This document shows positions 1 to 64,000 of a stretch of DNA of 64,000 nt, piece after piece (within the stretch, counting starts at the first letter, position 1; each line of letters begins with the position of its first letter). The translations under genes and the position numbers were made by a program. The notes under the pieces are model-generated. The model did no database searches. It was given only the letters and a program-made list of their open reading frames with translations, and was not told the origin of the DNA. This DNA comes from Methanomicrobiales archaeon HGW-Methanomicrobiales-1 (GTDB lineage: Archaea; Halobacteriota; Methanomicrobia; Methanomicrobiales; Methanospirillaceae), in assembly GCA_002839675.1 (NCBI GenBank), contig PGYM01000001.1:736-64735 (forward strand). The letters run 5' to 3'.

Positions 1-100
1 ACACCTGGTCTCATTCCGAACCCAGAAGTTAAGCCGAGACACGTAGTATGCTGTACTGAGGTACGCGAGTCCCCGGGAACCATACCAAGCTGCTATCACT
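1..100 (+). rRNA. 5S ribosomal RNA, 3' portion (5' end outside window)
   Basis: The window opens inside a 5S rRNA. The conserved loop stretch CCGAACCCAGAAGTTAAGCC is at about 17-36, and the helix around TACTGAGGTACGCGAGTCCCCGGGAA follows at about 52-80. The 3' end is estimated at about position 100 from typical archaeal 5S length and the terminal helix; it was not determined exactly. It presumably ends an rRNA operon lying to the left. Confidence 0.9.
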
Positions 101-225
101 TCTCCTTCTTACACAAGGAAACTGTTCTTGTAATGTTTCACTAGAGAGCGAATGCTCTCATTATGTCATCGTATCGTTTCATCGGATACCGGAGGGTTCG
201 CGGCCTGCGTGACATATACAAAAAA

Positions 226-242
226 GGATGACCTGGTCATCC
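226..242 (-). terminator. Intrinsic terminator of the surface-protein gene
   Basis: A perfect 8-bp inverted repeat (GGATGACC, one base, GGTCATCC) lies just beyond the stop of the minus-strand gene ending at 258. Read on the minus strand it is preceded by a T8 run and followed by a T6 run (225 down to 220). Archaeal terminators depend mainly on T runs, so the hairpin plus two T tracts makes a good terminator. Confidence 0.7.
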
Positions 243-257
243 GTTAAAAAAAAGATC

Positions 258-1298
258 TTAATGCCCCTTCCAGATTACAATTCCCAAAACCAGAACGACT
301 GCTCCGATCAGGGCAAATGGAAGCAGGGCAGACTGGGTTGGACTTTGAACCGGAGCGGTAGTAGCTGCTGTTGCTCCGGGTGTCGAACTTCCCGCATCAG
401 TGACCTGGAATGGGATTATGGTATACGTATCATTGGTATACGTGTTATCGTGTGCCTCCCGATCGCTGATTGCGGCGATGAGTGCGTCTGCCGTATCACT
501 GCCCTGCAGGCTTCCCGGGCCATTGATCCTGAAGACATTCATGCCGTTGTTCAGTTTGACATAATCCCCGCGGACATCGATGTCGAACGCGTTGTTCCGC
601 ATCGGGTGCTGGACAATCACGAAGTTCTGGCCGCCTGCAAGTTGACTGGTGACCTCCTGGGGGACTACGTACCTGAACGAGGCGTCAGAGTTGACAGATA
701 CAATTGACTTGGTGTAGTAGTTCTTACCGAGTATCCAGACCTGGACCACTGGGGGGATTCCTTCCGCAACGCCGGAAATCGTAAAGGGCATTCCTTTTGA
801 AATTGTTGCCGGGGAGATCTCAGCGATGATGAAGGGTTTTTTGTATATTATACTGACCGTACCATAGGTTGTTACATCGTTGAACTGGTCTTTTGTTTCT
901 GGCTTGCTCACTGCATAAAGGGTATACGAGCCGGCATCCAGCTTAAGGTCAGACGTATACCAGGGATATTCCCAGGTTTTATCCGGTTTTGTTTTCACCA
1001 GGGTAAATGAACCGGGATCTCCACTGACCGGTTTTTGCTGCGGTGAAGAAAGTTTTCCACCCTTCTCGGGAATGTTGGGTCCGGTTATGAAGAGGTACGT
1101 GGAATCGGAATCTGTATTCATCCCGCTGAAGATCACTTTTTCTCCCATATAATAGGACTGATCGCCTTGCGCGACGATAGTAACGTACGGCTTCTCCGCA
1201 GATACAGGAGATATCATCAGGACTGCTGCACCTGCTATGAGAAGCAGCAGGATCATCTTCCAGGGCCCGGACAGGTTGTTGCTGGCTGGTTTGGACAT
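258..1298 (-). CDS. Secreted, C-terminally membrane-anchored surface protein (DUF3821-like)
   Basis: 346 residues. Residues about 13-34 form a signal peptide ending SPVSA. A beta-rich extracellular part follows, with a Thr/Ala/Pro-rich linker near 305-322 and a single C-terminal transmembrane helix (about 325-343) followed by KGH. The motif TYLFITGPN and the overall layout match DUF3821-type proteins common in Methanomicrobiales; this is recognition from memory and the function is unknown. The ATG at 1298 lies right after a TATA box plus 22-bp palindrome, so the transcript should be almost leaderless. The same palindrome precedes the regulator gene at 2962, which suggests co-regulation. Confidence 0.8.
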   Translation of the reverse strand: MSKPASNNLSGPWKMILLLLIAGAAVLMISPVSAEKPYVTIVAQGDQSYYMGEKVIFSGMNTDSDSTYLFITGPNIPEKGGKLSSPQQKPVSGDPGSFTLVKTKPDKTWEYPWYTSDLKLDAGSYTLYAVSKPETKDQFNDVTTYGTVSIIYKKPFIIAEISPATISKGMPFTISGVAEGIPPVVQVWILGKNYYTKSIVSVNSDASFRYVVPQEVTSQLAGGQNFVIVQHPMRNNAFDIDVRGDYVKLNNGMNVFRINGPGSLQGSDTADALIAAISDREAHDNTYTNDTYTIIPFQVTDAGSSTPGATAATTAPVQSPTQSALLPFALIGAVVLVLGIVIWKGH

Positions 1299-1330
1299 AT
1301 GTAAATGTATGGATATTTACAATATAAAAC
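1296..1330 (-). promoter_or_regulatory. TATA box and 22-bp palindromic operator, copy 1
   Basis: On the minus strand GTTTTATATT (1330-1321) runs directly into TGTAAAT-N8-ATTTACA (perfect 7-bp arms at 1315-1321 and 1300-1306), and the start codon follows at 1298. The palindrome covers the expected transcription start, an arrangement that usually means repression. A near-identical block lies upstream of the HTH gene at 2962. Confidence 0.7.
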
Positions 1331-1388
1331 TACCTTATTTGTATTCTGGCAGCATCATTTTACCAAAATTACCAACAGGGATGGACCC

Positions 1389-1396
1389 AAAAAAAA
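1389..1396 (-). terminator. Poly-T terminator
   Basis: A run of eight A on the plus strand (T8 on the minus strand) lies two bases beyond the stop codon at 1398, a typical archaeal poly-T terminator. It separates the membrane-protein gene from the promoter of the next gene. Confidence 0.5.
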
Positions 1397-1397
1397 G

Positions 1398-2516
1398 TTA
1401 TGAGTGTGGTTCTGGAGATTCGGTGATATTTCGGTTCTTTGCCGAGGTGTAAAGATGCTGCGCTGCGATTCCTCCGATTGTTGCTACGACAAATACAACG
1501 GTTAACAGTGCGAGATTATAGAGGAGGGCAAGAACAATCCACGAGCCGGGGGGATGAAATGTGATTGTCTGGTAAGGTGATACTATACCTGATACTGCCT
1601 GGACGAGCAGGTACATAAGGAACACAGCGGATACGATAACCCCGAGGAAGAGGGCGCACGCAGCTACCTCGGCCCAGATCTTTTTCATCATGGCAAACGA
1701 TCCCATGACTGCCTCCCAGAGAGTTTTTTGCTCGAGTACGACAAGGGGCACGACAAACGGGGTCAGGATAAAGAGGAGCAGGGTGATCGCCGAAAATTGC
1801 AGGGTCTCCATGAACCCGAATGGATATATCCATAACAGCAGCGATCGTCCACCATAGCCCGGAATCTCGGTTAACATGTCCCAGTCGAGAGTCCAGTTGA
1901 AGGGGAACTGGGTGATTGTGCTGGCAATGAACTGAAAAGGCCCTAAGATATTGAGGAACCGGAGTTCAGGTGGCAACCAGTAGAAAAAATGACTCCAGAT
2001 ATAGATGAGCAGCATGGCTGCGAGTACCAGAACCAGGGACCATAAAAAGATAGATTTAAGGTATTTTTTTGCCCTGTAAAGCCCCTCAAGGAATGAGGCT
2101 GAACCTTCTTTTTTTAACGAGATGCTCAAAAAAAGGCCCGCCAGTAAGAACACGAGGCAGAACAGTGTTGCGAACCCGAGTAAAAAGTCCAGGGCATAAT
2201 GTACGATTATATCCGGTTGGAGGGTCCTGCCGATGTAGCGGAGTGCCGCCTGGCCGATGGCGTTTCCCCCCAGCACAAGCCCGGCAAGAAGCGTAAACCA
2301 GAGGAGCTGCCGGTTCTGCGCCAGCGTCTTCGTGCCAGACAGGGCGGCCCCGATTCCCCGCCGGATTGTTCCCGGTCTACCGGCACCGCCATCCGGTCTG
2401 CCCTCATGGGCTGGTTCAAACGGATCACCAATACCTGCCTGCGAGGCACGGACCACTGGTGCTTTCGGGCACAGGCCGAGCCACCAGTGTTCAGCAATTT
2501 CAGATATGCGGGTCAT
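1398..2516 (-). CDS. Polytopic membrane protein, distant DUF6159 relative
   Basis: 372 residues with about six or seven hydrophobic segments after a soluble N-terminus of about 80 residues. The ATG at 2516 is chosen because it overlaps the stop of the upstream HTH gene (ATGA) and follows GGAGGATCAGGG; the open frame extends further back but would run through that gene. A late stretch (VVPLVVLE, then KKIW) matches VVPILVLE and KKTW in the membrane protein at 13510, so the two look like distant relatives. Function unknown. Translational coupling to the regulator suggests both belong to one response. Confidence 0.75.
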   Translation of the reverse strand: MTRISEIAEHWWLGLCPKAPVVRASQAGIGDPFEPAHEGRPDGGAGRPGTIRRGIGAALSGTKTLAQNRQLLWFTLLAGLVLGGNAIGQAALRYIGRTLQPDIIVHYALDFLLGFATLFCLVFLLAGLFLSISLKKEGSASFLEGLYRAKKYLKSIFLWSLVLVLAAMLLIYIWSHFFYWLPPELRFLNILGPFQFIASTITQFPFNWTLDWDMLTEIPGYGGRSLLLWIYPFGFMETLQFSAITLLLFILTPFVVPLVVLEQKTLWEAVMGSFAMMKKIWAEVAACALFLGVIVSAVFLMYLLVQAVSGIVSPYQTITFHPPGSWIVLALLYNLALLTVVFVVATIGGIAAQHLYTSAKNRNITESPEPHS

Positions 2517-2962
2517 CCCTGATCCTCCCGTATCTTTGCGAGCAGTTCCTCTGCCATCTTGGTCGGGTCCTGGGTCTTTTCGAGTTTTATCCCCAGCTCG
2601 GCTGCGAAGTCCCAGATGAACTCGATGCATTTTGTGAACTCGTCGCAGGAAATGCAATCGCCATCATGCTCGTACCAGACCTGCATACCATGCTTCTCCG
2701 AGACAAGAATATAGGCATTGGTCTGGAAGGGTATAGATTTCCCGAACAGGATGCCCCGCTCTATATCGATCTTTTCAATCTGGATCCGGTTTGCCCTGGC
2801 CATCTCCCGCAGAGAGGCTTCGATCTTTTCATCCATCAGGAGGAGCGCCTGTGAGACGCCCTGCCGTGTTATCCCGATGAGGTTTGCAATTGAGATGTTC
2901 GACATCCCGCTGCGCCGCATCTTCCAGAACTTGAACTGTTTATCGTTCATTGGCAGGAACAT
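2513..2962 (-). CDS. HTH transcriptional regulator, probably autoregulated
   Basis: 149 residues. The N-terminal 45 residues form a helix-turn-helix (IANLIGITRQGVSQAL) resembling sigma-70 region-4 or Tfx-type domains. The C-terminal part has three Cys (CISCDEFTKC, about residues 102-111) that could bind a metal or sense redox state. The start at 2962 is supported by the promoter: the TATA box and palindrome sit at the same distance from this ATG as in the 1298 gene, so the mRNA should be nearly leaderless. It overlaps the membrane-protein gene by ATGA. The regulator probably binds the shared palindrome; this is inference. Confidence 0.8.
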   Translation of the reverse strand: MFLPMNDKQFKFWKMRRSGMSNISIANLIGITRQGVSQALLLMDEKIEASLREMARANRIQIEKIDIERGILFGKSIPFQTNAYILVSEKHGMQVWYEHDGDCISCDEFTKCIEFIWDFAAELGIKLEKTQDPTKMAEELLAKIREDQG

Positions 2963-2994
2963 GTGTAAATGTATTGATGTTTACAATATAAAAC
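2960..2994 (-). promoter_or_regulatory. TATA box and palindromic operator, copy 2
   Basis: The minus strand reads GTTTTATATT (2994-2985), then TGTAAAC-N8-ATTTACA (2985 down to 2964), then ATG at 2962. It matches copy 1 at 1296-1330 in length, position and nearly all bases, with one arm mismatch. It probably controls the HTH gene itself. Confidence 0.7.
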
Positions 2995-3094
2995 TTGTGT
3001 TAACCTATCTTGTTCGCGGCCTGCATGATAGAACGGAGTGACCTATCAGAGTCACAATGAAAGTAAAATAACCTCGTAATGAAAGCGGTTACAA

Positions 3095-4204
3095 TTATTG
3101 ATCGATGAGAGAGCTCTCCTTCACTCTCCACGCTGCTTTCGGCACGGTAATCTCGAACAGGACCCCGCTCCCGGGTATCCCGGTCTCCCGGATGGTTAAG
3201 CCGGTTATCCCCAGCACCTCCCGGATAAAAAAGAGGCCAAAGCCGGTATTCTTGCCATATCCCTGTTCAAAGATCTTCTGTTTCTCATCCAAAGGGATGC
3301 CGGTGCCATCGTCACGGTACCGGATAACAAGATTCCCGTTGGGTATAACCTCCGTCTCAACCGAGATGTTCCGGACCGCTCCCCCGTGTCGGTGACTGTT
3401 ATCGATCAGGTTGTAAAAAACCCTGCCAAAGAAGGAATCTGCATAAATCTCGGCATCGGATTCCGGCAGTTTCACCTGCACCGTATCCCCTCCGATGGTT
3501 GATGCAGCGTGCCTGATATCGTGACAGAGACTCTGCCACTGCGGGGCTTTCACCCCCACACTCTGGTAATCTTTGGTAAAGAGGATCTGCTCTTTTATCC
3601 TTAAAACCTGGCCACGGATCTCGGTGGCGAGCCCCTTTGCATGGGCGTCTGTTGTTGTTGCAGCAAGCATATCGCAGAGACCGAGAACACCGGTAATATT
3701 GTTCATGACATCGTGGCGTGTCACGCTGTTCATCATGTTGAGTTTCTGGTTCGTCAGCTCGAGCGCTTTTTCGAGCCGTATCTTCTCTGAAATGTCTACG
3801 ATGACCCCATGGATTCCTGCAATGCATTTTTCGCCGATAATCGGGGAGGCATAGATGATAGCGGGAATTTCCCTGCCATCATGGGTAACAATTCCGCATT
3901 CGATCTGGCCGCTGGCAATATCCTGCTGAAGGCTGGTAAAAAAATGTTTTACCTGCTCGCGATCAGATTCCCGTATAATATTGAATATACCGTGTGCGGT
4001 CTGTGACTGTTCGTCGTACGCATAGCCGGTTATTTCGATAGCATTCCAGTTGAAAAAGGTAAAATTCAGGTTTTCATCGAGTTCGAATACGATCTGGGGG
4101 AGGAGGTCGGCAAGGTCCCGGAACCGGCTCTTGCTCTTCAAAAGAAGATCGCATTCTGCACACTTGGGGTTGGTGATATCGTGGAGTGGAAGCATTATGC
4201 TCAT
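3095..4204 (-). CDS. PAS-domain sensor histidine kinase
   Basis: About 369 residues from the ATG at 4204, preferred over the longer frame to 4297 because a TTAATA-type box lies about 30 bases upstream. One PAS domain (about 25-140) precedes the dimerisation helix with the phospho-acceptor His (SVTRHDVMNN). A HATPase domain follows with an N box (NLIDNSHRHGG), DDGTGI and GYGKNTGFGLF. There is no membrane segment, so it is a cytosolic sensor. The PAS domain and the whole kinase core are nearly the same as the C-terminus of the eight-PAS kinase at 4725-8756, pointing to duplication. A lone receiver protein is encoded just upstream (stop at 4320). Confidence 0.88.
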   Translation of the reverse strand: MSIMLPLHDITNPKCAECDLLLKSKSRFRDLADLLPQIVFELDENLNFTFFNWNAIEITGYAYDEQSQTAHGIFNIIRESDREQVKHFFTSLQQDIASGQIECGIVTHDGREIPAIIYASPIIGEKCIAGIHGVIVDISEKIRLEKALELTNQKLNMMNSVTRHDVMNNITGVLGLCDMLAATTTDAHAKGLATEIRGQVLRIKEQILFTKDYQSVGVKAPQWQSLCHDIRHAASTIGGDTVQVKLPESDAEIYADSFFGRVFYNLIDNSHRHGGAVRNISVETEVIPNGNLVIRYRDDGTGIPLDEKQKIFEQGYGKNTGFGLFFIREVLGITGLTIRETGIPGSGVLFEITVPKAAWRVKESSLIDQ

Positions 4205-4319
4205 ACAAAAATGAGCGTCGACCACTATTAAGTCTCCCGAAAGTGAATCAGGATCCGTTCGATTGCGGCTGCCCGGGAAGCATGAGCACAGGTGCACCCC
4301 TGATTTTTTTTAGAAACGG

Positions 4320-4685
4320 TTATTTTTTCTGGAGTGCGATCTCGATTGCGATCTTGAGATCCTTGGTATCAAAGGGTTTTGCTATGAAACCGGCCGGGTG
4401 AGTATCGACCGCACGTTCAACGGTCTCATCGTCAGTCTGTGACGTAATATACACGAGCCGTGCATCGGAAATATCTTTGAGCATCTTCGCGGTCTCTATC
4501 CCGTCATGGGGGCCGTCAATATTGATGTCCATAAGAATGAGATCGGGGTGGTGTTCCTGTGCCAGGGAAAGGGCATCGGCACTGTTCGTCGCCCTCCCGC
4601 AGACTTCGTATCCAATTTTTTGCAGGCGCCAGATAGTAACCCGTGCAACAATATCATCATCTTCAACCAAGAGGATCTTCGTCAT
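4320..4685 (-). CDS. Stand-alone response regulator receiver protein
   Basis: 121 residues, a complete CheY-like receiver with no output domain. The acidic pocket is VEDDD near the start, the phospho-acceptor is Asp53 in LMDIN, and the conserved Thr and Lys are in YITSQ and AKPF. It lies between two histidine kinases on the same strand and is the likely phospho-target of one or both. It probably acts by protein interaction or phosphorelay; no DNA-binding domain is present. ATG at 4685; the gap to the large kinase stop (4725) is about 40 bases. Confidence 0.92.
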   Translation of the reverse strand: MTKILLVEDDDIVARVTIWRLQKIGYEVCGRATNSADALSLAQEHHPDLILMDINIDGPHDGIETAKMLKDISDARLVYITSQTDDETVERAVDTHPAGFIAKPFDTKDLKIAIEIALQKK

Positions 4686-4724
4686 CGTTCATTCACCGTG
4701 CCAATACGCGTAATTTTTTGGATA

Positions 4725-7700
4725 TTAATCACCGCACTCGTTTACTTTTGCCGGTCTCCATGACTCTTTGGGGACCGTGATCTCGAACAGGACTCCGCTC
4801 CGGAATGTCCCGGTCTCCCGGATACTCAGGCCGGTAATTCCCAGTATCTCCCGGATGATAAAAAGGCCAAAGCCGGTATTTTTCCCATAACCCTGTTCAA
4901 AGATCAGGTCCTTCTCATCGGGAGGGACACCAATACCATCGTCACGGTACCGGATAATGAGACTCTTGTCAGGCATAATTTCAGTCTCAATCGAGATGAA
5001 CCTGACCGATCCCCCGTGCCGGTTACTGTTGTCGATCAGGTTGTAAAATACCCTGCCGAAAAAGGGATCTGCATAGATCTCGGCATCGGATTCCGGCAGC
5101 GTCACCTGAACATTTTCTCGCCCGATGGTTGTTGCAGCGTACCTGATATCGTGACAGAGACTCTGCCACTGCGGGGCTTTCACCCCCAGGCTCTGGTAGT
5201 CCTTGGTAAAGATGATCTGGTCCTTTATTGCCATGATCAGGTTGCGGACCTCTGATATCAGCACCTGTGCATTGCTGTCTGTCGTGATCTCTCCCAGCAT
5301 ATCGACAAGGCCGAGGAGTCCGGTGATATTGTTTAAGACATCGTGGCGAGTCACGCTGTTCATCATGTTGAGTTTCTGGTTCAGTGTTGCAAGTGCTTTT
5401 TCGAGCCGTTTCTGGTCGGCAATGTCTACGATAATTCCGCGAATTCCCGCATATTCGTTCCCTCTGAAGATATGCGACGCGTACATGATAACCGGAACCA
5501 TTTCTTTCTCGCTTGTCACGAGGGAGAACTGGATCGGGGGCACATTTTCACCCATAAGGATTTTTACGCACGATTCCCTGAACGGACCCCGTTCAGCGAT
5601 GTCAACAAGGGAAAAAACATCAAGTCCTTTAGATAAGTCCTCGTTAGAATACCCGGTGAGAGCCATACCGGCCAGGTTGAAATACGTGAACCGGAAGTTG
5701 CGGTCTGTCTCGAAAATCAACTGCGGGATGAGCTCGGCAAGCTCCCGGAACCGTAGTTCACTCTCCCGGAGCGCAAGTTCAAGGTTTTTCTGTTCTGCAA
5801 TATCAACGATAACTCCCCGGACTCCCGCAACACGGTTTTCCCCGATAATCGGGGTGGCATAAATCGTAACGGGAATTTCCTTTCCGTCCAGGGAAACGAT
5901 ACTGCATGGTAACTGTCCACTGGTACTGTCTTTGAGGATGTGGGCAAAAAAAGATTGAGCCGACTGGCGATCGGACTCAAGGATAATATCCGTTATGCCG
6001 GTCTTTTTCTGTGACAGGTCGTCATAGGCAAATCCTGTCATCTCAATGGTATTCCAGTTAAAAAAGGTGAACTTCAGGTTTTCATCCAGTTCAAACACAA
6101 TCTGGGGCAGGAGCTCGGCGAGTTCCCGGAACCGGCTCTCGCTCTTTAAAAGTGCCTCCTGCGTGTTGAGTGATTCTGTTATATCAACAACGATGCCCCG
6201 GAATCCCCTGAGCGCCCCGTCACGATAGACCGGGGCTGTGGAAATATTGGTCGGCATCAGGCTCCCATCCTTCTTTCTGAGGTGATATATGTCGAGGGTG
6301 GTTTTCTTACCTGCCAGGATCTGGCCCAGGTTCCGCTGTACCTGGTCCCATTCCTCCGGAATGATGATATCCCGCATGTTCAGGCCGGCGTCAAGCATCG
6401 GGCGGGTGATCCCGAAAACATCAGTGGCGAACTGGTTTACAAAGGTAAGCCTGCCGCTCGTGTCTATCTCGTACACGAACTGGGGGAGAAGTTCGGCAAA
6501 TTCCCGTGACCATGCCTCGCTCTCCCGGAGTTTTTTCTCGGTTTCGGTGAGGTTCTCAAAATTGATCCTGAGCTCCTGTTCGACAGCAGTCATCTGCTCG
6601 TACGCAGCTTCAAGTTCATCATTTTTGTGGAGAAGTGCCTGTTCCGCACGTGTGCGTTCAGTGATATCCCTCGCTACTGCCAAAATCACCGTTTTCCCCC
6701 CGAGATGATATGTGCGCGAGTTTACTTCAGCGGGAAATACCGTTCCGTCTTTTCGTCTGACTTCCGTGTAAAAAGTAGTCTCTCCCCGCTCCTTTAAAGC
6801 CTGGCCGATGTCCGGGACATTTTTCTGGTTAGCTGCGGATAAGACGTCCTTTACGGTCATCGTGAGAAGTTCTTCCCGGGTGTACCCCAGCGACCTGCAC
6901 ATGAAATCATTGACTTCCACGAACATTCCCGGGCCATATGGCCCGATGAGATGCATAAAGATCGCATCATTTGCATTGTTAAAGACACTATGGAACTTTT
7001 CCTCACTTTCCTGCAATAATTTCTGGCTTGCGGCAAGTTTGTCGAACTGTTCCCGGAGTTCCTCTTCGACTGCTGCGAGTTGCTCGTATGTTGTGGTCAG
7101 TTCGTTATTTTTGTGGAGAATTTCCTGTTCCGCGCGTTTGCGTTCGGTATTGTCGATGAATGTTTCCACCAGGCATAAACGACCATTCAGGGTGACCGGT
7201 ATGACATCCTTGATAATCGGGATCTGCCTGCCATCAGCCGTAATTAGCATTCGTTCCGCGTTATCAACGGTCAGGTGGAGATCCGTGATCGGGCATTTCC
7301 CGCACTGAGTCGGGCAGATATACTGCTGGCAGACCTTCCCCACTATCTCCTCTTCGTCAAGTCCAATCATTCCGGCTGCGGCAGTATTCACACTCACAAT
7401 GGTGTGGGTTTCTGCATCGATGACCAGGATGCCTGATTTTATAGACGAAAAGATCCGGGCAAGATATTCCTTGCTGGCTGCCAGTTCCGCCTCCGTACGC
7501 TTGCGTTCGGTAATGTCGCGGACAAAGGCAATACTGTATTCGCTGGTGTCTTCCGTGACATATGTTGCCACGATTTCGACATCCATGATCTCCCCGTTTT
7601 TGCGACGGTGCCGGGTCTCGAACCGCAGGGACTCGCCTTTCCGAAGGGTTGCCATGAATTCCGCCCACATATCAGGATTGACGACCGGGTTCAGTTCATA

Positions 7701-8756
7701 AACCTTCATGGATAGAAGTTCTTCCTGCGAGTACCCGGTAACCCGTGAAGCTGCATCGTTCACGTAAAGGATTTGGGCCTCGAAATTGAACCAGAATATT
7801 TCATCATTGGCATGGTCAACAGACGCCTTGAACAACCTGAGTTCGTCGGTCATCCGCTTCCGTTCTGTGATGTCGCGGACAAAAGCGAAGCTGTATTCGC
7901 TGCCATCTTTCGTGACATAGTTTGCCACGATTTCAACGTCCATGATTTCCCCGCTCTTGCACCGGTGACGCGTGGTGAAAAGTTGCGTTTTTTCCTTCCT
8001 GAGATTGGATACGAATCCCTGCCAGACAGCCGGGTCGAAATCCGGGTCCAGTTTGAAGATCTTCATGGCAAGAAGTTCTTCCCGCGAGTACCCGGTATTC
8101 CGTGTGGCCGCATCGTTCACGTAGAGCATATTGCCATCAAAATCGAGCCAGAATACCTCGTCATAGGCATGGTCGGCGGAAGCTTTGAACAACCCGAGTT
8201 CATCTTCCATCCGCTTCCGGTCCGAAATATCAATGATCGATGCCACACTCTGGCTGGTCCCGGGGAAGAGCCCGATCATGATGATGACTTCCATGGTTTT
8301 TCCCTCGCTGTTTACGACCCGTGCCTCGTACCGGTGCGGCACCGTTGTATCGCCGGTCCTCCTGCGCTGGTGATAGTCCCGGACAAGATCCTGGAAGCTT
8401 TTTTCGAAAAGGGCAAAGGCATTCATCCGGTTTTCTACATCTTCACGCCGGTAACCAAGGAGATGTAAGAATAAGGTATTGACCAGTGATATCGTGCCGT
8501 CATGTTCAATGACTGCCATCGCTGTTCCGGAGTTCTCGAAAATTGTCTGGTATCTCTGGATGAGATCTTCTGAGGACTTCTTGAGCAGGGAATGGACTGC
8601 GGCCCGGTCACGGATTGCACGGTGATATTTTGATTCGAGAAGAGAATGTTCTTTTCCCGCACGACCAAATGCTGCATTCAGTTTTTCCTGTTCTTCCGCT
8701 GGCAGGCGCTTAAGATGCGGCTGCAATTCGGTCCAGAACAAGTCAAGCGGTTTCAT
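4725..8756 (-). CDS. Eight-PAS cytosolic sensor histidine kinase
   Basis: 1343 residues with no membrane segment. I count eight PAS/PAC units between about residue 65 and 1110, most ending in a DITER-type PAC motif. PAS2 and PAS3 are close copies, as are PAS7 and PAS8. PAS4 carries a Cys cluster (CQQYICPTQCGKCPI) that could hold metal, Fe-S or haem. The kinase core has SVTRHDVLNN, NLIDNSNRHGG, DDGIGV and GYGKNTGFGLF. It overlaps the FIST gene by ATGA at 8753-8756, so FIST input and kinase are probably made together. The last PAS and kinase core repeat those of the 3095-4204 gene. Confidence 0.92.
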   Translation of the reverse strand: MKPLDLFWTELQPHLKRLPAEEQEKLNAAFGRAGKEHSLLESKYHRAIRDRAAVHSLLKKSSEDLIQRYQTIFENSGTAMAVIEHDGTISLVNTLFLHLLGYRREDVENRMNAFALFEKSFQDLVRDYHQRRRTGDTTVPHRYEARVVNSEGKTMEVIIMIGLFPGTSQSVASIIDISDRKRMEDELGLFKASADHAYDEVFWLDFDGNMLYVNDAATRNTGYSREELLAMKIFKLDPDFDPAVWQGFVSNLRKEKTQLFTTRHRCKSGEIMDVEIVANYVTKDGSEYSFAFVRDITERKRMTDELRLFKASVDHANDEIFWFNFEAQILYVNDAASRVTGYSQEELLSMKVYELNPVVNPDMWAEFMATLRKGESLRFETRHRRKNGEIMDVEIVATYVTEDTSEYSIAFVRDITERKRTEAELAASKEYLARIFSSIKSGILVIDAETHTIVSVNTAAAGMIGLDEEEIVGKVCQQYICPTQCGKCPITDLHLTVDNAERMLITADGRQIPIIKDVIPVTLNGRLCLVETFIDNTERKRAEQEILHKNNELTTTYEQLAAVEEELREQFDKLAASQKLLQESEEKFHSVFNNANDAIFMHLIGPYGPGMFVEVNDFMCRSLGYTREELLTMTVKDVLSAANQKNVPDIGQALKERGETTFYTEVRRKDGTVFPAEVNSRTYHLGGKTVILAVARDITERTRAEQALLHKNDELEAAYEQMTAVEQELRINFENLTETEKKLRESEAWSREFAELLPQFVYEIDTSGRLTFVNQFATDVFGITRPMLDAGLNMRDIIIPEEWDQVQRNLGQILAGKKTTLDIYHLRKKDGSLMPTNISTAPVYRDGALRGFRGIVVDITESLNTQEALLKSESRFRELAELLPQIVFELDENLKFTFFNWNTIEMTGFAYDDLSQKKTGITDIILESDRQSAQSFFAHILKDSTSGQLPCSIVSLDGKEIPVTIYATPIIGENRVAGVRGVIVDIAEQKNLELALRESELRFRELAELIPQLIFETDRNFRFTYFNLAGMALTGYSNEDLSKGLDVFSLVDIAERGPFRESCVKILMGENVPPIQFSLVTSEKEMVPVIMYASHIFRGNEYAGIRGIIVDIADQKRLEKALATLNQKLNMMNSVTRHDVLNNITGLLGLVDMLGEITTDSNAQVLISEVRNLIMAIKDQIIFTKDYQSLGVKAPQWQSLCHDIRYAATTIGRENVQVTLPESDAEIYADPFFGRVFYNLIDNSNRHGGSVRFISIETEIMPDKSLIIRYRDDGIGVPPDEKDLIFEQGYGKNTGFGLFIIREILGITGLSIRETGTFRSGVLFEITVPKESWRPAKVNECGD

Positions 8757-9892
8757 CGTGGATCACGGAGGATCTCGATAGAGACAAGGCTGAGTGTCTC
8801 GTTGTAGAAATCACAGATCCCGGCAAAGTTGTGGCCAATCTCGCCATAGGTGAAAAGGCCGATCAGCGGGGCGTTCCAGAGATCCGATGCCGCAGATATC
8901 TCTTCGGTTACCATAGGTCCGAAAACATGATGCCGTGCCATGCAGGAGAAGAGCAAGATGAGATCTGCACGGGGGTGCTGCCGGTGCCATGTCGTGAGGT
9001 CCTGGACTGATTTTTCAATAATCTCGTGCCCGAATGAACTGGAGAACCGCACCCTGGTCCCCTGGGGCATGGTCCCGGCAAACGCCAGAGAACCGGTCTC
9101 GAAATTGATGGAAAGGAATGTCCTGAGAATCTCGGATCCATCCGGCCTCTTTACCAGCAGAGGGAAAGATACCGCCATATCCTGGAGGTCCTCGTCTCTG
9201 ACCTGAAGGTATTCCTTGAAAATCTCAACGGGAGAGCGGTTGTTGATGGACCGTACAATATTTCCTTCCGAGGAGGTGATCACCATCTCTCCTCCCACAC
9301 CCGTCCACCCGCTGGTGGCAATGCCATTGACTTCCACCCGGGACTGGTCAAACACGATCACGGCAGCACCATCTGCTGAATATCCCGTATGGGAAAAAAC
9401 ATAGGTTTCCAAAAATTTCCCGTCATCTCCGGCAATTCCCCCGAAGATCCGGGTTCCGGGAGGATTTACCGATTCAATACCCCGGACCAATGCCTCCCCG
9501 TCATTCTTGAGACCTGACATGGTGACGATATAGGCTGGACGGGAAAACTTTTCCTTCCCCCAGGAACCAATCCGGCTCCCGAAGTCAAAGGATGATATAT
9601 CGTTTTTCTCAAATAGGGCCACAGAAAAAACAGTGGGATCGATATCGAACAGGCAGCACACGGCAGACTGCTCGAGTACCGGGTTTTCCTCTTCCCCGGC
9701 CAGGATCTCTCCTGAAGTTGAGCAGCCGAACACGGGGAATCCTGCACGGGAGATTTCAGATGCAAGATCCGGAATACCGAGGGCTACGGAGCTGAAGATG
9801 ATCCCGAGCGTTGGGCGAAAATCCGAAAAGTTTCTGATCCGTTCGGAAATTTCACTTGCTGAATCCGCTGAAAAACAGAAACTGGGAGACAT
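8753..9892 (-). CDS. FIST domain sensory protein
   Basis: 379 residues with FIST N (about 20-215) and FIST C (about 225-360) regions. Visible marks are GCSTSGEI, RIFGGIAGDDG, the C-terminal SCMARH and GLFTYGEIG. FIST proteins are thought to bind small ligands such as amino acids and to feed signalling proteins. Here the stop codon overlaps the start of the eight-PAS kinase (ATGA), good evidence that the two act together. No signal peptide or membrane helix is seen, so the input should be intracellular. The ATG at 9892 is the first in frame. Confidence 0.88.
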   Translation of the reverse strand: MSPSFCFSADSASEISERIRNFSDFRPTLGIIFSSVALGIPDLASEISRAGFPVFGCSTSGEILAGEEENPVLEQSAVCCLFDIDPTVFSVALFEKNDISSFDFGSRIGSWGKEKFSRPAYIVTMSGLKNDGEALVRGIESVNPPGTRIFGGIAGDDGKFLETYVFSHTGYSADGAAVIVFDQSRVEVNGIATSGWTGVGGEMVITSSEGNIVRSINNRSPVEIFKEYLQVRDEDLQDMAVSFPLLVKRPDGSEILRTFLSINFETGSLAFAGTMPQGTRVRFSSSFGHEIIEKSVQDLTTWHRQHPRADLILLFSCMARHHVFGPMVTEEISAASDLWNAPLIGLFTYGEIGHNFAGICDFYNETLSLVSIEILRDPR

Positions 9893-10090
9893 AGTGGTTA
9901 CAGACTAATATCTAAAGTAGCATAATAAACCTCCTGCCATGCATAATAATCCTGAAGACGGGCGTTTCTTTTTAAAAAACAGTTACCCTGAGGGCTTTTC
10001 CACGTCCGATCAGGATTCATACCCGGTAATCCCCGGAACCGGTTATCCGGTCATTTTTTACCCGGCATGATTCCCATCATTAGGGAGAAT

Positions 10091-10135
10091 TTTTAATATC
10101 CGTTTTTACAAAGGTGAAGTAATCATTCTGGAGGT
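10091..10135 (+). promoter_or_regulatory. Promoter and strong ribosome binding site of the PEGA gene
   Basis: A TATA-like TTTTAATATC (10091-10100) lies about 45 bases before the ATG, and a strong Shine-Dalgarno GGAGGT is at 10130-10135, five bases before the start codon. The gene is thus leadered, unlike several near-leaderless genes in this window. Confidence 0.5.
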
Positions 10136-10140
10136 CTTAC

Positions 10141-11112
10141 ATGAAACAACAGTATCTGATGCTCGTTATTCTGGGAATAGCGGCAATCGCCTGTCTCTCG
10201 CCGGTATCCGCTGACGAAATCGGCGGCGACCAGGGATGGTACGCAATCCACTGCAATGTGTACGGGGCGAATATCTATCTCGATGACAAATTTGTCGGGA
10301 CTGCGCCGCAGGGCGCCCTGACGGTAGCAGTGCCCATAACCGGCACACCCTATACAACGCTCCGCGTCCAGAAAACTGGATACGCGACTTTTGTCGATTC
10401 CATAACTAAAGTTCCTGTCAAGGGCGAGAGCGTTGATCTCTACGCAACCTTAAACGAGTTGCCCACGACCACCGCAGCTGCCGTTGGCGGGGACGTAGGA
10501 TGGTATATTATCCATAGCAATGTCGACGGCGCAACGGTGTTGCTCGATGAGACGAACAAAGGCGTGGTCTCACAGGGCGTGGTCTACGTCCCGGTCTATT
10601 CAACCGCTAGCGTGTACCATACCTTTACCGTAAAGAAGGATGGCTACACTTCCTATAAGGGGAATATCGACCGTATGCCGATGAAAGGGGAGAGCGTTGA
10701 TCTCTATGCAACAATCAACCCGGTTCCCACTCCTACGGCAACACCCACGAGTATCGGGGGAGATATCGGGTGGTACAATGTTCACTCTAATGTTGACGGG
10801 GCCACAGTCTCCTTCGACAACGATGTCAAGGGTACTATTGCCAAGGGAACGCTCAGTGTCAAGGTGTTTGTTACCGGCACTCCCTACCGGGCATTTACCG
10901 TCTATAAATCCGGATATATCCCCTATACCGGCTCCATTGAACTATACCCGGCAAAAGGACAGACCGTTGACCTGTATGCAACCCTGAATGCGGAGCCGGA
11001 AACAATGACTCCCGTTCCCACCACAAAAGCTCCGTTATCCCCATCAGTCGCCTTAATCGCGCTCATCATGGGAGGAGTATGTGTCGGGATGTTTGCAAGA
11101 ATCCGGAAATAA
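10141..11112 (+). CDS. Secreted triple-PEGA-domain surface protein
   Basis: 323 residues. A signal peptide (about 1-24, ending SPVSA) is followed by three tandem repeats of about 80 residues. Each opens with GGD-x-GWY, contains VxGA near a D-x3-KG turn, and closes with KGxxVDLYATLN. These are PEGA-type beta domains, common in extracellular methanogen proteins. Thr/Pro linkers separate the repeats. A C-terminal helix (about 300-319) and a basic tail RIRK anchor the protein. It probably contributes to the cell surface; a specific ligand cannot be read from the sequence. Confidence 0.85.
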   Translation: MKQQYLMLVILGIAAIACLSPVSADEIGGDQGWYAIHCNVYGANIYLDDKFVGTAPQGALTVAVPITGTPYTTLRVQKTGYATFVDSITKVPVKGESVDLYATLNELPTTTAAAVGGDVGWYIIHSNVDGATVLLDETNKGVVSQGVVYVPVYSTASVYHTFTVKKDGYTSYKGNIDRMPMKGESVDLYATINPVPTPTATPTSIGGDIGWYNVHSNVDGATVSFDNDVKGTIAKGTLSVKVFVTGTPYRAFTVYKSGYIPYTGSIELYPAKGQTVDLYATLNAEPETMTPVPTTKAPLSPSVALIALIMGGVCVGMFARIRK

Positions 11113-11161
11113 TCTTTTTTTTGTTCCTGTCTGCCCGAACAATTGGATAAATAGGAATGTT

Positions 11162-11734
11162 TCAGGAAAGATGCTTTTTTCCCGCGCTGAACGCCTTTCC
11201 CACAACGGCCCCGCACCGGAAGTATTCGGATCGGGTCACATCGAACCCCATGGGATTGATCTTTGCAAGATCGGGTTTTCCCCCTGCGTCCAGCACCTTC
11301 TCATCGATCTTCACATCAAGGATTTCGCCGATAAACTGCGTGTGGGAACCGATTACAACCGTCTGTGAGACCCGGCATTCCAGCACAACCGGGCATTCTC
11401 CCACATACGGGGCATCGACTTTTTCCGCTTTTACCGGTGTTAACCCGGCCCGGAGGAATTTATCGGTATCTGCCCCCGATGCGATCCCGAATACATCCGC
11501 CCGGCTCACCTGACCAGCCGAGGGGATGCTGACGGTAAATTCTTTTTTTGCCATCAGGTTCCGGTAGGTCTGGCGGGAGGGGCGGACCGATACCGCGATG
11601 CTGGGGGGATCGGAAGAACAGATGCCTCCCCATGCAGCAACCATGGCATCGGGTTTCCCGGCTTCGTTGTACGTCCCGACAAGAAATACCGGGAGCGGGT
11701 AGGCAACCGTGCGTGGACCAAAGGATCGCTTCAT
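11162..11734 (-). CDS. Flavin reductase-like FMN-binding protein
   Basis: 190 residues, one flavin-reductase-like/flavoredoxin domain over its full length. Typical features are the opening PYPLPVFLVGTY-like strand, the central MVAAWGGICSSDPPSIAVSV and NLMAKKEFTVSIP, and the later GSHTQFIGEILDV. Members bind FMN and act in electron transfer or flavin reduction, and several occur in methanogens. The gene stands alone, with its 3' end facing the PEGA gene and its start near that of the divergent esterase gene. Its substrate is not known. Confidence 0.85.
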   Translation of the reverse strand: MKRSFGPRTVAYPLPVFLVGTYNEAGKPDAMVAAWGGICSSDPPSIAVSVRPSRQTYRNLMAKKEFTVSIPSAGQVSRADVFGIASGADTDKFLRAGLTPVKAEKVDAPYVGECPVVLECRVSQTVVIGSHTQFIGEILDVKIDEKVLDAGGKPDLAKINPMGFDVTRSEYFRCGAVVGKAFSAGKKHLS

Positions 11735-11837
11735 TACGATTCCGTTGCCCGTGGACTGTTATTAGGTTTTTGGCCTGCATTCTCCAGCCCGGTGCACCCC
11801 CTTACTTTATTTCCCTGTCTCACCAAATCCAGAGATA

Positions 11838-12731
11838 ATGATCATTGATCCAATCGGGGATCTCCTCTCCGCGCTCAAATCAGGAATCCCGGACTCCAAT
11901 AAACTGCCTGCCCGGGCCCGCGAAGAGTTTTCCAAATTGTATGCGGAGTTCCAGGAGATTGAGCAGCCGAAGCTGGAACAGGTGGTGATCCGCGACGGGC
12001 TGGACGGGTTCTGGATCACCGTTCCCGAGTCCCTGCCGGAACGCACGGTCCTTTTCCTCCATGGCGGGGGATTTACCGTGGGCTCGACCCGGGATCATAT
12101 CGGTATCTGCACAAACCTAGCCCGGGCCTGCCGCTCCAGGGTGTTCTCGGTGGACTACCGGCTCGCCCCCGAGCATGTCTTTCCTGCAGCAGCGGAAGAT
12201 GCTCTCTGCGCCTACCAGTACCTTATCGCTCACGGGACTCCCCCCCATCACATTGTCCCGATTGGCATCTCGGCAGGGGGAACGCTGGTGATCGATCTTT
12301 TGATCTCTGCAAGGGATCGGAAACTGCCTCTTCCCCTTGCAGCAGTCTGCCTGTCACCATTGACCGATATGCAGTTTCCCGGAGAATCCGTTGAAAGAAA
12401 TGCGGAACTCGACTGGATCACCCCGGCCCGGCTCCATGCGATCCGCACGGTATACCTGGGAGGAAAGGATCCCAAAGATCCACTCGCATCACCGGTGCAT
12501 GCCCAGCTGCACGGGCTCCCCCGGCTCTATATCCAGGTCGGGACGCACGAGCTCCTGCTTTCGGATGTGGCAGCCTTTGTCCAGAAAGCGCGCTGGGCGG
12601 GATCACCCGTTCAGCTGGAACTCTGGGAAGGGATGTTCCATTGCTGGCAGGTCTTTTCCCGTGATGTGCCGGAAGCCAAAAGAGCGATTGAGCACATCGG
12701 GTCATTCGTGCAGGACACCCTGGCCCGGTAA
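11838..12731 (+). CDS. Alpha/beta hydrolase, HSL-type esterase
   Basis: 297 residues with the hormone-sensitive-lipase signature: the oxyanion-hole motif HGGGF near residue 75, the nucleophile elbow GISAGG near 147, and late Asp and His residues, the His in GMFHCW. It is a cytosolic carboxylesterase or lipase-like enzyme; the natural substrate cannot be told. ATG at 11838, facing away from the flavin-reductase gene. The family is widespread in archaea and the gene looks intact. Confidence 0.88.
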   Translation: MIIDPIGDLLSALKSGIPDSNKLPARAREEFSKLYAEFQEIEQPKLEQVVIRDGLDGFWITVPESLPERTVLFLHGGGFTVGSTRDHIGICTNLARACRSRVFSVDYRLAPEHVFPAAAEDALCAYQYLIAHGTPPHHIVPIGISAGGTLVIDLLISARDRKLPLPLAAVCLSPLTDMQFPGESVERNAELDWITPARLHAIRTVYLGGKDPKDPLASPVHAQLHGLPRLYIQVGTHELLLSDVAAFVQKARWAGSPVQLELWEGMFHCWQVFSRDVPEAKRAIEHIGSFVQDTLAR

Positions 12732-12791
12732 CCGGCAGGGCAGAGCGATACATCTATTGTTTTTCCTGCTGACATCCCTTTGCTGAACCTT

Positions 12792-13421
12792 ATGACCCAC
12801 AGAATCGTACCTGTTTCTTTTGTTATCGTTCTCCTCCTGCTCCTGGTATCCCCGGTTGCAGCGACTATGGCACTCACCGATGTGTCCTATACCCCCAACC
12901 CGCCGCTTGTTACCGGCGGGCAGCAGCACGTGACTGCAATGTATTACATCGGTCCCTCAGGTTCCACGACATTTATCAAGGGGCATGAGCTCCAGATGCA
13001 GACCGAACTTTTGAATGCCCGGTGGGACATCCAGGTAATCCAGAATGGCCGGAATGCCGCCCAGCAGAGCGCCTCGGGTTCGACCGCGTTTGTCAACGGG
13101 GAGATCCTCTCCTACCCCAACAACAATGATATCTCCCTTTCCATCACCATTGACGGGGTCGTCCCGCAGGCGCAGGCCGGGCAGGTGATGGTGCTGCAGG
13201 TAGAAGAGCTGGATACTGCCGGCAACGTGGTTCCGGGTAGTGTTATCACCCTCAGCCAGCCGGTTGCAGGAGAGCCAGGGACTTCGGTCCCGACCGTGCT
13301 TCCTACGCTCACACCCCCGCCCATCCCGCCGAATCCAACAAAATCAGCAGGTTTTACCCTGACTGCGGGAATCATTGCCTCCGGTCTTGCATTGCTTGTC
13401 ATAGTAAGGCGCGATGAGTAA
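12792..13421 (+). CDS. Secreted protein with C-terminal membrane anchor
   Basis: About 209 residues from the ATG at 12792; the frame also has a TTG at 12780. A signal peptide ends SPVAA near residue 26. A single beta-rich domain follows, then a Pro/Thr linker (about 165-185) and a C-terminal helix ending IVRRDE. The layout is like the 258-1298 and PEGA proteins, so it is probably another surface protein. The family was not recognised. Confidence 0.75.
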   Translation: MTHRIVPVSFVIVLLLLLVSPVAATMALTDVSYTPNPPLVTGGQQHVTAMYYIGPSGSTTFIKGHELQMQTELLNARWDIQVIQNGRNAAQQSASGSTAFVNGEILSYPNNNDISLSITIDGVVPQAQAGQVMVLQVEELDTAGNVVPGSVITLSQPVAGEPGTSVPTVLPTLTPPPIPPNPTKSAGFTLTAGIIASGLALLVIVRRDE

Positions 13422-13509
13422 CCGGACTGGCTTAACAGCCCAATAATTTCCTTTCCTTTTGCCCGGGCTCATAACCTTCATCATATGAAACATCCCATCA
13501 TTCGATCCT

Positions 13510-14355
13510 ATGTTTGAAAGTATTGGCAGAAGTTTCGCGCTCGTAAAAACGAGCTGGAACATTCTCATGGACGACAAAAAACTTCTCGTGTTTCCGTTAC
13601 TCTCGGGTATTGTGTCGCTCATTGTCCTGCTCACCTTTGCCCTTCCGCTGATTCTTACCGGCAGTTTCATGAACAATACCGGTTTTGGCCCGGTTATGTT
13701 CTACGGGCTCCTGTTTGTCTTCTATGCGGCCAGCTACTTCGTGGTGATCTTCTTTAACACAGCATTGATCACCTGCGTCAATGCACGGCTGAACGGGAAG
13801 GAAGCAACGATCAACGATGGCCTCTCGAATGCCACAAAACACATCGGCTCGATCCTTGCCTGGTCACTGGTCTCTGCAACTGTTGGCATCATTCTCCAGG
13901 TGCTTGAGGACAATGTTGGCTTTATCGGGCAGATCGCAGCAGCCCTGATTGGCGGGGCCTGGGGCCTTGTCACCTTCTTTGTCGTCCCAATCCTCGTTCT
14001 TGAGGACAAAGGCGTTGTCGACTCGGTGAAAGACTCCGTATCCCTGATCAAAAAGACCTGGGGCGAGAGTATTGTGGGCGGCGGCTCGATCTTCCTCGTA
14101 TTTCTCGTAATCGGGATCATCGCAGCTATCGCGATCTTTGGGATCTGGATGGTCAGCCAGAGTTTCCTGCTCGCTATCGCGCTGCTGATAATCGTAGTTG
14201 CCATTCTCGCAGTTGTGGCATCGGCCATGCAGGGCATCTTTGTTACCGCGCTCTATACCTATGCCCGGACAGGCACGGTCCCCACGTCGTTTAACAAGGA
14301 TCTTATCGAGAATGCATTCATGCCAAAACTGGGATCAACCCAGGGAAATATCTGA
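13510..14355 (+). CDS. DUF6159-family polytopic membrane protein
   Basis: 281 residues. The N-terminus (SFALVKTSWNIL then KLLVFPLLSGI) is typical of the DUF6159 family. Six hydrophobic segments follow, with a conserved cytoplasmic loop FVVPILVLEDK and KKTWGES between them. Function unknown; some relatives have been likened to glycerophosphoryl-diester-phosphodiesterase membrane regions. The loop also matches the membrane protein at 1398-2516. A small two-helix protein follows 65 bases later on the same strand. Confidence 0.82.
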   Translation: MFESIGRSFALVKTSWNILMDDKKLLVFPLLSGIVSLIVLLTFALPLILTGSFMNNTGFGPVMFYGLLFVFYAASYFVVIFFNTALITCVNARLNGKEATINDGLSNATKHIGSILAWSLVSATVGIILQVLEDNVGFIGQIAAALIGGAWGLVTFFVVPILVLEDKGVVDSVKDSVSLIKKTWGESIVGGGSIFLVFLVIGIIAAIAIFGIWMVSQSFLLAIALLIIVVAILAVVASAMQGIFVTALYTYARTGTVPTSFNKDLIENAFMPKLGSTQGNI

Positions 14356-14420
14356 ACCGGGATTTACGGTCCCCGTTTACAATCTTTTTTTATTCATCAG
14401 GCACAACATCATCTGATATT

Positions 14421-14624
14421 ATGAGTATGATGAAAGAAGCCATGCAGGGAAAAGGCGAGAAGAAATGGTGGTACCAGATCGCCGTAATGATCATGATCTG
14501 TGTCTTTTTTGTCGGCATTGATATCTACAGTAATGGGAGAATCACCTGGTCGGTCTGGCCGGTTGCGGCAGTCCTGTTCTTTGGTGTCGGTTTTTCCCTG
14601 CTCAACAAATTTGGCAGGGAGTAA
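14421..14624 (+). CDS. Small two-helix membrane protein
   Basis: 67 residues with a Lys-rich N-terminus (about 1-18) and two membrane helices (about 21-40 and 44-62) joined by a very short turn. It resembles 2TM-type small proteins. It follows the DUF6159 protein in the same direction and may be co-transcribed. Function unknown. Confidence 0.65.
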   Translation: MSMMKEAMQGKGEKKWWYQIAVMIMICVFFVGIDIYSNGRITWSVWPVAAVLFFGVGFSLLNKFGRE

Positions 14625-14749
14625 TTCCTTTTTCCGGTAAAAACAGCCCATTCGTTTTCCTGCGCCTGCGTCCATGAAATTATCCGGATCGGAGGGGGTT
14701 GAATGGCCACAATCCATAGCTTTACACCTGTCGCCCACCCACCTTTTTT

Positions 14750-15178
14750 ATGGAAAAAATGAAAGCCTGGTCTGCCCTTGGCGGCACGACGCCTGCAGAA
14801 AAACTGGGTGCCCTTGGTATTTTTGAAGGCCGGACTCTCGATGTCCGTTTTCTTGATGAGATTGCCCGCACGTATGGGGTCACGGTTACCCTTTTTTTCG
14901 AAGAAGACCTGGCCCGCACCCGCACGCTGGAGTCCGTCCAGCAGGAATTTGCCCATGTCCCGGAATTTGAACGACCGTATGTTGCGGTAGGAAGTTTTCT
15001 GAAGTTTACCCGGGAGAACGATCCCTCGTTTGAGCAGACCATGCGCGAATTTCCCCTGATGATCGAAATTGTCACGGTAGGAGAGACCTGTTCAAAAGAG
15101 GGGAAGAGTATGCCGTACGTGGCCGGGCTGATGCCGTTCCTGGATGAAATGGATGTGGAAGGGCAGCCCCCGAACTGA
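14750..15178 (+). CDS. Hypothetical cytosolic protein
   Basis: 142 residues, acidic, no signal peptide or membrane helix, with three predicted alpha/beta stretches. I do not recognise the family. The frame has coding-like composition, starts with ATG (14750, with a second ATG at 14759) about 125 bases after the small membrane protein, and does not overlap any better frame. A lone Cys lies in GETCSKEG. It could be real but poorly conserved. Confidence 0.6.
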   Translation: MEKMKAWSALGGTTPAEKLGALGIFEGRTLDVRFLDEIARTYGVTVTLFFEEDLARTRTLESVQQEFAHVPEFERPYVAVGSFLKFTRENDPSFEQTMREFPLMIEIVTVGETCSKEGKSMPYVAGLMPFLDEMDVEGQPPN

Positions 15179-15308
15179 TCGGGACGATTTCCTGCCACTG
15201 TCATCGGCAGCATCCTGAAAGACCGCTGCCGGGAAAAACACTCACCGGACACTCATCCCTTTTATGAAAAAAATGCCAGGATACACCCGGAATTCTGGTA
15301 TAAAACAC

Positions 15309-15315
15309 TATAAAT
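15309..15315 (+). promoter_or_regulatory. TATA box of the TylF-like methyltransferase gene
   Basis: TATAAAT at 15309-15315 lies 26-32 bases before the ATG at 15341, the archaeal TATA-to-start distance, so the transcript is probably leaderless. No Shine-Dalgarno sequence is seen between them, which agrees. Confidence 0.55.
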
Positions 15316-15340
15316 TTCAGAAAAACCTATTCATTACGAC

Positions 15341-16084
15341 ATGAGCCTGTTTCATAAGAAAAAACTGTTCAGTGCAGTGGATTCCGTCCTGCCAAGCAGG
15401 CTTTTATTAAAATTCCGCAAGTTCGTTTTTTTTGAACCCTTTATTGGCAATGATATCGCAAACCGGGGCAGGTTCTCCCACTACGGTTGTCTGGAACGCA
15501 AGGAGTTTGCACGGATCTTAAAGAAAATACGGTCAGAAACCGAACTGCTGCTCGAAGACATTGAGGCCTATCACATCTACATGGCCGTGAAACGGACGCA
15601 GAAGGTGCCGGGCGATATTGCGGAAGTTGGTGTGTACAAAGGCGGTTCGGCAAAGATTATCTGCTCGGCAAAGGGTGATAAATCCCTTCACCTCTTTGAT
15701 ACGTTCGAAGGATTGCCCAAGGTTGAAGATATCGATATGGTCTGGCCGTTTTACGAAGGCAAATTTGCCGCATCGTTCGAATCGGTCCAGGAATACCTCA
15801 AAGGCAACAGCAACGTGTTCTTCTACAAGGGATTCTTTCCCGATACCTCAGGACCTGTTGTAGATAAGAACTTCTCGATGGTGAATCTCGACGTTGATAC
15901 CTACGAGAGTTCCAAGCTCTGCCTTGAGTTCTTCTACTCCCGGATGACCCCGGGAGGCATCATCCTCTCCCACGACTATGTGACAGCACCCGGCGTGAAG
16001 AAAGCATTCGATGACTTTTTTGCAGACAAGAGAGAGCCGGTGCTCGAAACCGCAGGCTCCCAATGCCTTGTTGTCAAGGTCTGA
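15341..16084 (+). CDS. TylF/MycF-family O-methyltransferase-like protein
   Basis: 247 residues. The SAM-binding motif is GDIAEVGVYKGGSA (about 88-101), followed by LFDTFEGLP and VNLDVDTYESSK, the last carrying acidic metal-binding residues, and GGIILSHDY. This is the pattern of the macrocin O-methyltransferase family, which methylates sugar hydroxyls in antibiotics. In archaea members often modify cell-surface glycans, so that is a likely role here by inference. Preceded by a TATA box at leaderless distance. Confidence 0.85.
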   Translation: MSLFHKKKLFSAVDSVLPSRLLLKFRKFVFFEPFIGNDIANRGRFSHYGCLERKEFARILKKIRSETELLLEDIEAYHIYMAVKRTQKVPGDIAEVGVYKGGSAKIICSAKGDKSLHLFDTFEGLPKVEDIDMVWPFYEGKFAASFESVQEYLKGNSNVFFYKGFFPDTSGPVVDKNFSMVNLDVDTYESSKLCLEFFYSRMTPGGIILSHDYVTAPGVKKAFDDFFADKREPVLETAGSQCLVVKV

Positions 16085-16134
16085 AAAAAAATAGAGATAT
16101 TTTTTGTTCTTTTTTTAAACCCGTGAGGGATTAT

Positions 16135-16314
16135 CTAGTCCTTGACAATCAGGATGCCAAAGAGGACCAGCATGAGTCCGATGCAGAGGACTACGATCCC
16201 AATCATTCCTTCAACAGCGATAATGACCTGGGGCAGAAACGCCCAGATGCCATAGCATCCCAGTGCACACAATACAATGCCGATGATTAATGCAATAATA
16301 CCTGTCTTATCCAT
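16135..16314 (-). CDS. Small two-helix membrane protein
   Basis: About 59 residues from the ATG at 16314; a TTG lies two codons upstream. Two membrane helices (about 5-22 and 36-55) leave almost no soluble part. Its stop is 51 bases from that of the TylF-like gene on the other strand, and it is separated from the MFS gene by about 55 bases. Function unknown. Confidence 0.6.
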   Translation of the reverse strand: MDKTGIIALIIGIVLCALGCYGIWAFLPQVIIAVEGMIGIVVLCIGLMLVLFGILIVKD

Positions 16315-16368
16315 AATCAATCCTCACAGATCTCATTTCTGAATCCGACCATATAATGATACCGGGTT

Positions 16369-17508
16369 TTACCGGGGGGGTACGGTAATGTGTTTCTGCC
16401 GGAGCGTCTTCCACGGGTAGGGGAGGATGATCATCAGGATAATGGCAAAAGCAATCGGGATCGGAATCGTACCGAGCGCTGCGGCAAGTGAGTAATGGTC
16501 GGCGATGATGCCGTTGACTGCCACGCCGAGACCCCCGAACCCGATCGCAAGCCCGAGCATGATGCCCGAGGCGAGCCCTACGTTCCCGGGCAGGAGCTCG
16601 TGGGACATGGCAACGGCCACGGCAAAGGTGGACCAGAGGAAGAACCCGAAGAGGATCAGGCCGATGATCGACAGGATCCCGCCTGTAAGCATGAAGATGC
16701 CAAACGGGGGGATACAGAGCACGAGGCCAAAGATCATGAACTCTTTCCTGCCGTACCGGTCCGAGAAATGTCCTCCTGCAATCTGCCCGGCAACGCCGGC
16801 CAGCAGCATCAGGGTGACTATCACGCTCGCCATCACCAGGTCATAGCCCTGCGAGACGAGATAGGTAGGCAGGAACGTGACTGCGGCAAAAATTGCCCAG
16901 GCCCTGAGGATGGAGGCAATCATCAGGATGATGAACGGTTTTTTTGACGTGACTACAGGGGGTGTATCCCCCGGTGTCGCTAATGGGGGGCAGGCTCTCG
17001 TGATGCCCCCGGGCAGGATATACTTTAAGGCAAAGGCCATGATGACTGCTGGAATAATGAGCAGGAGGAGCCCGGGCAGTCCCAGCCACATGGCAAGGGC
17101 CCCGGCCAGTACCGGGCCGATTGCGTACCCGAAATTACCGCCAACAACGAAGTATGACGTGAGCCTGCCCCGGTTCTCGCTGCTGCACAGGCGGCTCACC
17201 ATGCTCAGCGCTGCCGGGTGGAAACAGGCATGACCGAGTGCGGCGAGTATGGCAAAGAGCATGATGAGATAATAGTTATGGGCAATGCCCATCAGGCCGA
17301 CAAATACCGCCGATATGAGCAGGCTGACGCTGATATTGATAGTCAGTCCTTTTGTGTCGGAGAGCCAGCCGAATACCGGCTGGGTGAACGACGAGGTGAC
17401 ATTGTAGGCCGTGATTAAGAGACCCGCGGTAAAATACGAGTACCCGTTATTGAGGATCAGAAGCGGCAGTATCGCAGGCAGCACCGGCATGTAGATGTCG
17501 GTGACCAT
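16369..17508 (-). CDS. MFS transporter, fosmidomycin-resistance-like
   Basis: 379 residues from the first ATG, with about eleven membrane segments. TDIYMPVLPAILPLL at the start, FGWLSDTKG between helices 2 and 3, and GGHFSDRYGRK in the middle loop are MFS marks typical of the Fsr-like drug-efflux branch. Seventeen codons upstream of the ATG, back to the TAA of the preceding methylase gene, also look coding (KTITGLAAAH before the ATG) and match where the family's first helix begins. No ATG, GTG or TTG lies in them, so the true start is uncertain. Substrate unknown. Confidence 0.85.
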   Translation of the reverse strand: MVTDIYMPVLPAILPLLILNNGYSYFTAGLLITAYNVTSSFTQPVFGWLSDTKGLTINISVSLLISAVFVGLMGIAHNYYLIMLFAILAALGHACFHPAALSMVSRLCSSENRGRLTSYFVVGGNFGYAIGPVLAGALAMWLGLPGLLLLIIPAVIMAFALKYILPGGITRACPPLATPGDTPPVVTSKKPFIILMIASILRAWAIFAAVTFLPTYLVSQGYDLVMASVIVTLMLLAGVAGQIAGGHFSDRYGRKEFMIFGLVLCIPPFGIFMLTGGILSIIGLILFGFFLWSTFAVAVAMSHELLPGNVGLASGIMLGLAIGFGGLGVAVNGIIADHYSLAAALGTIPIPIAFAIILMIILPYPWKTLRQKHITVPPR

Positions 17509-17558
17509 GTGGGCAGCGGCAAGGCCGGTGATGGTCTTTGTTGCGCTGCGGGGCGGGG

Positions 17559-18173
17559 TTATGGTTTCCGTACCAGTCGTAGGATCTCGACCTCGAACTC
17601 CAGCACGTCCCGGGTGTGGAAGGCAAAGGTGCGTTTGATGGCAAAGGCACTGCCGACCTGTTCGGCAACTTCCGCCCGTTTACGGATGAAGGCTTTTACA
17701 AATGGGGTGGAACCCGCATTAAATATACTGTACACCACCGGTGCAACGGTGATGGCAAGATCGACGAACGGGCGATCTGCATGTATCTTCTGTGCCCCGA
17801 ACGGTGGGTTCATGACCACGGTGTCGCAGGCGCCGATCTTCTCCGGTAGCGTTGGATCCTGGATATCTGCGGTGATGAACTCCACGTCAGCATCGAAAAG
17901 CGCCGCGTTCTCCTGCGCCACGGCAACGGCATTGGGATCTTTCTCCACTCCTTTTACCGACCCGGCGCCAAGGAGTGCAGCGCCGATTGCCAGTACTCCC
18001 GTACCACTCCCAAGATCGCAGACGCGTTTACCCTCGATGTCACCCTTCATCAGCGCATGATAGAGCATGCGGGCGGCAAGCGGGGCGGGGGTCATGTATT
18101 GTTCGAGCGAAGGCCGGGGCTTTTCATACCCTTTCGCCTTCTGGAGTGTCATCTCAAGTTGTTTTAATTTCAT
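17559..18173 (-). CDS. METTL5-like RNA (adenine) methyltransferase
   Basis: 204 residues. SAM motif I is DLGSGTGVLAIGA (about 54-66), and the catalytic NPPF motif (NPPFGAQ, about 122-128) marks an N6-adenine or related amino-methyltransferase. The N-terminus [11 protein letters not shown] and EQYMTP are typical of the archaeal METTL5/HemK-like branch that modifies rRNA. It overlaps dph2 by ATGA (18170-18173), and its TAA is followed in the same frame by the MFS gene. Confidence 0.87.
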   Translation of the reverse strand: MKLKQLEMTLQKAKGYEKPRPSLEQYMTPAPLAARMLYHALMKGDIEGKRVCDLGSGTGVLAIGAALLGAGSVKGVEKDPNAVAVAQENAALFDADVEFITADIQDPTLPEKIGACDTVVMNPPFGAQKIHADRPFVDLAITVAPVVYSIFNAGSTPFVKAFIRKRAEVAEQVGSAFAIKRTFAFHTRDVLEFEVEILRLVRKP

Positions 18174-19111
18174 ACAATCTCGTCAATGGCATAGTCGTCC
18201 CATGTCCGGACCCCGCAGAGGATTTCGAACTCCTGCGGGGAGAGGACGGGTGCGGGGAAGCGTACCTGGTCATCGTAGGCAAGCCGGGGGCAGGCCGTGT
18301 TGACATAGCAGGCAAACCCGAGGTTGAGCAGTTCATCCGGGCTCACTTCCCGCATGGTAACGATCACTGCTTTGGGTGAGAGCACGGATAAACGCTCTGC
18401 GAGTGCCATCCGCGCCTGCCCGCACTTGGAGCTCACGATAATGCCGATCGTTTCTGCACCCCGGGCCTTTTCAATCACCGCGAACCGCCGGCGCAGGAGA
18501 GTATCGCCACTGACTTCCTGCGCAATACCGGTCAGGGGATCGAGCGCGATTACCCGTGCTCCCGTGGACAGGGCAATGCCGATCGGGTGGAAGACACCGG
18601 TGCCGACAAAGAGTATTTCCGGAGCCTTCGTGGCCCGGGCTGCCGCAAAGCTGCACCCGAGTACCTGCCCCCGGTTGGGTGCCCGTGTTCCCCCATCGGC
18701 TACCCGCACGTCTATCCTCTTTTCCTGCAGGAATGCTTCCATGGCGGGGATAAGGTGGATGTGCTGCACGGTGGTAACGAGCCCCACGGTCTTTTCTTTC
18801 AGGAACGGGAGGGCTTCTGCCAGCACAGCGACATCAAAATCGACCGGGTAGGGCTCGAAGATCACGTTCTCCCGTTCATCGACCGGCGTGTGACCGATAT
18901 GCACGAGCACGTCTGCATAATCAAGAGTATCGAGGGCGAGATCGCAGGCGCCATAACAGGGATCGCCGCTGATGATGACCGCAAAACCGGCCTCCTTCAG
19001 GCCTGCGGTATACTCCGCTGCCCGCCGCTTGAGCCCGGCAGGAAACTGGAGGGCAACGGTACGTGCCCCCCGCTGCTTCAAACGATTGACCAGATCAGAG
19101 ATATCGTTCAA
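18170..19111 (-). CDS. dph2: Diphthamide biosynthesis enzyme Dph2
   Basis: About 313 residues. Archaeal Dph2 is a radical-SAM-like [4Fe-4S] enzyme that moves the 3-amino-3-carboxypropyl group from SAM to a His of elongation factor 2. Three spaced Cys expected to bind the cluster are seen in CYGACD, SSKCGQ and NTACPR, and the family motif [10 protein letters not shown] is present. No ATG is near the start. A TTG at 19111 preceded by AGGTG is preferred; another TTG at 19132 is possible. It overlaps the end of hpt slightly and the methylase by ATGA. Confidence 0.9.
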
Positions 19112-19643
19112 CCACGTGCACCTTTTCGTCAACCACGATCTTTACGAGTGACTTGTACGGGCGCCCGATATCCGGATCGCCCCGCTGGATTGCAATGCAG
19201 ACATCGACAATTTCAGCCCCGGCAATTTCGAGTGCCTTTAAGAGCGCTTTCATGGTGCCGCCCGTGCTGACCACATCATCGATGATCACGACGCGATCGC
19301 CTTTGTACACGCCGTTTAAGTAGAGTTCGCCCTTGGAGTAGCCGGTGGTCTGGTGGACCGGGATCTCATGCGGCAGCTGGTACTCCCGCTTGCGCATAAC
19401 GACCATCGGTATGTCGGTCATCGTGGAGAGCACCGAGCCGATGTGGATGCCCATGGCTTCCACCACCACGATCTTGTCCACGTTATTCAGGTCCATCACC
19501 TTGATCATCGCGGTGCAGACATCGCGGAGCAGTGCGGGTTCAACGATTGGTACGCCATCGGTGATCGGGTGGATGAAATAGTTGTATTCTCCCCTCTTTA
19601 CCATGGGGCAGGTTTCTAAGGATTCTACCAGTCGGTCAAGCAT
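19095..19643 (-). CDS. hpt: Archaeal hypoxanthine/guanine phosphoribosyltransferase
   Basis: 182 residues from the ATG at 19643, chosen because it follows GGTGA; the frame continues back to a TTG at 19655. The PRPP-binding motif is [13 protein letters not shown] (about 120-132). [15 protein letters not shown] and the opening [13 protein letters not shown] match the archaeal Hpt family, which salvages hypoxanthine and guanine and resembles adenine phosphoribosyltransferase. It lies between mfnA and dph2 in a tight minus-strand operon. Confidence 0.88.
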
Positions 19644-20742
19644 GTAATTCACCAATATCGGTTAAAAAAGCCTCAATGCGTTCGCTGTGCACGTGGGGCA
19701 TACAGACGATCCGCAGGTGCCCGGGTCTCGTCCACGAGACTTTCCACGGCTTTGGGATATCTTCTTTCTTTGCGATAAATGTCGCTACGTTCACGTCGGG
19801 TGTTACTGCCCGCTCAAAACCAAAGGTTTCCATGCCGGCAATAAGGCGATGGGTATTTTTCATGCACCCCTTCACGATCGCCCGCATGCCCTCAATCCCG
19901 AGATAGTCCATGACCGCAAGGGCCCCGACAACGGGTGCCCCCGGTCGGGTGCCGGCAAGAGTGAACTCCTGTTTTACCGTGAGGTACGGGGTATCGATGT
20001 TAAGGGAATTGAGCATATCCGGCTCCCGGGTGAGCAGGCAGCCGCACGGAATCGTGCTCATGCCCATCTTGTGCGGATCAACGGCGATCGTGGTGACGCC
20101 AGGCAGGGAGAAGTCGAACGGTATCTGTTTGTCCATAAACGGGATCACCATGCCGCCAAAGGCCGCGTCCACATGGAAGAACACATTGTGCTGGTGTGCG
20201 ATCTTTGCAAGGGCGGCGATGGGGTCGACCATACCATATTCGGTGGTACCGGCAATGCCGACCAGGGCTATCGTGTTGCTGTCGATCTGTTCTGCAGCGG
20301 CATCGGCATCCATCCGCAGATCCCCGGAGAGCGGTACGCCCCGCATCTCGATGCCGAGAATGTCGCAGGATTTCTTGAAGGAGAAATGCGCTGATTCCGG
20401 GATCACTGCGTTCGGGTAGGTGATCTCGTTTCGCTGCACCTTTGCAAGTCGGAGTGCCTGGAGATTTGACTCGGTGCCCCCGCTGGTGGCATATCCTCCG
20501 GCGTCCGGGCAGTGATAGAGGTTCCCGAACCGTTTGATTAAGAGCTGTTCAAGGGATGCCGTGCCGGGAAAGAGGCCCGGATCGCCGAGGTTGGTCTCCA
20601 TGAACATGCAGTGGGCCCGCACCGCAACCGGGTGAGGGAGCGTGCACATGGAGCTTAAAATGTAATTATGGTCAATATCCTCCCGTTTCTTTTGGGAGAA
20701 AAAAGAGAAGAGTTCTTCTTCAGGACAACCCTTATTCAGCAT
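19636..20742 (-). CDS. mfnA: L-tyrosine decarboxylase MfnA (methanofuran synthesis)
   Basis: 368 residues from the ATG at 20742; the longer frame runs through the end of ppsA and is not needed. This PLP enzyme makes tyramine from tyrosine, the first step of methanofuran synthesis; some archaeal members also decarboxylate aspartate for coenzyme A. Features are [23 protein letters not shown] and the PLP lysine in [10 protein letters not shown]. It overlaps ppsA by 11 bases and hpt by 8. It fits the fwd operon in this window, whose enzyme uses methanofuran. Confidence 0.93.
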
Positions 20743-23023
20743 CTTTTGATCTCGCGGCTTCGAGGATAATGCGCTTTTCGGTCCGGGCAACCGCCTCGCG
20801 GATCTTTGCGATGGCGTCGATGTTTGCCGAGATGCTCGTAATGCCATGCTCGACTAACCATGTGGCCATCTTCGGGTCAGAACCGGCCTGGCCGCAGATC
20901 GAGCATTCGATGTCGTAGGCCCTGCACACCTGGATTGCGTTGTGGATCAGGTGCAGGACGGCCGGGTGCTGCGGCTGGTACATGTCCGCCACATTCTCAT
21001 TGTTGCGGTCGATGGCGAGCGTGTACTGGACCAGGTCATTGGTTCCGAATGAGGCAAATTTGATACCTGCCTTGCAGAACTCCTCGATCATGATTGCGCT
21101 CGACGGGATCTCGATCATGATGCCGAGGGAGACCTTCTCAACGTCCACGCCGTTTGCCCGCATCATCTCCTTTGCGGCAAGGAACTGGTTGGGGTGGGAG
21201 ACCATCGGGAACATGATGCCGAGGTGTTCGTATCCCTCTTTCCAGAGTCGCTTGAACGCTTCCACCTGGAGCCGGAACTGGTCCGGGCTCTGGAGATCGC
21301 GTCGGATGCCTCTCCAGCCGAGCATCGGGTTGTGCTCGTGGGGCTCGCTCTCCCCGCCCTGCATGTTCCGGAACTCGTCGGTTGGTGCATCGAGTGTCCG
21401 GACCCAGACGGTTTTTCCCGGGAAGGCGTCGAGCACAATCTTGATGCCATCGTGAAGTTCTTTGACAAACTCGTCTTCCTTGTTGTTGGCAATGAACCAG
21501 CCCGGTGTCTTGTTCAGGCCGAGGATCAGGTGCTCGATCCGGAGCAGGCCGACACCATCTGCGCCGGTTGCTGCTGCTCGTGCTGCTGCTTCGGGAATGG
21601 AGACATTTACCTTTACGCTGGTTGCGGTGATGACCGAAGAGGCCGGGGCAACCAGCCGCTGGGGAGCTGCTCCCTGTACCGGGGCTGCTGCCTGCGGGAG
21701 TAACCCCTCGTAGATGAGTCCCATCTCGCCATCGACCGTGATCAGCTGGCCGTTCGTGAGTATTTTGGTGGCCGTCTTGGTGCCTACGATCGCCGGTGTG
21801 CCGAGTTCCCGGCTCACGATCGCTGCATGGCAGGTCATGCCGCCTTCATCAGTGATGATCGCAGCTACCTTGCGCATGGCCGGCACCATGTCCGGGTTGG
21901 TCATCTTCGTGACCAGAATGTCGCCTTCACGGACTGATCCTGTGTCCTTGACATCCCGGATAACGACGACTTTTCCTGAAGCGATACCGGGTGCTGCACC
22001 CTGACCCTTTAAGAGGATCTTTGCTTCCGACTTCTGTCCGGACATATGCTTATTCTCCTTTTTCTGTCCTATGGTGGTGATCGGCCGGGACTGGAGGATG
22101 TAGATTGTCCCTTTCACAATGCCCCATTCAACATCCTGCGGTATGCCGTAATGGTTCTCGGCGATCTTGCCGTACATGCCCAGCTTGGCCACTTCTGCGT
22201 CCGAGAGCACCTGTGCGTCCTGCCGGGCCGGGGAAACATCCACGAGTTTTGTCCCGTGATCGCCATCGGCGATGATCTCTATCTTCTTGTTCGAGATGAG
22301 CGTGTCAATGACCTTTTCGGTCCGCTGGTCAAAGACGTATTTGTCGGGAGAGACCGATCCTGATACTACTGCCTCGCCGAGTCCCCACGAGCCTTCGATG
22401 ATGGTATTGGGCTCGCCTGTGATCGGGTGGGAGGTGAACATGACGCCGGCTTTTTCAGAGTGGACGAGCTGCTGGATAACAACGGCGATATTGACCGAGT
22501 GGTCATCGAATCCCTGTTTTGCCCGGTAGTAGATTGCCCGTGCCCCGTAGAGCGATGCCCAGCACTTCTGGATGGAGTCAAGGAGGTTTGCCTCCCCCTT
22601 GATATTGAGAAATGTCTCCTGCTGGCCGGCAAAGCTGGCGTCCGGGAGATCCTCGGCAGTTGCACTTGAGCGCACGGCCACGATGAGATTCTCGGCAGAC
22701 ATCTTCTTGTACGCCTTCTTGATCTCATCGCTGATGATTGCCGGCATCTTTGCCTTCATCACCAGTTCTTTTGCATGGTCGGCAGCTTTTTCGAGCGCCG
22801 CATTGTCCTCCACATCGAGATTATCGAATGATGAAAAAATCTTATCTTCAAGATTGGTCTCAACCAAAAATCTGCGGAATGCCTGGGCAGTGACCACGAA
22901 TGCCCTCGGCACGGGAAGGCCGATAGAGGCCATCTCCCCAAGAGAAGCTCCCTTACCCCCGACAGATATGATATCTTCCTTCCTGATTTCCTCTAACCAG
23001 AGAATATTAGGGACATTTTTCAT
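20732..23023 (-). CDS. ppsA: Phosphoenolpyruvate synthase
   Basis: 763 residues from the ATG at 23023 (MKNVPNILWLEEI); the open frame further back lacks homology. It converts pyruvate and ATP to PEP, AMP and phosphate in gluconeogenesis. The N-terminal ATP-grasp part has GGKGASLGEM and RSSATAEDLPDASFAGQQ. The swivelling domain has the phospho-His motif GGMTCHAAIVSRELG. The C-terminal barrel has GIMIEIPSSA, FGTNDLVQYTLAIDR and the Cys motif CSICGQAGSDP. It heads the operon to mfnA and on. The length is normal for the family. Confidence 0.95.
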   Translation of the reverse strand: MKNVPNILWLEEIRKEDIISVGGKGASLGEMASIGLPVPRAFVVTAQAFRRFLVETNLEDKIFSSFDNLDVEDNAALEKAADHAKELVMKAKMPAIISDEIKKAYKKMSAENLIVAVRSSATAEDLPDASFAGQQETFLNIKGEANLLDSIQKCWASLYGARAIYYRAKQGFDDHSVNIAVVIQQLVHSEKAGVMFTSHPITGEPNTIIEGSWGLGEAVVSGSVSPDKYVFDQRTEKVIDTLISNKKIEIIADGDHGTKLVDVSPARQDAQVLSDAEVAKLGMYGKIAENHYGIPQDVEWGIVKGTIYILQSRPITTIGQKKENKHMSGQKSEAKILLKGQGAAPGIASGKVVVIRDVKDTGSVREGDILVTKMTNPDMVPAMRKVAAIITDEGGMTCHAAIVSRELGTPAIVGTKTATKILTNGQLITVDGEMGLIYEGLLPQAAAPVQGAAPQRLVAPASSVITATSVKVNVSIPEAAARAAATGADGVGLLRIEHLILGLNKTPGWFIANNKEDEFVKELHDGIKIVLDAFPGKTVWVRTLDAPTDEFRNMQGGESEPHEHNPMLGWRGIRRDLQSPDQFRLQVEAFKRLWKEGYEHLGIMFPMVSHPNQFLAAKEMMRANGVDVEKVSLGIMIEIPSSAIMIEEFCKAGIKFASFGTNDLVQYTLAIDRNNENVADMYQPQHPAVLHLIHNAIQVCRAYDIECSICGQAGSDPKMATWLVEHGITSISANIDAIAKIREAVARTEKRIILEAARSKDAE

Positions 23024-23381
23024 GTTCGCACCACTTATGATGTCGACTTCACTCGTATAATAATTATCATCGCCCGTTACAAATTCGGGCGGATTTTTGC
23101 CGGAATTGTCCTTTTTTCCGCTGTTTTTAAAAAAAGTCGCACACAGATTGAAAGTTATGACAAATGGCCAATCTTTTAAGATTATGAGCATGACCCCCTA
23201 TCTCCCCCGGTGGAGGAGGCCGTCCATGGAAAGTCCCCCTTGACCCCCTCGGTAATACTTGAAAAACAAAGAAAATCCAGGTCTTTTGCTGCATACTTTT
23301 CCTGCGTCATCTGCCGGATCATCTGCCGGCCCGCAAAGAATAACCCTGATTAAGTATGGCGGCGATATTCTATGGGTTTTT

Positions 23382-24986
23382 ATGGCAAACGCAAAGGTGC
23401 TCGTCAGCGATCCGCTGGCGGAAGAAGGGCTTGTTATCCTTCGGGCGGCAGTCGACGTAGATGTCAAGACTGAGCTCAAGGAAGAAGAGCTCCTGAAGAT
23501 CATCGGGGACTACGATGCCCTGCTCGTGCGGAGCAGCACGGATGTCAATGCAAAGGTGATCGAGGCAGGTAAAAAGCTGAAGTTCATCGGTCGTGCCGGT
23601 GTCGGTGTGGACAATATCGATATGGACGCGGCAACGAGGAAAGGTATCATCGTTGCCAATGCTCCTGAGGGAAATACCCTTGCCGCAACCGAGCACACGA
23701 TGGCCATGATGCAGTCTCTTGCCCGCAACATCCCGCAGGCAAACGCGAGCCTCAAAAAGAAGGAATGGAAGCGCTCGAAGTTCATGGGCGTTGAACTCAA
23801 CGAGAAGACTCTTGGTATCGTCGGGTTCGGGCGTATCGGACGTGAAGTGGCAAAGCGGGCTAACGCAATGGACATGAAATGCGTTGCCTATGATCCCTTC
23901 ATCACCCAGGAACGGGCAGCCCAGCTCGGCGTCGAGATGATGTCCATGGCGGACCTCTTCAAGGTCGCCGATGTGATCACCGTCCACACCCCCCTGATCG
24001 CCGAGACCAAGCATGTCATCAACGAAAAGAGCATCGCGACGATGAAAGACGGCGTCCGGATCATCAACTGTGCCCGGGGCGGCATCATCGATGAGAAAGC
24101 GCTCTACGATGCAGTCAAGAGCGGCAAGGTTGCCGGGGCAGCTCTCGATGTCTTCGAGACCGAGCCTCCGACCGAGTCCCCGCTCCTCACCCTCGACCAG
24201 ATCATCGTGACCCCGCATCTCGGGGCAAGCACGGTCGAGGCGCAGGTCAATGTGGCAGTCTCTGTTGCAAAGCAGTGCATTGAAGTTCTCAAGGGCGGGT
24301 CTGCGAAATACGTGGTCAATGCCCCTATGGTCCCGGCCGAACTTGCCGATGTGCTCGCACCCTTTGCCCAGCTGGCCGAGAAGATGGGACGCTTCGTCAC
24401 GCAGATCGCGGGCGGCAGGCTCTCGTCCGTTGAGCTCATATACGGTGGCGAACTATCCGCCTATGCCGGCAGCATGAAGTACGTGACCCGCCTTGCCCTC
24501 AAGGGACTCCTTGACCCGGTGCTCCAGGCACCGGTCAATATCGTGAACGCGGATTTCATTGCAAAGGAACGCGGCATCTCGGTCAGCGAGACCGTTACGC
24601 AGGAAGCCAGCGGATTCAAGAACCTCATCACCATCCGGATCAAGACCGACAAGGGCGAAGAGACGGTCAGCGGCACGGTGTTCTTCAAGGGCCGCAGCCG
24701 CATTGTCGCAGTCGGCGGCTACACCATGGACATGATCCCCGAAGGCTACGTGATCGTGTCACGTCACCTGGACAAGCCCGGAGTCATCGGGCGTGCCTCC
24801 ACCATCCTCGGGAAGGTCAACATCAACATTGCCGGCATGCAGGTCGGCCGGATCAATCCCGGCGACAAGGCCATCATGGTGCTGAACGTGGACAGCGAAG
24901 TTCCCGACAGCGTGATGGAAGAGATACGCGGGATGCCCGGGATCTTCACCGCTACGTTTGCCAAGATATCGAGCGAGAAGATTTAG
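23382..24986 (+). CDS. serA: D-3-phosphoglycerate dehydrogenase
   Basis: 534 residues from the ATG at 23382; a longer frame to 23259 lacks homology. It makes 3-phosphohydroxypyruvate, the first step of serine synthesis. The NAD fold has GIVGFGRIGREVAKRA (about 145-160). The catalytic Arg is in NCARGGIIDE and the His in TPHLGAST. An intervening domain and a C-terminal ACT domain (SRHLDKPGVIGRAS, about 459 on) make it the long type. It diverges from ppsA. A TATA-like element near 23352 fits a short leader. Confidence 0.95.
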   Translation: MANAKVLVSDPLAEEGLVILRAAVDVDVKTELKEEELLKIIGDYDALLVRSSTDVNAKVIEAGKKLKFIGRAGVGVDNIDMDAATRKGIIVANAPEGNTLAATEHTMAMMQSLARNIPQANASLKKKEWKRSKFMGVELNEKTLGIVGFGRIGREVAKRANAMDMKCVAYDPFITQERAAQLGVEMMSMADLFKVADVITVHTPLIAETKHVINEKSIATMKDGVRIINCARGGIIDEKALYDAVKSGKVAGAALDVFETEPPTESPLLTLDQIIVTPHLGASTVEAQVNVAVSVAKQCIEVLKGGSAKYVVNAPMVPAELADVLAPFAQLAEKMGRFVTQIAGGRLSSVELIYGGELSAYAGSMKYVTRLALKGLLDPVLQAPVNIVNADFIAKERGISVSETVTQEASGFKNLITIRIKTDKGEETVSGTVFFKGRSRIVAVGGYTMDMIPEGYVIVSRHLDKPGVIGRASTILGKVNINIAGMQVGRINPGDKAIMVLNVDSEVPDSVMEEIRGMPGIFTATFAKISSEKI

Positions 24987-25044
24987 GATACTCTTTTTTA
25001 AATGAAGCAGTGTTGACTGTAGAAAAAATAAAAAAATGTGGTCA

Positions 25045-25956
25045 TTATTTGTTTTGAGGAACAGCTAATTGTGCAATACGAATGAAAGCTTGACCATTCT
25101 GATTTTCAATGATTTTAAAGGCAGGAGTACTTGTTAAAGTGTGAATGCATGCATGATGTACAGAAAGTATAGCATCTTGCAAAACCTGATCTGTTTCCAT
25201 ATCTTCAATATTTAATCCAATTTCTTTGCACTTTGCGCTTGAAATATGGCGAGAATGTGATTTCGTTAAAGCATGGTCTCCTAATTCTCGGATAATTGAT
25301 AAAATTTTTTCATCTTTCTTAGGGTCATCTTTCAACATTCCAGTACGTAACCAATCTGTGACAATATCTTGCGACCATGCGATTGATTTCTGGCATTCTC
25401 CAAGCAATGTTGGATTGTATTTTGCAATAATCGGTTGCCAAAGTGGTACTCGTGAAGGATCTTTTTTACATTCATCGACAGCTTTTTGAAATTCTTCAAT
25501 TACTCCATGAGCAGGCAAATTTCCAAATTGAGGATCAATGGGACCTAAATTTGATTGTTTTCCCATAACGATACTTTTGCATGAACATGCTATCATCGTT
25601 CCAGCTGACATTGAGAGTTGAGGTATTATCGCTCTGACATTGTTACCGAACATCTGCCGAAGATAATCAACTATCGACTCTGTTGCAGCTAAATCCCCTC
25701 CGGGTGTATGCAAAATTAGATCCAATCCTTTTGAACGGTCTAAACTGTGGATTGTTGTCATAAATCCATTTTTATCGTTATCATTTATTGCTTCATCTGG
25801 GATACCGGGTTTCTGTAACCAACCTGAATAATAGATAATTACATTTCGACCGGTAATATCAGATAATTGTTTGAGGTATTTTCTTCTTAATATATCAAAA
25901 GGGCCTGCTGAACTTAGTGTATTTAATTCGTTTAAAAGTGAATTCCAATCTGGCAT
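25045..25956 (-). CDS. SDH-type/ClpP-SppA-fold serine protease-like protein
   Basis: 303 residues. The central part, LILHTPGGDLAATESIV then LSMSAGTMIACSC (putative nucleophile Ser in SMSAGTM) and NLGPIDPQFG, matches the SDH_sah family of the ClpP/SppA fold. There is no signal peptide or clear membrane helix. The gene is distinctly AT-rich compared with its neighbours and ends in A/T-rich codons, suggesting recent transfer. It is followed closely downstream by nothing but poly-T, and its upstream partner gene ends four bases away. Biological role unknown; defence or stress proteolysis are guesses. Confidence 0.78.
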   Translation of the reverse strand: MPDWNSLLNELNTLSSAGPFDILRRKYLKQLSDITGRNVIIYYSGWLQKPGIPDEAINDNDKNGFMTTIHSLDRSKGLDLILHTPGGDLAATESIVDYLRQMFGNNVRAIIPQLSMSAGTMIACSCKSIVMGKQSNLGPIDPQFGNLPAHGVIEEFQKAVDECKKDPSRVPLWQPIIAKYNPTLLGECQKSIAWSQDIVTDWLRTGMLKDDPKKDEKILSIIRELGDHALTKSHSRHISSAKCKEIGLNIEDMETDQVLQDAILSVHHACIHTLTSTPAFKIIENQNGQAFIRIAQLAVPQNK

Positions 25957-25960
25957 TTAA

Positions 25961-26218
25961 TCACCAGTCAGATGAGGAAGTTCTTTCTTCAATTTTATAG
26001 GGTTGTTGGGAATTTGCTGTTTGATAACTGGCAATCTGACAAAGAATTTTTTCACGCTCTGATATTTCAAGCAATCCTAAAACCTTAAACCCCTCATCAA
26101 TGTCATCAGAATTTAATGTCATGTGATGACCCTTTTGTGTGTATCCATTAATTAACTTTATTAAATAATGCTCTGAAAATGAACCCCATCTAAATAGGTT
26201 TTTCCAATCAGTACTCAT
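25961..26218 (-). CDS. Small hypothetical protein paired with the protease
   Basis: 85 residues from the ATG at 26218; an upstream ATG at 26233 is possible. It is AT-rich like the protease gene, and its stop is only four bases before the protease start, so the two form an operon. The sequence (WKNLFRWGSFSEHYLIKLI) has no motif I know. It may be a partner or substrate adaptor for the protease. Confidence 0.65.
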   Translation of the reverse strand: MSTDWKNLFRWGSFSEHYLIKLINGYTQKGHHMTLNSDDIDEGFKVLGLLEISEREKILCQIASYQTANSQQPYKIEERTSSSDW

Positions 26219-26308
26219 GACATAAACGCTCACATTTCACACCCCTTCCATTTCCTTAACTAACATAATCCCAAACCTGTCCATTTCGCTTAGCATGCCG
26301 CCCGTTGC

Positions 26309-26355
26309 ATTTCACGAAATTGCCCCGCATAATATTAACGAAAATCGGTTTGCGG
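26309..26355 (+). repeat. Left flanking direct repeat of the C/G-run array
   Basis: ATTTCACGAA..TGCC, then CCGCATAATA, then AAAATCGGTTTGCGG aligns with 27151-27199 with only short gaps; about 40 of about 48 positions match by hand count. Both copies have the same orientation and enclose the repeat array. Confidence 0.65.
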
Positions 26356-26544
26356 GATCGCATTATCCGATATTATGATGAACGCCGCCGCCCCCGAAGG
26401 GGCGCCCCCGCGGCGGATCAGGGGCCGGAATCCCTTTAAACCGACCTGTGCCCAGCGAGGCCCCGCTGAGGCGGCCGAGCAACCCCCGGAGGGGGTGGGC
26501 TCACTCGTTTTTTCAAATGCCTATCTGGAAAACCTTCAGCTAAA

Positions 26545-27150
26545 AAATTGGGGGGAGGTACCCTGTCTAAACTTTGAGAGGGGGTACCCCACCCCCCACT
26601 CCAAACCAAGAGGGGGGGACCCCCTCCCCCCCTGTCGTACGAAAGACAGGCACCCACCCCCCTCCGGTTGCATGCCCTAGCCCACGGCTTCCAGTGGAGT
26701 CACGACTGAAACTCCATTTCATCACGCGAATGAGAAGGGGGGGGTGGGAGCCTGTCCAAAAAGGGAGGTGGGTATACCCACCCCCTCTCTAAAAAATGAG
26801 TGGGGGTACCCTACCCCCCTCTCCAAAATAAGAGGGGGGGACCCCTTCCCCCCCTGTCCTGCGTAAGACAGGCTCCCACCCCCCCTTTGCCGCAGGGACC
26901 CGGGCAGTGGTTCGCGTGGAGGTTCAGACGGCGGGGTGTGGTTTGGGGAGTCGCAGTCCGGAGGGGGGGATACCCCCTCTCTTTGCCCGGACAGGGTACC
27001 ACCCCCTCCCCCTCTCCAAAAAATGAGTGGGGGTAACCCACCCCCCTGTCTAAAATAAGAGGGGGGGATACCTGCCTGCCCTACCCCCTCTCCAAAATAA
27101 GAGGAGGGGACCCCCTCCCCCCACTCTAGGGAAAGACAGGGTACCCCCCC
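26545..27150. repeat. Low-complexity C/G-run repeat array, no gene
   Basis: The 26219-27306 gap (about 1.1 kb) holds no credible gene. Within it, diverged units of about 45-50 bp recur: AAAATAAGAGGGGGGGA followed by CCCC runs at about 26601, 26823, 27050 and 27092; AATGAGTGGGGGTA at about 26795 and 27022; and small hairpins CCTGTC...GACAGG at 26632-26650 and 26853-26872. Runs of six to eight G or C on either strand could form G-quadruplex or i-motif structures. Frames across it are repeat artefacts. Confidence 0.75.
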
Positions 27151-27199
27151 ATTTGCACGAACCTGCCCACCGCATAATAATCATAAAACCGGTGTGCGG
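27151..27199 (+). repeat. Right flanking direct repeat of the C/G-run array
   Basis: ATTTGCACGAACCTGCC, ACCGCATAATA and AAAACCGGTGTGCGG correspond in order and strand to 26309-26355. It sits directly against the last C run of the array. The 100 bases beyond it hold an imperfect palindrome (CCGGTGTGCGG..CATG and CATGCGGTTACCGG). Confidence 0.65.
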
Positions 27200-27306
27200 T
27201 AATGCATGTGGATTCCATGCGGTTACCGGACGCAGTGCCGGCCATTTTTCCGGGACCGGAGCATTAACCGCATCGCATTGATGAAAAAGTGGTCGGTTGT
27301 GTTCTC

Positions 27307-28299
27307 TTACCCCATGAGCGTAAGGAACAGAAGGAAATAAGCGATAATCGAGACCACTGGGATAATCCGGATCGACCAGTAGTTGACCTGCTCAACCCGT
27401 GCCGTATCCTTGGCCTCGGTAAATTTCAACACAAGGATACCGGAAATGAGCACCATGACGAGCGTTGCATACGTAATGATCATGAACAGGTCAAGGAATG
27501 TAGCATAGGCAACGAGCGGGATTGCATCGGCAACACGCCAGTGGATGAGTACTGCGGCAAGGAACATCGAGGCATTGATACCCAGCCGTGACGAGATTCT
27601 CATCATCAGGGAAGCGAGGGAGACGATGATGATGAGCATTACCGGCAGGAAAAATTTCAGGATCGTTGATGTTGCGTCTCTTACAACGCCATAGGTAAAG
27701 ACAGCCCGGGAAAAAGGAACCTCATCTGTTACATAAGATTTGTTCGTGATACGAGAGCCGGAACCGGTAAGCGTCCATCCCGGAATGTTTGCTCCGGGAT
27801 CGAGACCGCTGTTTTCCGGGTCGATCACGAGAATCATCTCCCGTTCGTTCTTGATTTTGGGCTCTATCCTGATGGGGAGCACATGCCGGTCAAAGGGATA
27901 GCGGCTGAGGTCAGGTTCGGCAGTCAGGACAGCAATGATCCGGTACACCTTTTCATGGGGTGCATCGGTGACGGTCGTGACAGAGGTGATCACTCCGTTC
28001 ATCAGCTCGAGATCATTAATCGACACGGGTTTATCGGATTTGAGGTTCAGGTAAAAATCTACCCCGACCGTCCCGGTTCCAATATCCACCCGGCTGAAGT
28101 CAACAACATAGATGCCGATCTGCACGATATCAGGAGTAGTTACTGCAGGTTGTTCTGATACATTTGAAACTGCCCCGGCAGAAACGGGGGCCGCGATCAG
28201 GACGATTGCAAACGCAATTAAGAGAAGGGCCCAAATGCAACTCCCCGTTTCCCGGAGGAGCGGATTTTCCGCCTGCACGGGTGCCTGCTTCAGATTCAT
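27307..28299 (-). CDS. Pentameric ligand-gated ion channel (Cys-loop-type) homologue
   Basis: About 330 residues from the ATG at 28299; a GTG at 28320 is possible. A signal peptide (ending PVSA, about 42) is followed by a beta-sandwich of about 155 residues (VQIGIYVVDFSRVD, then RYPFDRHVLPIRIEP, then the IPGWTL loop) and four membrane helices in the Cys-loop pattern. M1 contains FFLPVMLIIIVSL; M2 is flanked by RLGINAS and ADAIP; M3 and a terminal M4 follow. The YPFD loop lacks flanking Cys, as in bacterial channels such as GLIC. The usual W-x-P motif of the ligand domain is not seen. It probably forms a cation or proton-gated channel; the ligand is unknown. Confidence 0.82.
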   Translation of the reverse strand: MNLKQAPVQAENPLLRETGSCIWALLLIAFAIVLIAAPVSAGAVSNVSEQPAVTTPDIVQIGIYVVDFSRVDIGTGTVGVDFYLNLKSDKPVSINDLELMNGVITSVTTVTDAPHEKVYRIIAVLTAEPDLSRYPFDRHVLPIRIEPKIKNEREMILVIDPENSGLDPGANIPGWTLTGSGSRITNKSYVTDEVPFSRAVFTYGVVRDATSTILKFFLPVMLIIIVSLASLMMRISSRLGINASMFLAAVLIHWRVADAIPLVAYATFLDLFMIITYATLVMVLISGILVLKFTEAKDTARVEQVNYWSIRIIPVVSIIAYFLLFLTLMG

Positions 28300-28320
28300 G
28301 GGCCCGAAATTGCGTTTCAC

Positions 28321-28727
28321 GTTCTTTCAAAAATACTGGGATGCCCGGGTATATTAATTGCGATCCGCTTCATGCCTCCAAAATTCCTGACGTGGTGTGC
28401 ATGCAGCATACAACTCGTGAGGTAACCCCCAACGCGTCGGGGAACCCTGCGATTGACGGAAAACCCACTTGAGAAAAGGCAAAAAGGATTGTATCCGGGT
28501 TCAAAGGTGAAAAAACACCGGTTTTATTACATTATCAATAACTATTATATAATATTTTTTAATTGTAATCCGTGTTTCTGATTATCCCATTGAATGATAA
28601 GGGATATAATGCAACTGCGATCCCGATCACATTCCAAGTGTATTATCGAAATATTTATGAATATATTTAACGTTATTATTTCAGTATTTGAGTTTCATCT
28701 CGAAATACCTGTGCGGTGTTGGAAAAT
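28321..28727. other. Intergenic region with divergent promoters, no gene
   Basis: About 400 bases between the channel gene (minus) and the archaellin gene (plus). A minus-strand TATA-like ATTAATATAC is at 28350-28359. From about 28530 the sequence is strongly AT-rich (ATTATATAATATTTTTTAATT) and contains likely promoter elements for the archaellin gene, including TATTTATGAATATATTTAA near 28648-28668. Frames in it are short and unconvincing. Confidence 0.5.
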
Positions 28728-29357
28728 ATGGGTCGGTTTGATATACGACGGAGTTGTGAAAAGGCATTTACCGGCCTTGAGGCAGCGATCGTGCTGATTG
28801 CATTCGTTGTCGTAGCAGCGGTGTTCTCGTACGTGATACTAGGGGCAGGGTTCTTTACCTCGCAAACGGCTCAGGCCACCGTCCAGTCTGGCGTAAAGGT
28901 GGCAAGTTCAAGTATGCTGCTGGACGGGAACGTGTACGGGATTAGGGTAGATCAGAATCCTTACCTTTCGTATGTTAACGTGTCGGTAGCACTTACGGCA
29001 GGAGGCACATCTATGGACTTATCCCAGATTATCGTATCCTATAATGATAATAACGGGGGCTACAATTCAAGCCTGACCTATATGGGTGTGGCGCAGGATG
29101 GAGGTACCCCCTGTGCCAGTATTGTCGGAGGTACTGCCGGCGGCGATGGAAGGTGGTGTATATCAGAAAAAATCAATAATGAAACCGCTGGCGCCATGCT
29201 TGAACCGAATGCCCAGATGATACTTTCCGTTGGTGTGCCGGCAAGTGCAACTGCGAAAACGAAGTTCACGCTTAATTTCCAGCCCGTTGGTGGGGCAGTG
29301 CTTCCTCTTAAACGGACCGTTCCCGCAACAATTACTCCGGTGCAGATATTATATTAG
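28728..29357 (+). CDS. Orphan archaellin (archaeal flagellin)
   Basis: 209 residues from the ATG at 28728, which follows GGTG; a GTG at 28716 is also in frame. The N-terminus is a class III signal peptide: basic RRSCEK, then FTG cut before LEAAIVLIAFVVVAA, the helix that packs in archaellum filaments. The rest is a beta-rich outer domain with NxS/T sites for N-glycosylation and two Cys (PCAS, WCIS). No fla accessory genes or prepilin peptidase are nearby. It could also be another type IV pilin-like protein, but LEAAIVLIAFVVVA strongly favours archaellin. Confidence 0.85.
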   Translation: MGRFDIRRSCEKAFTGLEAAIVLIAFVVVAAVFSYVILGAGFFTSQTAQATVQSGVKVASSSMLLDGNVYGIRVDQNPYLSYVNVSVALTAGGTSMDLSQIIVSYNDNNGGYNSSLTYMGVAQDGGTPCASIVGGTAGGDGRWCISEKINNETAGAMLEPNAQMILSVGVPASATAKTKFTLNFQPVGGAVLPLKRTVPATITPVQILY

Positions 29358-29390
29358 TCATTTTTTTAGTTCTGCCGGTTTTAAAAGGGA

Positions 29391-29651
29391 TCATTTCTTC
29401 ACAAACAGGTTTCCGCCCTTGCTTTCCATGATCGTCCCCCCGGCAGGTGCAGTTTTCTTCCATTTTCCGATATTTTTGCAGTCATGTTCAAAGGGAAGGC
29501 GGTGTTTGCCACAGAAATATTGGTTACAGTACTCACAATGAAACGGAAGGTACACCCGCTCGCCGCAGAAGGCACAGTCCTCATGGACGGGTGGTTTTTT
29601 CTTTCCGAACAATGTTGAGATGAATGAAACAACTGAGTCGAGTATTCCCAC
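29391..29651 (-). CDS. AN1-type zinc finger protein
   Basis: 86 residues. Eight Cys/His ligands are in the order of an AN1 finger: CAFCGERVYLPFHCEYC, FCGKHRLPFEHDC (about 26-57). The N-terminus is a hydrophobic, possibly membrane-associating helix (SVVSFISTLFG), followed by KKK. AN1 proteins bind zinc, and some act in protein quality control; archaeal members are poorly studied. ATG at 29651. Its stop is 34 bases from that of the archaellin gene on the other strand. Confidence 0.85.
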   Translation of the reverse strand: MGILDSVVSFISTLFGKKKPPVHEDCAFCGERVYLPFHCEYCNQYFCGKHRLPFEHDCKNIGKWKKTAPAGGTIMESKGGNLFVKK

Positions 29652-29842
29652 AAACCTGTTATTGCATTTACCGGGTTAAAAACATTGAACCCGGAAATAA
29701 TCCGGGAGCGTGGATTTCCCAACCATGGCCCGTGAATTTGTGAGATAAACTGACAGCACAATACCGTTACCGGACACCACGAAAGTTGATCCGGGAATTA
29801 CAAAATTAAAAAAGAGCTGACCTATTCCGGTCAGGATTCGTT

Positions 29843-30151
29843 TCACTCCCGGTAAATCTTCACGGCAACCGGGAAGATCTCCGGACGCTTGTCGGTCATG
29901 ATATACGTATAACTCATCACGTTTACCAGGTATTCGAGATACCCTTTGGCAAAGTCTGAGAGCCACTCGTTCCTATTGCCCAGGATCAGGATATGGAACC
30001 ACTGGATGAACAGGCAGATGAACGTGATCATGCCATAGATCCAGAGTACGATACCGATCAGGATCCAGTAGAGGATGCGGATGAGCAGCTCAAAACGGCT
30101 TGCATCTTTCTCAAACACGAAGAGTTGTTGGGTGCCAGTATTGTCAGACAT
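29843..30151 (-). CDS. DUF4389-family membrane protein
   Basis: 102 residues with two adjacent membrane helices (about 22-66) followed by a conserved soluble tail, EYLVNVMSYTYIMTDKRPE. This tail (YxxYVxxYxxLLTDxxP in the family) is typical of DUF4389. Function unknown. The ATG is at 30151 and the tRNA gene on the opposite strand begins 134 bases further on. Confidence 0.8.
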   Translation of the reverse strand: MSDNTGTQQLFVFEKDASRFELLIRILYWILIGIVLWIYGMITFICLFIQWFHILILGNRNEWLSDFAKGYLEYLVNVMSYTYIMTDKRPEIFPVAVKIYRE

Positions 30152-30285
30152 TCAATCACCTGTTTGAGCGTGTGCGGGGGTGCGTAATAAAGTTCACGAT
30201 ACCCGTACCTGGTCCGTTTTTGACGATTCCGTACACTAATTTTTAATAATACTAGCACAGATGTTATAGAGCATCAGATTTACGA

Positions 30286-30359
30286 GGGCTCGTGGTCTAG
30301 TTGGCTATGACGTCGCCTTGACATGGCGGAGGTCCTGAGTTCGAATCTCAGCGGGCCCA
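30286..30359 (+). tRNA. tRNA-Val (anticodon GAC)
   Basis: A full cloverleaf can be drawn. The acceptor arm is GGGCTCG with CGGGCCC (one G-T pair) and discriminator A. The D arm is GTCTAGTTGGCTATGAC, the anticodon arm CGCC-TTGACAT-GGCG gives GAC (valine), and the T arm is CTGAG-TTCGAAT-CTCAG. CCA is not encoded. No intron is seen. A TTTTAATAAT box at 30241-30250 is a suitable upstream promoter element. Confidence 0.95.
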
Positions 30360-30578
30360 TCTTTTTGTTTTATTTTTCCTGTATTCCCAGCATACAGCGA
30401 TGAGCATCGCGATGATACCTGCATCCGTCACATGAACCCCCGGTGTCCGCATGCAGGGATAAATGGATTTGTTAATTCCTGTATCCCACGGGGGAATTCA
30501 TCCTCACGGGTCTGGTTATTGAGCAGCTGCTGTTTCAGGGCAATCAATTTTAATGAGCAGACTTCCAAACCTATTTCC

Positions 30579-30791
30579 ATGAAACGGCTGTATCGCTCGA
30601 AAACCCGGCGCGTGCTTGGCGGCGTATGCGGGGGGATTGGCGATTATCTGGAGATTGATCCTACAATCATACGGCTGGTATGGGCAGTACTGACCCTGGT
30701 TACCTGGGGAATCTGTCTCCTTGCCTATATTATCGCCTGGATCCTTGTGCCGGAAGAAGAAACACCTCATGAGGATACATTCAATCAGTAA
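30579..30791 (+). CDS. PspC-domain membrane protein
   Basis: 70 residues from the ATG at 30579; the longer frame back to 30432 is not coding-like. LYRSKTRRVLGGVCGGIGDYLEIDPTIIR followed by a hydrophobic helix (about 27-58) and the acidic tail VPEEE are the PspC domain. In bacteria PspC links membrane stress to the phage-shock response; archaeal copies are common but unstudied. It stands alone between the tRNA gene and the glycosyltransferase. Confidence 0.9.
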   Translation: MKRLYRSKTRRVLGGVCGGIGDYLEIDPTIIRLVWAVLTLVTWGICLLAYIIAWILVPEEETPHEDTFNQ

Positions 30792-30847
30792 CCGTGATAT
30801 AAGGAGCCGGTAATCATTTCCTGCCTGAAAAAAAACCGGATGGTTTC

Positions 30848-31978
30848 ATGAAGATCCTCTTTGTCGTCTGTGGTGAAGGACTCGGGCATGCATCCCGCAG
30901 TCTCCACCTCGGGCATTACATGCTGCAGCAGGGACATGAGATCCACTTTGCCGGTTACGGGAAATCCTATGATTTCATGAAGCAGCACCGCTGCTCCCAC
31001 GTCCATTATACTCCCCGTGAAGTCTGCCTTGAGGGGGAGAACGGTTTTTTCAGTCTCAAAAAGACGCTCTGGTGTTCTAAATGGATCGTGCTCGATATGA
31101 TCCGGTCCGCACTCAGCGTACGGAGTCTCATACGGCAACACCGGTTTGACTGCGTTGTCTGCGACACAATGTACGGGGGGGTCATTGCCGCACGATTGCA
31201 GAATGTCCCTGTGGTCTTCATCACCAACCAGAACCATTTCAACGGGCCCAACCTGTCGACAAATATTGTCTGGAGGATCCTCAATTTCTCGATACAGCGG
31301 TACATCCGTCTTGCCGATCACGTGCTTATCCCGGATTATCCTGCACCCGATACCGTGAGCGAATACAATATTGTTGTCCCGGAAGGCGAAGAAGGACGGT
31401 ATACTTTCACCGGGCCGTTTTACGAATTCGATCCCTCCCGGTACCGCTATGAGAAATCAACGATCTTTGCCAGTTTCGGCGGAGAACCGTACAAACTCCC
31501 GATGTACCTGATGTTAAAGACCATTGCCGATAAACGAAAAGACCTGCTTTTCGATGTATTTTACACGGGTGCGAACCTGCCGGAATCGTCTGACAATTTC
31601 CTGTCGCATGGCTATGTTCCCAATATCTATGAGCATCTTGCCCGGGCACGGATTGCGATTGTGCACGGTGGTCTTACCACGCTGCACGAGGCCCTGCTCT
31701 TTGAAAAACCCGTGCTGATCATCATGGATCCGAGCCATCCCGAACAGCAGAACAATGCCAAAAAGATCGAAGATATCGGTGCAGGCATCACCATCGATGG
31801 GCGGCTCGTTACCCAGGAAACCCTGGTGCAGAAAATTCGAGAGACCGTTGCCCTCACTCCCCACCCCTTCCGCGAGGTTCATGCCACTATCAATGGCAGG
31901 AAAAATGCTGCAGGGATCATCTGCGATACGGTGAACCGCAGGAAACCTTCATCAGGAACACCTGCAAAAACAAGCTGA
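30848..31978 (+). CDS. Glycosyltransferase, GT-B fold (family 1/28-like)
   Basis: 376 residues in two Rossmann-like halves. The start has GEGLGHASRS, an acceptor-side Gly-rich loop. The C-terminal half has FASFGGEP, then HGGLTTLHEAL (about 275-285) and DPSHPEQQNNA, the usual nucleotide-sugar-binding pattern of family 1/28 enzymes. There is no signal peptide, so it works on the cytoplasmic side, probably on lipid or cell-surface sugars. Two small zinc-ribbon and repair genes follow in the same direction. Confidence 0.85.
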   Translation: MKILFVVCGEGLGHASRSLHLGHYMLQQGHEIHFAGYGKSYDFMKQHRCSHVHYTPREVCLEGENGFFSLKKTLWCSKWIVLDMIRSALSVRSLIRQHRFDCVVCDTMYGGVIAARLQNVPVVFITNQNHFNGPNLSTNIVWRILNFSIQRYIRLADHVLIPDYPAPDTVSEYNIVVPEGEEGRYTFTGPFYEFDPSRYRYEKSTIFASFGGEPYKLPMYLMLKTIADKRKDLLFDVFYTGANLPESSDNFLSHGYVPNIYEHLARARIAIVHGGLTTLHEALLFEKPVLIIMDPSHPEQQNNAKKIEDIGAGITIDGRLVTQETLVQKIRETVALTPHPFREVHATINGRKNAAGIICDTVNRRKPSSGTPAKTS

Positions 31979-31991
31979 TCAGGGGATTGTT

Positions 31992-32261
31992 ATGCCAGAA
32001 CCCGGGGAGATTACTACACTGAAACATTCTGATGAAATCCGGATATGCCCGGACTGCGGCTATACCTACGGGTTTCACACGTCATTTATTTCTGCCAATG
32101 CCGGCAAGGTGCGTCCCGTAAAAGATACCCGGGAGGTGTACCGGGTAATTCTTATCTGCCCGGAATGCGGGGCACGGTATGACGTGGGATGGCGTGTTTC
32201 CTTTACCGATACCGAGGACCGGGTTATCAAAACCATAGAACTCCAGCAGCACACCCCATGA
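31992..32261 (+). CDS. Small zinc-ribbon protein
   Basis: 89 residues with two CPxCG knuckles (CPDCGYTYGFH near residue 19, CPECGARYDVG near 56), enough for one zinc ribbon. It begins 13 bases after the glycosyltransferase stop, so the two are probably co-transcribed. It may bind RNA, DNA or a protein; the role is unknown. Confidence 0.7.
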   Translation: MPEPGEITTLKHSDEIRICPDCGYTYGFHTSFISANAGKVRPVKDTREVYRVILICPECGARYDVGWRVSFTDTEDRVIKTIELQQHTP

Positions 32262-32325
32262 GTAAACATACCCTCAGTAAATCTAGGAGGGTGACGAGCC
32301 GCCCTGACAAGAATCCGGTGCCGGC

Positions 32326-33465
32326 ATGATGCGGTGTGCCGAGTGCAAGGGAAAAGGGATGTGCGGCCTGCCCCGCTGCCCGATCATGAGCCGGTTCCAT
32401 GCCCAGGTATCCGTAAAACCTTCGACGAGTTACCAGGGCAGTTCCCCCTCGGTTTTCATCGGCAGTTACGGCTATCCCGATGTGCAGGGCGGACCCCTGC
32501 TGATTAATGATTCCGATAATCCCCCGGAATGGCTCCGGCAGAATCTTGGCATGGAGGATATCGTGGGGATCCGTGCCCGCACGATCCGGGGCAATTCGGG
32601 ACTGCACACGGTTGCCGGCAACCTGCAGGAGATTGCGCTCTCCACCATCCCGCTCGATGTTGATGTGTTGTTCACCAAACCGGTTGCCTTCAGCCTGAAC
32701 TTCGATGGCACGGTTGCCCCGGTCGGGCTTACCGGGCCGGTGAAACATATGGATGTGATTGGCAGTGCCCGGGTGGAGCGGGCTGTTGACCGGGTAACGT
32801 CCGATACCGATGTTACGGCTACCGATGCCTGCGTGGCCCTGATGGACTCTGAGATCGATGTGTACCAGATCACCAAGCTGATGACGGCAGGGTTGCTCGG
32901 CAAGCGGCGGAAGTTTGTCCCCACCCGCTGGGCGATAACCGCAGTTGACGATACCCTGTCCATACAGATGAAAAAAGAGATTGCCCGCTATCCCCCGATA
33001 GATGAGATCCGGCTGTTCGATGGCGAGATCTACGGCAACCGGATCCTCTGTATCCTTATCCCGGGTGACTGGAAGTACGAGATGATCGAGATCTGGGGAA
33101 AGCAGACCCTCTGGGCAGGAGACGAAGCAGTGATCGTGCAGGACCGGGAGGGCATGACCAAGAAAGGCTACTCGCCCATATCCGGGGCGTACTATTCTGC
33201 ACGGCTTGCTGCCTGTGAATATCTCAAAAGCATCCGGCGCTGTGCCCGGGTGATTATTGTCCGCAACATATCCAGCGAGTACTGGGCGCCGCTCGGGACC
33301 TGGGTGATCCGGGAGGCAACCCGGAAAGCGATGCAGACTCCCTCCGTGGCCTGTCCGTCGCTCGATGTGGCTGCCGCCGAGATTTCCGCCCGGCTCGGAT
33401 CCGGTGCATGGCTCCGGCACAGCACGCTTATTCCGGAACTCAGAACCCAGAGAACGCTTTTCTAG
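32326..33465 (+). CDS. Archaeal Nre-family DNA repair protein
   Basis: 379 residues. The N-terminal zinc motif [17 protein letters not shown] and following [15 protein letters not shown] are characteristic of Nre (NreA/NreB) proteins, which act in repair of mitomycin-type damage. The protein ends in QRTLF, a PCNA-interacting (PIP-like) motif as reported for this family. It converges with ligB, whose stop overlaps by four bases (33462-33465). Being next to the ligase fits a repair role. Confidence 0.88.
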
Positions 33466-35153
33466 GCCTTGTAGGCCTGTGCGGAATTTGCCTGCCGGTT
33501 GTACCGGTCCCGGATGCTGTCAAGTGTTTCGATATCGGTGATATCCTTGTCATCGCGGAGCCGGATAAAGCGGGGGAACCGCAGGGCAAACCCGCCCTCA
33601 TAATTAACACTGGCCTGCAGTTCAGCGTACCCGACTTCAAAGACGAGCGTTGGCTCAAACGTCACTTCCTTGCCGCTCTTTGCTATGACGGTGTCCTTGA
33701 GCAGAGCGTAGACCTCGGCTAACTGTTCATCGGAAAAGCCGGTGGCAACCCTGCTTAAGGGAACAAGTTTCCCCTCGTCCTGGCAGGCGACCAGGAACGA
33801 ACCGAATGCATGTGCCCGTTTCCCTTCGCCCCACTCGGCGCCGATCACCGCGAGATCGAGCGTGTCCACCTCAGGCTTGATCTTGATCCAGTTCTTCCCC
33901 CGCTGGCCCGGTGAATACGGGGAAGCAGGCACCTTGATCATGATCCCTTCGTGCCCGGCAGCGAGAGCATCGGTATAGGTCTTCTCGATCACGGCCGCGT
34001 CATCGCTCACCACCTGCGGGGCGATGAACATTTTTATCACGCTTTCGAGTTTCTTCCTTCGCTCGGTAAGCGGGAGATCGATTAAGGTCTCGCCATCGAG
34101 CCAGAGGATATCAAAGACATTGGGCACCAGCTCGACAGCCTCGGTTGCCTCTGCCACATCATGGCGGCGTCGGAAGCGGCGGAGCACGGATTGAAAGGGC
34201 ATGGGCTTTCCGTCTTTTATTGCGATGACTTCCCCGTCGATGATCACGTCATGGTCGGTTGCCCCGAGCAGCTGCTGTATCACGTCCGGCAATGCCGCTG
34301 TCACATCCTCGAGCCGCCGCGAGTACATCCGCGCCCAGTTGCCTTTCTTGTGGAACTGGAACCGTGAGCCATCGTACTTGTATTCCGCGGCAATCAGCCC
34401 GTGCCCGGTAATCATATCGGCGATGGAACCCTGCTGGGCGAGCATCATCCGAACCGGGTGGAACGGGGTAATATTGACCTCCCTGAGTGCGTCCGGCCCG
34501 ATCTTTGCCAGCCGTGCCACCTCCCCCGAATCGTTCAGGGCCTGCATTGCGTGCTCGACGAGGGCTGAATCAACGGCAAACGCTTTTGCGATCGCGTCCC
34601 GCACGCTCCCTTCCCCAACGCCGATGCGGAGCTCTTCGAGCATGATCCGGGCAAGGTACCTGCCTTCGAGCGGTTGGGCACTGGAAATAAGTTTGCGTAC
34701 AGCACGTAGTTTCTCCTGTTGTGGTTTCTCACGCTGTACTGCCTGTTGTGACTTTTTGCTCCCTTGTTCAGAGATATTGATCAATTCCCTGTACACGGAA
34801 ATGAGGTCCAGGTCCTCATGAAAAAACAACATCCTCTGGTTTATCTGTGATTTTTCTGAGAGGAGTTCCTCAACTGCCTGCCCGACATCGCCGGTCTGGT
34901 TGATCCTCTCAATCACCTGCTCTTTTTTAATGCCAACTACATAGCCGACGGCTTCGTACAGGAGGTTCGGCCCGATCCCGAGTTTCTGTGCACTCCAGTC
35001 AGGAAAGATCCTCCCCATGACAAACCGCACAAAGACCGGCAGCTCTTCAGGAGATAATGTCGGCAGGATCGTGCTGATGAGATCGATCATCTCCAGCCGG
35101 CCGGAGATACCTTCGAGTTTCTCGCAGGTCTTTGAAAAATCCATAAAGAGCAT
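33462..35153 (-). CDS. lig: ATP-dependent DNA ligase LigB
   Basis: 563 residues, usual for archaeal replicative ATP-dependent ligases. The N-terminal DNA-binding domain leads to the nucleotidyl-transfer motif [10 protein letters not shown], with the adenylated Lys near residue 245. Later motifs are [20 protein letters not shown] and NWIKIKPE. The OB-fold end includes FASVARF-type residues replaced here by [14 protein letters not shown]. It joins Okazaki fragments and repair nicks. The ATG at 35153 is used; 35144 is possible. It converges on the Nre gene. Confidence 0.95.
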
Positions 35154-35206
35154 GGGGGTTCTCGTCCTGATGTTTGGCTGGGCAAAGGATTAAGATTGTG
35201 TTTTTT

Positions 35207-35995
35207 TTAGAGCCTGATACACTGCGGGCATGTTCCCGTTGTACCGCACTGGCTTGCGACAATCACGTGCATCTCATCATAGAAGAGCCCGAGACCCTCC
35301 CGTGCACTGGCAGTCACCCGATCGGGCGTATTGTTGGTTTCGCTCAGGTGTGCGAGGATCACCTGCGGAACATCTTTTCCCAGTGCCTGCAGACCGGCTG
35401 CAGCTGCCGGGTTCGACAGGTGTCCCCGCTTCGAGCGGATCCTCCTCTTTAAGGATTCAGGATAGGGCCCGTTGGCGAGCATATCCGGGCAGTGGTTGCT
35501 CTCGAGCACAACCCCGTCGCAGTGCCTGAGCCGTTCCAGCATGGGCGGGGTCAGGATCCCCGTATCGGTACAGTACCCGATCCTAAACCCGTTTTCCCGG
35601 ATCACAAACCCGCAGGGCTCGGCTGCATCATGCGAGGTGGCAAACGGTTCAACTGAAAAATCCCCGATTGCAAACTCATCGTCATATCTGCATACCCGGC
35701 AGTCAACCGGCTTATCCGATGTACGCCGGTTGTGCAGGAAATCATGGAGCGTGCCTTCCGTTGCATAGGCCGGAATATCCAGTTTCCGGATGAGCACATC
35801 CACCCCGCGCAAATGATCACCATGCTCATGGGTGACCAGGACCGCGTTAATCCGCCCGGCATCGAGCCCTGCAGCAGAAATCCTCCCCAGTATCTCTTTG
35901 GCGCTCAGTCCTGCATCGATCAGCAGGGCGCCGCTTTCCCCCTCAATAAAAAAGCAGTTGCCTTTGCTCCCGCTGGCAAGCGTCGTGCAGCGCAT
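35207..35995 (-). CDS. MBL-fold metallo-hydrolase (YycJ/WalJ-like)
   Basis: 262 residues from the ATG at 35995; the longer frame upstream lacks homology. LASGSKGNC at the start and the metal site THEHGDH (about 59-65) with later NHC and HLS place it with the YycJ-type metallo-beta-lactamase-fold proteins, small nucleases or phosphodiesterases. Two Cys pairs near the end (CGTTGTCPQC) could bind another zinc. It is encoded next to ligB. Confidence 0.85.
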   Translation of the reverse strand: MRCTTLASGSKGNCFFIEGESGALLIDAGLSAKEILGRISAAGLDAGRINAVLVTHEHGDHLRGVDVLIRKLDIPAYATEGTLHDFLHNRRTSDKPVDCRVCRYDDEFAIGDFSVEPFATSHDAAEPCGFVIRENGFRIGYCTDTGILTPPMLERLRHCDGVVLESNHCPDMLANGPYPESLKRRIRSKRGHLSNPAAAAGLQALGKDVPQVILAHLSETNNTPDRVTASAREGLGLFYDEMHVIVASQCGTTGTCPQCIRL

Positions 35996-36077
35996 CTCAT
36001 AATTATTGGTTACTCTCGTATTAACCTGCTCTGATGGGGTAAATAAAGGAATTAAAAAGGAGAAAAGAAGGAAATCT

Positions 36078-36269
36078 TTATTTTTTATTCTTGGCTTTGA
36101 GCATCTCGTACTCGGCCAGCACCGGCGCAATGGTTTTTGTGGAAATGGAGCGGCGCAGCATGGTGGTGAGCTTGCGGCTGTAGTGAATATGCGCAATCTG
36201 GAAACTGACAATGAGGCCGAAACAGAAGCAGGTGATGCTGATTAAGGAATAACTTACAAGGTCAACCAT
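36078..36269 (-). CDS. Small single-helix membrane protein, copy A
   Basis: 63 residues with an N-terminal helix (about 7-29), then HIHYSRKLTTML and a basic soluble end. It is a paralogue of the next gene (36283-36471): both have helix, then HYxxR/K and a region of about 30 residues. They follow the Tup transporter genes in the same direction. Role unknown. Confidence 0.6.
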   Translation of the reverse strand: MVDLVSYSLISITCFCFGLIVSFQIAHIHYSRKLTTMLRRSISTKTIAPVLAEYEMLKAKNKK

Positions 36270-36282
36270 TTTCCCCCTCCGG

Positions 36283-36471
36283 TTATGCTTCCCTCGCGAG
36301 TTCTTCTACCATGGGGATCAGGGAGTCCGCATCGGAACATTCTGTAGCGATCACCATAAACCGTTTCGTATAGTGCATTATCAGTAACTGGTATCCGAGG
36401 ATCATGCCGATGGCAAATGTGAGAATCCCGATACCTATGTAAATGAGAAGATCTGTGAACAGGTCAGCCAT
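36283..36471 (-). CDS. Small single-helix membrane protein, copy B
   Basis: 62 residues. The helix is at about 8-30, followed by MHYTKRFMVIATECSD and an acidic tail. It lies 54 bases downstream of the transporter ATPase and 13 bases upstream of copy A. The pair could be small membrane-associated partners of the transporter; nothing in the sequence proves this. Confidence 0.6.
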   Translation of the reverse strand: MADLFTDLLIYIGIGILTFAIGMILGYQLLIMHYTKRFMVIATECSDADSLIPMVEELAREA

Positions 36472-36525
36472 AGCGCATCCTATTGACTGTTACGGTGACA
36501 AACAGATAAATTTATTGAATAGATC

Positions 36526-37608
36526 TCAGGTTGAATCCGATCGCACGTGGATTGCAGTTGCTTTGACGCTTGCCACAACGGTCATGCCTGCTTTAAGTCC
36601 GAGTTCTCCGCAGGACCGCGTAGTGATAAGGGCTGTGATGGGCGTTCCGCATTCTACGGTTACCCGGATGAATGGCCCGAGGGATACCAGTTTTGTTATT
36701 GTCCCGATAAGACGGTTGCGGACGCTGGTTTTTTGAATTCCGTCAGGTATCGAGATAGTCACTTCCTCGGGCCTGATGTAGAGTGCAACCCGTTTTCCCG
36801 GTGGGCAGGGGGTGATCGCTTCGAAGCTGGCATGATCGAGCATTACGGTGGCATGCCCATTTTCATTGGTCTGCACCACTCCTTTTAAGATGGTATCGAT
36901 ACCGACAAACCGGGCAACCTCCTTTCCCTCCGGCTGGTAGAAGATCTCATGGAGCGAGCCAACCTGGGCAAGGCACCCGTTCATGATCACTCCCATGCGG
37001 TGGGCAAGGCGCTGGCCCTGGATCATGTCATGCGTGGAAAAGAGGATGGTCGTGTGCATCCGGCTGTTGATTTTTACCAGCAAATCCTCGATCAACTCTG
37101 TTGAGACCGGGTCGAGGTTTGCGGTGGGCTCATCCAGCAGCAGCACTTCCGGCTCGGTGACCATTGCCCGGGCTATCGCCACGCGCTGCATCTCGCCACC
37201 GGAAAGGGTGACTGCCCTGCGCTCTTCAAAGCCCGGGAGCCCGACGAGTTCAAGTGCCGATCTCACCCGTTGTGCGATCTGCGCCGTATCCGTGCCGCGG
37301 AACTTGAGGCCGAATGCCACATTTTCTGCAACCGTGGTGTTGAGTGCTGCGGATTTCTGGAAGACCATGCCCATGCGTCGCCGGAGGGCGAGCCGGACCG
37401 GCTCGGGGCCGTCAGTATCCTGCCCGTCAAAAAAGATCTTCCCGGTGGTCGGCCGGTCAAGCAGGTCGATCAGCCGCAGCAGGGTTGTCTTGCCGCTGCC
37501 GGAGGGACCGATGAGCGTAAAGATCTCACCGCGCCGGATCTCCAGGTTGATATCGTCAAGAATTTTCCTGCCGCCAGCCTGCCGGGAAAGACCGGATATC
37601 CTGATCAT
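36526..37608 (-). CDS. tupC: Tungstate/molybdate ABC transporter ATPase with TOBE domain
   Basis: 360 residues. Walker A is GPSGSGKTT, the signature LSGGEMQRVAIARA, Walker B LLLDEPTANLD, and the switch His is in STHD. The C-terminal part (about 240-360) carries TOBE-like oxyanion-sensing segments (NRLIGTITKLVSLGPFIRVTVE). It overlaps the permease stop by ATGA. It energises uptake of tungstate or a similar oxyanion. Assignment to the Tup group rests on the linked permease. Confidence 0.88.
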   Translation of the reverse strand: MIRISGLSRQAGGRKILDDINLEIRRGEIFTLIGPSGSGKTTLLRLIDLLDRPTTGKIFFDGQDTDGPEPVRLALRRRMGMVFQKSAALNTTVAENVAFGLKFRGTDTAQIAQRVRSALELVGLPGFEERRAVTLSGGEMQRVAIARAMVTEPEVLLLDEPTANLDPVSTELIEDLLVKINSRMHTTILFSTHDMIQGQRLAHRMGVIMNGCLAQVGSLHEIFYQPEGKEVARFVGIDTILKGVVQTNENGHATVMLDHASFEAITPCPPGKRVALYIRPEEVTISIPDGIQKTSVRNRLIGTITKLVSLGPFIRVTVECGTPITALITTRSCGELGLKAGMTVVASVKATAIHVRSDST

Positions 37609-38333
37609 GTGGGGGGGCCTCCCTGCACTATTATCTGTTCAGATGACAGGCCGGTGGTGATGATATTCATGGCAACGACAATGACGAGTGCAATAATAAG
37701 GAGGATAATGCCGAGTGCGATAGAGAACCCAAAGTCTCCCATGCCCGTCTGGAGGGCGATTGCGGTTGTCAGTACCCGGGTGTGACCGGCAATGTTTCCC
37801 CCAATCATCATCGCAACCCCGACTTCCGAGATCGCTCTCCCGAATGCAAGGATCACCGCGCTGAGGATTGCCAGCCGGGCTTCCTTTACGATCTGGATAA
37901 TGCTCTGGAACTCGGTTGCGCCAAGGGATATCAGCGTGTCGCTGATGTTCTGGTCAACCCCGCTGAGGGCAGAGATCACCAGGCCGGTGGTGATGGGGAT
38001 GATCAGTACCATCTGCCCGAGGATCATTCCTTCCGGGGTAAACAGCAGGCTGAAAAACCCGAGCGGGCCGCTTTTCGAGAGCAGGAGATACAAGAGAAGG
38101 CCGACAACTACGGTCGGGACTGAATAGAGTGTCTGGATAATTACTTTGAGCGTTCGTTTGCCACGGAATTCACGGAAATGGATCAGTCCCCCGAGGGGTA
38201 TGGATATACATGCGGCAAGGATTGTTGCTGCAAGGGAAATGTACACGGAGAGGGCTGCGATCTGCAGGACATCCGGATTAAGCGTGATAATCAGATTGAA
38301 TGCCTGCATGATTCCTGAAACGATATCGTTCAT
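37605..38333 (-). CDS. tupB: Tungstate-type ABC transporter permease
   Basis: About 242 residues from the ATG at 38333, preceded by GGTGAT; a GTG at 38342 is also in frame. Five or six membrane helices. The EAA loop reads SLGATEFQSIIQIVKEARLAI, and the following AFGRAISEVGVAMMIGGNI is characteristic of TupB-type permeases. It overlaps tupC by ATGA. No gene for a TupA-type binding protein is next to it in the window, an unusual absence. Confidence 0.9.
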   Translation of the reverse strand: MNDIVSGIMQAFNLIITLNPDVLQIAALSVYISLAATILAACISIPLGGLIHFREFRGKRTLKVIIQTLYSVPTVVVGLLLYLLLSKSGPLGFFSLLFTPEGMILGQMVLIIPITTGLVISALSGVDQNISDTLISLGATEFQSIIQIVKEARLAILSAVILAFGRAISEVGVAMMIGGNIAGHTRVLTTAIALQTGMGDFGFSIALGIILLIIALVIVVAMNIITTGLSSEQIIVQGGPPT

Positions 38334-38342
38334 CCGTATCAC

Positions 38343-38812
38343 CGTTTTTTAGAAAATAGTGGGCGAGGAGCAGTAATAAGTCGTTCTAAAAAAAGTGCTG
38401 TGGTTAACCGTTTCTTATTTATTTCTGGCGTGTGCACGGGTCGCTCAGGGTAATGAATTGAAAAGGACAATGCCGGAGGGATCCGGGATACCCTAAATCA
38501 AGGCTTTCGCGGGCACCGTTTCTAAAAACCCGTTCCGGAAAAGCCCGTAAAATGCTCCTTTTCAACCCCTGCGAAAAACAAGCCAGATATTTGCCCCGAT
38601 TACCAAAATACGGGCGGAAACGCCCTCACCTGGTGGCCGCCAAAGCCCCTTAAATCGAGGCTTTTTTCGCAACGTAGTTTACTCAATCCGAGCTCCGGAA
38701 AACCTGCTGAAACGCGAATACATAGATCTTTTTTCCAGAAAGGGATCCTTCCGCAAAGAGTGACATTATCTGCATAATTAAAAAGCTGTATTAATGAAAA
38801 GACGGAAAGTAA
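38343..38812. other. Gene-free region upstream of tupB
   Basis: About 470 bases without a gene. Bases 38343-38490 hold the tupB promoter region, including GGTTAACC at 38402-38409 and an AT-rich stretch. Bases 38493-38725 hold a dispersed repeat (listed separately). Bases 38770-38812 are AT-rich and contain the promoter of the small zinc-protein pair (TAATTAAAAAGC near 38775). Confidence 0.5.
38493..38725 (-). repeat. Dispersed intergenic element, copy 1
   Basis: On the minus strand, 38629-38532 aligns without gaps to 57609-57706 on the plus strand: I count 85 of 98 identical. Similarity extends further on both sides, to roughly 38725 and 38493. Inside it, GCGAAA..GCCT..GATTTA occurs at about 38670-38650 and again at about 38510-38493, so the element carries a repeated end. 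It lies upstream of tupB in the same sense. In one frame the conserved blocks read like EGVSARILVIGA, but stops interrupt it. Confidence 0.75.
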
Positions 38813-38818
38813 ATGATC

Positions 38819-38989
38819 ATGGCGGAAAAACAGAAGTGCGAATACTGTGGCAAGGATGCGATCGGATTACAGTCATTAGAGGGCGCTTTTGCCTATGTCT
38901 GCAAGGATCATGCTGACAGTCTCCTTCTTGCCCTCAAACCCGGTGAGAAAAAAGTTTACGGCGTTTGCGTTCTCGAACGGTACAGCTGA
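38819..38989 (+). CDS. Tiny zinc-binding protein, tandem copy 1
   Basis: 56 residues from the ATG at 38819; an ATG at 38813 is also in frame. CEYCGKDAIG and YVCKDHAD give a C-x2-C ... C-x2-H zinc site. It is a close paralogue of the next gene, sharing KDAIG, HADSLLLALKPGEK and VYG. The stop TGA shares its last base with the next ATG (TGATG), so the two are translated together. Function unknown. Confidence 0.75.
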   Translation: MAEKQKCEYCGKDAIGLQSLEGAFAYVCKDHADSLLLALKPGEKKVYGVCVLERYS

Positions 38990-39171
38990 TGACGGAAAAA
39001 CAAAAGTGCGAGCACTGTGAGAAGGATGCAATCGGGATCCAGTCATTCGGGTGCTGTGTTGCCTACGTCTGCCTGGACCATGCCGACAATCTCCTTCTCG
39101 CACTCAAGCCCGGCGAAAAGCAGGTGTATGGCGAATGTTACTTCGAACGATTCAATACAGCCGCACACTAG
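38989..39171 (+). CDS. Tiny zinc-binding protein, tandem copy 2
   Basis: 60 residues from the ATG at 38989. CEHCEKDAIG and YVCLDHAD repeat the zinc-ligand pattern of copy 1, and HADNLLLALKPGEK and VYGECYFERF continue the match. This second copy adds two Cys (GCCVAY). The pair clearly arose by tandem duplication. Such small proteins are common near metal-linked genes, but the role is open. Confidence 0.75.
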   Translation: MTEKQKCEHCEKDAIGIQSFGCCVAYVCLDHADNLLLALKPGEKQVYGECYFERFNTAAH

Positions 39172-39421
39172 TCGTACCTTAAAACGATGACAGATCCAGC
39201 TTCCCCCGGGGCTGCAGATGTGCCGGCCCCGTCATCACTATTTTCCTGAATAATTCTATTCCGGCCCTGCACCGGTTACGTGATCCGTATTCCGTGAGCG
39301 ATACTGCAACAGAAACTATCCTGCAATCGTTCCACGGGAAAACCTCTGCCACTATCGTTGTAGCATATCCACTCCCGAGGGGGATGTCAGTCGGTCAAGC
39401 GGCAAAAAAAGATTGATTGGT

Positions 39422-40672
39422 TTATTTGGTAAAGGGTTTGAAGACGTTCTCGTAGATCATGTCGCTGCCGGTGTTGTGGAGACGGCCGCGCTCGGTCTTC
39501 TCTTCAGCAAACGCCAGGAGAGGGAGTTCCATGCTGACACCCGGGACATGGCCGAACATCTTCTCGAGTTCCTGCTGCTGTGCGTGCATGAATAATGCGT
39601 TCGGGATCTCTGCCGGGCAGAGTTCCTGGCACTGGCCGCAGTTCACACAGGAGTCTGCAATGTGGGCGAACCGGATGAGGTGGAACATGAAGTTCGGGGG
39701 AAGTTCACCGGGTTTTACATAGGCCGGGTTCTTGGTGGTGCAGTCTACACAGTAGCAGATCGGGCAGGCCGAGATACACGAGTAGCACTTGATACAGCGT
39801 GATGTCTCGGACATGATCTTCTTCAAGCGGTCCTTGCCTTCTCCGAGTGCTTCGAAGTCGTGCTTGCGCCACTTGTCGCCAAGCTTGAGCATTGCACCTT
39901 CGACTTTCCCACGGATTTCAAGGCCCTTGGGGTTTGCTGCTTCGGTGGCGAGGATACCGTTCTTGACGGCACCGCTGACGAGGTTTGCACCCTTCTCGGA
40001 GCAGACCTCAACAAAGGTTGCTTTTCCGGCCTTGTCGCCGATGACTCCCCAGTTTCCGCAGGCAAGATCTGCCTGGCGGGGGATCTTCATCTTGCAGCGG
40101 CGGCAGTTGCTGCGCCGGCCATAGCCTGCTTCTTCGAGTTCGTCAACGGAGATACCCTTGTGTCCGCCTTCGTACTCGATGATGAACTGGCCTTTGTCGA
40201 TCTCTTCCTTGTGGACGATGTTGGGGTCTACGCCGTACTTCTCAGCAATCATCTTGCGGGCGAGCACCGGGCTGACCGAGCCACCACAGTTGACACCGAT
40301 CATGACGACGTTGTCAAGGTTGATCTGCTTGCGCTTGGCAAGTTCGTAGAACGCCATCGCATCGCAGCCCTTGACGGTCACACCGAGCTTCATGGTCTCG
40401 GCGCCTTCGAGGTATTTCTTGACGAGTTTGGGCAGCAGGAGCGTACCGCAGTGGAGTGAACCGGCAGTCTTGACCAGGTCCTTGGGGTCCTTGATCAGGA
40501 CCGGAACTGCATCATAGAGGTCAGTTCCCTTGGTGATAACAAGGACTGCATCGACTGCTTTTGACTCGAGCGCGTATTTCCAGAGTGCGGTGACTGCGCC
40601 ACCGAGCTCTGCTTTCTCCTTGATCGCTGCGTCATTGGTCCATGCGTAGAGCATATCGCCTTTCTTTGCCAT
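39422..40672 (-). CDS. fdhB: F420-dependent formate dehydrogenase beta subunit
   Basis: 416 residues from the ATG at 40672, preceded by GAGGAGGCG; three bases follow the fdhA stop. The N-terminal two-thirds is the FrhB/FdhB coenzyme F420- and FAD-binding part (VKGCDAMAFYELAKR, VGVNCGGS-like). The C-terminal third has two [4Fe-4S] motifs, CIKCYSCISACPICYC and CVNCGQCQELCP. With FdhA it passes electrons from formate to F420. Poly-T follows the stop (39402-39409 region). Confidence 0.95.
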   Translation of the reverse strand: MAKKGDMLYAWTNDAAIKEKAELGGAVTALWKYALESKAVDAVLVITKGTDLYDAVPVLIKDPKDLVKTAGSLHCGTLLLPKLVKKYLEGAETMKLGVTVKGCDAMAFYELAKRKQINLDNVVMIGVNCGGSVSPVLARKMIAEKYGVDPNIVHKEEIDKGQFIIEYEGGHKGISVDELEEAGYGRRSNCRRCKMKIPRQADLACGNWGVIGDKAGKATFVEVCSEKGANLVSGAVKNGILATEAANPKGLEIRGKVEGAMLKLGDKWRKHDFEALGEGKDRLKKIMSETSRCIKCYSCISACPICYCVDCTTKNPAYVKPGELPPNFMFHLIRFAHIADSCVNCGQCQELCPAEIPNALFMHAQQQELEKMFGHVPGVSMELPLLAFAEEKTERGRLHNTGSDMIYENVFKPFTK

Positions 40673-40674
40673 GT

Positions 40675-42735
40675 TCACGCCTCCTCAATCTTCTCTAATT
40701 TACAGGCACAGGCCTTGAACTCGGGGATCTTTGCTACGGGGTCGAGTGCATTGTTGGTGAGCAGGTTTGCAGCACATTCCACATAGTGGAACGGCATGAA
40801 GACGACGCCCTTCTTGATGGTATTTGTTACACGTGCGCCAATCGTAATCTCTCCCCTGCGGGAGCTGGCCTTGACCATCTCTTTGTCCTTGATACCCAGC
40901 GCCTTTGCGTCTTCTGGATTGATCTCAACCCAGCCCGTGGGTTCCTCACGCTCAAGGTCCGGGGAGCGGCGGGTCATGGTACCGGTATGCCAGTGCCAGA
41001 TACAGCGGCCGGTGGTCAGGAGCAAGGGGTAGTCCTTGTCCGGAACTTCTGCCGGGGCCTTCCACTCGATCGGGGTAAAGATACCGAGACCGTCGGGGTG
41101 GGTGAATTTTTCCTTGTGCAGGATCGGGGTTCCCGGGTGCTCCTTGGTGGGGCAGGGCCAGTGGAGTGCTTCGGGCTTTTCCAGCCGTGCATAATCCATG
41201 CCGCCATAGGATGGGGTGACCTTTGCAATCTCGGTAAAGACCTCTTCGGCACTCTTGTACGGGAACTGCTTTTCGTATCCCATGACCTTTGCAAGCTCGC
41301 AGAAGATCTGCCAGTCTGCCTTTGCCTCGCCGGGTGGATCCTGTGCCTTTCTCCATTTCTGGACGCGGCGTTCGGTTGATGTCTGGGTGCCGTCCTTCTC
41401 GGCAAAACAGGCTGCCGGCAGGACTACATTGGCGAACTGGGCGGTCTCGGTTAAGAAGATATCCTGCACGACAATGAACTCGGCATTCTTCAGGCCCTTT
41501 TCCACGTGGTGGAGATCGGGGTCGGAGAGCATCGGGTTCTCACCCATGATATAGACGCACTTGACCTTGCCGGGTTCATCGGCAAGGGTATTGACGAGCG
41601 TGGTAACTGTCAGGCCGACTTTGCCCTCGGCAATCTCGCAGCCCCATGCGTCTTCCATCTTCTTCTTCATCTCGGGGACAAGCACCGACTGGTAGCCGGA
41701 GTACACGTTTGCAAGGGCCCCCATGTCGCAGGCGCCCTGCACGTTGTTCTGGCCACGCAGTGCGCAGATACCCGTGCCGGGCCTTCCGAGGTTGCCGGTC
41801 AGCATCTGGATGTTTGCGACCGATTTGACGTTGTCGACACCGGTCGTGTGCTGGGTGATACCCATCGAGTAGAGGATCGCGGACTGGCCGGATTTGCCGA
41901 ACCATTCTGCTGCAGTGATGATGTCTGCTGCGGGAACACCGGTGATCTTCGAGACGTTCTCGGGGGAGTAGGCATCCTTCATTACGACTTCTTTGACCTT
42001 CTCGAAATCCTTGGTCCGGTTCTTGATGAAGTCCTTGTTCTCCCAGCCGTTCTTGAGGATCAGCTGCATCATGCAGTTCAGTAATGCAACATCGGTACCG
42101 GAGTAGAACTGCAGGTGCAGGTCGGCAATCTTTCCTGTCGGCGTGAGCCGCGGGTCGGCGTAGATGATCTTTGCGCCATTCGCCTTTGCCTGCATAATAC
42201 GGCGCCCGATCAGCGGGTGCTGCTCGAACGTGTTGGTTCCGATAACAAGGAGGCACTTCGATTCGGCAATATCTGCAATCGACTGGGTCATTGCACCGGA
42301 GCCGAATGCACCGGCAAGCCCTACGACCGTTGAAGCGTGGCAGAGCCGGGCGCAGTGGTCGATGTTGGGGGTCTTCATGACCGCACGGGCAAACTTCTGC
42401 ATCAGGTAGTTCTCTTCATTGGAGACACGGGCAGATGCAAGGCATGCCATCTCTTCAGGCTTGTAGGACTTGAACTTGGATGCAATCAGCTTGTACGCTT
42501 CGTCCCAGCTGGCTTCCTCAAATTTGCCATCCTTCTTGATGAGCGGCTTGGTCAGCCGGTCAGGAGAATTGATGAATTCCCATGCATAGTTCCCCTTAGG
42601 GCAGAGCTTTCCTTCATTGACCGGATTGCGCTGCCAGGGCTGGACGCCGACAACCTTCTTGTCCACAACAACAAGGTTGAAGCCGCACCCGGTTCCGCAG
42701 TACGGACACGTAGTTGGTACGTATTTGAACTCCAT
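40675..42735 (-). CDS. fdhA: Formate dehydrogenase alpha subunit, Cys type
   Basis: 686 residues from the ATG at 42735, preceded by AGGTG; the frame further back is not needed. Catalytic subunit holding a bis-pyranopterin Mo or W and one [4Fe-4S] cluster (CPYCGTGC at residues 10-17, then CPKG). The metal ligand is Cys132 in CARLCHA, where selenoenzymes have Sec, so this form is not selenium-dependent. GCDMGAL-like and the C-terminal pterin-binding domain (TGRCIWHWHTGTMTRRS) are typical. fdhB follows at once. Confidence 0.96.
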   Translation of the reverse strand: MEFKYVPTTCPYCGTGCGFNLVVVDKKVVGVQPWQRNPVNEGKLCPKGNYAWEFINSPDRLTKPLIKKDGKFEEASWDEAYKLIASKFKSYKPEEMACLASARVSNEENYLMQKFARAVMKTPNIDHCARLCHASTVVGLAGAFGSGAMTQSIADIAESKCLLVIGTNTFEQHPLIGRRIMQAKANGAKIIYADPRLTPTGKIADLHLQFYSGTDVALLNCMMQLILKNGWENKDFIKNRTKDFEKVKEVVMKDAYSPENVSKITGVPAADIITAAEWFGKSGQSAILYSMGITQHTTGVDNVKSVANIQMLTGNLGRPGTGICALRGQNNVQGACDMGALANVYSGYQSVLVPEMKKKMEDAWGCEIAEGKVGLTVTTLVNTLADEPGKVKCVYIMGENPMLSDPDLHHVEKGLKNAEFIVVQDIFLTETAQFANVVLPAACFAEKDGTQTSTERRVQKWRKAQDPPGEAKADWQIFCELAKVMGYEKQFPYKSAEEVFTEIAKVTPSYGGMDYARLEKPEALHWPCPTKEHPGTPILHKEKFTHPDGLGIFTPIEWKAPAEVPDKDYPLLLTTGRCIWHWHTGTMTRRSPDLEREEPTGWVEINPEDAKALGIKDKEMVKASSRRGEITIGARVTNTIKKGVVFMPFHYVECAANLLTNNALDPVAKIPEFKACACKLEKIEEA

Positions 42736-43081
42736 GTATTCACACCTATTAACCTGTAAAAATCTTAATTTTCGATATTTAAACATAATGAAAAAATCTG
42801 GAAAAGTGATTATTAAAAGGGGGTTATCCTCTGTGGGGAATGATTCGGCTGCATAGGATCTGTTAACCTTTGAAATTAATTAACTCCCTATTGTTTATAA
42901 AAATAAAAAGGGCCGTTCATCCGCGCACAATTGCGTTTCAATGGAAATACGGAATCCTGGTCCTCAGGGCACCTGCCAAAACTATTCCAGAGCTGAAAGT
43001 ACGGGGATTTTTTATATCCGGATTATCCCATTACCCTCCGGGGAGTAATGAGTATGAAAGAATTAGCTAAAAAAAAAGTGA
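42736..43081. promoter_or_regulatory. fdhA promoter region and fwd operon 3' end
   Basis: No gene in about 345 bases. On the minus strand GTTTAAATATCG (about 42784-42773) is a likely TATA box about 40 bases before the fdhA ATG. Further up are GTTAACC (42862-42868), an AT-rich TTTATAAAAATAAAAAG stretch near 42895 and a near-palindrome ATTACCCTCCGGGGAGTAAT at 43030-43049. The T9 run that ends the fwd operon is at 43069-43077. Confidence 0.5.
43069..43077 (-). terminator. Poly-T terminator of the fwd operon
   Basis: Nine consecutive T on the minus strand begin five bases beyond the fwdC stop codon, typical of archaeal factor-independent termination. It should limit read-through from fwd into fdh. 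Confidence 0.55.
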
Positions 43082-43882
43082 TTAGATCTTTTTATAGAGG
43101 TTAGCGTAGATGACTTCGCCTTTCCTCTTCTTGTGGCGCTCGCCCATGTCTCCGATATAGTGGGAAAAGGTAGCTTTGGCGCCTTCAACTTCGAGCTCGA
43201 CTTCACCATTGGGCTTGAAGCCGGGCATCATGGTGTCGATAGAGCCAAAGATAACGATCGTGCCGCCAACCATCTGGCCGCCGACCTTGCTCTTGGCATT
43301 GCCCTTGATGATGGTCTTGCCACCTTCTGCATGGGTCATGACGTGGACATCAACATTACCGTTGATAACCATCTCGCCACCGGTCATGTACATGCCGATA
43401 TCACTGCCGGCATTTCCCTTGACGAGAATCTTGCCGCCGGACATGCCGCGCCAGTCGCCCCGGTATGCTGCACCGAGGTAGTTGCCGGCATTGCCTTCAA
43501 TAACGAGCTCGCCGCCTTTCATGGCGGTTGCTGCAAATCCTTCGACATTGCCCTTGACGAGCAGCTTGCCACCGGTCATCCAGGCCCCGACATACAGGTC
43601 GGTGCTGCCTTCGATGACCATCTCGCCGGCGCTCATCTTCATGCCGAGGTACTTGACCTTCTTGACATCGCCTTTGACAACGACCTTGGTGTCCGCTGCG
43701 GTTGCACCGGCATTGCCGCTGACTTCGAAATACTTGTCCAGTGTTGAAGTGGTGTTTCCTTCATGTACACTGAGTTCGGCAATCTGGGCTGCGGTCTTTC
43801 CTGCGAATGCATCGGGGGTTACGTTGTCCGCCTCGAGATACAGTGCGGGCGGGTTCTTCATGGTTATGGTTACAGTTTCCAT
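43082..43882 (-). CDS. fwdC: Formylmethanofuran dehydrogenase subunit C
   Basis: 266 residues. The middle is a right-handed beta-helix of G-x2-G-x3-G-type repeats (GGELVIEGNAGNYLG, MSGGKILVKGNAGSDIG, MTGGEMVINGN), as in glutamate synthase alpha. This subunit scaffolds the complex that reduces CO2 and joins it to methanofuran. It starts 11 bases after fwdA and ends the operon before a T9 run. Confidence 0.96.
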   Translation of the reverse strand: METVTITMKNPPALYLEADNVTPDAFAGKTAAQIAELSVHEGNTTSTLDKYFEVSGNAGATAADTKVVVKGDVKKVKYLGMKMSAGEMVIEGSTDLYVGAWMTGGKLLVKGNVEGFAATAMKGGELVIEGNAGNYLGAAYRGDWRGMSGGKILVKGNAGSDIGMYMTGGEMVINGNVDVHVMTHAEGGKTIIKGNAKSKVGGQMVGGTIVIFGSIDTMMPGFKPNGEVELEVEGAKATFSHYIGDMGERHKKRKGEVIYANLYKKI

Positions 43883-43893
43883 TCTTTCCTCAC

Positions 43894-45606
43894 CTACACG
43901 TGTGTTGCATCAACCTCTAAGGCCAGTGGGTTCGGGACAAAGTGGTGTCCGAGCGCTTCGTAGTTCGCCTGGGTCATGCTGTAATACTTGAGGAACTTCT
44001 CGTTGATATCACGCTTGACCTGCGGGTTGTCGTTCACCTTGGCATTGACCCAGAGGGTCCTCTTGTTTACAGTGCCAACGATCTCGCCGTTCTTGACGAC
44101 TTCGACACCGAGCTTGAAGACATGGGCACAGCGTGAGAATGCCTTTTCGATATTCTCAGGATCTGCAACCGGTGTGTCCGGGTTGAAGTTGTAGACTGCA
44201 ACATCTGCATCCATACCGGGCTTTAAGCCGCCGCACATGTGACCAAGTCCGAGCGTTTTTGCCGGGCCTGCACGGGTCATCTGGGCGAGCTCGTAGAGCG
44301 AGATCTCCTTGTCGAGGCTGCCAATGCTGGTCTGGGAAAGGACCTTGTCCTTGTGCTTGAATGCGTTTACCTGGTTGTCCCGGGCCTTCTTGCTCATGAG
44401 CCACTTGATAACGCGGGGGTACCGGGTGAACGGCCCTGCATTCGGGTGGTCGGTGGTGATGTAGCAGCGCATCGGGTCTTTCATCATTAAGGGGATCTCA
44501 AGACCGATTGCCCACTGGATGGCACAGACCGAGATGTTCGGGCTGTAGATATACGGCACGACACCGGCGCAGGTCTCAAGTTCCACATCACAGTTTGCCC
44601 ACTTTAAGTTGTTGAGCCCGGTTAAGTGGTGCTCGAACGGACCGTCGGCGGTCATCGTGGTGGTCTCGTCAAGGGTGACGTTACCGGTATCGATGGTGAT
44701 GTTCTTGTTCTTGTTGACGTAGTCAGTGATCTCCTTGGCACCGGACTCGAAGTCTCCCCAGTTGGTTCCCTTGTAGGAGTGGAACTGGGAGTGGGTGAGG
44801 TGCAGGACGGTTTCACGGCCGAACTTGTTGTTGGCCTTCATGCCGTGTGCAAGTGCGAGCGTGTCGAGCGTGGTCTGGTAACAACCGGGGTTTCCGAGGT
44901 TGTTGGGGTGGATGTGCACTGAGTGCGGAAGACCGAGGTACTCGTTTGCCTCGATAAGTCCCTTGACAATCTCTGCAGGGGTGATATCGAAGTACGGGAC
45001 CGGATCATTGACCGAGAGACAGTTCAGTCCCCATGCCCATGCTTCCGTGCCGCCCGGGTTGACGACCTTGATTGCGTAGCCTTTGGTAACGCGGAGCAGC
45101 CAGGCAATATATGCGGCAGTGTTCTCGATTTCATGGTTCTTGAGATACTCTAAGACAAACCAGTTGTTGCCGAAGACCGGGAATGCGCCCTCGTCGATGA
45201 TGGGGGTGTCGCGGATCTCCTCGTGCACGTGCCGGGAGAACATGGGGGGCATTGCTGCTTCCATGGCTGTGGTGTATCCCATCTTGGCATATTCGTAACC
45301 GGTCTTGAAGGTCGTGGGGATTGATGCCCCGCTGCCCATCCGCTCCATGCCCCTTGTGGGCGTGCAGCTGAAGAGTTTGTCTTCAGGCCGGTAGATCCTG
45401 CCAAGGTTTACTTTCGGACCTGCAATGTGGGCGTGGATCTCCACTGCGCCCGCCATCACGGTCATACCCTTTGCATCGATGACCTTTGCTGAAGAGGACA
45501 CCTTGTCAGCGATCTTGCCGTCTTTTATTGCAATATCTTTCTTGTCGCCTTTGATACCCTGTACCGGGTCAAAGACGTTTCCGTTCTTGATAATATATTC
45601 TGACAT
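43894..45606 (-). CDS. fwdA: Formylmethanofuran dehydrogenase subunit A
   Basis: 570 residues, an amidohydrolase-fold subunit. Its metal site includes the opening H-x-H of VEIHAHIAG (about 57-59) and later HIHPNNLG and TTDHPN. It condenses the formate made by FwdB with methanofuran at a binuclear metal centre linked by a tunnel. The length is normal. It starts two bases after the fwdB stop and is followed by fwdC. Confidence 0.96.
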   Translation of the reverse strand: MSEYIIKNGNVFDPVQGIKGDKKDIAIKDGKIADKVSSSAKVIDAKGMTVMAGAVEIHAHIAGPKVNLGRIYRPEDKLFSCTPTRGMERMGSGASIPTTFKTGYEYAKMGYTTAMEAAMPPMFSRHVHEEIRDTPIIDEGAFPVFGNNWFVLEYLKNHEIENTAAYIAWLLRVTKGYAIKVVNPGGTEAWAWGLNCLSVNDPVPYFDITPAEIVKGLIEANEYLGLPHSVHIHPNNLGNPGCYQTTLDTLALAHGMKANNKFGRETVLHLTHSQFHSYKGTNWGDFESGAKEITDYVNKNKNITIDTGNVTLDETTTMTADGPFEHHLTGLNNLKWANCDVELETCAGVVPYIYSPNISVCAIQWAIGLEIPLMMKDPMRCYITTDHPNAGPFTRYPRVIKWLMSKKARDNQVNAFKHKDKVLSQTSIGSLDKEISLYELAQMTRAGPAKTLGLGHMCGGLKPGMDADVAVYNFNPDTPVADPENIEKAFSRCAHVFKLGVEVVKNGEIVGTVNKRTLWVNAKVNDNPQVKRDINEKFLKYYSMTQANYEALGHHFVPNPLALEVDATHV

Positions 45607-45608
45607 GA

Positions 45609-46925
45609 TTATGCAGCCCCCTTGAGCTTCCTTACCCGGTCACGGACCATGATGAGGAACTGTTCATCGGTGAGCATGCCCTCTGGTGGTTCAACAACCT
45701 TGCGGCAGTCGATTGGTACGTTGTCCATACGATAGCAGTTCCCACCGGTCTCGACACCGTTGAATGCGACCGGGACATGCAGTTTTGAGACACCGCTTGT
45801 CGGGGTGAGGTGCGGGTCAATGCAGACCGAAGGGAGGTTGGCAATTTGCTTGACAGCGCTGATGGGGAAATGTGCTCCCGGGTCGCTGCCAATGGTGAAC
45901 ATTGCATCCACCTCGCCGCGGTTCAGCAGGTCAATCGTGCTGGTGTCACCGGGGTTGTAGCGTGCAAAACCTCTCGTTAAATCGACTGAGTAGGGGTACC
46001 CGAACTGCCATGCGAAAACTTCTCCGGAGCCGGTCACATTGTAGTGGCCCCGCATCGGCATGATCGAGAATTTTGTGTACTCGTTTAAGTCCTTGGTTAC
46101 AGCGATCGCCTCATCGATGTTGTGGTTCTTGCCCAGTGACTGGGTGACGCCCATACCGAAGAAGATGATGCCGAAACGGCCGCTCTTCATCATGTCAGCA
46201 GCTTCTCTTATCTTCTCTTTGGGGATGCCTGCGACAACATCGGGGAGCCACTCGCCCTTGAATGCAACACGGAGTGCGTTTAAGAGTTCGTAGTCCTTGC
46301 CCTGCTCGATCTGGAGGTGAACGTCTGCCATCTTTGCCGTGTCAGTGATACGGGGGTCGATGACGATCATCTTGCGGCTCATCTGTCCCTTGCCGGTAAA
46401 GAACCCGCGGGGGAAGATGGAGTACCGGGACATGTGCCGGGGGTGGGCGTGTGCCGGGTTGCATCCCCAGAAGATAACCCTGTCCGCACGGTTCTTGACT
46501 TCGCCGAGTGTACAGGACGGAATTCCGATATCCTGCACGGCGATGAGGGTCGTGCCGTGGCAGACTGCTGCGGTATTGTCACAGCAGGCCCTGCTCATTT
46601 CAGCGATCTCGTTACCCACACTCTGCGCTTCGCAGTTGGTGGAACTCCATCCGTACATGAGGGGCTTTTTTGCCTTTGCAAGCATGTTGGCTGTGTAATC
46701 TGCCGCTTCATCGTAGCTGATCTCTTTCCATGAGCCGTCTGCCTGGCGAAGCCGGGGGCGGGTCACACGGTCCTTTGACTGGGAGTGCAGGAACTTTTCA
46801 GTCCCGATCACACAGGCATTGTAGACTTCAAGGAGCTGTTTGCCGTCATCGGATACAACAACTTCAAGATCATCGCAGAGGGTTCCGCAGAACGGACAGA
46901 TTACATCGGGGATTGTCTTGGTCAT
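45609..46925 (-). CDS. fwdB: Formylmethanofuran dehydrogenase subunit B, Cys type
   Basis: 438 residues from the ATG at 46925, which overlaps the fwdD stop (ATGA). It is the CO2-reducing pterin subunit. A [4Fe-4S] motif CPFCGTLC is at residues 10-17. The metal ligand is Cys122 in AVCHGTTL, where selenoenzymes carry Sec. Whether tungsten or molybdenum is used cannot be decided from the sequence, so fmdB is an equally valid name. Confidence 0.95.
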   Translation of the reverse strand: MTKTIPDVICPFCGTLCDDLEVVVSDDGKQLLEVYNACVIGTEKFLHSQSKDRVTRPRLRQADGSWKEISYDEAADYTANMLAKAKKPLMYGWSSTNCEAQSVGNEIAEMSRACCDNTAAVCHGTTLIAVQDIGIPSCTLGEVKNRADRVIFWGCNPAHAHPRHMSRYSIFPRGFFTGKGQMSRKMIVIDPRITDTAKMADVHLQIEQGKDYELLNALRVAFKGEWLPDVVAGIPKEKIREAADMMKSGRFGIIFFGMGVTQSLGKNHNIDEAIAVTKDLNEYTKFSIMPMRGHYNVTGSGEVFAWQFGYPYSVDLTRGFARYNPGDTSTIDLLNRGEVDAMFTIGSDPGAHFPISAVKQIANLPSVCIDPHLTPTSGVSKLHVPVAFNGVETGGNCYRMDNVPIDCRKVVEPPEGMLTDEQFLIMVRDRVRKLKGAA

Positions 46926-47329
46926 CCTACAATCACCCCGCATTGTTTCTGCACCAGTTCGATGCCGAGAAGAATAGGCTCGTTGATAGCCACTTCCACG
47001 GTTACCGGTGTTCCCTTGAAGGTGGGCATGCCGGTTGAGTAGGTGTTAGGGTCGATGATTGAGTTTGCCCATGGTCCCATGGGGATAAAACCCACGCCCG
47101 GGTGAGGGCCCTGCGTGGCTTCGATCGCCTTGACAATGACACTGCCGTGGGGGCTCGTGACCTTGACGTTGGTGTTCTTCCATGCACCGAGTTTCTTTAA
47201 GTCCTCGTTGTCCATCTCGATGATTCCGCAGGCGGTGCGGTACGAGGGCTTCTCTTTGCCACCCTCGATTGCAACGCCCTGCTGGATGGTCCTTCCGGAG
47301 ATCAGGTTCAGGGTAATATTCTTTGTCAT
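46922..47329 (-). CDS. fwdD: Formylmethanofuran dehydrogenase subunit D
   Basis: 135 residues from the ATG at 47329, preceded by GAGGAGT; the frame upstream is not coding. It is the small C-terminal pterin-binding domain of the molybdopterin oxidoreductase fold, here a separate protein (LISGRTIQQG, SPHGSVIVKA, PMGPWANSI). It pairs with FwdB to bind the second pterin. It overlaps fwdB by ATGA and follows fwdG by 13 bases. Confidence 0.93.
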   Translation of the reverse strand: MTKNITLNLISGRTIQQGVAIEGGKEKPSYRTACGIIEMDNEDLKKLGAWKNTNVKVTSPHGSVIVKAIEATQGPHPGVGFIPMGPWANSIIDPNTYSTGMPTFKGTPVTVEVAINEPILLGIELVQKQCGVIVG

Positions 47330-47342
47330 GGTACTCCTCACA

Positions 47343-47606
47343 TCAGGCCTTGACCAGATTGTCTGTCTCTCCTTTTCCCGAGAGGCGGATCACATCGTAG
47401 GGGCAGGCATTGACACAGACCCCGCAGCCGGCACAGAGTTCAGCCTTGACATCAAGGTGAACAGACTTGCCGTTCCTGACCGCGTAGATTTTCTCCTTAG
47501 TAGCCGGGTCAACGGTATGTAGCTCGAGAGCATCAACCGGACATGCAATGACGCAGTTGCCACAACCGGTGCATTGCTCCATGTTAATATGTACAGAAAA
47601 CGCCAT
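47343..47606 (-). CDS. fwdG: Ferredoxin-type subunit of formylmethanofuran dehydrogenase
   Basis: 87 residues from the ATG at 47606, following GTGAT. Two [4Fe-4S] motifs, CTGCGNCVIACP and CAGCGVCVNACP, occupy most of the protein, with an insert of about 25 residues between. It should pass low-potential electrons to FwdB. It is the first gene of the fwdGDBAC operon. No polyferredoxin FwdF gene is seen next to it. Confidence 0.9.
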   Translation of the reverse strand: MAFSVHINMEQCTGCGNCVIACPVDALELHTVDPATKEKIYAVRNGKSVHLDVKAELCAGCGVCVNACPYDVIRLSGKGETDNLVKA

Positions 47607-48004
47607 GCGTATCACAACACTTGTCGTCGTAATTCCAATTGTTGCCCGGCAAATTAGTTAAAGATATCTAAATGAACAAATAGTTAATTTTTCATGTTTG
47701 GGTTAACTAAAAAATAATCTGATGTACGTGTGGTTAACCCACTCGCATTTCACGGCGTAAAAAGGGAAACGCTGCATGAAAAAAAAGGAGATCTCCCTTC
47801 AAGCTGTTGGGATTATTTTCTCTGAAATGTTTACTTATATTAATTTTAAAAATAAAAATCAGATGAAGTATTGTTTTGTTCTCTATTGTATTGTACATGT
47901 CCTATATACAGCGTATCACCCCCTCTGTTTTTGATACATAATCTGGTGGCTCCCGGCACCCGTTCACCGGCGTCCCGGTCCCGGCAATTACCGTCCGCCC
48001 GGTC
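47607..48004. promoter_or_regulatory. fwd promoter region; no gene
   Basis: About 400 bases between fwdG and the moeA stop. Bases 47640-47710 are AT-rich with several candidate minus-strand TATA boxes. GGTTAAC occurs at 47701-47707 and GGTTAACC at 47732-47739, and AGTTAA/TTAACT motifs are repeated around 47660-47710. Bases 47779-47796 hold the moeA terminator. Bases 47825-47880 are AT-rich. No frame here looks coding. Confidence 0.5.
47779..47796 (-). terminator. Terminator downstream of moeA
   Basis: On the minus strand the palindrome GGAGATCTCC (47796-47787) is followed directly by T8 (47786-47779). It lies 209 bases beyond the moeA stop at 48005 and probably ends the moeA operon transcript before the fwd promoter. 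Confidence 0.5.
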
Positions 48005-49858
48005 TTACCGGTCCGGCCGCTGGCGCCCGGTCTCCGATGTATCGTATCCTCCGAGCCGGGTGAGAATGTCCCGGAATGCGGGTGAACGGATCGCGGTGAT
48101 AAGCGCGGTGATACGCGGGTCGTTTGCATGTTCCCTGCGGATAGCGAGCTCGTACCGTTCCTGGGCCACCGGTACGAAGGGAAGACCGAGGGCTTTTGCT
48201 GCGCTGTAGACACACATGCCCGCGTCTGCCTCCCCGCTCTTCACAGCAAGGGCGACAGCAATATGGGTGGTCACCTCCCGCTCGTATCCCGGTATAGCAG
48301 CAGGGTCGATCCCCGCCTTCTTCAGCTCGTAATCGAGGAGCATCCGGGTGCCCGAGCCTCTCTGCCGGTTGATAAACTGGTGGCCCGGCAGGTCGGCAAA
48401 TGCGAGCCCTTCCCGGGAGACGATCCCCTGCTGCCTTCCCGCGACGCAGATGAGATCGATTTCAGTCCCGGGCAGGAACTTCTGCAGGTAGCTAGTATTG
48501 TACGTGCCGTCATCTGCGAGCAGGTGGGTCGGTGCCGCGTGGCACTCATCTTTTTTGAGGGCAAGGATCCCTCCCATGCTCCCCGCGTGTGTGGAGAGGA
48601 GGGAAATTCCCTGTGGGCGGATCAGGTCAGCGAGATAATCGATGACCGGATCATGACTGCCGGTGATGAGAAGCGCGTTTGACGCTTCAGGGGCCGGTAC
48701 CATCAGCCGGGCATCCACTTCCCCGCCCGCATCGAATCCTTCTGATTCCCGGGGAACCCGGATGTACGCATTGGCCCGCACTCCGCTCATCTGGACACCG
48801 GCTCCCTTGGACTGCGGTGAGACTACCCAGCGGCTGCCCACCCGCCCGAGCGTGCAGAGCACGAACTCGTCCGAGCCGATCTCCTTGGCAATCGTTGCGG
48901 TCACCTGTGCCTGGATTTTATCGGGTTCCGGCACGGTAAGCCCGTAGTTCCTGAGGAACGGGAGAACGATCTCCCGGATTACCGTGAGGGCCGAGAGCGG
49001 GTAGCCGGGGAGGCCGATAACCGGCTTTTTATCGATCCTGCCGATGATCACGGGTTTTCCGGGTTTTATGGCAACCCCGTGGACGAGAACTTCGCCCAGT
49101 TCCGCGATCACATCCGCGGTAAAGTCCTTTGTTCCCGCTGAAGAGCCGGCAGAGACGATGACGATATCATTTTCCTTGCAGGCGGTTACTAATGCGTCCC
49201 GGATTTTCTCCGGTTTGTCCTCGACAAATGAGTACCGGGTGCACGTGGCCCCGGCCTCTTCGAGCATGGCTTTTGCCATCACGGTATTGCTCTCTACCAC
49301 CTGGCCGGGTGCCGGACGGGTACCGGCAGGAACAAGTTCGCTTCCCGTAGGAACGAGCCCGATCCGCACTGCGATCACTTCAGGGCTGTTGATACCGTAG
49401 GTGGCAAGCGCCCCGAGTTCGTGGGCCCGGATCCGGTGGGCAGAGGGCATCACCATCTCGGACTCGGCAAGGTCTTCTCCTGCCGGGCGGACATGCTGCC
49501 AGGGTGCGGCAGCCTTTCGGATCGTATAAGCGCCATCGGCTTCCCAGACGTCTTCGATCATGATGACCGCGTCATACTCGGGAGGTACCACGTTGCCGGT
49601 ATTTACCCGGGCTGCCTGAACGGTGACGGGGTGCTGCTCGAAGGCTCCTTTCGTATCCCCGCTCCTGACAGCGATGCCATCCATTGCTGCAAGATGGATC
49701 TCCGGTACCGAGTACCGTGCGAAAATGGGGTCGGTCGTGATCCTGCCGGCTGCTTCTTCCAGCGGGACCTGCACGGTTGAGGGTATGCAGGAGAACTCGC
49801 GGGCAAGGAGGGAAAGGGCATCGTCCAGCGGAATTACGGAGAGGTAACGCTTTACCAC
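48005..49858 (-). CDS. moeA: MoeA fused to a periplasmic-binding-like domain
   Basis: 617 residues, starting at a GTG (49858) preceded by GAGGTGATCC. Residues 1-400 are MoeA (molybdopterin molybdenumtransferase): ILVHGVAIKPGKPVIIG and VIGLPGYPLSA are its hallmark. About 410-617 is a LysR-effector/PBP-like domain (NRQRGSGTRMLLDYELK, SGEADAGMC), a fusion known in archaea and some bacteria and thought to sense oxyanion or cofactor. It inserts metal into pterin for Fdh and Fwd. It overlaps the second moeA by seven bases. Confidence 0.93.
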   Translation of the reverse strand: MVKRYLSVIPLDDALSLLAREFSCIPSTVQVPLEEAAGRITTDPIFARYSVPEIHLAAMDGIAVRSGDTKGAFEQHPVTVQAARVNTGNVVPPEYDAVIMIEDVWEADGAYTIRKAAAPWQHVRPAGEDLAESEMVMPSAHRIRAHELGALATYGINSPEVIAVRIGLVPTGSELVPAGTRPAPGQVVESNTVMAKAMLEEAGATCTRYSFVEDKPEKIRDALVTACKENDIVIVSAGSSAGTKDFTADVIAELGEVLVHGVAIKPGKPVIIGRIDKKPVIGLPGYPLSALTVIREIVLPFLRNYGLTVPEPDKIQAQVTATIAKEIGSDEFVLCTLGRVGSRWVVSPQSKGAGVQMSGVRANAYIRVPRESEGFDAGGEVDARLMVPAPEASNALLITGSHDPVIDYLADLIRPQGISLLSTHAGSMGGILALKKDECHAAPTHLLADDGTYNTSYLQKFLPGTEIDLICVAGRQQGIVSREGLAFADLPGHQFINRQRGSGTRMLLDYELKKAGIDPAAIPGYEREVTTHIAVALAVKSGEADAGMCVYSAAKALGLPFVPVAQERYELAIRREHANDPRITALITAIRSPAFRDILTRLGGYDTSETGRQRPDR

Positions 49859-51060
49859 AGGATCACCTCAACCTCGCTGCCCTGTTCGATTCCCTCTGAC
49901 CCTGCCGGGATACGGATGAGGCCATCGCTCCGGATAAGGGTATTGAGGAGCCCGGACTTGCCGAAAAGCGGTGTGGCAACATGGTTTTTCACTGTTACCC
50001 GGACATATTCTTCCCTCCCCCGCTGGGAAGGGATATTGATGGCAAGAGTTGCGTTTTCTGTTCGCTGAAGATTCTGCTGGACGCCGAGCATCTTGTCGAT
50101 GAGCGGGCGGACGATCGCGATAAGCACGACAAACGCAGAAGCCGGGTGACCCGGGAGGCCAAAGACCGGTTTATTTGCAATCCTGCCAATGATGGTCGGT
50201 TTGCCCGGGGCAATTGCGATCCCATGGACGAGCACCTCGCCCATGGTCGCAATAACTGCCGCAGTCATGTCCCGGTCATCCTTGGAACTTCCGCCCGAGA
50301 GGAGGACAACATCGCATTCCGGTACTGCCCGGTTCAGTACTTCCTCAAATGCCTGTCGTTCATCAGGGGTTATGCCATAAAGTCTCGGAATGCATCCGTA
50401 TTCCGTGAGGTATGCAGCGAGCATCGACGCGTTTGCGTCCCGCACCTGCCCCGGCCCGGGAATCGTGGTGACCGGTACCAGTTCATTGCCGGTCGAGATG
50501 ATACCAACCACCGGTTTTTTTGCCACCCTGACTGTTGCACAACCGCATGCGGCCAGGACCCCGGCGTCCTGTGATGAGATCCGCCGCCCGCTTGAAAAAA
50601 CGGTTTCACCTTTCTTAAAATCCTCATCGCGGAGGAGGACATTCTCCCCATGAGAGACCGTTTTTTTCACGAGCACCGTGTCAGCAGCCTCTTCGGTATA
50701 CTCTACCATTACGACAGCATCGGCTCCGGCCGGCAGGACCCCCCCCGTAGGGATATACGAGCACGTGCCTGGCCCGATGATGACCTCGGTATCCAGCCGG
50801 CCCATGGCGATCCGCCCGGTACAGTGAAGGAGGGCGGGAATTGCTTCGCCGGCTCCTGCGGTATCTGCAGCCCGGACCGCGTACCCGTCTACTACGGAGC
50901 GGTCAAACCCGGGGATATCGGTATCGGCTGTAATGATCGTGGAAAGAATCCGGCCGGCCGCGGATTCAACCGGCACTGTCTCAGTCAATGGTTCCGGTGA
51001 TATCCGGACAACGGTGGCGACAGCTTCTGCAACCGGGACTACGTTTAAGAACCTGCTCAT
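49852..51060 (-). CDS. moeA: MoeA, second copy (no fused domain)
   Basis: 402 residues. Same family as the neighbour, with DTDIPGFDRSVVDGYAVRA at the N-terminus, STGNELVP, LSGGSSKDD and VFGLPGHPASA. Two MoeA-type proteins are frequent in organisms using both Mo and W, possibly one per metal; that split cannot be read here. It overlaps the tiny HTH gene (ATGA) upstream and the fused moeA downstream, so the three form one operon. Confidence 0.93.
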   Translation of the reverse strand: MSRFLNVVPVAEAVATVVRISPEPLTETVPVESAAGRILSTIITADTDIPGFDRSVVDGYAVRAADTAGAGEAIPALLHCTGRIAMGRLDTEVIIGPGTCSYIPTGGVLPAGADAVVMVEYTEEAADTVLVKKTVSHGENVLLRDEDFKKGETVFSSGRRISSQDAGVLAACGCATVRVAKKPVVGIISTGNELVPVTTIPGPGQVRDANASMLAAYLTEYGCIPRLYGITPDERQAFEEVLNRAVPECDVVLLSGGSSKDDRDMTAAVIATMGEVLVHGIAIAPGKPTIIGRIANKPVFGLPGHPASAFVVLIAIVRPLIDKMLGVQQNLQRTENATLAINIPSQRGREEYVRVTVKNHVATPLFGKSGLLNTLIRSDGLIRIPAGSEGIEQGSEVEVILW

Positions 51061-51233
51061 TTGAAGCAGCCCAGCTGGCAGGAACGGATCTTTATCCGGT
51101 TTTTCGTGCAGTATTCACCGACCGCACTCCGGGAGACCTTTGCTTTCTCGGCAATGTCAAATGCCTGTGGGCAGGTGATCATGTCTGCAATTCCTGCTTC
51201 CTGTAATTCCTTCTGTATCTTCTCGTCAGTCAT
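51057..51233 (-). CDS. Tiny HTH protein with a CQLGCF end
   Basis: 58 residues from the ATG at 51233; the longer frame to 51320 has no support. ADMITCPQAFDIAEKAKVSRSAVGEYC is a short helix-turn-helix. The last residues, RSCQLGCFK, hold a C-x3-C pair that, with two earlier Cys, may bind a metal. It is translationally coupled to moeA. A role as sensor of oxyanion or of a Mo/W-pterin is a plausible inference. I do not know a characterised member. Confidence 0.75.
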   Translation of the reverse strand: MTDEKIQKELQEAGIADMITCPQAFDIAEKAKVSRSAVGEYCTKNRIKIRSCQLGCFK

Positions 51234-51326
51234 GGTAATCCATATTCTGTTTACTTCGTTATTGGGTATACCTGTTGTGGAACATGTATGCCCCGGTTCT
51301 TTCGGCAGGACTCTATCCATTACGGT

Positions 51327-51407
51327 ATCCGGCAGTTACCTGCCATGCCGGATCGGCCAAGGGTTTTTCTTACCCGGTCACCAAAATCCAGTAACGGTGA
51401 CCGGGTA
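51327..51407. promoter_or_regulatory. Nested inverted repeats in the moeA/tusA-like divergent region
   Basis: ATCCGGCA (51327-51334) pairs with TGCCGGAT (51346-51353), and inside it GGCAG pairs with CTGCC. A second, perfect 12-bp repeat TACCCGGTCACC (51371-51382) pairs with GGTGACCGGGTA (51396-51407) across 13 bases. They lie between the minus-strand HTH-moeA operon and the plus-strand tusA-like gene. They may be operators or a leader RNA structure. Confidence 0.55.
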
Positions 51408-51449
51408 CACAAGACCCGGGAACTCTGTGTCATCAGGAGCGTGCAGGCA

Positions 51450-51677
51450 ATGGCCCGAAAACGACTTGACCTTACCGGCCCCGTCAGCCCGTACTGCCTG
51501 CTGGTGCTCAGGAAAAAAGCAAAGGTTTTAGGACTTTCTGATGAATTGATCATTACCTGCGATAATATTCCCGCTGCTACCACGATTATTCCCCAAATCG
51601 CCCGCGATGAAGGTATGACCGTGGACTCGCACCGGCTCTCTCCCGACCTTTGGGAGATCACCCTCTCAAGAAAATAA
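51450..51677 (+). CDS. TusA-family sulfur-carrier-like protein
   Basis: 75 residues from the ATG at 51450, preceded by CAGGAGC; the longer frame to 51288 is not coding-like. LDLTGPVSPYCLLVLRKKAKVL and DELIITCDNIPAATTIIPQIARDEGM follow the TusA/SirA fold. Canonical TusA has CPxP at the active-site loop; here it reads SPYC, so the Cys is shifted by three residues. A second Cys lies in TCDN. It is followed 33 bases on by a triple-DsrE protein, which supports a sulfur-relay role. Confidence 0.8.
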   Translation: MARKRLDLTGPVSPYCLLVLRKKAKVLGLSDELIITCDNIPAATTIIPQIARDEGMTVDSHRLSPDLWEITLSRK

Positions 51678-51710
51678 ATACTGCAGGCTGTAAAGGCAGG
51701 ACAAAGACTC

Positions 51711-52958
51711 ATGAATGCACATTTTTTCTTTCTTTCAGGTCGCGTGCCCGTTGAGCGCCTCTCGTGGATAGAGGAATGTCTCAAGTTCTTCTTTGTCCAG
51801 CTGTACCCGGATACCCTTATGCACCGGAAAACGACCGAGAGCCCTGTCTTTTCCTTCTTCCTGACCGGGGATGCTCTTTACAGCCTCGGGGATCCCGAGA
51901 CCCTGCAGGTCTGGAACATCATCCTCTCGTTTTCCCCGGTCCGTATCGTATGCGACCGGCAGGAACTGGACCTGCGGGGAATCGGGATTGGACCGCTCCG
52001 GATGAAATTTCCGGACCAGGTGATCGACACCAACAGCCCCGGTGCTGATGGGAAGCCTTCGTTCTGGAAGGATCTTGCTATGGCAGCCCGTCAGAATAAG
52101 CCGCCCCTGCCCGGCACTATCGGCTGGTTCCAGACCGGTTCACCGTACATGCACCGCTCCGCATGGCACGGACTCAGTTTCCTCTCTTCAGCGGTCGGTG
52201 AGCGGCTTTCCGCTGAACTCTACGCCTATCTCGATGGCATCCATCTCGGGCATCATGGTCAGCGCCCGACCGATGCGGAGAATATTGGTAAAGGTCTTAC
52301 TGACTTAAGTGAAAAGGCTGTGGCGGCCGGCCTCGGATTCCTGGCAATCGCCAGCAGCCGCTGCGCCACGGCCCGGGGATACAGCACGTGGGATGACGGT
52401 CAGGGTTCGGTGATCTCGACCTGCACCATCAAGCCGTTTAAGATCCGGGAACTTGACCTGATGATCGAACGGTTCAGGCAGACCCACACCATCCTCTCTT
52501 CTGATGCCGGGTCGTTCCATTTCAGGAAACAGAACGCCCCCCTGTCTTTTGACCGAACAGAGAAGAACAATACTGCGCCTCCGGTAACTATTCTTGTTAC
52601 CCAAAGCCCGTACAGTACGGAACTGGCATCCGGTGCAGTTGCGTTTGCATCCGCGTGCGCCCATGCCGGCATCCTGACCCGGGTGGTCTTTATGGAAGAT
52701 GGTGTGTATGCCCTTACCGGTACGCACCGGGTTCCCGCAAATTCGGAGGTCTTTAACCTGCAGGATGTGATCAACGCGGTTGCCGGGAGCAATAATCTCC
52801 ACTTCTTCGCGTTCACCCCCTCGTTCCAGAAGCGGGGGATTACCAAGGACAAATCTCTCAATGCAGTTCTTGACATCGGGTACCCGGGCCTCGGGAAGAT
52901 ATTTTTCTATCCGCCCGGCAATGTCCGGGCCGGGCACCAGCGGTTGCTGGTGTTTTAA
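51711..52958 (+). CDS. Protein with two or three DsrE-like domains
   Basis: 415 residues. The middle (about 135-265, GWFQTGSPYMHRSAWHGL then GLGFLAIASSRCATARGYS) and last (about 290-415, VTILVTQSPYSTELASGAVAFASA then VVFMEDGVYALT) parts are DsrE/DsrF-type. The first 125 residues look like a third, degenerate copy. A candidate active Cys lies in SSRCATARG. DsrE-fold proteins take sulfur from TusA partners, and a TusA-like gene lies just upstream. One long chain of three such domains is not the common arrangement. Confidence 0.75.
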   Translation: MNAHFFFLSGRVPVERLSWIEECLKFFFVQLYPDTLMHRKTTESPVFSFFLTGDALYSLGDPETLQVWNIILSFSPVRIVCDRQELDLRGIGIGPLRMKFPDQVIDTNSPGADGKPSFWKDLAMAARQNKPPLPGTIGWFQTGSPYMHRSAWHGLSFLSSAVGERLSAELYAYLDGIHLGHHGQRPTDAENIGKGLTDLSEKAVAAGLGFLAIASSRCATARGYSTWDDGQGSVISTCTIKPFKIRELDLMIERFRQTHTILSSDAGSFHFRKQNAPLSFDRTEKNNTAPPVTILVTQSPYSTELASGAVAFASACAHAGILTRVVFMEDGVYALTGTHRVPANSEVFNLQDVINAVAGSNNLHFFAFTPSFQKRGITKDKSLNAVLDIGYPGLGKIFFYPPGNVRAGHQRLLVF

Positions 52959-52994
52959 AAAAAAGGCTTTGCGTGGGGGAGACCGGTTGCTATT

Positions 52995-53690
52995 TTAGTC
53001 TTCGCTATTACACGTGCATGCGAGCAAATCTTCCGGTTTTCCTTCTTTTACCATTTTTCCCTGTCCGATCATGCAGACCTTATCGCCGACATCCCGGCAA
53101 TCGGAAATCCGGTGGGTCACGACAAGACAGGGAATGGCCATCTCGGTTACAAATGTGCGGGTCAGCTCTTTCACTAACCGGATATTTTCCGCATCCAGTG
53201 CCGTGAACGGCTCATCGAGCATGAGAAGTGCCGGCCCGGTGGCAAGGGCCCGGGCAAGGGCAACGCGCTGTTTCTGTCCACCCGACAGGTTTCCTGCTTT
53301 CACATCAGCAAGATCTTCAAGGCTCATCACCGTTAACCAGTGCCTGACCTGTTCCTTGGTAAAGACCGGGGATTTATGCTGTGCGCGAAGGCCAAATGCA
53401 ATATTCTCCCTGACCGAAATGTGGGGAAAGACTGCTGATTTCTGGAATACGTACCCGATGCGGCGGTTTTCAGCCGGAACATCCGCTTTGGTTCCCGAAT
53501 CAAAGAGCACGGTGCCATCCAGCCGGATCGATCCAGTATCCGGGGTTATAAGCCCGGAAATAATATTAAGCGCGGTAGACTTCCCGGCACCGTTCTCCCC
53601 CATGAGTACAACGATCTCCCCCGGCCTGGCCTGGATGGAGAGATCGAGAGAGAAATCCCGCAGTTTTTTGTTCATCTTTGCATCAAGCAT
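52995..53690 (-). CDS. modC: Molybdate/tungstate ABC transporter ATPase (no TOBE)
   Basis: 231 residues, an ATPase domain only. Walker A is GENGAGKST, signature LSGGQKQRVALARA, Walker B LLMLDEPFTALD, His in VTHR. Most ModC/WtpC proteins carry a C-terminal TOBE domain; this one ends soon after the ATPase fold, so oxyanion feedback may come from elsewhere, for example the Mop protein at 61268. It overlaps the permease by eight bases. Confidence 0.9.
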   Translation of the reverse strand: MLDAKMNKKLRDFSLDLSIQARPGEIVVLMGENGAGKSTALNIISGLITPDTGSIRLDGTVLFDSGTKADVPAENRRIGYVFQKSAVFPHISVRENIAFGLRAQHKSPVFTKEQVRHWLTVMSLEDLADVKAGNLSGGQKQRVALARALATGPALLMLDEPFTALDAENIRLVKELTRTFVTEMAIPCLVVTHRISDCRDVGDKVCMIGQGKMVKEGKPEDLLACTCNSED

Positions 53691-54501
53691 GGGACACCTC
53701 GTGGCGGGCGAGGAGCCGGACGGCGATCATGATCGCAAACGAGATCAGGACGAGCAGGATGGAGATCGTAAGCCCGGCATTGAAATCTCCTGCCATGTTC
53801 ACGTACACGGCAAGCGGCATGGTCTGGGTGACGCCGGGCAGGTTCCCGGCAAACATGATCGTTGCCCCAAACTCGCCCAGCGCCCGGCCAAAGGTCATCA
53901 CGGCACCCGAGACAAGACCTCCGGCCGTGAGAGGGATGACCACCTGCATGAAGACCCGGGCCGGTGAAGCCCCGAGCGTACGGGCGGTCAGCTCGTACGC
54001 CGGGTCGAGCTGGTCGAAGAGGGATTTGGCCTGCCGGAGGTAGAAGGGCGAGGCAACAAAGATCTGGGCCATGATTACGGCTAGAGTCGTAAACGCGATG
54101 GGAAAGCCGAGAAGGGCTGCATATTTCCCGACAAGGCCTGCCCTACCGTATAATACGAGCAGCGCCAGGCCGGCGACTGCCGGGGGGAGAACGAGCGGGA
54201 GATCGATGATTGTATCGACAATCATCTTACCCGGGTACTGGTGCCGGGAGTGGATGTAGGCAAAGGGAGTGCCGACAAGGATCACGATCGCAAGGGAGAT
54301 GATCGATGTTGTAAGGCTCAGGGTAAGTGCACTGATAACCTCGGGATCTGCAAGCGATGCTACGAAGAGATCGGGCGTTGTCCGGAAGAAGAGAGCGATG
54401 ATGGGCAGGAGCAGGTAGAGCGTGACGGCAGCGATAAGTATGCCGGCACCTGTGGAGGCAAGTACCCTCATGATCCTTTTTTTTGCGGGAGAAGCAGTCA
54501 T
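53683..54501 (-). CDS. modB: Molybdate/tungstate ABC transporter permease
   Basis: 272 residues with six membrane helices. The EAA loop is ELTARTLGASPARVFMQVVIPL, and AVMTFGRALGEFGATIMFAGNLPGVTQTMPLAVY is the classic ModB/WtpB signature. It lies between modC (overlap) and modA (62 bases away), giving a complete operon modABC transcribed leftward. Confidence 0.93.
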   Translation of the reverse strand: MTASPAKKRIMRVLASTGAGILIAAVTLYLLLPIIALFFRTTPDLFVASLADPEVISALTLSLTTSIISLAIVILVGTPFAYIHSRHQYPGKMIVDTIIDLPLVLPPAVAGLALLVLYGRAGLVGKYAALLGFPIAFTTLAVIMAQIFVASPFYLRQAKSLFDQLDPAYELTARTLGASPARVFMQVVIPLTAGGLVSGAVMTFGRALGEFGATIMFAGNLPGVTQTMPLAVYVNMAGDFNAGLTISILLVLISFAIMIAVRLLARHEVSHA

Positions 54502-54563
54502 ATCCTGTCCGGTAGTGCCGGTTTTTATTCTACAAAGAATGGGGACGGAAAATAAAGGATGGT

Positions 54564-55529
54564 TCAGGCTGACCGGAACCCGTAGTCCTTCAGGATCTGC
54601 TGGCCTGCGCCTGAGAGCATGAAGTTCTCGAAATCCGCTGCTGCTCCTTTACTGGTTGACTCCTTGAGAACCGCGATCGAATAGACCTGGAGGTAGTTGT
54701 CATTTTTCGGGATGGTGACGGATACGTAGGTACCGGGCTTTGCAGCGGTTGCAGTTGACTCATACACGAACCCTGCATCGACCTCGCCGAGCGCTACCTT
54801 GGTAGCAACAGCGGGTTCAGATGTCTCGTACGTAACCGTGTTTGTGTTCACGGAGTTGTTCCAGGCCTGGCCGTAGGTGGATTTGGCAAGGTTTGCCAGT
54901 GCCGCATCCGTTGCTATCCCGACCGGGACAGTCTTTGCTGCGCGGGCGATCTTTACACCCGGCTTTGCCAGATCGGCAAGTGTTCGGATATTTGCCGGGT
55001 TGTCGGCCGGCAGGATGACGATAACATAGTTGGTTGTGAGAGTACTGACCGTGCCAGCCTGAAAATAGCCTCCTTTGGTCAGTTCGGTGGTGTACTTGGG
55101 ACTTGCCGAGATGAAGACATCTGCATACGCGCCGTTCTCGATCTGGGTTGTCAGCGCCTGCGTCCCGTCAAGGTTGAAGGTGATCTTGTGGCCGGGATAC
55201 ATCTTTGAAAAGCCCTCCGCCAGTTTCGAAGATACGCCTTTTAAGGATGCTGCGGTGTAGGCAATGACATTGCCTTCAGAGTACGTGTACACCGGCTCAG
55301 GTGTGCTGGTTGTTGCAAGGACCCCCGGTGCCGCAGTCGTGCTGATGGCCTGCGGGGTCGATTGGAGACCCGGTACGGTTGTTGCAGGTACCGCTGTTGT
55401 TGATTCTGCGTGGGTTACCGGCTGCGCAGGTGCAGATGAAGTGCACCCGGCAAAGAGTGTCGCGAGCAACAGCAGTCCGCATACGATACCTATTGTGATA
55501 ATCTGGCTTGTTTTAAATGATTTTTTCAT
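54564..55529 (-). CDS. modA: Molybdate/tungstate-binding lipoprotein
   Basis: 321 residues from the ATG at 55529. A signal peptide ends in the lipobox LFAGC (Cys near residue 28), so it is lipid-anchored outside the cell. A Thr/Pro-rich linker (about 30-75) precedes a two-lobed ModA domain (YTAASLKGVSSKLAEGF, ADVFISASPKYTTEL, GEVDAGFVYEST). It delivers oxyanion to ModB. The promoter has two AATAACG boxes around its TATA box. Confidence 0.93.
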   Translation of the reverse strand: MKKSFKTSQIITIGIVCGLLLLATLFAGCTSSAPAQPVTHAESTTAVPATTVPGLQSTPQAISTTAAPGVLATTSTPEPVYTYSEGNVIAYTAASLKGVSSKLAEGFSKMYPGHKITFNLDGTQALTTQIENGAYADVFISASPKYTTELTKGGYFQAGTVSTLTTNYVIVILPADNPANIRTLADLAKPGVKIARAAKTVPVGIATDAALANLAKSTYGQAWNNSVNTNTVTYETSEPAVATKVALGEVDAGFVYESTATAAKPGTYVSVTIPKNDNYLQVYSIAVLKESTSKGAAADFENFMLSGAGQQILKDYGFRSA

Positions 55530-55553
55530 GGTGGATCGTTCCATTGCATACAA

Positions 55554-55588
55554 CGTTATTGGAAATATATAAAATATCTTTCGTTATT
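55554..55588 (-). promoter_or_regulatory. modA promoter with paired AATAACG boxes
   Basis: On the minus strand AATAACG (55588-55582), a TATA box TTTTATATAT (55574-55565) and AATAACG again (55560-55554) stand 28 bases apart, about 25 bases before the modA ATG. Two identical boxes flanking the TATA box suggest a metal-responsive repressor. They resemble bacterial ModE half-sites only loosely. Confidence 0.45.
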
Positions 55589-56044
55589 TTATCTAAAAAT
55601 TAACCATTTTTAATTTACATCGCCACAAGTTCCCTTTTTTCAGGATAATTCCCTTTCCTGCAGGTATGTTATTCGTCCCAAACAGAGAAGTGACGCTCTG
55701 AAAACCGGCATGAACCCGGTGCAATAAAAAAGGCTTTTTGTGTGTGACAAAGAACGCAATTTCCCTAGTCTTTTCCGGTAAGCGTTTCCTGTACCTCATT
55801 TCTGTCACACCGCTGTTTTCGGATGGTAAAATCCCGGGGTCCAATATCCGGGGCTGGCGTGTACATTAATTTATGTTAACAACTTCATTAAGTTAAAAGC
55901 AAAGCATTATAATAACCTGCACCAAACCTGTTCATTGTCCACACAGAACTGCACATACCGTGGACACATGCACACAAAACACACGCTATGAACGAGCGGG
56001 GATCTTAACCACATCCCCGGAAAAATTTACCGGAGAATACCTTC
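55589..56044. other. Gene-free region upstream of modA and the hydrolase gene
   Basis: About 450 bases without a credible gene. 55589-55620 is AT-rich, with AATTAACC at 55598-55605. Around 55865-55900 is another AT-rich block (ATTAATTTATGTT then AACAACTTCATTAAGTT), probably the promoter of the gene at 56045. The 13-bp ATTAATTTATGTT also occurs at 63336-63348. GGGGATCTTAACCACATCCCC (56000-56020) could form a small hairpin in the leader. Confidence 0.45.
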
Positions 56045-56866
56045 ATGATCACCCGGCACCATGTCGCACTGGTTATCTTTTGCACATTGATACTCTGCGG
56101 TGCGCTGGTGCCTTCTGCTCCTTTTCTCATCCTGGTCATCTGCCTTGGTGCCTGCACAGGTGCCATACTGCCGGATATCCAGATGAAAAAACCGCATGGC
56201 GTCCAGATCATGACGGTTGGATGGATGGTTACCCGGTTCAGCAGTATCCTCTGCACACCGGTGATCTGCTGGCTGTACCATGCCTTATCCGGACGCTCAT
56301 TTCATGACGGGGACAAGCGGCTGACTCACTCTGTCCCCGGCATCCTGCTTCTCTGGCTGGTCCTGGCTGTTGTCCTGCTCGTTCCCGTATTCACCCTTAT
56401 GGGCAGCGCCACCCGGTATCTTGCCGCTGCATTTCTCTGCGGTGTGATGTTTGGCCTGATCCTCCATCTTCTTGAAGACATGTGTACGCGGAAGGGGATC
56501 ACACCCCTCTTCCCGTTCAGCACAACAAAAGTTTCCGGTTCGATCCGGCCCTGCGATACTTCGGATCGAAGGATCGCACAGTTCCATTTCTATCATTGCT
56601 CGGTTGCAGGTATTATCGTAGGATTCCAGTTCCTTGGCAACTGGCAGGGTATCACTTCAATACCAGTCTGCATCTTTGCGCTGGGCTCGTGCCTGGGAAT
56701 GATGGTCTGGTCTTCGGATATCAACATCACTGGTGAACCGGCAGAATACGGTGCAACAGGAATACGTATTCCGGTACTTTCGGATTCATTCACGGTCCTG
56801 GGAAATCCCGACCATGCGTCTTCGGGACTCCTGATGGGTGTGTACTATTTTACCAAAAACGAATGA
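56045..56866 (+). CDS. YdjM-like membrane-bound metal-dependent hydrolase
   Basis: 273 residues. Four or five hydrophobic segments hold conserved polar residues: ILPDIQ, DKRLTHS and HLLEDMCTRKGITPLFPFS. These Asp, His and Glu form the presumed metal site of the YdjM/DUF457 family of membrane-bound hydrolases. Substrate unknown. The C-terminal part has another three or so helices. It is followed by a trmO-like gene 72 bases on. Confidence 0.82.
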   Translation: MITRHHVALVIFCTLILCGALVPSAPFLILVICLGACTGAILPDIQMKKPHGVQIMTVGWMVTRFSSILCTPVICWLYHALSGRSFHDGDKRLTHSVPGILLLWLVLAVVLLVPVFTLMGSATRYLAAAFLCGVMFGLILHLLEDMCTRKGITPLFPFSTTKVSGSIRPCDTSDRRIAQFHFYHCSVAGIIVGFQFLGNWQGITSIPVCIFALGSCLGMMVWSSDINITGEPAEYGATGIRIPVLSDSFTVLGNPDHASSGLLMGVYYFTKNE

Positions 56867-56938
56867 TGACATTTGATACTACTCTGGAGTTATCCGATTA
56901 TCGTACTCTTCCGGATACCCGGTGAAAGGTGACCTGTA

Positions 56939-57448
56939 ATGAATCCATGCGCCGAACCTGTTGTTTCTTTTACTCCCATCGGGACCATCCACTCCCCGTT
57001 TGCTGAACCTGCCGGTATGCCGATCCAGCCCGCGGGTGCGGCCGGGGTGCGGGGCACAGTCCGGATCCATGAACAATTCCGTGAAGGCCTGCGCGACCTT
57101 GACGGTTTTTCCCGGATCATCCTGATCTACCACCTCCACCGTTCGCAGGGCTACTCGCTCGATGTCATCCCGTTCCTGGATACGGTCCCGCACGGCGTTT
57201 TTGCTACCCGGGCCCCCCGGCGCCCGAATGCGATCGGCCTCTCGATCGTACGGCTCATTGCGGTGAACGGCTGCGAGCTGGTCATCGAGGGTGTCGATGT
57301 GGTTGACGGCACTCCGCTCCTTGACATCAAACCTTATGTGCCGGAGTTCGATTGCTTTCCTGATGAGAGATCCGGGTGGTTTACCGGTTGCCGGGATGCT
57401 GTTGCCGGCATGAAAGCGGACGAGCGGTTCTGTGGGAAGGGTGAGTGA
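56939..57448 (+). CDS. TrmO-like (TsaA/UPF0066) protein
   Basis: 169 residues from the ATG at 56939, preceded by GGTGA. FTPIGTIHSPF, LDGFSRIILIYHLHR, HGVFATRAPRRPNAIGLS and VDGTPLLDIKPYVP are the family signature. Characterised TrmO proteins use SAM to methylate N6-threonylcarbamoyl-adenosine in tRNA. A second, diverged member lies inside the nearby Mo/W operon at 59721-60224, so one or both may act on something linked to pterin or oxyanion use; that is speculative. Confidence 0.88.
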   Translation: MNPCAEPVVSFTPIGTIHSPFAEPAGMPIQPAGAAGVRGTVRIHEQFREGLRDLDGFSRIILIYHLHRSQGYSLDVIPFLDTVPHGVFATRAPRRPNAIGLSIVRLIAVNGCELVIEGVDVVDGTPLLDIKPYVPEFDCFPDERSGWFTGCRDAVAGMKADERFCGKGE

Positions 57449-57519
57449 AGGCCGGGAATCATTCCCTTTCCCGGTTTCCATTTTTTTAATTATCGTCGTT
57501 AAAAAAAATATCCATCCTA

Positions 57520-57745
57520 TGCCTGTTCCGGGGGCATCCAAGAGGCCCGGATTAGGTAACATAGATTGCCGCTTTTGCCTCAATTTCCGGGCCCTTGGCA
57601 GCCATCCAGTGAGGGCGTTTCCGCTCGTATTTTGGTTATCGGGGCGACATTCGGGCTTATTTTTTGAATGGGTTAAAAAGGAGCGTTTTACGGGCTTTTC
57701 CGGAACCGGTTTTGGGAAAACGGGGCCCGCAAATGGCTTATTTTT
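57520..57745 (+). repeat. Dispersed intergenic element, copy 2
   Basis: The 57449-57853 gap (about 400 bases) has no gene I can support; most of it is this element. Its core 57609-57706 matches 38629-38532 (minus strand), 85 of 98 by hand. Two blocks are strongest: 57609-57645 (35/37) and 57678-57706 (28/29). A small hairpin GGGCG..CGCTC in the first block keeps pairing in copy 1 (CGCCC). An open frame of about 108 codons crosses it, but copy 1 has stops in that frame. Confidence 0.75.
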
Positions 57746-57853
57746 CCCTATGTCCTGACCCACTGTTTTCCGCTGTTGTATAAGGAGGAAGAAAATCTAA
57801 AAAATGAATATCCGGTAAGGAAATACGGGCTCCAGAATTTCCCGCAGGTAAAA

Positions 57854-58915
57854 TCAGCGGGGAGTAACCGGGATCACATGCACGGCCGATGCCTTGAACG
57901 TTGCATAAACCCTGCTTCCGGATTCAAGATGCAATTCGCGGCAGCTCTCCCGGGTGAGAAGTGCCGTGAGCGGGAACCCGGCATCAAGGATAACCCGGAC
58001 CGTACTCCCAAAGGGGATAATCTCTGAAACAATTCCCTGGAGGCAGTTGCGGGCACTGGAATCAAATGGTTCCTGCGAGAGGATCACATCCTCCGCATGC
58101 AGGGTGGCAACCACATCTCCAGAAATGCCGGAGGCTGCATAGAATACGGGGCCATTGCCGGAAGTGATCCGGACAATATTCCCGTATTGGGACGAATTCC
58201 CCCGAATAATGTTGCCGATACCCAGGAACTCTGCAACAAAGGCATCGGCAGGATGTAAGAAGATCTCCGAAGTCTCTCCTGCCTGGACGATCCGCCCCTC
58301 CCGCATAATCGCGATCCGGTCGGCAAGCGCAAAGACATCATCGAAATGATGGGTGATCTGGATGATAGTAGTCCCGGTTAGCTTCCGAAGCCGGGAAAGT
58401 TCCCTGCGCATCCTCTCCCTTGTTTGCCCATCGAGTGCGCTCATCGGTTCATCGAGCAGCAGGATCTCGGGCTTCAGAACAAGTGCCCGGGCAAGAGCAA
58501 CCCGCTGCTGCTCACCCCCGCTGAGTGTTCCCGGGTACCTTACGGTCAGGTGCCCGATCTCTAACAGGGTGCACATATCTTTTACGATAGCATGCTGCTC
58601 GTCCAGGGGAATTTTTTTCTGGCGCAATCCAAACGCGATATTGTCCTCGACCGTGAGATGGGGAAAGAGCATGTAGTCCTGGTACACCATCCCGATATTC
58701 CGCGAGCGCGGTTCTGTTAAGGTGATCTCCCGGTCGCCAAGAAATATCCTGCCGGAATCCGGCGTATGGATGCCGGCAATAGTCTCCAGAAGAACTGTTT
58801 TTCCCGCACCGGTCGGACCGAGAATGATGAAATATTCCCCGTGCTGTATCTCAAGCGACACGTCCCGTACCGAGAATTCACCCAGGCTGGTGGAAAGGGA
58901 TTCAATGCGCAGCAC
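57854..58915 (-). CDS. wtpC: Molybdate/tungstate ABC transporter ATPase with TOBE
   Basis: 353 residues from a GTG at 58915. Walker A is GPTGAGKT, signature LSGGEQQRVALARA, Walker B LLLDEPMSALD, His in ITHH. The C-terminal 120 residues are TOBE-like (NCLQGIVSEIIPFGSTVRVILD), the oxyanion-sensing part. It is the last gene of the modA2-trmO-like-permease-ATPase operon. Mod and Wtp types cannot be told apart safely from the ATPase alone. Confidence 0.9.
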   Translation of the reverse strand: MLRIESLSTSLGEFSVRDVSLEIQHGEYFIILGPTGAGKTVLLETIAGIHTPDSGRIFLGDREITLTEPRSRNIGMVYQDYMLFPHLTVEDNIAFGLRQKKIPLDEQHAIVKDMCTLLEIGHLTVRYPGTLSGGEQQRVALARALVLKPEILLLDEPMSALDGQTRERMRRELSRLRKLTGTTIIQITHHFDDVFALADRIAIMREGRIVQAGETSEIFLHPADAFVAEFLGIGNIIRGNSSQYGNIVRITSGNGPVFYAASGISGDVVATLHAEDVILSQEPFDSSARNCLQGIVSEIIPFGSTVRVILDAGFPLTALLTRESCRELHLESGSRVYATFKASAVHVIPVTPR

Positions 58916-58929
58916 GGGTTGTCACTTCC

Positions 58930-59703
58930 TTAAAAAACATGTACATCCCGGTCAAAGTATTCCACCGCACACAGGGTAATGAGCGAGATCAGGATCAGGA
59001 TGGTTGCGGCTGCAACCGCGAGGTCCAGGTCGCCTGTCGAGATATTGAGATAGAGTGCAATTGGCAGTGTCTCGGTCCTCATGGTCGTTGCTCCGGCAAG
59101 CATCAGCACTGCCCCGAACTCCCCCATGGCCTTTGACCAGGTAATGACCGCACCGGCAAGGAGGCCGTGACGCGCCATCGGCAGGGTAACCTGCCAAAAT
59201 GCGCCGGTGTCCGTGCACCCGAGCGTCTTTGCCACATATTCATAACGGGGATTAATCGTGGAGAAGGCAGATCGCAAAATCCGGATCATGTAGGGAATAT
59301 TCACAAAAACCTCGGCAACGATAATCCCCAGCGGGGTAAAAATTATCGCAAAGCCGGCCTGGTCCAGCGCCTTGCCCCACGGGGTTGTGCCAAAGATGAG
59401 GAGGAGTGCAATGCCCGCAACCAGTGGCGGGAGCGCGAGGGGAATAGTCAGGATAAGGGTAGCAATCCGTTTTCCGAAAAACTGGTACCGGGCAAGGGCA
59501 TAGGCAACCGGGATTGCGATTGCTATGCAGATGATGGTTGATATCACGCTTGTTACGAGACTGAGCAGGATCGCAAACTGGATCTCCGGACTTGCCAGAT
59601 TTGCAGCAAGAGCCGGTAAAGGGGAATACAAAATCAGGCCGAGAAGAACTGAGCCGATGCCCAGAAAAACCAGGTAGGTGAGGGAGAGGAAGATTCTTTT
59701 CAT
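58930..59703 (-). CDS. wtpB: Molybdate/tungstate ABC transporter permease
   Basis: 257 residues with six membrane helices. The EAA loop is YVAKTLGCTDTGAFWQVTLPM, and AVITWSKAMGEFGAVLMLAGATTMRTETLPIALYLN is the molybdate/tungstate permease signature. It starts 17 bases after the trmO-like gene and ends 14 bases before the ATPase, in a tight operon. Confidence 0.92.
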   Translation of the reverse strand: MKRIFLSLTYLVFLGIGSVLLGLILYSPLPALAANLASPEIQFAILLSLVTSVISTIICIAIAIPVAYALARYQFFGKRIATLILTIPLALPPLVAGIALLLIFGTTPWGKALDQAGFAIIFTPLGIIVAEVFVNIPYMIRILRSAFSTINPRYEYVAKTLGCTDTGAFWQVTLPMARHGLLAGAVITWSKAMGEFGAVLMLAGATTMRTETLPIALYLNISTGDLDLAVAAATILILISLITLCAVEYFDRDVHVF

Positions 59704-59720
59704 CAGTCATCTTCCTGCAA

Positions 59721-60224
59721 TTACCGGTGCTGCTGGTTTTTTACGAGCTCCTGCTGGGCGCGAACACTCGTCTCGCGTATCCGTTCGATATGCTGGTCAG
59801 ATACCCAGCCGGTAACCGCATGGGGGATACTGTCAAAGGCCGGCACATAGGGTTTGATATCCAGAATGGGCGTTCCATTCAGAAGATCCAGGCCGGTTAC
59901 ATGGAGTATCCCACCCTCGACCCTGGTGAGGGCGACATAGGAGATTCCGATCGGGTTGGGGCGGTTAAAGTGGCGGGTGGAAAAAATCCCGTGGTGCATC
60001 TCCCCATCAGATAATGGCTGCTCGGTCAATGCACGCCGCTCTGCCCGGTCAAAATGGGAGAGAAGGATGAGATGGGAGAATCCCTCGATACTCCCGAGCC
60101 CTTCTTGGTATTCCGGGAAGACCTCGATCTTTCCTTCTGCCTGTGAGAAGGTACTCTGGAACGGGGGTGCCCCCGGGGTACTGAACGGGGAATGAGCAAT
60201 GCCGATTGGTTTGAAATCCATCAT
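59721..60224 (-). CDS. TrmO-like (TsaA/UPF0066) protein inside a Mo/W transporter operon
   Basis: 167 residues from the ATG at 60224 (a second at 60221). FKPIGIAHSPF, IEGFSHLILLSHFDR, HGIFSTRHFNRPNPIGIS and LNGTPILDIKPYVP match the family of the gene at 56939. It sits between the substrate-binding protein and the permease, with gaps of only 25 and 17 bases, and so must be co-transcribed with them. The placement suggests a link to oxyanion or pterin use rather than tRNA alone. Confidence 0.88.
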   Translation of the reverse strand: MMDFKPIGIAHSPFSTPGAPPFQSTFSQAEGKIEVFPEYQEGLGSIEGFSHLILLSHFDRAERRALTEQPLSDGEMHHGIFSTRHFNRPNPIGISYVALTRVEGGILHVTGLDLLNGTPILDIKPYVPAFDSIPHAVTGWVSDQHIERIRETSVRAQQELVKNQQHR

Positions 60225-60249
60225 GGAACCTCTGTATTGGAATTTTCCC

Positions 60250-61092
60250 TTACGGTTTGACACCGGCGTATGCCGGGTCCGGGTAGGCGGGGAACCCGTG
60301 CTTTACAAAGATTGCTTTTCCCTCATCGGATGCAACGAAACTGACGAATTGATTTGCTGCGTCCAAGTTTTTGGTAAATTTGGTCGCCCCGACGGGGGTG
60401 ATCAGGACCGTGTTGTCACTGAGCGGGATGGGAATGGCATCCACCTTCTCCGGATCGATCTGGTCCAGTGTCAGGATCGCTGCATCTGCCTGCCCCAGGT
60501 TCATGATCGTCGTGAGTTCATTGATGGTTGGTGTGCGGGTGACCACATTCTTCTCGACTGCGGCGGTGATGTTGAGCTTCTTGAACATTTTTGTTCCGGC
60601 TTTGCCAATGGCCGTAGCATTTGTATCCCCAAGAGCGACTTTCAGGCCGGGCTGGGTAAAGTCCCTGAGTGAAGCGATCTTTTTCGGGTTGCCCTTCTGG
60701 ACGGCAATTACCGGTACGTGGTAAGCAATGAGCTGATTTGTGGTTACCAGTCCCTGGTCTTTTGCAGTCTGGAACTCAACCGTTGAGCCCGGGATGAAGA
60801 CGTCCCCTTTTTTTGTTAAGTTCATCTGGGAGACGAGCGTTCCTGCACCGCCATAATTGTACTGTACGGTAATGCCGGATTTCTTGGTGAAGAGCGGTCC
60901 GATCTCCTCAAGGGGGGCTTTGAGCCCCGCACCGGCAAACACGAGGATACTTTCTGGTGAAGATCCGGGTGTACTGGTTATCGCAACGGTACCGGCAGGC
61001 ATGCTGCCCGTCTGGGTGGACGTGCAGCCTGCGAAAAGGAGCGCTCCTGCAACGAGCAGCATAACCACGAATCCAATAAGTTTACCTTTCAT
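60250..61092 (-). CDS. wtpA: Molybdate/tungstate-binding protein, second copy
   Basis: 280 residues from the ATG at 61092; a TTG lies three codons up. The signal peptide ends in lipobox LLFAGC (Cys near residue 23). The two-lobed domain shows FAGAGLKAPLEEIGPLF, GDVFIPGSTVEF and GDTNATAIGKAG. It delivers oxyanion to the permease at 58930. It shares the family but not close identity with modA at 54564, so the two uptake systems may differ in affinity or metal. Confidence 0.9.
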   Translation of the reverse strand: MKGKLIGFVVMLLVAGALLFAGCTSTQTGSMPAGTVAITSTPGSSPESILVFAGAGLKAPLEEIGPLFTKKSGITVQYNYGGAGTLVSQMNLTKKGDVFIPGSTVEFQTAKDQGLVTTNQLIAYHVPVIAVQKGNPKKIASLRDFTQPGLKVALGDTNATAIGKAGTKMFKKLNITAAVEKNVVTRTPTINELTTIMNLGQADAAILTLDQIDPEKVDAIPIPLSDNTVLITPVGATKFTKNLDAANQFVSFVASDEGKAIFVKHGFPAYPDPAYAGVKP

Positions 61093-61267
61093 ATTTAACA
61101 ATTAGCAAAAGTAAAATAAAAGTGTTGTGAAATTAACCGGGTTGCAGGGTCTGCTATCCACGGGACAGATACCGGGTGATTCTGCTGCCCGAAAAAAATT
61201 TGATGAATGTTTTCATTTTTATCCTCTGATGAAATCTTAAAATACAACCAACCCCAATTTAGGCGTA

Positions 61268-61486
61268 GTGAAAACCAAGAAAATCAGCGCACGAAACCAG
61301 ATACCCGGCACCGTGAAGTCGATCAGGAAAGGACCGGTAAGCACAGAAGTCGTGATCACTATTGCCGGCGGCAGCGAGATGGTCTCATCCATCACCACCC
61401 AGTCTGCAGAATCCTTAAAACTGCACGAGGGATCGAAGGTCTATGCGATCGTCAAGGCCACCGAAGTGATAGTTGGGATCGATTAA
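61268..61486 (+). CDS. Mop/TOBE-type molybdate- or tungstate-binding protein
   Basis: 72 residues from a GTG at 61268. SARNQIPGTVKSIRKGPVSTEVVI and HEGSKVYAIVKATEVIVGI form one molybdopterin-binding (Mop) fold; such proteins assemble in hexamers that store molybdate or tungstate. TTAAAATAC near 61238-61246 is 22-30 bases upstream, so the mRNA is probably leaderless. It is divergent from the second transporter operon. A T8 run follows the stop (61496-61503). Confidence 0.88.
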   Translation: MKTKKISARNQIPGTVKSIRKGPVSTEVVITIAGGSEMVSSITTQSAESLKLHEGSKVYAIVKATEVIVGID

Positions 61487-61520
61487 TCTTTTTCGTTTTT
61501 TTTAAGACACCCGTTCCGGG

Positions 61521-61811
61521 TTAAAACCGGGTCGCAAGCAGGGCATCGAGATATTCCGAGGGATAGGCTCCGTTCTCCGGATCGAACCAGATCTCTATCT
61601 TCGGTTCTCCAAGGATGCAGTGAAGTTCGAGAAGCCCGTATTTGTGAATGATATTCACCGGGCCTTCAGGTGTCTCTCTTATATAAAGTTCCTCGTTTCC
61701 CAAAAACGCGGCAACATCATCTTTTGTTACCGGGCGGGATACGCGGTACTCGTGTCGCACCCATCCGGGAAAGGGAGGGACGGGATTTTGGAATCCGGAT
61801 ACCATGGTCAT
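61521..61811 (-). CDS. Small hypothetical protein downstream of fmdE
   Basis: About 96 residues from the ATG at 61811 (another at 61805). The frame continues upstream but overlaps fmdE and is not needed. It holds YRVSRPVTKDDVAAFLGNEELYIRETPEGPVNIIHKYG, with no motif I know. It starts eight bases after the fmdE stop, so it probably belongs to the same operon. Confidence 0.65.
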   Translation of the reverse strand: MTMVSGFQNPVPPFPGWVRHEYRVSRPVTKDDVAAFLGNEELYIRETPEGPVNIIHKYGLLELHCILGEPKIEIWFDPENGAYPSEYLDALLATRF

Positions 61812-61818
61812 AGAGTTT

Positions 61819-62379
61819 TTACGGAGCAATCTGATAATACGATCCCTCTGCACAGCTCCGGCACACTTCTTTCCCGTCAACCACCACTTCCCGGTGATCC
61901 ATGATCTGCTCCCCGCACCGCGTGCAGGTTGTTTTGTAGCTCGGGATTCCCGGGACATCTTCTTTCCTGAGCTGCACGATGACCGGCCTGATGGTGAGGA
62001 TCTCCTCTTCCGGAATTTCTGCAAGAACCCGGAGGACTTCACTGCGCTCCAGCTGGTCGTGCTTTGAGCGGTTCTTTTCGTTCACTGCCACCCGCACGGC
62101 ATTTCCTGTCCCGATGTCCACAAACGTTGCCGCGAATTTCCCGTAATCCCGGAACTTAAGGCTGCGATGACCCAGCGAGCAGCCGGTAATTGCCTGGACC
62201 GCATCGGTGCCACACCGGTCGATCTCCATGAAAACGATAAGGTCCTTGTTCGGTTCATGAGGATTCATGCCCAGTTCCCGGAGCCCGGCAATGGTCAGCC
62301 GCGTCCCGAGAACAATTCCCGGACAGACGTGCCCGTGGAATTCCCGTGCCTTTTTGAATAATATGTCGTAGTCGCTCAT
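61819..62379 (-). CDS. fmdE: FmdE-family formylmethanofuran dehydrogenase-associated protein
   Basis: 186 residues from the ATG at 62379. The N-terminal FmdE domain starts FKKAREFHGHVCPGIVLGTRL and has the later DRCGTDAVQAITGCSLG and KFAATF. The C-terminal zinc ribbon is CTRCGEQ then CRSC. FmdE co-purifies with formylmethanofuran dehydrogenase in some methanogens, but its reaction is unsettled. It lies 14 kb from fwd but next to the Mo/W genes. A methyltransferase gene ends 11 bases upstream. Confidence 0.9.
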   Translation of the reverse strand: MSDYDILFKKAREFHGHVCPGIVLGTRLTIAGLRELGMNPHEPNKDLIVFMEIDRCGTDAVQAITGCSLGHRSLKFRDYGKFAATFVDIGTGNAVRVAVNEKNRSKHDQLERSEVLRVLAEIPEEEILTIRPVIVQLRKEDVPGIPSYKTTCTRCGEQIMDHREVVVDGKEVCRSCAEGSYYQIAP

Positions 62380-62390
62380 TTTCTCACCCG

Positions 62391-63278
62391 TTATTGTTCC
62401 CTTGTTTTTCTTTCGTACATGGTACCAGCCCCGGTCCCGGGGGTCACCTTCCACCAGATATGAGCCCCAAGGGTCTCATCGCCGAGCACATATTCCGTTC
62501 CATTGTGCCGGAGCACGGCATGAAAATAATTCTTCACAATCTCTTCCTGTGCAGGAGTCGTGCAGTTCAGCCGGCCGAGAAAATCCCGGGTGGCATCCTC
62601 CACGTTCGCGAATGTGGACGGCGGGAATTTAGACTCCACGGCAAGGTTTGCGTAAATTCCCATCTCGATGAGCACCTGCCAGAGCCAGTCGGCCATGGGT
62701 TCTCCGGGAAATTCTCCCCCATGAAGGAGGGGCCAGAGGTCCCGGTTCACCTTCACCCACGGGGGCGGGGTCAGGAACCAGAAGAGGTGAACCGTTCCCC
62801 GGCAACAGTCCCGCATCTTTGCCACGGCATCGGCGATATCCATCATCGTGAGGGAGTATGAAGCGAGGACGACATCATATGGCTCCCCGAGATCGTCCGG
62901 CATAACATCCTCCCACCGCTGGGGAACGATGGTGATACCGGAAATATTTTCTTCCCGTATCCGGTCCTCCAGCACTTCCCGCATGACCGGTGACGGCTCC
63001 ACAACGGTAACGTGGCATCCCTTCACTGCCAGCGGTACTGCATATGTTCCGGGCCCTGCACCGATGTCCAGTACCCGGGATCCTGCCGGAACCGCCATGG
63101 CCGCCAGCCGGGCGTCCGTCTGGTGCTGGTGTTTCTCTTTTCCTTTCATATACACGGTCTGGACATTTTTTTTACTGCTCCAGAACTCTTTTGAAGTGCC
63201 ATAGTTCGGGATAGCACAATGCGCCAGCTTGAGCTGTCTCCATTGTTCCCGCCATGATACGGGGATTGCTGTAGTCAT
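62391..63278 (-). CDS. Class I SAM-dependent methyltransferase
   Basis: 295 residues from the ATG at 63278. Motif I is VLDIGAGPGTYAVPLA (about 69-84), with VVEPSP and YDVVLASYSLTMM after it. A long N-terminal segment rich in Trp and Lys precedes it. The substrate is unknown. It is 11 bases upstream of fmdE, so the two probably work in one process. Its promoter carries a large palindrome at 63342-63380. Confidence 0.85.
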   Translation of the reverse strand: MTTAIPVSWREQWRQLKLAHCAIPNYGTSKEFWSSKKNVQTVYMKGKEKHQHQTDARLAAMAVPAGSRVLDIGAGPGTYAVPLAVKGCHVTVVEPSPVMREVLEDRIREENISGITIVPQRWEDVMPDDLGEPYDVVLASYSLTMMDIADAVAKMRDCCRGTVHLFWFLTPPPWVKVNRDLWPLLHGGEFPGEPMADWLWQVLIEMGIYANLAVESKFPPSTFANVEDATRDFLGRLNCTTPAQEEIVKNYFHAVLRHNGTEYVLGDETLGAHIWWKVTPGTGAGTMYERKTREQ

Positions 63279-63341
63279 TGATTTGATCACGATCCTTGTC
63301 TCTTCCGGGTAGTACCTCAATTGTTCCTTTTGTTAATTAAT

Positions 63342-63380
63342 TTATGTTTATTTGTTTTTAAATTAAACAAATTTACATAA
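63342..63380. promoter_or_regulatory. 39-bp inverted repeat in a divergent promoter
   Basis: TTATGTTTATTTGTTT (63342-63357) pairs with AAACAAATTTACATAA (63365-63380) across seven bases; 14 of 16 positions match. It is AT-rich and lies between the start of the methyltransferase-fmdE operon (63278, minus) and the gene at 63419 (plus). Position and symmetry suggest an operator acting on both. ATTAATTTATGTT at 63336-63348 recurs at 55865-55877. Confidence 0.6.
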
Positions 63381-63418
63381 CTTGAAATAATCCAAGAACG
63401 TACCGGATGGTGATACTT

Positions 63419-63832
63419 ATGGGCTCAGCAAGAGACGTGATGGAACTTTTCGCAGAGAGGGACATTCGCTGGTTATTTTCCGGGTATAATGGATGGAAGG
63501 TCGAACCAGTAAGCGGATCCCGGTCTGCCGGGCGTTTTTACCGGGTTTCCCGGGGTAAATGGGGTGGAGAAGAAATTGCATTCATCGCGGTCTCCTTTGA
63601 TCCTGTGCCCCGGCAGGAATCAGTCAGCGCCCTTGATGCGCTTACCCATGGCCAGGGATCCCGGACAAAAAAATACCTTCTCACTCCCCAGGCAACCGAT
63701 ACCTCCGGTATCCCATCCCCCATCAGGATACTGCCGATGAATGCGTTTGCATTTGCAGACGGTGAACTGGTCTGGCTGACCAAGAAAAAGAACGCAGTCC
63801 GTTATCCTCCTGAAGAATGCGCAATCACGTAA
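63419..63832 (+). CDS. Hypothetical protein
   Basis: 137 residues from the ATG at 63419, preceded by GGTGAT (63409-63414); an ATG at 63407 is also in frame. VMELFAERDIRWLFSGYNGWKVEPV and FIAVSFDPVPRQESVSALDAL are of unknown family. There is no signal peptide or membrane helix. It is divergent from the methyltransferase and shares its palindromic promoter region. Confidence 0.7.
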   Translation: MGSARDVMELFAERDIRWLFSGYNGWKVEPVSGSRSAGRFYRVSRGKWGGEEIAFIAVSFDPVPRQESVSALDALTHGQGSRTKKYLLTPQATDTSGIPSPIRILPMNAFAFADGELVWLTKKKNAVRYPPEECAIT

Positions 63833-63950
63833 TAGCGACCGGTATTGGAAAGGAAACGGCGTGGTCCGGGCAAATGCCTGACTGCGTTTTATTTTTTCCC
63901 TCCCTGCAATCGGGATACACTTCCCAGCATACCGGGATGAGGAGATTTGA

Positions 63951-64000
63951 ATGACAACGAAAGCAGGGATACCCGGCGCGATCACCTGCATCTCGGGAAC
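63951..64000 (+). CDS. Start of a gene cut by the window end
   Basis: An ATG at 63951 preceded by GATGAGGAG at a good distance opens a frame of 16 codons (MTTKAGIPGAITCIS...) running off the window. Too short to name. Confidence 0.5.
   Translation, partial: MTTKAGIPGAITCISG

Follow-up and report, generated by a model that had tools for sequence, protein, structure and literature searches.

The window, the whole 64,000-nt stretch of DNA analysed here, contains two copies of a dispersed element in its short form of ~240 bp, copy 1 at 38495..38734 on the + strand (nhmmer E=4.7e-57; E=9.9e-53 at G000:C1:39230-39469 in a search with the R1 profile described below) and copy 2 at 57504..57745 on the - strand (nhmmer E=2.1e-47; R1 profile E=4.9e-48 at G000:C1:58238-58481). 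The inverted pair of similar stretches that a sequence-only reading of this DNA had picked out is real, the profile-placed cores lying close to where that reading had drawn them. The copies are identical at 71% of aligned positions (172/241), their inverted match covers 143 nt at 83%, and copy 2, used as a query against its own genome, recovers copy 1 at E=3e-39, far above chance. An ABC transporter permease (BPD_transp_1; Pfam PF00528) at 37605..38342 on the - strand has its 5' end towards copy 1, 153 bp away, and the 3' end of an ABC ATPase with a TOBE domain (Pfam PF00005 + PF03459) at 57854..58915 on the - strand lies ~108 bp upstream of copy 2 in the orientation of the element. By Pfam annotation both copies adjoin TOBE-type ABC transporter operons, where Mo/W transporter genes had been noticed from the letters, but this is no general tie to Mo/W transporters, TOBE proteins being only 3 of the 112 proteins that neighbour copies of the family. 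Two adjacent short Cys-rich reading frames, mutually similar and read from the sequence (CEYCGKDAIGLQS... and CEHCEKDAIGIQS...), are located at 38818..39172 on the + strand and are apparently a tandem duplication. By blastn blocks, DNA homologous to them comes after the element in G006 and G008, and G022 has it too; in G001 an empty-site alignment showed both the element and the Cys-rich frames to be missing. Two other sets of repeats were observed in the window, namely four C-rich repeats of ~79 nt at 26555-27158 (spacings 76-227 bp, 62-86% alike; CTCCAAAATAAGAGGGGGGGACCCC...) and a 57-nt unit present three times at 10420-11010 (spacings 264 and 270 bp), which probably belongs to a repeat-domain protein.

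The genome of the window (G000) comprises 2.47 Mb in 5 contigs, and the copy-2 query identified nine further places in it at E<=5e-7 in addition to copy 1. An initial search of relatives, covering 40 genomes including the own genome (24 congeneric, 16 of other genera), gave matches in nine, all of the same genus. With a sequence-only profile of 245 positions built from 31 copies (R1), 17 copies were placed in the own genome at E<=5e-23, and of the 39 genomes of the genus 37 had matches. Copy number among congeners ranges from none detected or one up to ~50, the highest count being 51 in G011, where some matches are partial and weak. Some 30 weaker matches in G011 are limited to parts of the profile, positions 24-242 or 51-190 in many cases, which would fit the expansion of a second, diverged subfamily in this genome. 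An order-wide search of 199 genomes yielded 34 with matches, all in one family (8/38 genera), and none outside the methanogen family that contains Methanoregula. Seven other genera of this family hold sporadic copies, some of which (G196, G060, G116) score as high as those of the own genome while sister genomes have none, a patchy presence that suggests horizontal transfer. The sole IMG/VR pattern match was attributed to chance and a viral copy was discarded. That the dispersed family is real is near certain. It is previously unnamed, and a search of openly accessible papers for repeats in Methanoregula and Methanomicrobiales turned up no such family; small dispersed mobile repeats are already known as a kind.

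Once oriented and aligned, the copies show a single well-defined core with conserved blocks in fixed order, which begins AAAATAAGCCC and finishes in a T-run. The repeated words from which a tandem unit of ~158 bp had been proposed do occur within copy 1 (TCCGGAAAA at a spacing of 160 and AGGCTTT at a spacing of 157), but copy 2 has AAAAATAAGCC at a spacing of 81 instead, and such a unit is not a feature of the family. Tandems of whole elements exist elsewhere, e.g. at G008:C4 19308/19765 and G006:C14 374324/374615, and three same-strand elements at G041:C55 49591, 53617 and 57644 are spaced by 4026 and 4027 bp, which suggests, as judged from the spacing, a tandem 4-kb duplication. The core spans 242-245 or 252-255 bp; full-length copies measure mostly 239-245 or 249-255 bp, and the difference in length is a single block of 10-11 or 21-22 letters. 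Compared with the consensus, 107 copies carry 6434 substitutions and 73 indel events, of which 36 fall at one column. In orthologous DNA of G018 and G021 the elements differ by 111 substitutions and 0 indels and other intergenic DNA by 128 and 11, with substitution rates of 11.5% and 7.8%, respectively, so that the elements vary faster than their surroundings, yet not in length. Single copies display an A/T period of 11.2 bp (power 10.9, compared with ~1.2 for both shuffles and flanks). That phased A/T tracts might bend the DNA intrinsically was considered and rejected, as a wedge-model calculation gave no excess curvature in the elements; the claim is therefore limited to the rhythm. The near-constant length, the A/T rhythm and the 10-11 bp variant together suggest that the element is recognised as DNA by a protein complex.

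Both a decayed or very short coding repeat and a small RNA gene had been proposed from the window copies. The reading frame seen in these two copies is locally real; family-wide, however, stop codons interrupt all six frames (1.2-3.4 stops per copy in each), no codon-position conservation signal was detected across the family copies and the 10-11 bp length variant would break any frame, and the protein-coding repeat was dropped. An Rfam search of the window returned only a tRNA and 5S rRNA, leaving the element unmatched. The covariance check of the alignment, which had been put forward as a means of recognising an RNA, revealed no compensatory changes on either strand (RNAalifold on 31 sequences: 6 pairs on one strand, 3 on the other, 0 compensatory changes), and a mutual-information scan of 107 copies identified no helix. 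Among strongly covarying positions, the only two that resemble a base pair lie 7 bases apart and switch locally from C-G to G-C, and no conserved hairpin pair was found beyond GCCC..GGGC. With structured RNA discarded on these grounds as well, there is no support for a gene or for a structured RNA.

A non-autonomous mobile element, also among the earlier proposals, is the best-supported of them, given the dispersed copies, the near-identical copies in unrelated flanks and the range of 0 to ~50 copies per congener. Near-identical cores in unrelated flanks were found in G023 (98%), G018 (95%) and G021 (92%) and between G013 and G000 (86%), which indicates that the element is either mobile or homogenised between sites; gene conversion rather than transposition could have produced such cores. 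Similarity between close core pairs ends at or near the core ends, the left edge lying, by subfamily, at the core start or at -18 or -45 bp and the right edge shortly past the T-run. Of 90 copies, 35 have their closest relative within their own genome, compared with a shuffled mean of 7.2. The two copies of a G040 pair are near-identical in the 5' part and far less alike in the 3' part, a pattern that conversion of one copy by another, or recombination between the two, would leave. Terminal inverted repeats were not detected (longest inverted word between the first and last 45 bp, 5.7 vs 5.0 in shuffles), and a CGTCGGA echo in the flanks was rejected as such a repeat, being too weak and present in a minority of copies. 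Nor was a target-site duplication detected (shared direct word 6.11 vs 6.10 with swapped flanks), and the profile searches showed no split-end copies around a gene, as an autonomous relative with the same ends would have. Two candidate empty sites were set aside, as the element is missing from G001 together with ~0.9 kb and the position of G021 216908 is occupied by other DNA in G018; consequently, no exact insertion point was obtained.

With reading frames used as proxies for genes, the copies are intergenic. The preceding gene runs towards the element in 71 of 104 cases (71:33), and 40 convergent surroundings were counted against 17 divergent ones. The neighbouring proteins are diverse and include sensor kinases, FrhB/FdhB, TOBE ABC proteins, phosphate transporters, mcrA and FmdE. 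Neighbouring elements 3-50 kb apart have the same orientation in 46 of 58 pairs, those beyond 50 kb in 14 of 27. Replication-strand polarity was considered and rejected, since orientation was not seen to flip at the main Orc1/Cdc6 locus of G018, G021 or G053 and same-orientation runs fade past 50 kb. Some copies occupy an orthologous place across species, e.g. in G053, G021 and G018, where a phosphate transporter lies on one side and the same small protein on the other; these copies are old, and their retention is unlike that of a purely selfish element.

Comparison of close genomes revealed synteny switches at or beside several elements, and many copies lie inside or beside accessory DNA. In G018, DNA matching G021 2818103-2821115 is followed by an element and then by DNA matching G021 from 224259 onward; near the far end of this segment there is another element, preceded by DNA matching G021 241000-247553, and 5 kb past it the sequence returns to G021 2821178. 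A segment of ~23 kb bounded by direct elements is thus present at 0.22-0.25 Mb in G021 and at the locus of another element in G018, i.e. with direct elements at both ends in both genomes and in different places. The locus of copy 1 has one element in G000, two in tandem in G008, none in G001 and two direct elements ~14 kb apart in G006. Part of the G006 insert matches G000 at 71.1-75.0 kb, which lies between direct elements at 68.7k and 76.0k, and the homologous DNA in G008:C43 also lies between direct elements. The junction elements have 59-85% identity to either presumed parent and are not clean hybrids, some accessory blocks have an element at one side only, and no integrase was identified in the gene blocks looked at, for which selected neighbourhoods were annotated. 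Four small genes (167, 54, 154 and ~190 aa) were also observed to form a multi-copy module, at L155:13752-15576 (-) and L160:5071-6855 (-) among other places; it is repeated across the genus and found in another genus as well (L186). Its proteins have no match in Pfam, PHROGs or NCBIfam, and an attempt to identify one of them through its fold gave no meaningful PDB match. Out of 129 elements, eleven come after the final gene of the module at a distance of 58-118 bp (mostly 58-84), and one such case is from a different genus (G196, locus L187). Where DNA is visible beyond a module end, 9 of 23 ends lack an element.

Small dispersed intergenic repeats of bacteria such as ERIC have been reviewed as MITE-like (PMC10969869), and the element resembles them in being short, non-coding, intergenic, multi-copy, taxon-restricted and variable in copy number. 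It differs from ERIC (127 bp) in being about twice as long, in having neither a terminal nor a central palindrome, in its archaeal host and in its strict length with a 10-11 bp step, and has no known sequence relation to it. MITEs are on record in 3' untranslated locations and, among archaea, in Sulfolobus, Halobacterium and Haloquadratum (PMC10969869); the element resembles them in being archaeal, small, mobile and non-autonomous as well as non-coding, multi-copy and mostly intergenic, but it has no terminal inverted repeats or target duplications, and no parent insertion sequence was found. With integron attC sites, which occur in archaea too (PMC9668308), it shares an oriented intergenic location, often downstream of a gene, and strain-variable segments between direct copies; unlike them it has no paired-arm folding, its segments are 5-25 kb long and hold whole operons, and the attC boxes RYYYAAC and GTTRRRY are both present in 0 of 96 copies. 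Without inverted ends, target duplications or attC boxes, the element does not qualify as a MITE or as an integron site, and no known transposase is associated with it. REP units are short palindromes; the unit of the element is far longer, with no conserved hairpin beyond GCCC..GGGC. What it has in common with REP/REPIN sequences, which are found with RAYT transposases (PMC3116915), is that all are dispersed extragenic non-autonomous repeats.

Taken together, we consider the element, with moderate confidence, to be a non-autonomous mobile DNA repeat whose copies form one family and which, within the genomes searched, is restricted to the methanogens of the family containing Methanoregula. Its 245/255-bp core would be recognised as double-stranded DNA by a putative protein complex, perhaps a recombinase or transposase and possibly with an architectural protein, which would account for spacing being kept while letters drift and for the only common length change being about one helical turn. 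Elements would be copied to new intergenic sites and one copy may be converted by another, which would account for copies that are mosaic and for orthologous copies that diverge unusually far. As many related copies of like orientation sit a few kb apart, accessory gene blocks may be exchanged at junctions that the elements either provide or simply mark. Much of this pattern would also be expected of a host DNA element, i.e. a long site bound by protein that serves in chromosome organisation, in segregation or at the ends of transcripts and that is kept at many loci by selection and homogenised by conversion: the strict length of a drifting sequence, the 11.2-bp rhythm with its one-turn length variant, the location downstream of genes, the retention at orthologous sites and the co-orientation that holds at 3-50 kb and is lost beyond 50 kb. 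A copy number that varies among congeners from none detected or one to ~50, the patchy occurrence in other genera and the frequent location within or next to accessory DNA argue against such a role, which we regard as possible but doubtful.

It is unlikely that the elements are active, long double-stranded recombination sites of a new archaeal cassette system, in which a putative recombinase would, much as in an integron, excise host operons of 5-25 kb bounded by direct copies from one element and insert them at another. The ~23 kb segment with direct elements at both ends at different loci in G021 and G018, the ~14 kb between direct elements in G006 where G000 has one element, the related module DNA between direct elements in G000 and G008:C43 and the usual position behind the preceding gene are what such a system would produce; the lack of clean hybrids among the junction elements, the missing attC boxes, the failure to identify an integrase in the blocks annotated and the accessory blocks with an element on a single side are not. 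That the elements are small RNA genes, with the T-run at the + end as an archaeal terminator, appears improbable after the Rfam, folding and covariation results, even though the T-run is sharp and lies near the 3' edge of between-copy similarity and GCCC..GGGC is found near the opposite end of the element. Hardly credible is the notion that the element is the trailing end of the four-gene module and that lone copies are remnants, as most elements have no module and many visible module ends have no element, despite the eleven elements that follow its last gene.

For the favoured reading as a mobile repeat family, the combination of near-constant length, drifting sequence, helical rhythm and absence of terminal repeats is atypical of the usual small mobile repeats. 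The link between elements and moved gene blocks is testable with existing genomes and, if causal, would partly explain how these methanogens trade metal-transport and energy genes.
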